Shown here: positions 1-32,136 of the stretch, piece by piece
How positions within the stretch are numbered: position 1 is the first letter of the stretch
Layout: the number at the start of each line of letters is the position of its first letter
Source: Hondaea fermentalgiana
Taxonomy: Eukaryota > Sar > Bigyra > Thraustochytrida > Thraustochytriidae
Reading direction: 5' to 3'
Assembly: GCA_014084085.1 (NCBI GenBank)
Contig: NPFB01000170.1
Location: 1 to 32,136, forward strand
DNA length: 32,136 nucleotides
Program-made: the position numbers and the translations under genes
Notes under the pieces: model-generated
The model's database searches: none
Told to the model about the DNA's origin: nothing
Seen by the model: only the letters and a program-made list of their open reading frames with translations

Positions 1-134
1 CTGGCGGAGGCGGTTACGGGGCCAACGACTCCGCGCTACACTACTAGCAGAGAGGGCGCAGGAGCGGCAGCAGACGCGGAGCTCGAGGGCGAGCTCGTGG
101 CGGCGAGCGAGCGGGCGAGCGAGAAGCGGAGAGG

Positions 135-1724
135 ATGTGCGCGATCCTGGCGCTGCTGCTGGCGGACACGACGTCGCACTGCAGACAGGCGATCTTCGAC
201 GGGCTGACGGTGCTGCAGCACCGCGGGCAGGATGCGGCGGGCATCGTGACGTCGCGCACGACCGAGGACTCGACGCAGTTGAACCAGCACAAGGGGCTGG
301 GCATGGTGCGCGACGTGTTCACGCAGGGCGAGATGCTCAAGCTCGAGGGAAACTGCGGAATTGGCCACTGCAGGTACCCCACGGCAGGCCGCACCTCGTC
401 CCCGGAGGAGGCGCAGCCCATGTACAACAACTACCCGTGCGGCCTGGCCCTCGCGCACAATGGCAACCTGACGAACAAGAACCAGCTGCAGGACCACGTC
501 CGCGGCCTGCACCGGCACCTGAACACCCAGAGCGACAGCGAGGCGCTGCTCAATGTCTTTGCCGAGGAGCTGCGTCTGCAGCTCGACTCGCGCGGCGGCC
601 AGCGTACGGCCAAGATCGAGCCCGAGCACATTTTCGCCGCTGTCAAGCGCACCATGGAGCTCTGCCGAGGCGGCTACGCGGTGGTCATGCTCATCCACGA
701 CGTCGGCGTCCTGGCCTTTCGCGACCCGTGGGGCATCCGGCCCATCATGGTGGGAAGCCGCAAGAGCCAGACGCTCGAGGGCGGCATCGATTACGTCTTT
801 AGCTCCGAGTCGGTGGCCTCGGACACCCTGGGCTTTGACATGCTCCGCGACGTCCGCCCTGGCGAGTGCATGCTGGCGGTGCCGATGAAGCCGAACCAGC
901 CGCGCGAAGACCTTGGCCTCATCTCCAAGCAGCTCGTGGGCGACGGCAACACGGTGGTGCCTTGCCTTTTTGAGTACGTCTACTTTGCGCGTCCGGACTC
1001 GATCATGAACGGCGTGTCTGTGTACGAGTCGCGACTGCAGATGGGCGAGAAGTTGGCGGACAAGATCATGCGCGAGCACCCGAACGAGAAGATCGACGTG
1101 GTTATCCCGATCCCGGACACGAGCCGCACCTCGGCCTTGGCGCTCGCCCACCGCATGGGCATCCCGTACCGCGAGGGATTCATCAAGAACCGCTACATTG
1201 GCCGGACCTTCATCATGCCCGAGCAGTCGCAGCGTAAGAAGAACGTGCGTCTCAAGCTCAACACGGTGCGCGCCGAGTTCGAGGGGCTCAATGTGTTGCT
1301 CGTGGACGACTCGATCGTGCGCGGCACCACATCGACGCAGCTCGTTTCGATGGCGCGCGATGCGGGCGCCAACAAGGTGTTTTTCTGCAGCGCTGCGCCG
1401 GAGATTCGCCATCCCAACATTTACGGCATTGACCTTCCGACGGCCAGCGAGCTCGTGGCCTTTGACCGGACGAGTGACGAGATTGCGGAGGTGCTCAAGT
1501 GCGATTGGGTCCTCTTTCAGGATCTCGACGACCTTGAGGAGGCCGTGCGCGCCATCAACCCTGAACTCAAGACCTTTGAGGGTTCGACGTTTTCTGGTTC
1601 GTACGTGACCAACGACGTCGACGTCAACTACTTTTCCTCTCTGGCTGAGGAGCGCAACGACTTTGCCAAGCTTACGCGCGAGCAGAGCGTGCAGAGCGTG
1701 CGCTCGACTCCGTCACAAGTATAG
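135..1724 (+). CDS. purF: amidophosphoribosyltransferase (glutamine PRPP amidotransferase)
   Basis: Catalyses the first committed step of de novo purine synthesis: PRPP plus glutamine gives phosphoribosylamine, glutamate and pyrophosphate; cytosolic in eukaryotes. The 529-residue frame is close to the usual ~500. The N-terminal Ntn-type glutaminase domain (about 2-230) has its nucleophile at Cys2 directly after Met, so no propeptide is needed, and carries LQHRGQDAAG (27-36) and GHCRYPTAG (near 76-84). The C-terminal phosphoribosyltransferase domain has the PRPP loop LLVDDSIVRGTTS (388-400) and the segment IPDTSRTSALALAHRMG. The start at 135 is fixed by the need for Cys2. Residue 3 is Ala where the family nearly always has Gly (MCG). 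The last ~50 residues are a variable tail. No intron is needed. Identification is secure; regulation is not visible. Confidence 0.97.
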   Translation: MCAILALLLADTTSHCRQAIFDGLTVLQHRGQDAAGIVTSRTTEDSTQLNQHKGLGMVRDVFTQGEMLKLEGNCGIGHCRYPTAGRTSSPEEAQPMYNNYPCGLALAHNGNLTNKNQLQDHVRGLHRHLNTQSDSEALLNVFAEELRLQLDSRGGQRTAKIEPEHIFAAVKRTMELCRGGYAVVMLIHDVGVLAFRDPWGIRPIMVGSRKSQTLEGGIDYVFSSESVASDTLGFDMLRDVRPGECMLAVPMKPNQPREDLGLISKQLVGDGNTVVPCLFEYVYFARPDSIMNGVSVYESRLQMGEKLADKIMREHPNEKIDVVIPIPDTSRTSALALAHRMGIPYREGFIKNRYIGRTFIMPEQSQRKKNVRLKLNTVRAEFEGLNVLLVDDSIVRGTTSTQLVSMARDAGANKVFFCSAAPEIRHPNIYGIDLPTASELVAFDRTSDEIAEVLKCDWVLFQDLDDLEEAVRAINPELKTFEGSTFSGSYVTNDVDVNYFSSLAEERNDFAKLTREQSVQSVRSTPSQV

Positions 1725-2643
1725 AGACTCTTTTTCCTAGTTTGTCCTTTTGCACGCGAGAGCAAGCAAGCAACGCAAGCAAGCAAGCGAGTGAGCGAGC
1801 GATAACGAGCGAAGGCGAGCGAAGTGAAAGTTTTCTCGAATCAAAATGAACTTCGAACTGATTGATGCCGCGCGCACCAGCATCGTGCAGGTGCGGCAGC
1901 CTAGCATGTCTGCCTGCTGTTTTCTTTTTGTTGGCTGGGCTTTGCCCCAAGAGGCGAGTGAAATAGGCCGCGCCACTTGTTGTTGCGAGTATTTTTTCCA
2001 TCGCATTGCAATGCCCTTCCTGGAGCATGATTGATGAATCCATGCAAGCAATGAGACGATGCAAATGCGATACACGTGTTTTGAGGAAGAGGAGGAGGAT
2101 ATCGTGCGCGCTCGCTTTGGCTCAGAGAGAAGCAAGAACGGAGCGAACTTGGTCCTAAAAAACTGTAGTCTGTCCCTGCAGGTCATGTTCTCTCTTTTGT
2201 TGTTATTGTTGCTGTTGTTGATTCTTTGTGTTCTTGACAATACGTTGTGCTCAAGTGAGCCACGTCGCGCGCAGACATAATCATGATGGACACGCTCGTA
2301 TTAGGCCTACCTAGCCTAAACTTTTTGGTTGAGGAAAAATAAAATCAAGTATTACGCCACAGTAGGTCTATAGACCCATCGTCATGTGGCGGCTGCTCCT
2401 ACGAGCCTCGTCGGCCACCAAAAGTCCAGAGAGCGACCAGGGAAAGCAGGGCAAAAGGCAAGCAAGAACAAACGACACAACGACGATAGGCCTAGTAACC
2501 TAACAAATGGTAGAAAAAAAATGAAGGAGTGAATGAATAGTCATGGCAGAAAAAAAATGAAGGAGTGAATGAATAGTCGGTCAGGTGGGTTTATGTTTAG
2601 TTCTGTGTGAATTTGATACAGCAGCAGCGGCAGCATGCCATGT
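1725..2643. other. intergenic, 3' sides of two convergent genes
   Basis: No convincing gene. Just after the purF stop lies a run of AGCA/AGCG-type tetranucleotides (about 1757-1830). Small open frames here have no family features. The stretch is less GC-rich than the genes, contains two TAGGCCTA palindromes (2302-2309 and 2487-2494) and a 36-bp tandem duplication (2507-2578). An AATAAA at 2338-2343 is 600 bases beyond purF, too far to assign with confidence. Confidence 0.6.
2507..2578. repeat. 36-bp tandem duplication
   Basis: Two adjacent 36-base copies (2507-2542 and 2543-2578) are identical except for one T/C difference at the fifth base of the unit. Each contains an A8 run followed by TGAAGGAGTGAATGAATAGTC. 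The array is 66-137 bases beyond the stop codon of the minus-strand mitochondrial protein gene, so it probably lies in its 3' untranslated region. Near identity of the copies suggests a recent duplication. Confidence 0.95.
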
Positions 2644-2925
2644 TTACAGGCGCTTGACGAAGGGCTTGCTCATGCCGTCGACGACGAAGGTCTTGTAGGT
2701 GGCGAGGCCGAGGGCGAAGCCGACAATGCCGATGATGGGGAGGATCTCCGGGGAGGCCTTGGCGTTGAACCACTTCTCCATGACGGGGGGGTCGCGCTGG
2801 AGCACCTGGGGGTGGCCACCCTCGGACATGCCCTTGAGGGGGAACTTCTCGGCGGCCTGGGTGCTCATCTTGCGAGCACCAGCCTGCTGCACGCGGGCAG
2901 CGCGGACGATGGTCTGGCGGAGCAT
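2644..2925 (-). CDS. small mitochondrial membrane protein, B12D/NDUFA4-like
   Basis: A 93-residue protein. Residues 1-25 form an Arg/Ala-rich amphipathic leader without acidic residues, followed by MSTQ, typical of a mitochondrial presequence. After a polar stretch, residues near 57-80 (PEILPIIGIVGFALGLATYKTF) form one transmembrane helix. The order short acidic-free segment, Pro-Glu-x-x-Pro, one helix, short basic tail resembles B12D/NDUFA4-type respiratory-chain accessory subunits, which sit in the inner membrane with complex I or IV. That family assignment is by pattern only. The ATG at 2925 has A at -3 and is the only upstream start that gives the presequence; the stop is TAA. It could instead be a lineage-specific respiratory subunit. 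Confidence 0.8.
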   Translation of the reverse strand: MLRQTIVRAARVQQAGARKMSTQAAEKFPLKGMSEGGHPQVLQRDPPVMEKWFNAKASPEILPIIGIVGFALGLATYKTFVVDGMSKPFVKRL

Positions 2926-3882
2926 TTTCGCTGAGCAAAGACTTGTCTCGGGTTCGTGCCTTGGTCCGTTTGTTGGTTGCTAAGTTTTGGCTTGAGAAGT
3001 TTCGGGTTTGCTCCGCTCGCCTCGCCGCCCACCCGCCGCCACTCCTCCTCCTCCTCCTCCAGCCATACCTGGCAGCACGAGGTCCACTACCTCCTACAAG
3101 CCCATCCACACATTATTCGTGCCCCGCCCCCTTACTACATCCTTGCAGCCAGAGCATCTGCGCCGCTTCCTCCTCCGCGGCGTGCTTCCTGCCGCCTCGC
3201 GCAGCCGGCGACGCAGCAGGAACAGTAAGTAAGAGGAGGCGCGCCGCCAGCACCGCCGAGCCCATTGCACACGCTCGAAGTTGACTGCGATGACGCCGCG
3301 ACGGTGACGCTGGCGACGAGGGTGTTGACGAGCGCGGTGGACTCGTGACGAGCTCGGCGGGAGCGAGTGGACTCGCGGAAAAGGACCGCCGAGAGCGACA
3401 TCATCCATCCATTTTCAGGGCGTGCACTCGCTGGCGGCGCATCGCATCGCATCGAGGAGATGGAGATGGAGGTGGAGGAGGAAATTGGCGATCGCGGGAT
3501 AGGCCTAGGTGCAAACGGTGGTCGCAGCAGGCGGCATCATCACAGTCGGCGGGGCGAGCGAGGCAAGACGGGCTTCGCTTCGCGGTCCAGGCGTGGCGCT
3601 GGAGAATGGCAATGGCGGCGACAGCGACAGCGGTTACGAGCACTTGCTTGCGCTGCCAGCGCGTGCACGGGCGGCACCTGCGCAGGCTCGCGTGACGACG
3701 GCCTCCGACGTGGGGAAAGTGGTCTCCGACGCGAGCCAGCCGTGCCAGCGGTGCTGCAAATGGAATCAGTGGTGGATGGATGTGCTGGCGGAGGTAGTAG
3801 AGCGAGCATGGCCGCCACGAGGACCGTGAAGTGAAGTGCAGAACAGAGCAGCACTAATGTAAGGCACCCAAGCCAACCCCGT

Positions 3883-3914
3883 GCGAGCGAGCGAGCGAGC
3901 GAGCGAGCGAACGA
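3883..3914. repeat. GAGC tetranucleotide microsatellite
   Basis: About seven tandem GAGC/GCGA units, slightly interrupted at the 3' end. Simple-sequence DNA in noncoding sequence. Confidence 0.85.
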
Positions 3915-3954
3915 GCTGCGCAGGCCAGGTCCCGGAGCTCGTCCAGGATGTGGT

Positions 3955-3979
3955 CAGTGCAGTGCAGTGCAGTGCAGTG
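3955..3979. repeat. CAGTG pentanucleotide microsatellite
   Basis: Five perfect CAGTG units. The reverse complement, CACTG, recurs as a short tandem run near 4636-4652, so the two could pair over about 0.65 kb in a transcript or in single-stranded DNA. Confidence 0.9.
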
Positions 3980-4629
3980 GCCAGGCGCGCGGCGACGCCG
4001 AGCTCTCGCGTGGTGGGCTTCGGCGCGCGGTTACTGTACAAAAAACTGGCTCCTAGTAGGCCCAGTAGTGATAAGAGGGAAGAAAGGTGATGACGTCGCG
4101 CGCGCCGAAAGGAAAGGAGTTTCGTGCGCTAAGGGTGCACCACGGGAAACACTAGGGCTCGCCCGGCACCTGCGAATGGATGGAGTGGAGAGGAGTGGGT
4201 GCCGGGAGAGGAGGACTGACAGTGAGACTGCAACTGCACTGCACGGCAATGCCATGCACTGCATGAAGAAGTAAAAGTAGCCAGAAGAAAACTCGGGCTG
4301 GCTGGAGAAGAAGCTGCTTCTTCAAGGCAATAGCAAGTCAAAAAGGTGGCCGTCGCTGTCGCGCGCGCATCGCATTTCATTTCAGCGCATTTCATTGCAT
4401 TCCGGTCCACACCAGCAGCAGCAGCAGCAGCAACCGGCAGCAGTAGCAGAAAGAAGCCTCTGCGAACAGGACAGGACAAGCAAGCAAGCGAGCCCACCGT
4501 GCGCAGAACGGGACAGCAGCGGTTGGACAGCGGAACTAGCCAAGAAGGAAATTGCAGGCCCGTGACGCTTGTGATGATGAGCGAACCTTTTGACGCGGCG
4601 GCTGCGGCTGCCGCGAGACACGCATGCTT

Positions 4630-4724
4630 TGCCTGCACTGCACTGCACTGGACTGCATCACATCGCATCTCATCGCATCTCATCGCATCGCATCGCATCG
4701 TTGGCAGTGGCAGTGGCAGTGGCA
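4630..4724. repeat. compound microsatellite CACTG / CATCG / GGCAGT
   Basis: Three adjacent simple repeats: CACTG units (about 4636-4652), CATCG/CATCT pentamers (about 4660-4700) and GGCAGT hexamers (4703-4724). Noncoding context. Confidence 0.85.
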
Positions 4725-5669
4725 GGTGGAAGGTGGAAGCCGCAGCCGCGAACGCGAGAGGGAGCAAAAGCAAGGCGGACTCACGGCGAGGTAGATGCCG
4801 CTGACGCTCGCAGTCGTGTCGCTTGTCGCGCTGGCCAACGGATGGTCAAGTTAGTTATCGCACAAGATCGGTGGCTTCAAGGAAAAGGGTTCGGCATGGG
4901 GAAGCCGTCTGGCTGCAGCTGACCATCTGTCGACGCGAGGCGAGGGGCGCGGGCTGCAGGAGTTGCTTCCCTCCCTCGTTCAATCGTTCGCCCGATCTTC
5001 GTTGCCAAGCTTTCATTGCCCGCGAGAGAGAGCGAGCTTGCTCTGTCTCGTGACGGCGGCTTCATCATTGATCGTCGTCGCTGCCCTGCTGCTGCATGCT
5101 AGTGCTCGCTTGCAAGAAGGAGACACTGCTATACTCGCGGATACGCTCGCACGCGCACGCCCGCGAACCGGCGACGCTCTGGCTGGCAAAAGACGACGCG
5201 CGGCGGCACCAGGCTGGCTGGAAGGAGTGGTAAGAGGCTGCGGCCACGCAAGCGCGGCCTGCGAAGCAGCAGCAGACAGGAAGCCTTGTGGTATGTCGAG
5301 CACGAGCATGAGCACGATGAGCTCTGAGCGTCGTGCTGCGACTGAGGAGGCAGGCACGCGCGGACCAAGATGGCAAGCGGCAGCGTCTTGCGCATTAAAT
5401 GTCTTTCGTGCCTGACGTGGCCGCTTGACGCCCAGCCAGTCCTCGCCTGGCAGCTAGCCCAAGATGCCTGCTCCTCGCGGTCGCGCAACCAGCCAGCCAG
5501 GAGAGCTAATAAGAGTATGATGATGATGGATGAATGTATCCGTTGACAGACGACTCGGACTTCTTTATTGCCGCGAACGAACGCGCGCTATTGCGTCGAG
5601 ATCGTCACGATCGATCAATCGATCGGCGAGGCGAACGTTTGCAAATGAAGCTGCGGCTGCGGCGGGGAG

Positions 5670-8600
5670 ATGCCAGCCCAGCTGCATGTGCAGGTGCGCG
5701 GCCTCGTCGTGCCGAATGCGAGCGCCCGCCAAGTCTCCACGCGACACGACCCGCAACGGTATGAGGCGCTCTGGGAGGAGATCAAAGAAGCCTTGCAAGA
5801 AGAAGTCACTCGTGCTCTGGCCAACTCGCCCCTTGTCGTCGAGATCATAAGGGAAAAGCGGCCTGAAAAAGTCATCCTTGGCTCTTTCGAAATCGATCTT
5901 GTCGTCTGCGGTGTCAGATATTCAATCTTTAGCAAGGTTCGACGGGGCAGGTTTCCTTCGGCGCGTTGTGTCCTCAAGCGCGTGCGGTCGCTTCTTGGGC
6001 TCGATATCCGTCAACATGCACCCCTTGCTCCAGATATCTCACTTGCACCTGCTCGCACTCCTGCGCTCGACCATAAGCGTCCGTCGTCACATACAAGCGG
6101 CGGCGACGATGACAACAACGTCCGCCCGCTCCAGCGCATGCATCTGATTGTCACCGATGCCTATTCGGGCCGCCCCATCGGCATGCTTGATGACCTGCGA
6201 GGTACACAAGGCGCTAGTCTGGCGTGCACAGATGCCGCCGGGTACCAATTGTCCATCTTTGCTGCTGATCCTGCTGATCCTGCGGATGGCCACCGAGGCT
6301 CACTTGCGAATTTGTCCTCGACAAGCAGCCCAATCTGCTATGTCGAGGTTGAGCAGGGGTCAACGCTCGTCTTTTCGGTTCGACACGCCGGATGGGAACT
6401 CGTATCACCCATGAGCCAAGTCTACGTTGACACCAATGGACCAGCCGCACTTTGCTTGGTAGCCATGCGTATTGAACGCGTGCAGGTGCGCCTCCAGTCT
6501 ATTAGCGGATGCGCGCTTGGCGCAGGGATTCGCGTCAGGATTGAGGCTGATCGCAGAGGCCTTCGCTTTCGCGGTCTTGCCGACAGCAAAATTGTGTCAG
6601 AGCCCTCCGTATCAACCTTGGTCACCGACGCATCCGGGACCGTCGCCTTTGACGAGTACTGGGGTACTGTTGTTGATGTACATGCACTCGACGACGAGGA
6701 CTGGATCTTTTCATCGGTATCTGCGGCTTCCGAGGAATCTCATTGCCGACTTTTTGTGGGTCGCCAAGACAATAAAGCAGGTGCTCAACCCGAGGCCCAC
6801 AATGAGGATGAGGAACCCTGGGTGTACGACAGTTGCGACGAAGACGAACGAGACGAATCTTTGACAAATGCAGTAGACGATGCTTTGGAAGCGTGGTCCA
6901 ACTACAAAGCCGGAGAGGCGCTTGATCTCGTCATTGACAGCGCTCGCCCCAGACAAAAGTGGGCCACGCTTGTCTCGGACACCGTTGTGCGCGCAGGCGT
7001 TTGTCTGTGCAAAAACACTCAATCGAATGGTGGATTTATTGTGCGCGTCCACGAGGCCTCGGCCTCGGTGAAAGGATGGTGCACGTGTCGCTGTGAGGCA
7101 GAACAAAGGCTCGGCTTGCGTCAGACTCTTGGATATCAGGCGCTGGCGCGAGGCGCCCCGGTGCTTGTGAAGATGCACGGGCAATGGATGTCCGCGCGTC
7201 TCGTAAAAAGGTCACCCAAGGGCATCCTACACTGCAGGCTCATGGATCAAGGACCCTTGATGTCTTTGCAGACAGAGGCTGAGCAAGACGGAAAAGAACT
7301 TTCTCAGCACGATTCGCCGAGACAAAATTCGGAGGTGGCTGTCTCTGTTGCAAGCGTACGGCCCGACCACGTCATGTTACGGACTGACGTGTGGCGCGCG
7401 GTCTCTCGCAGTCTCTTGTCATTTTCCATGCTTGGGTACTCTTGCGCGCGCAAACAAGTGACCAGAGTTCATGTCCTGGGTCTCGCTGCGCATCCAGATC
7501 TTGTCAAGGGCGTTCGTGTCGCTCGCTTTGCCGGAAAGGCGGTCGGCACACTGACCGCGTTCTCCGTTGACGAGCAGTGGATTGAGTTCCAGCACGGTCT
7601 CCAGCACGATATTCCCCACGCTTGCAGTCTTGTGATTGGCCGTGGCGATGGCACGGCACATGCTGACGCGCACGAAGATCATTGGATGCGTCCACAGTGC
7701 GCGCCGCTTCAGGTTTCTGCAAGTGTGTTCATGAACGGTATGGCGCTGCAGACCTTTGGGCGCGCGCATGATGGTCGTCACGGTGACTGGACGTGCTACG
7801 TTGTGGTCGCACAGCACGTTCGCGTACTCGCAGCCAAGTTGATTAAAAAGCCGCCTGCTTTGTCTGCGCAGGTTTCGGGGGTGGTGGCCGACTTTCGTGA
7901 TGACGCTGTGGAAAACATGACGAAGCAGTCTGCGCTTCTTCAAGCGCAGCTTGCTGCAGGCTTTGGTGCCTCGCTTGAAAGCAATATAATCGTTCAAGGA
8001 GACGCGCGCGGCAGTGTAGTGGCTGTGAGCGAGTCACTTTGGCTTGCGAACCCTTCGCGCCGTACTTTTAGACACGATGCTGCCGGCATGCTCGCCGAGA
8101 GTGAGCTTTGGGCAGACTTGCCTGCGCCGCGCGGAGTCTGCCATACTTTTTTGGCTCTCTCTCCCAAACTTGTTGCTGTGCGTGAGCCTTGGACTGCCCA
8201 AGTGTCGATTCAGCATTCGCAGACAGAACGTACAATGCTAGAAATGGACTGCAAGCTTCGAATTGATCCGCAAAACGCCGATCCTCTGGTGTGCGTCCTT
8301 CCGCGCCCCGCGTGTCAGTCGCCAACCGCAGTCCGGGCGCGCGAAGAAGCACTCTTTCATGAACTAGAGCGCATTGCCGCGCAACGCATTCAGTCGTGGC
8401 AGCGGAAAACGTCTGCGTGTCGCCAGCTTGCGCTGGGGCGCTCAAGCGTGCGGCTCTTGCAGTCTTGGTATAGATTTCGACGGACATTCAGGGAGCGCCA
8501 GAGAGCAGCCATTCGCGTGCAGGCGATAGTGCGCGCGAGGGCGGCTCGCCAACGCAGAGCTGAGTTAGAAAAACACGTTCGCTTCAAACTACCTGCGCAA

Positions 8601-9086
8601 GAGATTCTCATCTCACCGGTGGCCATCGCGCGTGGTCAGGCTGCAGGCTTCTCTTCGAGCAGCAGCAATGAACAAGACGATGAAGGCGATGACTTCGACG
8701 ATGCAGAGGATTATGATTATGAGGACGATGATGACTTTGAGGTTGAAGCTGCGGCCACCCAGAAGCCGAGCTCCTCGACAATTGCAGCAATGAAAAGCGA
8801 TGACGCACCGAGAAAGACCAACAAAGCGTCAAAGAAGAACAACAAGAAGAAGAAGAACAAGAAGAATAGAAAAAGGAGTGCAAAGGCGGGAAATGCTACC
8901 GGTGAAAAGCGCAGCTCGAAGCGAAGTGCGTCTGCAGGCAGAGCGGGGGATTCTGATAGCGACCTCACAAGCCTCGATAGCGATGAGGAGGTGGCCGAAA
9001 TTGCTGCTCTGCGCAAGGAATTGGCGCAACGACGAGCTCAAAAAAAGCGACAGGCCAAGGAAAAGCCATCGCACAAGTCCTCCTCC

Positions 9087-9117
<31 letters not shown>

Positions 9118-9143
9118 TTTTGACCACCGCGCCAGCTCTATGA
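5670..9143 (+). CDS. large IQ-motif protein with degenerate SelW/Rdx-like N-terminus
   Basis: A 1157-residue single-exon protein of unknown role. Residues about 1-110 follow the layout of the SelW/Rdx thioredoxin-like fold: a strand, a long helix, then SFEIDLVVCGVRYSIFSK and GRFPS before a final helix. The N-terminal CxxC/CxxU redox motif is absent. Residues about 148-360 hold two stretches with TDAAGYQLSIF and TDASGTVAFDEYW, the pattern of CnaB/carboxypeptidase-regulatory beta-sandwiches. Residues 902-967 contain two or three IQ-like motifs (AAQRIQSWQRK, AAIRVQAIVRARAARQR) expected to bind calmodulin or EF-hand light chains. The tail has an acidic block (about 994-1030), a Lys/Asn-rich block (about 1046-1070) and poly-Ser. 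An in-frame TGA at 5646 precedes the start. Only the IQ and low-complexity calls are firm; cytoskeletal or signalling scaffold is a guess. Confidence 0.85.
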
Positions 9144-9500
9144 ACGTAAAAGCCATAACAGTACATCCTGTCTTTGTCTTTCCAAGCCGCAAGAATGCCA
9201 AACCTATGCCCTAAGCCCCCCCCCCCCCTTGCGCCATGCGTTCCCCGAGAGCGAGATTGTGACTCCATGAACGCGGAGACGGCGCCCCTGCTAGTGCTCG
9301 AGTTACGGGGACCAACCAAACTCCACTTTGCAAACTCTGCAGCGTGGAAACGAATCGCTGCCTGGAGCAGAGTCCTCCGGCGCAGCGGAACTGCTCTGGT
9401 CGCGCTCGGGCGCGGCAGCGAGGGCGCGACGAGGCCCCGCGCGTCTCGCTGCTGCAGCGTTGCGGCGGCGAGCGGGCCGTCAAGGCGCATCGACATCGAC

Positions 9501-10328
9501 ATGGCTGGCCCCAGGCAGACCATGGCCACGAGCAAGAGGCCACGCGAACGGCGGCGCGACGACAAGCGCGGGCGCGACGAGGGCTCAAAGGACAAGGACG
9601 GCGAGCGCGAGGCCAAGAGATCGCGTGCGCTAAACAGGTATGACGAGCGCGGCACTGCCGAGGAGGAAGCCCGACGCAAGGCCAGTGAACGCAAGGCACG
9701 CCAGGACCGCCCACCTTCGCGCAAGGTGGCCAAGTACGGCCGCCACAAACCGGAAAAGTCCGAGAGCGATCACGAACGCGAACGTGTCATTGCGCGAAAG
9801 AATCATCGCGTCAAGTTCTTTGAGCGTCAAAAGGTCGAACGCACCTTGAAAAAGGTTCTCCGAAAGCTGGAGGACAGTCCTGAGGACCAGGCGCTCCTCG
9901 ACGAAAAAAAGAAACTCCTCACCGACCTTCGATACACGCGCTTCTTTCCGCACGACACAGAGTACATTTCTCTCTTTAACGACAAGCTTTCGCAGGAACA
10001 GCAGGATCTGCGCACAAAGTGCCGGCAGCGGGCCTGCGCGGTTGCTCGCCGGACGCCACGAGGCACCGACGCCGAGCTTACCTCGTTTTACAAGCCCAAG
10101 AAAAATACTGCGCAGCAGAAGCTGCCTGAGATGAAAAACAATAGTAAAAACGAGACGAATGCAACAGCCGATGCAGATGAAGATGATGCAAGCCAAAACA
10201 AGGACGAGGCCGACGGGGACCAGAACGCGACGGAGACTTTGCTCGGCGACACTGTCACCTCCAAGGCGGATCGTGGCGCCCACGAGGACCCCAGTAACGA
10301 TGTCGAGCAAGACGACTTCTTCCTCTGA
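9501..10328 (+). CDS. EFG1: rRNA-processing protein EFG1-like
   Basis: EFG1 is a small nucleolar protein needed for early cleavages of the pre-rRNA leading to 18S rRNA. The core (residues about 92-165) shows the family pattern: a basic helix with HRVKFFERQKVERTLKKVLR, then LRYTRFFPHDTEYISLF, the usual FFP...EYISLF ending. The first 90 residues are Arg/Lys/Glu-rich and nuclear-localising in character; the tail is acidic and ends DDFFL. The ATG at 9501 has G at -3 and G at +4 and gives 275 residues, near family size. The frame is open further upstream, with an ATG at 9195, but that extension looks like untranslated leader and includes a C13 run. It lies 357 bases after the IQ-protein gene, same strand. 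Confidence 0.85.
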   Translation: MAGPRQTMATSKRPRERRRDDKRGRDEGSKDKDGEREAKRSRALNRYDERGTAEEEARRKASERKARQDRPPSRKVAKYGRHKPEKSESDHERERVIARKNHRVKFFERQKVERTLKKVLRKLEDSPEDQALLDEKKKLLTDLRYTRFFPHDTEYISLFNDKLSQEQQDLRTKCRQRACAVARRTPRGTDAELTSFYKPKKNTAQQKLPEMKNNSKNETNATADADEDDASQNKDEADGDQNATETLLGDTVTSKADRGAHEDPSNDVEQDDFFL

Positions 10329-10431
10329 TTCAAACTTTAGCGAGAAGATCAACGTCACCGTGCTGTGCGAACCGATCAAGTCCTTTGTGTGATTCGTCAT
10401 TGCCATTGTTGGGGCCGCTCTAGTCTTTGTG

Positions 10432-10437
10432 AATAAA
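10432..10437 (+). terminator. candidate polyadenylation signal of the EFG1-like gene
   Basis: A canonical AATAAA lies about 104 bases after the EFG1-like stop codon, a suitable position for its 3' end. Confidence 0.5.
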
Positions 10438-10640
10438 TCATACGTGGCGGGATCTTGGCTTGTTTGGAGTTCCGTTTCGACCCCGTCGAACTCCAGTCAA
10501 ACGAATTTTAAGGAGGAAATAATATACAACAAATTTTAGTCGTTCTGCACATTCGTGACGGATCTTATCGGATCTCATCACATCCCACCGGATCTCTCCT
10601 CTGTCCTGCTTCATCATTCTCTCCTCCGAAACACGTGCAA

Positions 10641-10832
10641 GCACGAACTTTTGCTCGACGACACACCGTCTCGACCGAACGTGTTACAGCTTGCCGCCAG
10701 ACCGATTGACCGAAGGTCATTTATCGTCGCCAATGGATCCTGCGCCGTAGTCGCCAGTGCGTCGGCGCCGCGACTTGCGAAAAGGAAGTTGCGCATTGTG
10801 GTATGGCCAAAACAAGAACAACGCTGGATCCT
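10641..10832. repeat. direct repeat, copy 1 (~190 bp)
   Basis: Matches 11109-11311 at an offset of about 468 bases, with scattered substitutions plus indels of 8 and 3 bases. The last ~60 bases, up to the GGATCCT at the right end, are nearly identical. The indels are not all multiples of three, so a shared coding frame over the full length is doubtful. Probably a fragment of a dispersed or mobile element; the family is not recognised. Confidence 0.85.
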
Positions 10833-11108
10833 AGTTGTCCGTTAGGTCCTATGAAGTCCGGGTCCCGAGCCTGAAGAGAGGGTAAATTTTGTCCGTTCGG
10901 TCAAACGGGACCGGAAACGTTCCATATTGTCACTCTTTCCTGTGGTTATTCAGAGCTTCAGATTGAGAATAGGCAGGATATCCGTTCTGTAGCACAGCAA
11001 TCAACAGAGATTGAACACCTCGACCAACTGGCGCTGCTACTGATGTGTTGCGCTCGGTAGGGAAAGTGCTGTTGCCGCATGTTCGCACGCAGTTCGTCAA
11101 ACCCGTCA

Positions 11109-11311
11109 GCACGAACTTTTGCTCTTTTGCTCGACGACATACCGTCTCGACGGAACGTATTACAGCACGCTGACAGACCGATTGACCGAAGGTCATTTAT
11201 CGTCGCCAATGAATCCCGCGCCGTGGTCGCCGGTGCGTCGGCGCGGCCGCGACTTGCGAAAAGGAAGTTGCGCATTGTGGTATGGCCAAAACAAGAACAA
11301 CGCTGGATCCT
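11109..11311. repeat. direct repeat, copy 2, running into the assembly gap
   Basis: Second copy of the 10641-10832 sequence. It contains an 8-base internal tandem duplication (TTTTGCTC twice) and a 3-base insertion relative to copy 1. The alignable part stops at the first N, so the true right boundary is hidden and the repeat probably caused the gap. Confidence 0.85.
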
Positions 11312-11411
11312 NNNNNNNNNNNNNNNNNNNNNNNNNNNNNNNNNNNNNNNNNNNNNNNNNNNNNNNNNNNNNNNNNNNNNNNNNNNNNNNNNNNNNNNNN
11401 NNNNNNNNNNN
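11312..11411. other. assembly gap (100 N)
   Basis: Exactly 100 undetermined bases, the conventional size for a scaffold gap of unknown length. Real distance and content across it are unknown. Confidence 0.99.
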
Positions 11412-11835
11412 GCAAAGACTTGTCAGCGAACAGAAGACGATCAAGACGCGACGAAGTCTCTATTAGAATCGCATCGGCGATGTTCTGCTCTTGCCCACGT
11501 ACTGATGGTGCTGGGGAGTATGGTTGTTTCTTTGCTGAGGTTGCCCAGCAGGGAGCTACGTCGAGAGCATCTACTTCAATGTTTTTCCAGGACGAGAGGT
11601 GACTGTGGTCCGAAATGACCTCAACAATGTTAGCCTTGAGTTGAACCAGGTCTGTAAAGATCTCCGGATCGTCTGTGCTTGGCGGCGGGGATGGACGCAC
11701 ACTCTCATTTACCTTGCGTCGTTTATTCGGTGGCTGATCTGGTCTAGGTTGGGTTCCAGAAGAAGGTGGTGACGTCTTCTTCTGGAGGAGCTCTCGCATG
11801 GAAGGCAACAAAAGAGTATCGTCGCCTTCTTGCAT
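11412..11835 (-). CDS. hypothetical protein, 3' end lost in the gap
   Basis: The 5' part of an ORF of about 141 residues starts at an ATG at 11835 with AAA just before it and is open up to the gap. No family recognised. Visible features are a short leader with LLLPSMRELLQKK, a Pro/Ser-rich stretch with a basic NKRRKV cluster resembling a monopartite nuclear signal (near 37-42), a second Pro-rich stretch (SPPPSTDDP) and a mixed helical segment (FTDLVQLKANIVEVISD). A nuclear or mobile-element accessory protein is possible. A CTGA tetranucleotide run (11844-11876) lies immediately upstream of its start. Whether it is expressed is unknown. Confidence 0.4.
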
Positions 11836-11843
11836 TTTTCCCC

Positions 11844-11876
11844 TGTCTGACTGACTGTCTGACTGACTGACTGACC
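11844..11876. repeat. CTGA tetranucleotide run
   Basis: Tandem CTGA/CTGT units just upstream of the minus-strand ATG at 11835. Simple-sequence DNA. Confidence 0.8.
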
Positions 11877-11898
11877 TGCTCAGAAGGAAGCAATGCCT

Positions 11899-12808
11899 TC
11901 AGCGCCGCAAGTAGAACTCATATACTAGGTGTCCCAAATAAGCAATAATGAGCGTAACACTTCTAATCACAAGTGCGTAGTCTATCTGACAGGCAGATGT
12001 TTGAATAGCAGTGTTGTTGATGTAAGCTCCATTCCCTTTCCATGGCGTCACAGCGCCGCAAGGGAATTCCTCAACTTCGTTGCGAAGGCACTCGAGGGAG
12101 CCCGCGCAGAGATGCACGAACGGATCGCATGCCCCTCCAGCAGCTGTCTGTACAGACAGACATTGTTTGCCAAGATTCTGCATCTGAACGCAAGCAAGTC
12201 CGTCGTCATACGCGGTGGTGTCGAAGCTCGCTGTTCACTTGCGTGGTGATCCCACAGCTTTCCCCCTTGCCGACGTAGTCGATGCTTGCCTCGGACATTC
12301 TTTTGCGACAGATCAAGGGATAATAACATGGAACAACACAAAACCGAAAGAAAGAACGCGCGATTGCTTTTGCTTTCTATTGGCTCTTGTTTTTTGCTTA
12401 TGTATGCAGACCCTGCGCCTTCAATACGAATAGTGTTAGCTCTTTTACAGTGACTGGCATGACTGCGTACCACATCCGGCGAAAGGCCAATTGTGTCGGA
12501 TACAATCCGTAATCCTCCTTGATTTGCTTCACTAAAAGGGATTCTAATTCCACCGGTATCGTTTCAATGACAGCGTAGAGACTCATAGAATCCTGAACCA
12601 GCATGCATTCCGGGAAGCAGGGAGAAACATTCGCAAACCATTGAATGACCCCGCTTTCATGCTTGTCACAAAACACAATTTCCTTTACGTTTGTCAAGTC
12701 ATTACCTTCCGTCCTTCCTCTCTGGCACTTCAAAAGGAGCTTGAGAAAGCTGGCAGAAAGATTCATGCTTTTATTGTCATGATGGCGAATAGGAGCGGAG
12801 CAGAGCAT
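11899..12808 (-). CDS. possible two-exon Cys-rich membrane protein (hypothetical)
   Basis: Two open frames on the minus strand can be joined by one GT-AG intron: exon 1 12808-12412, intron 12411-12231 (181 bases), exon 2 12230-11899. The phases match and give about 242 residues. Exon 1 encodes a globular-looking segment (for example EIVFCDKHESGVIQWF and YGLYPTQLAFRRMW). Exon 2 encodes a Cys-rich stretch with an N-glycosylation-type NNT, then a hydrophobic helix (YALVIRSVTLIIAYLGHLVYEF) and a short basic end, as in a type I membrane protein. No family is recognised. Splice sites were chosen by phase and GT/AG only; the acceptor has a poor pyrimidine tract. An upstream exon or a decayed mobile gene are real alternatives. 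Confidence 0.3.
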
Positions 12809-13225
12809 CAGCGCACATAAATATTGGGACGAAATTGAGGACTACCAGGGCGTGTTGAGAAGGGAAGTGGTCCCAGAAACGTTTGTGAATAGATTCATTT
12901 TACAAGCGTGATGCGAAGAGGTATACATGAAGAAGCCAAACTGAAAGAGGCAGCCTGATTCACTGACAACAAAAGCAGAGTGTGGTGATTCGTAGGCCTA
13001 ATTTCATATTTAATCAAATCAAGCCAGTCGACGTTTCCATTCTCTCACGCTCCTCTCGAGAAGAGCGTCCCGAACGTCCCATTTGCGCGCTCGCACATCA
13101 TCTGCCCTCGTCTTCGTCTTGTCGCCCTTACATACACATTTGCCCCGTCCACTTCTATGTGCTGTTTTTAAGGACCACGCACCGACGTTGTAGGCAACTA
13201 GCTGTGTTTGACCTTGATCGTGTAT

Positions 13226-13231
13226 TATAAA
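13226..13231 (+). promoter_or_regulatory. candidate TATA box upstream of the DHHC-like gene
   Basis: TATAAA lies 184 bases before the ATG at 13410 in otherwise GC-rich sequence. Position and sequence fit a core promoter, but a single hexamer is weak evidence. Confidence 0.3.
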
Positions 13232-13409
13232 CACGACGCGCAAGCGCACGCTCGCTCGCACGTGCAAACCCGAACTCGAGGTGGACTTCGCGTGCGCGCG
13301 CCACGCGGCGCTGGGTCGGCGCTGGCAACCGCCGTGAGCGCGAAGAGCTTGGCGTGCGGACATACGTACAGGCAGACCCTCCCCCTCCCTCCCCCGGCTC
13401 CGCCGCACC

Positions 13410-14426
13410 ATGGCCGGCGCCGACTCGCGATCCGACGGGGCAAAGGCCAAGATGACTCGGACGCTCGCGCCCTCGGCCAAGGGCGCGCCTGCGACGGCGA
13501 CCAAGGCCCGGTCGAACGTGCAAATGGCGCAGCGCGCCGCGAAACCCGCCCAGGCGACATCGGCCGCGCGCGTCGTAGCTTCGCAGGGAGCTGCGTCCTC
13601 GCAGTCAGGCGCGGCGTCCACGGCAGTAAGCCCGCCAGCGAGGGCGCCTCGAGCTGGGGCAGCAAGAACAACGCCCGCAACCACTACCACGACGCCGCCG
13701 ACGGCACCAGCGTCGCCAATGTCGGCAGCCTCTTCCGCTGCCTCGGTACAACCTGCCACTCCAAAGTCGAGTTCTCCAAGCGAACAAACTAACGATGACA
13801 GCGACGATACGCCAGGGGTTGGCGTGCCAATGGACCCGGCGCGTGTGTACCGATACCCCGTGTACAAGCCAGACCGTTTTTGCATTTCTGCCGAGGTTCC
13901 GTCACCGCCGTGGTATGTACGCCAAGTCGGGCGCATGTATGTGCTGGCAGAGCGTACTCTCCCTGACGGTACGCCCAAGTTGTTGTGTGTGGTTGGCCCA
14001 TGTTGGCCCATGATTTGCATTACGCTGATGCTCATCCTTTGTGTGAGCCTTTCTGTGTTCTTTGCCTGTCTACCAAACTTGCCAATGCCTTTTGGCATTG
14101 CTGGAGGCGTTCTTTTGCTCGTGGTGATCATCTCGTTTTGCATCACAGCGTGCACAGATCCCGGAATCCAAAGAATTCACGACACTCCAAAGGACTCCTC
14201 GTGGACATTCAGTGACCCAGCGCAAACGTATCGACAGCCTCGTGCCGTGTACGACGTCGAGGCGCAAGTAATAATCAGGCACATCGACCATTTCTGTCCG
14301 TGGACTGGCACCATCATCGCTGCCAACAATCTCGTCCCCTTTTATGTATTTACCTACAGCCTTTGTGCGCTGGTCCTTTTGGTGGTGTCTGTCGTCATTG
14401 TGCGTGGCTCTGGAGTCTTTGAATAG
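13410..14426 (+). CDS. degenerate, truncated DHHC-family palmitoyltransferase-like protein
   Basis: DHHC proteins S-acylate cysteines of membrane proteins. This 338-residue frame starts in a perfect CACCATGG context. Residues 1-135 are Ala/Thr/Pro/Ser-rich. Two transmembrane helices follow (about 191-213 and 226-246), the second ending in the family's TDPG motif. The Cys-rich domain aligns without gaps with the standard layout from PRA to the active site, but the zinc-binding Cys positions are Asp, Ala and Ile, and the catalytic DHHC is DHFC (293-296). The catalytic Cys296 and PWTG remain. A third helix (near 307-330) follows and the frame stops; the fourth helix and C-terminal motifs are missing, with a convergent gene 246 bases away. 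It may be a pseudoenzyme or a decaying gene. Yeast Akr1 works with DHYC, so activity is not excluded by DHFC alone. Confidence 0.8.
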   Translation: MAGADSRSDGAKAKMTRTLAPSAKGAPATATKARSNVQMAQRAAKPAQATSAARVVASQGAASSQSGAASTAVSPPARAPRAGAARTTPATTTTTPPTAPASPMSAASSAASVQPATPKSSSPSEQTNDDSDDTPGVGVPMDPARVYRYPVYKPDRFCISAEVPSPPWYVRQVGRMYVLAERTLPDGTPKLLCVVGPCWPMICITLMLILCVSLSVFFACLPNLPMPFGIAGGVLLLVVIISFCITACTDPGIQRIHDTPKDSSWTFSDPAQTYRQPRAVYDVEAQVIIRHIDHFCPWTGTIIAANNLVPFYVFTYSLCALVLLVVSVVIVRGSGVFE

Positions 14427-14598
14427 CGAAAGTGTGAAATTCTTGTCCGATTGGTCGCAAAAAGAAATCAAGCTATGCCTGGCGATCTGCTACGGAATGC
14501 GAGCAAAGTATGAACTTTTAATCACACACAAGCTACAATCCATCAAAAAGGATACAAATGTGCTTCGCATCAAGCTGAAATCCATTCGTTTCTCGTTG

Positions 14599-14604
14599 TT
14601 TATT
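14599..14604 (-). terminator. candidate polyadenylation signal of the phosphoesterase gene
   Basis: AATAAA on the minus strand, 69 bases beyond the stop codon of the minus-strand metallophosphoesterase gene. Confidence 0.5.
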
Positions 14605-14672
14605 CATTGATTCCAGCAAATAGTCCTTTGTGTCAAACCATTGTTCTTGTTTGAAAAGAGCAAACTCTGTGC

Positions 14673-16016
14673 TCATGAAGCCTGCGCCGCCAGCTTGCGG
14701 TAACGATGTTTGACCAGCGAAGCAGAACGAGCACGCTCGCTTCCTGCTCCCTGCTGCTGGTTAGTGAGCGCAGAGGCAATATCTTCCCACTTGCCTCCTG
14801 CCTCGCGCATCTTGAGAATCGTTGCATCCTCGTTGGAGGTCCATGCGTCGCGCGCCTCGCGATACTCGTCACGCAATTCACGAAGCGTGCGGAACTCGTG
14901 GCGTACGCCATTGGGACCCACATGAACGATGCGCATGCCACTCAAGCGATCACTCACATCAATGGACTTCATTCCTTCAAAGGCCAGCTCGTCTGCTTCT
15001 GGATCCGTGCCAATATTTCCGCCGATTGCCGCGGTGGTGACGACTTCAATGGGTCCGAGATGTTTGCGCTGGAAAATGCCGCCAGCATTGCGATGATAGT
15101 GACCACAGAAAATGTGTGAGAAGCCCGCTTGAGCCAAGCGAGACAAGAGCTTCATGCGCGCCGCTTGCGGCATATTAAAGCCGGCGTGATGCTCGTCCGG
15201 CTGCCACACAAAGGGAGGAACGTGCGAAAAGGCAATGCTGTGGCGCACCGTTTGGGGCTTTTTGTCAAAGAGCTCGGTGTCGAGCCACACATCTTGGGCC
15301 TCGGCGGCCTCGCGGCATTGCGAGGAATCAACGTAAAGCTGAGAGTTGAGCACCACAAAACGATCCGGCCCAACGCGAAAGGAAAAGTAATCGTCGCCGA
15401 AGCGATCCTTGTAGCGCTCAATTGTCCGCGGGGTCGGTTTCTGACCGACGTCATGGTTGCCGCACACACAGACCAGCTCGATTTCGGGATCGAGCTGCGA
15501 GAAGATTTGCTTGAAAACAGCCACTTCCTTGTCCTGCTGCGCGGGCTTCTTGTCGGGAAAGGCGTTGGTGAGGTCTCCACAGACCACGGCGAAGCGGGGC
15601 TTGGGTTGGAGACGGTTGATAATCTTCACCGCTTTGCGCGCGAGCTCGATCTCGAGTTCGAGCAAAGCCTCGTCGTCTGTATCTTTGAGCGCTGCGCGCA
15701 TCTCCGGCACGGGAATGAGTGCCTTGCCGTCATTTCTCCCGCACGTTGCCAGGTACACGAGTTGCCGCAGCTGCAGGTACCATTGCATGCTCTTCGACTG
15801 CGCCATCATGCCAAACTGCGTGTCCGCCAGCTGCACAAAGGTGTACTCCTCGCCCTCCGCCTGGCCCCGCTGCTGCGTCTGCGCCGCATTCTCGCTCCGC
15901 GTCGAGGTCCCCGTCGGGGTCGCCGTTGCGCCGCCGCTCAGTCCCACGAACCGCCGCCCCGTGGCGCGTCGGAACCGCTGCTCGTCGACGCGGGCCGCCG
16001 CCTGCGGCTCTGCCAT
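14673..16016 (-). CDS. CPPED1-like metallophosphoesterase with C-terminal SANT/Myb-like domain
   Basis: A 447-residue protein. The calcineurin-like fold is clear, with metal and catalytic motifs in order: LADTQFG (63-69; Asp65), CGDLTNAFPD (146-155), CGNHDVG (185-191), SHVPPF (264-269) and CGHYHRN (304-310). The first motif with Gln in place of the usual His, and the spacing, match CPPED1/CSTP1, a cytosolic Ser/Thr protein phosphatase that acts on Akt in animals. After the phosphatase domain, residues 392-441 follow the SANT/Myb pattern: WTSNEDATIL, then GGKWEDIASAL, then RSASLVKHRYRKL. Typical CPPED1 is about 310 residues and has no such domain. The first 50 residues are variable. The ATG at 16016 gives MAEPQAAARV; no intron is needed. 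The substrate here is unknown. Confidence 0.92.
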   Translation of the reverse strand: MAEPQAAARVDEQRFRRATGRRFVGLSGGATATPTGTSTRSENAAQTQQRGQAEGEEYTFVQLADTQFGMMAQSKSMQWYLQLRQLVYLATCGRNDGKALIPVPEMRAALKDTDDEALLELEIELARKAVKIINRLQPKPRFAVVCGDLTNAFPDKKPAQQDKEVAVFKQIFSQLDPEIELVCVCGNHDVGQKPTPRTIERYKDRFGDDYFSFRVGPDRFVVLNSQLYVDSSQCREAAEAQDVWLDTELFDKKPQTVRHSIAFSHVPPFVWQPDEHHAGFNMPQAARMKLLSRLAQAGFSHIFCGHYHRNAGGIFQRKHLGPIEVVTTAAIGGNIGTDPEADELAFEGMKSIDVSDRLSGMRIVHVGPNGVRHEFRTLRELRDEYREARDAWTSNEDATILKMREAGGKWEDIASALTNQQQGAGSERARSASLVKHRYRKLAAQAS

Positions 16017-16056
16017 GCTCCTCCGCGGCTCTCCCGCGCCCTCCTCTCCCCGCCCG

Positions 16057-16086
<30 letters not shown>
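16057..16086. repeat. CGTCGC hexanucleotide microsatellite
   Basis: About five tandem CGTCGC/GCCGTC units, 41-70 bases upstream of the minus-strand phosphoesterase ATG, in its presumed leader or promoter. Confidence 0.85.
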
Positions 16087-16087
<1 letters not shown>

Positions 16088-16270
16088 CTGCGCGTCCCTC
16101 GCGTGCGCCTCGATGCCGCTCTGCTCGCCGCCGCCGCCGCCGCCATCATCGCCGCGCCGCGCGTCCCGTATTTCGCGCCACGCGCCATGTACCGCGCGGA
16201 AGACAGAGGCGGGCCTCCTAATAAAGGTCCCGCGCGGGGCTCAAGATACGACCCGGTTCGAGCCCCGGCT

Positions 16271-16296
16271 GGGACCCGGGCCCGAACCCGGGTTCC
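16271..16296. other. GC-rich inverted repeat in the divergent promoter region
   Basis: Arms GGGACCCGGG (16271-16280) and CCCGGGTTCC (16287-16296) form a 10-bp stem with one G-T pair and a 6-base loop. It lies between the divergent phosphoesterase and phosphate transporter genes. It could be a protein-binding palindrome or an RNA hairpin; no function is shown. Confidence 0.6.
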
Positions 16297-16321
16297 GAGA
16301 CGGCGCAGATACGAGCTGCAC

Positions 16322-16343
16322 GCAGCAGCAGCAGCAGCAGCAG
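16322..16343. repeat. CAG trinucleotide microsatellite
   Basis: About seven CAG/GCA units between the two divergent genes, outside the conserved coding part of either. Confidence 0.85.
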
Positions 16344-17061
16344 AGTCGCGCGCGCGCCCGGCCGCCGCACGCGGGCCGCACCTGTGCCGGCGTGACCAGG
16401 CTCCAGAAGGCTCGCGGGTCGAGATTGTTTGTTCGTGGCCCTGTGGACGGCATGATGGATGTCTTCGACATTTTTTGTTTTGACGTTAGCTCGACTCTTC
16501 ACGACGACTCTTCTCGACGACAATAGCGGCGACGACGACTCTTCTCGACGACAAGATCAAGAGCAGCAGCAGCAGCGGCAGCAAAAATCCGCCGCCTTGA
16601 AAAGCCAAGTGCTGCGTCAAGCCAAGTGCCGCGGCAAGGCCCGGCGTGAGCTCCGGTCGTGCGAAGTGGCGGGCGTCGAACGGCGCCGCCATGAGGCCAT
16701 GAAGCCGAACCCAGGCCCCGAGACCGCGCGGCCTCGGCCTCGCGCCGCGCCCCCGCGCAGACCCGGTCGGCGCCCGAGCTGCCGCTGCGGCCAACTCCGA
16801 GCGCGCGGGCCCGAGGTCGAGAATCTCGCGCGCGTACGTGCTCGTCGAGATTCTTGTGGCCACAGCCGCGGCGGCTGTAGCTGTGTGGCGTACGAGCGCG
16901 AGCTCGGGAAGCTCTGCGTGGCGGAATCTGATAGTGAGGAAGAGGAGGGCGAGCTGGGCGCGATCATAGATCTGCGAGAAAGAAGCTGCAGCTGCAGCGC
17001 ATTCGTGCAGGGAGAGCGAACAGAATCGCAACTGGCAACGACGACGGGGGCGACGGCGGAG

Positions 17062-18783
17062 ATGATGAACCTGGGGCCCGAGCGAAGCGTGGCCGAGAGC
17101 GGCGAGAGCGCCGGCGGCAGCGCGAGGACGCCGAGCTATGGGACGACGCTCCGCGAACGTGCCGAGGTGAACGCGCGCCTCTGCGCGCTGGGCACCTTGG
17201 CGGGCGCGGGCATGTTCAACGAGTCGTACTTTCTCTTTGCGATCGGCAACCTCGAGCTCATCTGGGAGGCGCTGTACCCGGAGTGCTACGCGACCGGCCC
17301 GCCGGAACCTGGCGCCGAGGCGTGCAAGAATGGTGTGGCTTCGAGCATCACGTATCTCGAAGTGCTCGGCGTGATTGCCGGCATGCTCAGCTTTGGATAC
17401 GTTGCGGATACCTTTGGGCGCCGCATCGGATCGTGCCTCACAGCCGTGATTATGTGCGTGTGCGGGATCCTCACGACGGCCGCGTACGGGCACAACTTGA
17501 CAGGTCAATGGATCTTTTTTGGGGTAGCGCTCTTCTTCTTCTCTTACGGTGTCGGCGGCGAATTCCCGTTGGCATCGGCATCGGCTGCGGAAAAGGCAGA
17601 AGAGGCGCGAAAGAAAAAGTCCATCACGCAGCACATTCGCGGCAAGTCCGTGGTGCTCACCTTTGCCATGCAAGGCGTGGGCAACTTTGCCAACACTCTC
17701 TTCATCCTGTTTATTCTTTTGGGACAAGGGTGCACGGGACCTTCCGAGGAGTGCAGCGACCGCTCGCTCGAGCTTACGTGGCGCCTTCAATACGCAATTG
17801 GCGTCGTCTTCTTGGCTTTTCTCGTCATCGGGCGCCTCGTGTACCTCAAAGAATCGACCGTGTGGAGTGCGAACAAGGCAAAGCAATCAGCGCTCGGGCC
17901 GCAGCAGCTTCAGCAACGTCGGCGCCGGGCAAAACTTGTGCTCAAGCATTACTGGCACAGACTCGCAGGCACCTCGGTGAGCTGGTTTGTTTGGGACGCC
18001 ATTTATTACGGCAACAAGCTTTTCCAGAATACCATCATTGCTGCGATCATTGGCCGCGGCAGCACCATTTTCCGCACGCTCCAGTACGCGCTGGTCAATT
18101 CTGCCGTGGCGCTCATTGCCTTGTACATGGCCGCATTCTTTATCGACAAGCCGTGGATGGGTCGGCGGCGCATGCAGAACTTGGGATTTGCGCTCATGTT
18201 TGTTCTCTTTCTCATTAGCTCGCTTGCCTACGACGAGCTCGCCAAACCGGAGAATGTGCCGTGGTTTCAGGCGCTGTACTATTTGACAACCTTTTTCGGA
18301 CAGTTTGGCCCAAACGCAACGACTTGGCTCCTTCCATCCGAGCTCTTTCCCACCGATGTACGCAGCCAGGCGCACGGCTTTGCAGCGTCAATCGGCAAGG
18401 TCGGTGCACTCTTTGCAGCGTTGTTGCTCACATACGGTGACGCAGGCGAAAAGTGGTCCGTCCAAACAATTTTCATGTTTTGCGCCGTCTGTGCCTTTGT
18501 CGGTCTACTCGTGACCGAGACGCTAATTCCCGATATTTCCACCATGGACATGTCGCACACGGACGATCGTTGGGACCTCATTTTGGCTGGCCGCGAACAA
18601 GAGTACACGGGAGCCGCCGTCGAGCCCAAGTATTTGTCTCGCTACGAGCGAGCCATCCTTCCGGCCAAGAAGCCATCGCCTCCGCTCGATCAAGTGCAAG
18701 CCTCATCATCAAATGTCGACGCAAAGTCTCGCCAAAGTGTCCCAGAGGACAACTCGTCTTCGACGGTGGTCCAGCTGGCATGA
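17062..18783 (+). CDS. major facilitator phosphate:H+ symporter (PHS/Pho84-like)
   Basis: A plasma-membrane MFS transporter, most like the inorganic phosphate:proton symporters. From the ATG at 17062 it has 573 residues and about 12 hydrophobic helices. Family marks are the loop 2-3 motif FGYVADTFGRRIG (111-123), YGVGGEFPLASA (162-173; the usual Asp is Glu), FAMQGVGNFA (201-210), WFVWDAIYYGNKLFQ (308-322) and FGPNATTWLLPSELFPTDVRS (near 415-435) followed by GKVGA with Lys446. The central loop and the ~60-residue hydrophilic tail are cytoplasmic. The frame is open upstream to an ATG at 16459, with another at 16699, but that 201-residue extension is Arg/Cys-rich and unlike the family, so 17062 is preferred. 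Phosphate as substrate is inferred from family motifs; a related organic anion or sugar is possible. Confidence 0.88.
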   Translation: MMNLGPERSVAESGESAGGSARTPSYGTTLRERAEVNARLCALGTLAGAGMFNESYFLFAIGNLELIWEALYPECYATGPPEPGAEACKNGVASSITYLEVLGVIAGMLSFGYVADTFGRRIGSCLTAVIMCVCGILTTAAYGHNLTGQWIFFGVALFFFSYGVGGEFPLASASAAEKAEEARKKKSITQHIRGKSVVLTFAMQGVGNFANTLFILFILLGQGCTGPSEECSDRSLELTWRLQYAIGVVFLAFLVIGRLVYLKESTVWSANKAKQSALGPQQLQQRRRRAKLVLKHYWHRLAGTSVSWFVWDAIYYGNKLFQNTIIAAIIGRGSTIFRTLQYALVNSAVALIALYMAAFFIDKPWMGRRRMQNLGFALMFVLFLISSLAYDELAKPENVPWFQALYYLTTFFGQFGPNATTWLLPSELFPTDVRSQAHGFAASIGKVGALFAALLLTYGDAGEKWSVQTIFMFCAVCAFVGLLVTETLIPDISTMDMSHTDDRWDLILAGREQEYTGAAVEPKYLSRYERAILPAKKPSPPLDQVQASSSNVDAKSRQSVPEDNSSSTVVQLA

Positions 18784-19336
18784 AATGCCATTTTGTTTAT
18801 GCTTTTTTTTTCGTTCTCCCTTTCCCGAAGAAACTCTATGTTCGATCCGATGATTCTGGGATTTCGAACAGCGATCACGTTGTCGTCATCAATAGCGATC
18901 CCAAAGCGCCGCCAGGGACAATGATTGGCCTTGAGACTGATTGCGAAAGTCTAGACATTGCACCCGCGCGATTTCTTTGGGTATAAACTGCGCAACCCAA
19001 ACTTGAATCTATCCGTTGGACAAAATTTTCGTGATTACCGAGGTTGGGCATCAAAGCAATCAGGCACCGCCGCCACACACGCACACACCTCCAAGTCCTC
19101 GTCCTGTCTTTCTCTCATACGTGTAGACTATACAAAAACCTTCACGGCCGGGACAACCAACTGGCTGCACGTTCTTACTGGTCGTCTGCATAGTAGTGAG
19201 CCGAGAAAAAGGCAAATTGACCTGGTCGGCGAGCCGACTGGCGCTTCGACAACACACATGCACGGTTGAACGAAGCGGAAGACAATATCAGGGAAGCCGG
19301 GCAATCTCGCAAATCTGCAAGCTCATTCGAGGCACC
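18784..19336. other. intergenic region between two same-strand genes
   Basis: About 550 bases without a credible gene. It contains a T-rich stretch just after the transporter stop and a short CACACA run near 19074-19086. The leader and promoter of the following leucine-rich-repeat gene must be here; no core element stands out. Confidence 0.55.
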
Positions 19337-20731
19337 ATGGCGCCCGTGCGGGGGCGTAGCAAGCACCTCGAGGCCTCGGAAGGGTCCAGGTCGAAGGGCG
19401 ACCTGCGTCGTGATGGCAAGAAGAAGACGGGCGGCCTGACGACGAACCGCACGAGCCGACGCATCGTTCAGCCCGAAGGAAAAGACGAAAAGGAGGAAAA
19501 GACGACGGACACGAGACATGAGCCGGACGGCCTGGCTGAGGGCGAAAGCAAGAACGAGCTCGATGCAGACGTCCTTGCCGAGTTGGACGCAACGCTTCCC
19601 GAACGCGCACAGGATGCAAGTAGATTAAATAGCAAGGCTGTCGCACAAGAGCTGGAACTGCGGAACGTAAAGCCGACGGGATTTCAAGGCGAAGACGTCA
19701 AAGCTTTGCAAGCGCTCTACGATGAAGAGTACGCCGAGGAGCTTGCGCGCGCGAAAGAGAGGCGAGCTCTCGTTATTTTACAAAAGCAGCAAGAAATCGA
19801 GGAGGAAAGGTTGCGACGCAAAATGGAGCGCGAGGCGGCAGAAGAACAAACCGCTCTTGAGGCCAGCCCGCGCGTTTCGTTCTGGCTTGCGGGCATCGAG
19901 GCCCGCAAGTGCCCCCGGGACGCGCAGCTGCACGATATTACGCCACCTCTTTGCAGGACCTTGTGCAAACCTTTGCAAAAGGATAATTGGCTTGTAAGTC
20001 TTGATCTATCGCACAGCGACGTGGGCGACGCTAGCGGGGTCTTGCTGGCCAAAGCACTCTGCGCAAACGCAGGAATTCAGCGCCTGGAGCTTGAGGCGTG
20101 CAACCTTGGGCCCAGGGCGCTCCGCGCGCTGGCTTCCGTGCTGGAGCAGAACAAGACGCTACGACACATGTCTTTGGAGAACAACATGCTCACCGGACCC
20201 AATGGCGACGAGCTCGAAGGTGTCGATGCCTTTGGACAAGGCTTGCAGCACAATATTACCCTTCTCATGCTCAACATGTGGCGCACAGGTCTTGGCGAGG
20301 TGGGCGGCAATGTTCTTGCATCCGGCCTCGAACAGAATAACACCTTGCTAAGTCTGGGCGTCGGCTGCAGCGGGATTAGCAGCGCCACTGAGGTGCGCAT
20401 CTCTGTGCTTCTCGACCGCAACGCTGCTCGAAAACGCGAGCTTGACCAGCAGGCTTTTCAAGAAAAGCAAAAACGAGACCGTGAAGAGGCCGAGCGCAAG
20501 GCCGAGGAAGACGCACGGCTTGCGGCCGAAGAAGAAGAACGTTGGCTCGAGCGTCGCAAAGTTGAGCGAGCTACGGCGCGTGCCGAGAAAAAGCTTGAGG
20601 AGCAGCGACGTATTGAGGAAGAGAAACGTCGTTTGGAGGAGGAGCGTCTCGCCGCCGAAGAGGCGGAGCGTCTGCGTCTTGAGGCCAAGAAGAAGAAAAA
20701 GGGCAAGAAGGGCAAAAAGAAGAAAAAGTAA
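19337..20731 (+). CDS. leucine-rich repeat protein with flanking coiled coils
   Basis: A 464-residue protein of unknown role, starting at a CACCATGG context. Residues 1-75 are Lys/Arg/Glu-rich. Residues about 95-125 (ELELRNVKPTGFQGEDVKALQ) resemble a SAP-like helical motif, and a charged coiled coil follows (about 130-175). Four or five ribonuclease-inhibitor-type leucine-rich repeats span about 215-350 (SLDLSHSDVGDASGVLLAKAL, RLELEACNLGPRALRALASVL, HMSLENNMLTG). The last ~100 residues are a long Arg/Glu coiled coil ending in Lys/Gly tracts. RI-type repeats plus coiled coils occur in axonemal and scaffold proteins, but no specific assignment can be made. The frame is open upstream without an ATG. 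Its stop codon borders a 30-bp minisatellite. Confidence 0.88.
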   Translation: MAPVRGRSKHLEASEGSRSKGDLRRDGKKKTGGLTTNRTSRRIVQPEGKDEKEEKTTDTRHEPDGLAEGESKNELDADVLAELDATLPERAQDASRLNSKAVAQELELRNVKPTGFQGEDVKALQALYDEEYAEELARAKERRALVILQKQQEIEEERLRRKMEREAAEEQTALEASPRVSFWLAGIEARKCPRDAQLHDITPPLCRTLCKPLQKDNWLVSLDLSHSDVGDASGVLLAKALCANAGIQRLELEACNLGPRALRALASVLEQNKTLRHMSLENNMLTGPNGDELEGVDAFGQGLQHNITLLMLNMWRTGLGEVGGNVLASGLEQNNTLLSLGVGCSGISSATEVRISVLLDRNAARKRELDQQAFQEKQKRDREEAERKAEEDARLAAEEEERWLERRKVERATARAEKKLEEQRRIEEEKRRLEEERLAAEEAERLRLEAKKKKKGKKGKKKKK

Positions 20732-20910
20732 ATGAGGCGACCTGCCTTGGTTTTCGCGTAATTGACGCAGTCTGCCTTGGTTTTCGCGTAATTGACGCGG
20801 TCTGTCTGGGTTCTCGCGTAATTGACGCAATTTGCTTTGCATTCCGCGTAAATGTCGCGACCTGACTTGATGCTCGCGTAAATGACGCAACCTGCCTTGG
20901 TTCCCGCTTT
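20731..20910. repeat. 30-bp minisatellite, six copies
   Basis: Six head-to-tail units of exactly 30 bases starting at the last base of the leucine-rich-repeat stop codon. Consensus halves are AATTGACGCAACCTG (roughly) and CCTTGGTTTTCGCGTA. Copies 1-3 are the most alike; copies 4-6 have diverged. Each junction contains GCGTAATTGACGC, an imperfect palindrome with GCGT/ACGC arms. No spacers are present, so this is not a CRISPR array. On the minus strand all units lie in an open frame with a 10-residue periodicity, a by-product of a repeat length divisible by three. Confidence 0.97.
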
Positions 20911-21029
20911 CTCTCCCTCTGTGTGTTTGTCTCTGTAATTCATTTTTTCACCCCTTTCGAAACCTTTTTCAGGCAATTTTGTAGAAGAGTTTCGAGGTAG
21001 CAATTTCGTATTATTCTATCATTTCTACT

Positions 21030-22724
21030 CTAGTTGGGGCGCTCGCCCACACCGCCAGCGTGGTCGAAAACGGCCTGCAAAACCTTGGTCGCGAGCTCGT
21101 CGGCAGCAGCAGAAGTGTCTGCCTCGGCGTAGACACGTACAGCATCCTCTGTGCCAGAAGGGCGCGCAAATGCGCGTCCTGACTTGTACTGGGCCACAAG
21201 CGAGTCGATGGCGTCTTGCAAGGATGCCGGCTCGAGCACGCGGGACTCGTCGTCGCTGGTCTTGATGGCTGTGCGATCTGCGACCTGGCACTTGAGCTGA
21301 CGCGAGGGAAGATCCGTGTAGAATCCATCCCAATCATCGAGCGACATGGAGTCGGCGCGAAGAATGGCCTCCACGGCCAAGAGGTCGGCCATGGCGTCAC
21401 CTGTCGCCTGGTTGATGAGTTGTTCGAGGGCGAGAAGCGTCTCGACTGCAGCAGAGGCGGTCGCATCGTCCTCGAGTCCAGGTGCGGCCTCGCGCAGTCG
21501 CGAAATGAACTCACGCCCGAACAACACTGTGCCATGACCATTTGCTTCAAAGTACACGCCTACGTCGTACTCGACAGCCTTGTGGTGCAAATGCTTGACA
21601 CCGGTCTTGGTGCGTGGGGCATCGACTTTGAGCTTTTTGGTAATGTACTCGGTGGAAGCCCCGTTGGCATAGGCGGTCTGAATGCAGCCCACCTTGACGC
21701 CAGATGTCAGTGCGTCCGGCAAGGCTGCCATTTGCATTTGGATAAAGTACGTGTAGAGGCAGGCAATCTTGTCACCGTCAAAGAGGTTCAGGCTGTCGGA
21801 CTCGCCCATGGCGCGATAGTAGACGATGCGGTCGGCATCGCCATCAAAACTGCAGCAGCGCACGCCGCGCTCGTCGGGCAGATTGGGCACTTGTTCGGGG
21901 AAGAGCAGCTTCTTTTGCACATGCTCGGCACCGACTCCGTTGTTGAGCTTGTCGGCCTCCTCTTGGGCCTTGGCGGCCTCGCCGGTGGGCACGTTGCGGA
22001 TCTCCGCTTTCGGGCGGACCTCGTTGTCGAGCGAAGCGAGCAGCGCTTCGAAGCAGGGGCCGCCGACACCAAAGGCGGCGTCAACAACGAGTTGGGGAGC
22101 GGGGGAGGGTTTGGCCGTTCGCACGAGCGTAGCAAATGCGCGGCCGAGCTTGGTCCGGTAACCCTCTACAGAAGCGAGTTCGGCCTCCTCGGGCATGTTG
22201 CTCGAGCGCACGCAGTGATGGAGAATTGGGGTCGTTACTACACCAATGCGCTCCGCAGCGCCGCCGACGCTTTCGATGCCCTGAGCCGCAAGGTCTGCGA
22301 GGCGAGGGCTGTGCGTGCGGGTGTCCCAGCCGACAAAGACGTGAATGTCACTGGGGGTCTTTGCAGCGAGATCCACGCCAATTTCATTGCAGATGCGCTC
22401 CAAAACGTCGGCGACCTTGTCCTCCTGAGCGTTGCAGAGATCCGTGGCAAAGGATTCCCAGCTTTGGCTGAGCATGCCGCCGTCTGGGTCCACAAGCTTG
22501 ACGCCATTGTCGCGGTGCGGGTTGTGCGAGGCGGTGACCATGAGTCCTACATTGGCTCTTGTACTCAGGGCCCGCACCCACGACAGCATGCCTACGCGCA
22601 CAAAGACGGCATCCAAGACTTCGGCCGCCTCGCGAAAGCCTGCGGTGCCGTACCGGTACACGGCGCCCTGCGCGCGCGGGTGTGCCGCGGCCAGCTTGGT
22701 CACCGCTTCCTTCATGCTGCTCAT
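21030..22724 (-). CDS. PGM3: phosphoacetylglucosamine mutase
   Basis: Interconverts GlcNAc-6-phosphate and GlcNAc-1-phosphate on the way to UDP-GlcNAc, used for N-glycans, GPI anchors and wall polymers; cytosolic. The frame has 564 residues, against ~540 for the human enzyme. Marks of the alpha-D-phosphohexomutase family are YRYGTAGFR near the N-terminus, the phosphoserine loop TASHNP (64-69; Ser66) followed by DNGVKLVDPDGGM, the Mg-binding loop DGDAD (294-298), and the phosphate-binding RPSGTED (521-527). The Asn-Gly-Val form after the serine loop is typical of PGM3 rather than phosphoglucomutase. The ATG at 22724 has A at -3; a second ATG nine bases on is possible. It converges on the leucine-rich-repeat gene with 298 bases between. 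Confidence 0.96.
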   Translation of the reverse strand: MSSMKEAVTKLAAAHPRAQGAVYRYGTAGFREAAEVLDAVFVRVGMLSWVRALSTRANVGLMVTASHNPHRDNGVKLVDPDGGMLSQSWESFATDLCNAQEDKVADVLERICNEIGVDLAAKTPSDIHVFVGWDTRTHSPRLADLAAQGIESVGGAAERIGVVTTPILHHCVRSSNMPEEAELASVEGYRTKLGRAFATLVRTAKPSPAPQLVVDAAFGVGGPCFEALLASLDNEVRPKAEIRNVPTGEAAKAQEEADKLNNGVGAEHVQKKLLFPEQVPNLPDERGVRCCSFDGDADRIVYYRAMGESDSLNLFDGDKIACLYTYFIQMQMAALPDALTSGVKVGCIQTAYANGASTEYITKKLKVDAPRTKTGVKHLHHKAVEYDVGVYFEANGHGTVLFGREFISRLREAAPGLEDDATASAAVETLLALEQLINQATGDAMADLLAVEAILRADSMSLDDWDGFYTDLPSRQLKCQVADRTAIKTSDDESRVLEPASLQDAIDSLVAQYKSGRAFARPSGTEDAVRVYAEADTSAAADELATKVLQAVFDHAGGVGERPN

Positions 22725-23710
22725 GGTCCTGGTCTCGCGCGTCGCTTCCGGTCTGCTCGCTCTCTCGCTCGCTCTCTCGCTCACTTCGTGCAAGACTTTC
22801 TCGCGCGCGCCAGCCGATCGACCGTCAACTCTCTTGCCGCGTCGGCTCCGCTCCGCGTGTCCAGGATTTGCTTTGCTCTGTGCTTTGCACAGGTGGCGCT
22901 CGGCGACCTGTCAGGTGTAGTAATAGTGGAAGCTGGCACAGTCCAGTTCGACGCACGTACGTCTTGCACATGAATGGGTGCGTCGATGAGCGAGGGAGGG
23001 AGGGCGGGAATGCACGCGCACAGCTTATGATGTCCTTGACGTGGGTGGGCGAAATCACCGAGACTCTCGCGCATTCTCCACTTAAGAGGGAAGGCTAGGC
23101 AAGCAGCAGCAGGCTGCCAGGAAAGTCCAGTGACACGGGTCAAAAACGAGCGTGAGAACGTTTTTCGTGATTGTGTTTAGCGCGTCGCATCTTGTGTAAG
23201 CAACGCTGGAGCAGCACAATGATTGCAAGAGAAGATTGTATACCTGTTGTGCTAGGCCTAGAGCTCTGTTGTAGAAAAGCCGTCTTCAACAATGATGATG
23301 CATTGTGCAATCCTTTTCGATCTTGTAGTTTGCGATGGCAATGGTGGCAAATGTCAGGATCTGCAAACGTTGAAGTTGATGTCGAAACAACCAGCCATGA
23401 CGAGGAAGCAAGGATCATGGCATAATGCTACAGTAGTATGACAACGAAAAAGGACATTGTGCTCTTTTTCGTTACATCAGAACGAGTGTAGTTGTTGCAT
23501 CAAAGAGTTCTTTTGACGAGATAAACTTCTATGAGGTCAAGAGGATTGGACTTGTTTCTCGTCCTTCATTTGACGTCTCATCCGGTTGTTCAAAAAGCCA
23601 TTTGCGTCACGATGAAATCAAGCTAAAGAACGCAGTAGTTTGCTTTTGGCTCATAGCAACGAGCAAAGCGAGAACTAAAGCTGTTTACATTTGGAGATAC
23701 CTGTCGATAC

Positions 23711-24108
23711 ATGAGGCGAGCTGCAATACCTTGGATGCTTTTCTCGCGGCAAAAAGAAATTGCTGCATCCGTGACAGCTGGCCTCAGAACAAGAAAAGAT
23801 TTGGTGAATGGATTTGGGCAGACGATTTTAGCTGGTGGTCCACTGCCCATCGCTTCATCTAGCTGGCAGCAAGCACGAGGAAATGTATGCTTAGATACCA
23901 AGGCAATCGAGGGTTCGCACGGACTTGCTGCGGAGTAGCTGGAGATCATCGGAAACTTTGTCCAGCACGGGGACGCTCTGCAAGATGTTACAGAGGATTT
24001 CACGCAGTTTGCGCTGAGGGCCTGGTCAGCTTTGGACTCGCTTGGCCGGCGCGCACAAGCACAGGGACGGCAAAAAAAAAATAAAGCGCGAATTTCCTTG
24101 GGGACGTG
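23711..24108 (+). pseudogene. possible decayed coding sequence
   Basis: A plus-strand frame starting at 23711 is protein-like (KEIAASVTAGLRTRKDLVNG, then DTKAIEGSHGLAAE), meets a TAG at 23936-23938 and continues in the same frame with LEIIGNFVQHGDALQDVTED and FTQFALRAWSALDSLGRRAQ up to an A10 tract. The amphipathic helical character on both sides of the stop suggests one former coding sequence with a nonsense change. No family is recognised. A chance open frame, or a real intron over the stop, cannot be excluded. Confidence 0.25.
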
Positions 24109-24910
24109 TCGACAGCATTTGGGAATGTTGGGGCATTTGTCCAGTACGAGGACGGATTTCCGAGTTTTCCGAGCGCGTAGCCTTGTAGGATAGGGGCTCC
24201 CACGGTTTGTTCTGGCTGGCCAAAAGTCTGGGGCAAGCTCGGCCTTGTCCACCACCAACGTTTGGCTAGTACTTACCAACAAACTAAAAGAAAGGCTTTT
24301 GTCAAGGCAGACTGGTCGGGAAAAAGATCAGAGGATGTCGGGAGTTTGTGAAATAGGGTCTAGCACGAGGACGGTGCGCAAGAAGTGAGATGTACCATTT
24401 GCCAAAAGCTTGAGGACGCGTCGCGAGGTGTGAGACAGACTATGGTAGAAGCTCACGCGCGAGAAGTTAGGTGTGAGGCAGAATACAACTCGATTTGGCC
24501 GAAAGTCGGAGTCAGGTTCGGCATAATTCTTACACCTCATGGCCACCCGTCCATACCAAAACCAAGCCAGTTTTCACTGGCCGCTGCCAAAGGTATCCGC
24601 TGCCGTCCGCACGTCCTCACGTCCGCAGATCCGTCCGTCAGAAATGCAAAAACCGTCGTCATCCCGGCAACGCTATCCGTCCCGGCCGGTCTCGGTCAAT
24701 CTGGAAGCTGAGCAAAGTTCTCTCCGCCACGCGCACACCGACGAAGCACCGGGCGCACACACGAGCGACGATCATGCGCGTGGGGACCCATCCCGCTTTC
24801 TCCCTGCGACTGCCCGCGACTGCGACGGGGTCGAAAAGGATCTCGCCCGCTCTTGTCGCGGCGTGTCGACTGCGTCGTGGGGCCGCGCCCGCAGCCCAGT
24901 CCGTCGCCGG

Positions 24911-24945
24911 GTCGCGTCGCGTCGCGTCGCGTCGCGTCGCGTCGC
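24911..24945. repeat. GTCGC pentanucleotide microsatellite
   Basis: Seven perfect tandem GTCGC units in noncoding GC-rich sequence. Confidence 0.92.
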
Positions 24946-25796
24946 CTGGCTGGCCGCGTGGTTGCTTGCCTTTGGTCTGGGTGTGATTGCGATGTCAACT
25001 TATTTGGCTGGCCGTAAAAATTCGACCTGGCAGCTGTAGCGGCAGCAACTGCAGCTGCACGGGCGGGCCGCATCGCGCGGGCGTTTGGCCGATCGAATGA
25101 TCAATCGCCGTGGTCGATGGACGATGAATCGATGGATCTTTCAACTAGCCGTCGTCGCCGTGGCCGCATCGCGTCGCGCGTCCGGCCCGCGGAGCGAAGA
25201 TTGGCTGGTCGGCGAGCCAAGGGCGAGTCGAGGTCGTAGGTATCCGTCGACCGATCTCATAGGCGGCGGCCACCTGCACTGCACTCACTGGCTGGGGAGC
25301 GCGGGGTTGACGGTGAGGGGCGGGAGGCTGGCTGCTCCACGATGTGCGAGAAGTCGGTGGGAGGCTGTGGGGAGCTGTGTAAAGGCGGCTACGAGCGCCT
25401 GCACGTGGTCGCCGAGTAAGGAGCGGCGCGGTATCTGCCCCACACACTGTGGCGGGGAGCGGTGTCGGCGACTGTGGGAGCGGAGCGCCCCACAGCACTC
25501 TCCCATATCTTGTCTGGCTGCGCTGCGACCGGGCCTCGGAGGCGCGTCGGGGCGAGCGAGCGCGGGACCACGTGCACGGGAATCGCAGCCGCCAGGGCAA
25601 GGAGAGTGATTGCTTGCCTTACCATGGTCGATGGATGGGATTGAATGAGTGGCGGAGTGGCGGTCCGATCGGCCAATCGATTGACTTGCTTTCAGTGCCT
25701 GTCGCCGCCGCCGACTTGCTGCGACTCGCGAGACCCTGCCCAACGGCGGCGAGCGCGCGATCGGTTTGCCAGCACAGATGCAGCAGCTGGAGGTAT

Positions 25797-25823
25797 AGCA
25801 GGCAGACAGGCAGACAGGCAGAC
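25797..25823. repeat. GGCAGACA octanucleotide repeat
   Basis: Three tandem GGCAGACA units with partial flanks. Noncoding. Confidence 0.85.
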
Positions 25824-26547
25824 GACTTGGACCAACCGACAGCCAGCAATGATCGACCGCCTGATCAACCGACGGAGACCAGGCTGACGGCCTCACTCTA
25901 ATGCGGACTGGCCGACCCGGCAGCCAAGCAGCTAAGCAGCCGATCGAACAAGCAGGCAATCAACCTACCGACCTTGCCAGCGAGGTATAGCGATTAACGA
26001 CGAAAGCGGCGACGCGCCGTGCTGTGTTGTGCCACAGTGCGCTCTTCTCGCCCCGCGCCACAGTCACCACACGTGGGCGTCCGTCGGCTTTCTGTGTTGA
26101 GGCTACAATCCTTGGCGCGGAAACCATTCTGCTTCGCGCTGCACTTTCCTACGGCGCCTCCGATTCTTCCCCATATTTACAGTCGGCCTCTGCCAGAGTC
26201 GGTCGGGGCGTGACAGCTCGGTGTGGAGACGCCGCGAGATGATTTCTTCACCGCCTCCACCGCTGTGTAGCTGAAGGGAATGTAGTCGTATCAAATTTCT
26301 CCTTCCGTCTGCGAATACGCCGCAGTCGTACTCCTACACCACCACTGTTACCCGCTGCGACGGCTTGGTTCTTGCACAGCACGGTGACAAGCGGCGAGAC
26401 TGAAGCGAACCAGCGACCACGAGCAGCCAGGACCCGCGCGGGCGAGTGAGAGCAATAACAGTGCGAGTGCGCCTCGCAGCCCGCTGCAGCTGCGCTGGCT
26501 TGCAGCGGCCCTCGCCATCCGCTGCGCCTCCTTGCTTGCCAACCACC

Positions 26548-27012
26548 ATGGCCAGCCACCGCCCAACCATCTACTTGCTCTTTCTTGCTTTTGCCCTGGC
26601 CGCGATGCACTGCCTGCATGCAGGCATGGACGCCTCAACAGGCGACTCGAACATGGTCATCGTCTCTCGTCGTCTTGACAAGCTCATCGCAACGAGATCA
26701 TCTCGATCCCATCTCACCCCACCCCATTCCATCTCATCTCGCAAGGGCGACTGCGAAGCCGCCGGGAGCGAGGCGGCGCTGCTTCCCAAACCGCACCTCG
26801 GCCTCGCTCGCCCTGCGTCGTGCGTCCCTTCACTCCATCGCTGGCGATCCTCCCCCGGATGGAGTCGCCGCCGATCTTCGCGCACAGCACGGTCTCCCGA
26901 TGGCCCGGGGCCCTGGCGCCGCGCCTCCGCCGCAAAGCCGACGCGCAGCGGCTCCACAGCCGCCCCCACACGGTGCGAGGCAACGCAATGCAAGGCCGTC
27001 CGTCGCTGCTGA
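26548..27012 (+). CDS. possible small secreted protein (weak)
   Basis: An ATG in the context ACCACCATGG opens a 154-codon frame whose first ~25 residues (MASHRPTIYLLFLAFALAAM and the following CLHAG) form a good secretory signal peptide. The rest is Arg/Ser/Pro-rich, resembles no family and lies in sequence where overlapping frames on both strands are also open. A short exon carrying a signal peptide, or chance, are both possible. Confidence 0.2.
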   Translation: MASHRPTIYLLFLAFALAAMHCLHAGMDASTGDSNMVIVSRRLDKLIATRSSRSHLTPPHSISSRKGDCEAAGSEAALLPKPHLGLARPASCVPSLHRWRSSPGWSRRRSSRTARSPDGPGPWRRASAAKPTRSGSTAAPTRCEATQCKAVRRC

Positions 27013-27821
27013 CAACCTGTTTAGCCACAGCGACGGGGGCACTCGCAGCATCACATCTACCTGGCTGGCTGGCTGGCGCCCTCCGCCTCCGCGCGCCGAC
27101 GGCGACTTTCTCTCCGAACCCTGCCAGATGGGGTCTCGCCGCTTCCCGGCGCGTCGGGGGTTCCCCCCCTGGCCCGGCCGAGGCAGGCAGGCAGGCCCAC
27201 CGGCCCCGCGGCGCGCGTCAGGGATCAGCAAACTCGCAACGCGCGGAGTCTCGCGGAGCCCGAGGTCTCGCCGCGCAGCCTGGAACAGGAGAACGCAGAG
27301 AGAACGTTCTGTAGTGTTCCGGAAGCGTTCCAACCGCGGGTCGTTGCCGTGACAGACAAGACAGACCGCGATCACAACACACGACACAACTCTCGCGCCC
27401 GCGACAGAGACGCAGACGCACGCGCGCGCGAACGCGGACAGACGCCGCGGCGGCGCGGAGAGAGAGAGAGAGCGCGCGCGCGCGAGCGGAGAAGCGCGCG
27501 TGCCGAGAAGCGCGCGGGAGAAGAGCGCGCGCGGATCGGGAGAGAGGCCGTTTTGAAATCTTCTGAGAAGAAGGAGGACTGTACACGACCCGCGCCACGC
27601 GGACGCGCTCGCGGACGCGCTCCTGCGCGGGCACGAGGGCGCGCACGCGGAAGGGAGAGGCACGCGGGCGAGCGCAGGGCGCGGGCGGCCCGGCGGCGGC
27701 CTTGCTCCCGACCCCCGTGGCGCCGATCGCGCGCTGCGAGGCGGCATCTGCCCGAGGCCTGGTCACCTCCTTCCTTCCCTTCGGGAAAGGGAGCACGACG
27801 AGATTGCGACGGGCGAGAAGA

Positions 27822-30800
27822 ATGACGACGTCGCGATCAGGATCAAGAAGAGCCTGCAAGATGGCGGTAACCAACAACAACAAGAAGAGAACGCGGTCGC
27901 CCTCGAAAAGGACCTGGGCGACCACGGCAGCCCTGGTGGTATTGCTCGCGACCATGTTGACGGGCACGGCGGCTGATGGTGCGCGCGCTGCGAGCGCACC
28001 CGCCTCGTCCACGAGCCACGAGCACAAGGAAGTGGTTGGTGCCCCAGCCGCGTCGCCCATGGCCGGTACGCCGTACCATCCATCGCACGCCGCGGGAGGC
28101 CAAGATTCGTGGGAAGAGGCGCACTCAGTGTCGCTCTCCCCCACGCCGCTGGGCTCGAGCTTTGCTCGCGCGTCAAATATCGTGTACGAAACAGATGATG
28201 GCAGAGACGACCCTGCTGAGTTTCTCCCCAATGTGGTGATGAACAAGACCTGTCTCCAATCGTCATCGTCTTCCTCGGCCGGTACCTTTTGCCGGCTCAC
28301 AGAGGACCAGCAGGTAATCGCAACGGCCAGTGAAGACTCGCCGTACATTATCATGGACCTCGAAAAACTGTACTATGTGGATCATATTTCCTTTGGTGTC
28401 AACGTGGACCACGTCTCGGAGCAGAACAAGCTTCTCGTGTGGTGCACCAAGGAGCCCAAGGTTGAACCGATTGCGGACGTTTCGGGCCTGCCGTTCAGCT
28501 GGCAAAAAGTCGTACTCCAGAATTCGCAGAGTCTCAGCATGCATGTGCATAGTCCATGTAGCTACTTGCGTATCCAGAGATTAAGCTTTGGCCAGCTCAA
28601 GGTGCAAGACCTTCGTGTGTTCGGCGCCGAAATCAAAAATCCGGAATCCATGGGGTGCATGGCAGGCCACAGCGGCGCTCTCTGCTCTGGCCACGGGACA
28701 TGCGCCGACAGCCAATGTCTCTGCGACTTTGGCTATGGCGGTGCGGCCTGCGCGAGCTTTTTGCTGAGCAAGGTCATCTTCTCCTCCATTCAGGCCACCG
28801 CCCTCGTGGCCGTCTTTGTGTATATGACTGTTTACTACAGGCGTCGGCGCAGCAGCAGCAACGCCAGCGGGTCGCGTGTCACTCCTCCCGGTGCTGGCGA
28901 CCTTTCCGTATTCGGCGCTGAGGAGGATCTGGATGAAGCCGACGTCTCGACGTGCATGGTGAGCAAAGTCGGTGTGCTTACGAAGCGTAGCATTTCCGCC
29001 GAGTCCATGAACGCCTCGCGGACCCCCGCAGGAAACTCTTTTCGCCTCAACGAATCGTTGCATGCCCCGATTCGCCCGGCGCACCCCATTCGGTCCGTCT
29101 CGGGCTCTTCCTTTGCGTCATCGACTGATCAAGGATGCACGTCCAGCCTTCTTCCGTCGCTGGCTCCTGTGAGCGGCAGTGGCCCCAGCGTTGCCGACTT
29201 CCAACAGCCGCAGCAGCAGCTGCAGCAAGAGGGTGTCTTGCACTTGCTGTTCGCCTCGCCCCTCATCATGACGGGCAAGGAGGGATCCAGCAACGCGGAA
29301 AATACGGTGAATGGCAGACATTTCCGACCGGTCCAGGGCCTCGACATTAAGCGCGAGTACGCCATGCTTCGGCGGAGCCTGCGGGCTGCTGCGCTCTCGT
29401 CCAACGGGAACGCTCGCAGCGAGGTCCCCGTGACCGTTTCGTGCGCCACGGTGGAGTCCTTTCACTCGCTTATGACCCTGGGAAACGCGCGCTGCCTTCA
29501 TTTTAGCGGCCACTGCACCAAGAACTTTATTGCTTTTGAAGATGCCGCCGGTCAACTGCACTCCGTGAGCATGGAGACGCTGCGCGGCTTGCTGCGCAGC
29601 ACTGTGACGCGGCAGTCCTTCAAGACGCTTCGTCTTGTCGTGCTGAACGCATGCAACTCGGACGCAGCGGCGCGCGAGTTCGTGCTGGCGGGCGTCGAGC
29701 ATGTCATTGCTTACCGCAAGCGGGTCCGCGACCAAGTTGCGGCTGTTTTTACGCGAAGCTTTTACCTGGCGCTTGCCTGTGGCCGCACCGTGCGCGACGC
29801 CTTTGAGTCGGCACGCGAAGCCGTGCAGAGCTCGCCCTCTTTTGCCGAGGAGGACATGGACGCCTTTGTATTGCTTCCGGAGAACAGCTCGCATCGTGAG
29901 GTCATTTGGAAGCCTTCTGTGCAGGAGCGTAAACAGGTGTCGCGCTCGTGGCCGCTTAGCGACACCATGTGCGCGTTGCCGCCGCTCTGCGAAGAGTTTT
30001 TGGGCCGCCACGCCGCCATGTGGACGGTTTTGCGTCATTTGACGCAGGACCGGCGTCGTCTTGTCGCGGTGCACTCCGAGGCCGAGGGCGCGGGCAAGAC
30101 GCAACTGGCGCTGGCCGTGGCGCACCACCTCCACCAGCGCCGCAGCGCAACGGTGATGCGGGACGGCATCTTTTACGTCAAGGGCGTGCACCATCGTACG
30201 CAGGGGGCAAACGATTCTTCCGAAGCCCAAATTACCGAGATGGCGAGTCTCGTGGATGAGCTTTGGGACGCAATGTACCCTCTCTTGTCTGCGGAAACCC
30301 CGGCGGAGCAGACAATGCAGCGTAGCATGAGCTCTTCGCAGCCCTCGATGGCGCCTTTGGATGCGGATCTCGAATTTTTCGGTTTCGAAGAAACTGACAG
30401 TGACTTGGATGCCATGGAGTTCTCGCCTCACTTTTACGCGGACCGTCGGGCAGTGTCTCGCGCAACCATTGAGGCTACGGAGCCTCTGCTTTCCGCGGAC
30501 CTCGATCTCTTGAGCGACGAGGAGGAATCAGGAAGCTTCAAGGAAGATGCAAAGGACAAGTACAAGAAGGAGGAGGCGACGGGGCGCGCTGGCGATGCGA
30601 CGTCGAGCCAGCGCCAGAAAAGACTCGCGCTCAACGTTCTCCGTCGACGTGCGGTCGCCAAGGTCAATCTTCTCGCTCGCGCGCTCGCGCAGCACTCGGC
30701 GCGCTGCCTCATTGTGCTGGACGACTTTCGCGAGTCTCCGCTGACCATGTCGGTCTTGCACTCAATTTTGGACCAAACTTCCGGCGTACGAATCCTCGTT

Positions 30801-31112
30801 ACCTCGGAAAACCCGCTGCACTTGGGACACACGCTCAATGTGAACGTGGTCAACTACCAGCTGCAGCCCATGCATGCGGGTGATGCCGCATTGCTCTTTG
30901 TTCGCCACCTCAAGCGGAGGATCATTGTTCGGAGCAATGAGGACCCAGATGTGGTGCAGCGTGAGGCCACGCTGCAGGAGGTTGCGCAGCACGCTGTTGT
31001 GAACAGCTGCGAGGGCAATCCGCGAGAGATCATTCACCTTGCGAGTGATCTTTCGTCCAACCTTGTGGGCCCGGACCTCGACCTCGATGCTTCGCTTGCG
31101 GCGTCGCTCTAA
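27822..31112 (+). CDS. transmembrane receptor-like protein: discoidin-like, EGF-like, TM, CHAT protease, STAND NTPase
   Basis: A 1096-residue single-exon protein from the first ATG; the ATG at 27861 also fits and shortens the leader. Order: hydrophobic leader (33-50); discoidin/F5-8C-like segment (about 118-272, ending SYLRIQRLSFGQLKVQDLRVFG); EGF-like module with six Cys (279-310); transmembrane helix (313-339) followed by RRRR; Ser-rich linker with a Gln tract; CHAT domain (about 470-675) with HFSGH (His564) and LVVLNACNS (Cys611), the caspase-like dyad; then an NTPase with FLGR, Walker A EGAGKTQLA (Lys759), Walker B CLIVLDDF (Asp967/968), RILVTSE and an ARC-like NSCEGNPREIIHLA. It ends there, with no TPR, WD or LRR tail. 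CHAT and STAND domains are known from regulated cell death and immunity; a surface receptor controlling a caspase-like protease is inferred. Ligand and substrate are unknown. Confidence 0.9.
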   Translation: MTTSRSGSRRACKMAVTNNNKKRTRSPSKRTWATTAALVVLLATMLTGTAADGARAASAPASSTSHEHKEVVGAPAASPMAGTPYHPSHAAGGQDSWEEAHSVSLSPTPLGSSFARASNIVYETDDGRDDPAEFLPNVVMNKTCLQSSSSSSAGTFCRLTEDQQVIATASEDSPYIIMDLEKLYYVDHISFGVNVDHVSEQNKLLVWCTKEPKVEPIADVSGLPFSWQKVVLQNSQSLSMHVHSPCSYLRIQRLSFGQLKVQDLRVFGAEIKNPESMGCMAGHSGALCSGHGTCADSQCLCDFGYGGAACASFLLSKVIFSSIQATALVAVFVYMTVYYRRRRSSSNASGSRVTPPGAGDLSVFGAEEDLDEADVSTCMVSKVGVLTKRSISAESMNASRTPAGNSFRLNESLHAPIRPAHPIRSVSGSSFASSTDQGCTSSLLPSLAPVSGSGPSVADFQQPQQQLQQEGVLHLLFASPLIMTGKEGSSNAENTVNGRHFRPVQGLDIKREYAMLRRSLRAAALSSNGNARSEVPVTVSCATVESFHSLMTLGNARCLHFSGHCTKNFIAFEDAAGQLHSVSMETLRGLLRSTVTRQSFKTLRLVVLNACNSDAAAREFVLAGVEHVIAYRKRVRDQVAAVFTRSFYLALACGRTVRDAFESAREAVQSSPSFAEEDMDAFVLLPENSSHREVIWKPSVQERKQVSRSWPLSDTMCALPPLCEEFLGRHAAMWTVLRHLTQDRRRLVAVHSEAEGAGKTQLALAVAHHLHQRRSATVMRDGIFYVKGVHHRTQGANDSSEAQITEMASLVDELWDAMYPLLSAETPAEQTMQRSMSSSQPSMAPLDADLEFFGFEETDSDLDAMEFSPHFYADRRAVSRATIEATEPLLSADLDLLSDEEESGSFKEDAKDKYKKEEATGRAGDATSSQRQKRLALNVLRRRAVAKVNLLARALAQHSARCLIVLDDFRESPLTMSVLHSILDQTSGVRILVTSENPLHLGHTLNVNVVNYQLQPMHAGDAALLFVRHLKRRIIVRSNEDPDVVQREATLQEVAQHAVVNSCEGNPREIIHLASDLSSNLVGPDLDLDASLAASL

Positions 31113-31391
31113 TTTTCCAATACTCTTTTCATAAATAATTGTAGTATACTATACTATTCTTCAATCACCACAAATCAACTTTCTGGGCGCTCGAAGCAGC
31201 TGCTACCGCCCCTCATGCAAGTAAAATAAGTCGGCGTCTAGTGATTCAAACTTATTCTTGGCAAATTCGAGGGTTTTTATACCTTTTTAAAAATGGACGA
31301 TGGGTGAAATAAATTGATGCTTGAAGGTGTAGAAGACGATACAACAGATCCATCAAGGCTTTGGCTTCTATCAGAAACGGGGGTTCAATCG
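31113..31391. other. AT-rich intergenic region
   Basis: AT-rich stretch between the receptor gene and the transposase relic. An ATAAATAA cluster about 20 bases after the receptor stop may help 3' end formation. No gene is seen. Confidence 0.5.
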
Positions 31392-31426
31392 CTGAAATAC
31401 TATTAGTTACGAGTCTAATAATTCAG
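31392..31426. other. inverted repeat at the 3' end of the transposase-like ORF
   Basis: CTGAA-ATAC-TATTAG (31392-31406) pairs with CTAATA-ATTCAG (31415-31426) apart from a short bulge, with an 8-base loop. It covers the stop codon of the minus-strand transposase-like frame. It may be a hairpin terminator or part of an element end; not proven to be a terminal inverted repeat. Confidence 0.4.
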
Positions 31427-32136
31427 AAATCCGTCCTGATCAATGACCTTCTGTAGCGATGCTACGAGGACACTCAATTCTCCAAACAATGGTTTGCGGC
31501 TGTAGATCCTTTCAAACCCCTTCTCAATGATGATTTCGAGAGCGCCGAGCCGCCTTGTGGCTTTCTCGCCGTGAGGGACCTTTTCAGCGAGGAGCAAGCT
31601 AGTGATCAAAGTGTCGTTGCGCTCATGCTGAGCAAATGTCCGAAGGACGCGATTGTAGTATTTGCACAAGTTCAGATGCGGTGAATTTGGCGAAATTCGA
31701 AGAAAAGATATCGAGCCTCCATTCTCGGTGACGAAGTCGTTAAGTGGCGCGAAGTTCTCGATACTCCTCAGTAAGATGTCATCAGCATCAGGCGTAGAAA
31801 CACCGGCTGTATGCTCAGGGGCGTTATTCATGACCAAGAACACACGCTTTCCTTTGATTAAATCCTTGTACGATCCGCTTTCCCAGTTGCAATTTTTCTC
31901 CATTAAGCGGCGGAAAAGCCCACTCATAAAGTTGCGAAATTCGTCTCGCGTGTACGCTGCCTTGAGGACGGACCGCTGAGAAAGCTCTCCATCCTTCGCC
32001 CTGATTACTTTCATCTTCTTTGGCGAGTAGCAGTCCCCGTAAATCAGTCCTTCCCTTGGATGCACGGCCATTGCGACCTGCGCTCGATACGCAAAGTTGC
32101 TGATTGGAGGAACCTTAACCACTGCACGATCTCCCG
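31415..32136 (-). pseudogene. Tc1/mariner-like (DDE superfamily) transposase, 5' truncated by window edge, degenerate
   Basis: The minus-strand frame is open from the window edge to a TAG at 31415-31417, about 240 codons; the first in-frame Met is well inside, so the start lies outside the window. The order KRVFLVMNNAPEH and then FLRISPNSPHLNLCKYYNRVLR matches the second and third catalytic blocks of the Tc1/mariner/IS630 DDE fold (typically DNAxxH and SPDLNPIE). In this copy the second catalytic Asp is Asn, and Lys occupies the place of the third acidic residue, so strand transfer is unlikely. There is no internal stop or frameshift. It reads as an old or domesticated element copy. The sequence is visibly less GC-rich than the housekeeping genes, which supports a mobile origin. 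Confidence 0.75.

What the first reader, a model, noticed from the sequence alone, without database searches (positions are those of the whole stretch)
27822..31112. Single-pass membrane receptor carrying a CHAT caspase-like protease and a STAND NTPase
The sequence shows a secretory leader, a discoidin-like segment, a six-Cys EGF-like module, one transmembrane helix with a basic stop-transfer, then CHAT with His564 and Cys611 and a P-loop NTPase with Walker A, Walker B and an ARC-like motif. CHAT (caspase family, clan CD) and STAND/NB-ARC proteins are established parts of regulated cell death and antiviral or immune systems, usually soluble and with repeat-type sensors. Here the sensor appears to be an ectodomain, so binding of a surface ligand could be coupled directly to protease activation. 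I know of no described system with exactly this order, though I could not search for one.
Basis: partly seen in the sequence, partly recalled or inferred. Interest (0 to 1): 0.88.

Follow-up and report, generated by a model that had tools for sequence, protein, structure and literature searches.

The report
Caspase-type protease built into a receptor
This gene, from what is probably a marine protist, encodes a predicted single-pass membrane protein with a likely lectin-like outer part and an inner caspase-type (CHAT) protease domain whose two catalytic residues are kept in all five members found, so it likely works as a one-piece surface receptor that would turn an outside contact directly into protein cutting inside the cell.

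The parts
27822..31112 (+). Single open frame of the receptor protease, 1096 aa plus stop
   Evidence: Translation; four relatives of the same order
27918..27974 (+). Hydrophobic leader, residues 33-51 (signal peptide; start at Met1 or Met14)
   Evidence: Kyte-Doolittle peak 1.71; comparable N-terminal peaks in P0004 and P0006 and P0008; absent in P0003, whose start may be incomplete
28224..28634 (+). Discoidin/galactose-binding-like jelly-roll ectodomain, about residues 135-271
28242..28250 (+). Conserved N-glycosylation sequon Asn141
   Evidence: N-x-S/T in 5 of 5 members
28656..28751 (+). EGF-like module, residues 279-310, six cysteines
   Evidence: EGF_Teneurin above cut-off in the window protein (below it in the four relatives); six Cys invariant in 5 of 5
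28776..28832 (+). Transmembrane helix, residues 319-337, with basic cytosolic flank
   Evidence: Hydropathy 1.83; 5 basic residues in the 15 after it, 1 in the 15 before; a peak at the same place in 5 of 5
28857..29231 (+). Poorly conserved juxtamembrane linker, residues 346-470
   Evidence: 9-30% pairwise identity among four members, variable length
29232..29921 (+). CHAT caspase-like protease domain, residues 471-700 (Pfam match 509-675)
   Evidence: PF12770 63.7 bits; 58-68% identity among four members
29511..29513 (+). Catalytic His564
   Evidence: Invariant in 5 of 5; aligns with a His of PDB 8tl0, a CHAT protein
29652..29654 (+). Catalytic Cys611
   Evidence: Invariant in 5 of 5; aligns with a Cys of PDB 8tl0
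29967..31061 (+). NB-ARC/AAA_16-like nucleotide-binding-type domain, about residues 716-1080
   Evidence: NB-ARC and AAA_16 above cut-off in P0006 and P0004; NB-ARC below cut-off here
30078..30101 (+). Degenerate Walker A, residues 753-760 (EAEGAGKT)
   Evidence: Alignment and pattern test
30312..30641 (+). Low-conservation insert inside the NBD, residues 831-940
   Evidence: Mostly absent from P0004 and P0006; 12-24% identity among four members
30708..30725 (+). Walker B-like LIVLDD, residues 963-968
   Evidence: Asp967 invariant in 5 of 5, residue 968 Asp in 4 of 5

Best explanation
The gene encodes a predicted single-pass membrane receptor whose likely lectin-like plus EGF ectodomain is joined, in one polypeptide, to a CHAT caspase-type protease domain and an eroded NB-ARC-type domain that would lie in the cytosol. 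Shown by sequence: the order of parts, its conservation in five members, the invariant His-Cys dyad and the missing Walker A consensus. Inferred: ligand or contact on the outside clusters the receptor; clustering brings CHAT domains together and orders the active site (as caspase dimerisation or Csx29 allostery does); the NBD serves as an oligomerisation or docking hub that no longer needs ATP hydrolysis; CHAT then cuts a cytosolic substrate to release a signal. It would thus do in one chain what death receptor, adaptor and initiator caspase do together in animals. The substrate, and whether the outcome is death, adhesion or differentiation, is unknown.
For: CHAT far above cut-off in the window protein (63.7 bits, cut-off 24) and in 4 of 4 relatives (43.7-55.6 bits). 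Dyad in 5 of 5, while a related LRR-CHAT protein (P0007) lacks the His motif and has Phe in place of the Cys, so the dyad is not kept by default. A hydrophobic segment follows the EGF in 5 of 5, with more basic residues on the CHAT side in 4 of 5; in P0004 the count ties 1:1, with 2 acidic residues outside and none inside. Conserved sequon and six Cys on the other side. Ectodomain fold. Full Walker A in 0 of 5. The same CHAT-NBD core occurs in two paralogs of this genome that look soluble (no 19-residue hydropathy peak of 1.6 or more in C91; one of 1.70 within the NBD stretch in C15) and have other inputs (hhalign 99.9%, E 3.7e-33 for C91; 99.3%, E 7.7e-21 for C15): a core with interchangeable inputs. 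P0003 comes from transcriptome sample MMETSP0098 (name), a QPX strain (PMC6011583, passages), so ectodomain, TM and CHAT lie on one transcript there.
Confidence: 0.55

Rival explanations
1. NLR-like ATP switch: the NBD still binds ATP and drives oligomerisation of CHAT as in NLR proteins, the ectodomain merely replacing the repeats.
For: NB-ARC and AAA_16 above cut-off in P0006 and P0004; the window keeps Lys759, Thr760, Asp967 and Asp968; two paralogs keep the lysine. Fungal NLRs carrying a CHAT protease are in print (PMC10197012, passages).
Against: Full Walker A in 0 of 5; lysine lost in 4 of 5 (Gln, Arg, Arg, Arg); NBD halves less conserved than ectodomain or CHAT (30-44% identity against 48-61% and 58-68%, four members).
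Confidence: 0.22
2. Cell-death or immune receptor: the ectodomain detects a pathogen or non-self surface and CHAT triggers regulated death.
For: CHAT proteases activate gasdermins in fungi and serve gasdermin defence in bacteria (PMC12881547 and PMC10197012, passages); the fold resembles lectins.
Against: No gasdermin by PF04598 in the own genome at E<=1 (divergent ones would be missed). Only one receptor-type locus found: the whole-protein search gave 4 places, 3 of them limited to residues 503-787. The ectodomain is conserved at 48-61% among four members, unlike expanded, fast-changing immune sensors (general knowledge).
Confidence: 0.25
3. It sits in an internal membrane (ER, Golgi, vacuole) and its jelly roll reads glycans or folding state in the lumen, with CHAT signalling to the cytosol.
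For: Jelly-roll domains also occur in luminal proteins (general knowledge); nothing here separates the two locations; the leader could be an uncleaved anchor with a long basic n-region.
Against: EGF plus discoidin-like modules are mostly extracellular (general knowledge).
Confidence: 0.2
4. CHAT is a pseudoprotease used as a scaffold.
For: Non-Gly after His in 5 of 5; a pseudo-CHAT exists in kin (P0007).
Against: His and Cys invariant in 5 of 5 while neighbours vary; CHAT is the most conserved part.
Confidence: 0.1
5. Assembly or gene-model fusion of two genes.
For: None beyond the many overlapping open frames on both strands in this high-GC region.
Against: Same order in four relatives from jgi (two), ncbi and a transcriptome.
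Confidence: 0.01

Closest known systems
Fungal NLR-like proteins carrying a CHAT protease (PMC10197012, PMC12881547; passages seen)
   Same: CHAT and a STAND-type NBD in one chain; protease physically part of the receptor
   Different: Described there with repeats (WD40, TPR or ANK) as sensors; here a secreted-type ectodomain and a TM helix precede CHAT, the NBD is C-terminal, lacks a full Walker A, and no repeats follow
Csx29, the TPR-CHAT protease of a CRISPR system (PMC10028731; passages seen)
   Same: His-Cys dyad (H615/C658 there) in a CHAT domain; switched allosterically by a partner
   Different: RNA-triggered through Cas7-11; no membrane part or NBD mentioned in the passages seen
Protein P0016, CHAT - hydrophobic segment - FGE-type domain (jgi, probably bacterial, not checked)
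   Same: CHAT and a single hydrophobic segment (252-270) with a folded domain beyond it
   Different: Reverse order (CHAT first), PF03781 domain instead of jelly roll plus EGF, no NBD among its Pfam domains
Animal death receptor - FADD - caspase-8 axis (general knowledge)
   Same: Would work like it: outside ligand to cytosolic caspase-type protease
   Different: One polypeptide; CHAT family, not C14 caspase; no death domain among Pfam hits
CHAT-STAND paralogs of the same genome (C91 with SPRY, ARM-like and LRR-like parts; C15 with SH2)
   Same: Homologous CHAT plus NBD core
   Different: No ectodomain match and no TM-type peak outside the NBD stretch; C91 has SPRY (49.7 bits, cut-off 26.3), C15 an SH2 domain (25.1 bits, cut-off 21)

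Membership tests
CHAT protease (PF12770) | Profile score above curated cut-off | tested here: met
   63.7 bits, cut-off 24; 5 of 5 members
CHAT protease (PF12770) | Catalytic His and Cys | tested here: met
   His564 and Cys611 in 5 of 5; aligned to a His and a Cys of 8tl0
CHAT protease (PF12770) | Proteolytic activity | not testable with these tools
   Needs biochemistry
CHAT protease (PF12770) | Caspase-type fold | tested here: inconclusive
   Full-length model pLDDT 42.6, CHAT part mostly under 60; no model of CHAT alone was made
STAND / NB-ARC NTPase | NB-ARC profile above cut-off | tested here: inconclusive
   Window 19.9 bits, below 23.5; P0006 35.1 and P0004 25.1 above; P0003 and P0008 no NB-ARC hit, P0008 NACHT 17.6 below 26.7
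STAND / NB-ARC NTPase | Full Walker A GxxxxGK[ST] | tested here: not met
   0 of 5 members
STAND / NB-ARC NTPase | Walker B acidic residue | tested here: met
   Asp967 in 5 of 5
STAND / NB-ARC NTPase | C-terminal superstructure repeats as sensor (usual, not universal) | tested here: not met
   Proteins end 23-35 residues after the GxP motif in 5 of 5
F5/8 type C (discoidin) domain | Pfam F5_F8_type_C match | tested here: not met
   Not among the 14 families matched by any of 5 members at E<=10 (HMMER's filters drop most weak matches); Muskelin_N, which I recall as discoidin-like, 15.3 bits below its 27 in 1 of 5
Galactose-binding-like jelly roll (superfamily of discoidin, F-type lectin, CBM32, IFT25; grouping recalled) | Fold | tested here: met
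F-type lectin (fucose binding) | Sugar-binding motif H-x(about 24)-R-x-D-x4-[RK] (recalled) | tested here: not met
   Found in 0 of 5 ectodomains
EGF-like module | Six cysteines and profile match | tested here: met
   Six Cys in 5 of 5; EGF_Teneurin 25.3 bits, cut-off 24.3, in the window; in the four relatives the EGF profiles stay below cut-off as whole proteins (16.8-22.9 bits for EGF_Teneurin)
Single-pass type I membrane receptor | Leader plus one TM helix, basic inside | tested here: met
   TM-type peak after the EGF in 5 of 5, leader in 4 of 5 (P0003 lacks it); P0003 also has three lower peaks of 1.31-1.48 in its CHAT and NBD parts; hydropathy only, no dedicated predictor
Single-pass type I membrane receptor | Surface location and ligand binding | not testable with these tools
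   Needs cell biology
CHAT-gasdermin death pathway | A gasdermin partner | tested here: inconclusive
   No PF04598 match in the own genome at E<=1; divergent gasdermins would be missed

The most novel reading that the evidence does not exclude
A receptor caspase: a protist surface receptor in which a lectin-fold ectodomain directly switches a caspase-type protease in the same chain, without adaptor or ATP-driven apoptosome, the ancestral NTPase having been demoted to a passive clustering hub; kin with LRR/SPRY or SH2 inputs show one protease core wired to different inputs.
Probability: 0.38. Interest if true: 0.82.

Novelty: new variant of a known kind. Interest (0 to 1): 0.63.

Why it matters
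In animals, outside-in control of a caspase needs a receptor, an adaptor and a protease. If this chain is a working receptor protease, a single-celled lineage wires a caspase-type enzyme straight to a surface sensor, which would make the origin of ligand-gated proteolysis testable outside animals. The contrast with paralogs of the same core (SPRY/LRR-like, SH2) offers a natural experiment: which input needs the NTPase and which does not.

Tried and rejected
Fusion artefact: rejected, because four relatives share the order. F-type lectin with a fucose site: the fold matches, but the recalled motif is found in 0 of 5 ectodomains. Sequence kinship of the ectodomain with the genome's own IFT25-like protein or one of its two SUN proteins: hhalign gave probabilities of 0.9% and 0.1%, i.e. 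none shown (the second SUN protein was not compared). Non-Gly after the catalytic His as a sign of a dead enzyme: weakened by the control, in which 9 of 15 other CHAT proteins with the motif have Gly and 6 do not (16 proteins given, namely all 14 other CHAT-bearing hits plus P0005 and P0007; P0007 has no motif). Full-length folding with four rows gave a poor model, and its Foldseek list, with IFT25 first and some discoidin and CBM domains but also virus capsids, is only a hint. NCBIfam and PADLOC gave nothing above a cut-off or of weight for the 3 proteins given. PDB by sequence: only 8tl0 for CHAT and weak plant NLR matches for the NBD; weak EGF-region matches for the ectodomain. Leucine-rich repeats in the extra N-terminal part of P0008 are by eye only; Pfam shows none. 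Literature: searches (listings; CC-licensed PMC text only) showed no paper describing this order; a proteome paper on Aurantiochytrium limacinum has none of the six terms tried (PMC12221091); coral papers speak of TPR-CHAT proteins (PMC6208414, PMC9145168, passages); a search on cell death in labyrinthulomycetes gave a listing that I did not follow.

The protein searches score only the roughly 8000 candidates that share most words (7993, 7986 and 7994), and P0006 and P0008 appeared only with alignments, so more members may exist and the spread is a lower bound. The tree groups the five receptors (97/99), but its outgroup branches are very long and order inside the group is not resolved; whether Lys759 in the window is ancestral or regained cannot be said.
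Full report
What is there. The frame 27822-31112 on the + strand is open for 1096 codons. By Pfam it carries CHAT (63.7 bits, cut-off 24) and an EGF module (25.3, cut-off 24.3); NB-ARC is found but below its cut-off (19.9 against 23.5). Two hydrophobic segments stand out, 33-51 and 319-337; the second is followed by YYRRRR. The window lies in a 36.0 Mb, 238-contig genome.

Relatives. Three protein searches gave, besides the window's own copy P0002, four proteins of the same order: P0003 (921 aa, from sample MMETSP0098), P0004 (900 aa, jgi), P0006 (967 aa, ncbi) and P0008 (1052 aa, jgi, with an extra N-terminal part). Passages of PMC6011583 state that MMETSP0098 is a strain of QPX, a protistan parasite of clams; the abstract of PMC3986615, seen in a listing, calls QPX a thraustochytrid. 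Overall identity to the window protein is 41-48%. As P0003 comes from a transcriptome and the other three from jgi and ncbi records, the worry that ectodomain and cytosolic part are separate genes is answered.

Conservation by part (four members without P0008, pairwise): stretch with the jelly roll 48-61%, EGF 42-47%, TM 8-41%, juxtamembrane linker 9-30%, CHAT 58-68%, NBD halves 30-44%, NBD insert 12-24%. So both the outer sensor and the protease are under strong constraint, and the NBD under less. In all five members the CHAT His564 and Cys611, six EGF cysteines and the Asn141 sequon are kept.

The NTPase part. P0006 and P0004 give NB-ARC (35.1, 25.1 bits) and AAA_16 (39.6, 33.8) above cut-off, so the domain is of that kind. 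But Walker A reads EAEGAGKT in the window, KQKGMGQS in P0003, GVEGVGRT in P0004, GPKGIGRT in P0006 and CTPGIGRS in P0008: 0 of 5 match GxxxxGK[ST]. Walker B Asp967 is kept in 5 of 5. The proteins end 23-35 residues after the GxP motif in 5 of 5: no repeats follow. I read this as an NBD kept for shape (clustering or docking) and losing hydrolysis, but the window's own copy keeps the lysine and could still bind nucleotide.

Kin in the same genome. A CHAT census of the genome gave 5 places, 4 above cut-off: the window; C15; C91; C133, which is separase (Peptidase_C50 260.4 bits); and C93 (below cut-off there, 34.4 bits as a protein). The cytosolic core of the receptor aligns over CHAT and NBD with C91 (hhalign 99.9%, E 3.7e-33) and C15 (99.3%, E 7.7e-21). 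C91 carries SPRY above cut-off, an LRR match below cut-off and ARM-like repeats by eye; C15 carries an SH2 domain above cut-off. C15 has the full Walker A (GAEGIGKT); C91 has GTSGIGKL, lysine kept but no Ser/Thr after it. Hydropathy shows no peak of 1.6 or more in C91 and one of 1.70, inside the NBD stretch, in C15, so both look soluble. So one CHAT-NBD core has been given a membrane ectodomain, repeats with SPRY, or SH2.

Mechanism. Type I topology places CHAT in the cytosol: leader, sequon and disulfide-type cysteines on one side, basic flank and catalytic cysteine on the other (inference). Caspase-type enzymes are switched by dimerisation or by allosteric ordering of the active site (general knowledge); for Csx29 the text describes C658 and H615 improperly placed until target RNA binds (PMC10028731, passages). 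The simplest reading is ligand-driven clustering of ectodomains that orders CHAT, with the NBD as hub. Output unknown: fungal CHAT proteins activate gasdermins and bacterial gasdermin systems use them (PMC10197012 and PMC12881547, passages), but no PF04598 gasdermin was found here. One receptor-type locus (of 4 places, the other 3 stay within residues 503-787) and a conserved ectodomain speak for a constant ligand, such as self surface, matrix or partner cell, rather than fast-changing pathogens (inference).

Novelty. CHAT with NLR-type domains is known in fungi. Bacteria have CLec sensors and NACHT domains predicted on either side of the membrane (PMC10907252, section 14 and passages), and CHAT-like domains in diversified proteins (PMC7517822, passages); P0016 is a probably bacterial CHAT-TM-FGE chain. 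I found no text on a eukaryotic ectodomain-TM-CHAT chain (searches; listings, CC-licensed papers only). I file it as a new variant of CHAT-STAND proteins, working like a death receptor and caspase in one chain; it is not filed as a STAND NTPase, since the full Walker A and the repeat sensor were tested and not met.

Noticed in passing
L007:1214-3853 (-), own genome contig C15: CHAT-STAND protein with a C-terminal SH2 domain (25.1 bits, cut-off 21): a caspase-type protease core tied to a phosphotyrosine-binding module, itself worth a study.
   Followed up: partly
L005:3477-9899 and L010 (-), own genome contig C91: About 2950-codon open frame running to the contig end with SPRY (49.7 bits), ARM-like, LRR-like, CHAT and NBD parts.
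   Followed up: partly
L008:3540-6269 (+), own genome contig C93: CHAT split by a large low-complexity insertion between the His and Cys motifs, no NBD hit.
   Followed up: partly
P0007: LRR-CHAT protein with a Macro match just below cut-off (20.7 of 22), whose CHAT has lost both catalytic residues (His motif absent, Phe for Cys): a pseudo-CHAT.
   Followed up: partly
P0016: CHAT - hydrophobic segment - formylglycine-enzyme-type protein, probably bacterial: a possible counterpart of a membrane CHAT receptor.
   Followed up: partly
window 31415-32134 (-): Open-ended frame next to the receptor gene that looks like a DDE-type transposase by eye; no Pfam match at E<=0.01.
   Followed up: no
window 135-1724 (+): Glutamine amidotransferase plus phosphoribosyltransferase domains: probable amidophosphoribosyltransferase of purine synthesis.
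   Followed up: no
window 13410-16016: DHHC palmitoyltransferase part (13410-14423 +) and a calcineurin-like phosphoesterase with a Myb-like end below cut-off (14676-16016 -).
   Followed up: no
L016-L018, own genome contigs C12 and C184: Metacaspase-type (PF00656) matches at C12 and C184, so C14-type proteases coexist with CHAT here.
   Followed up: no
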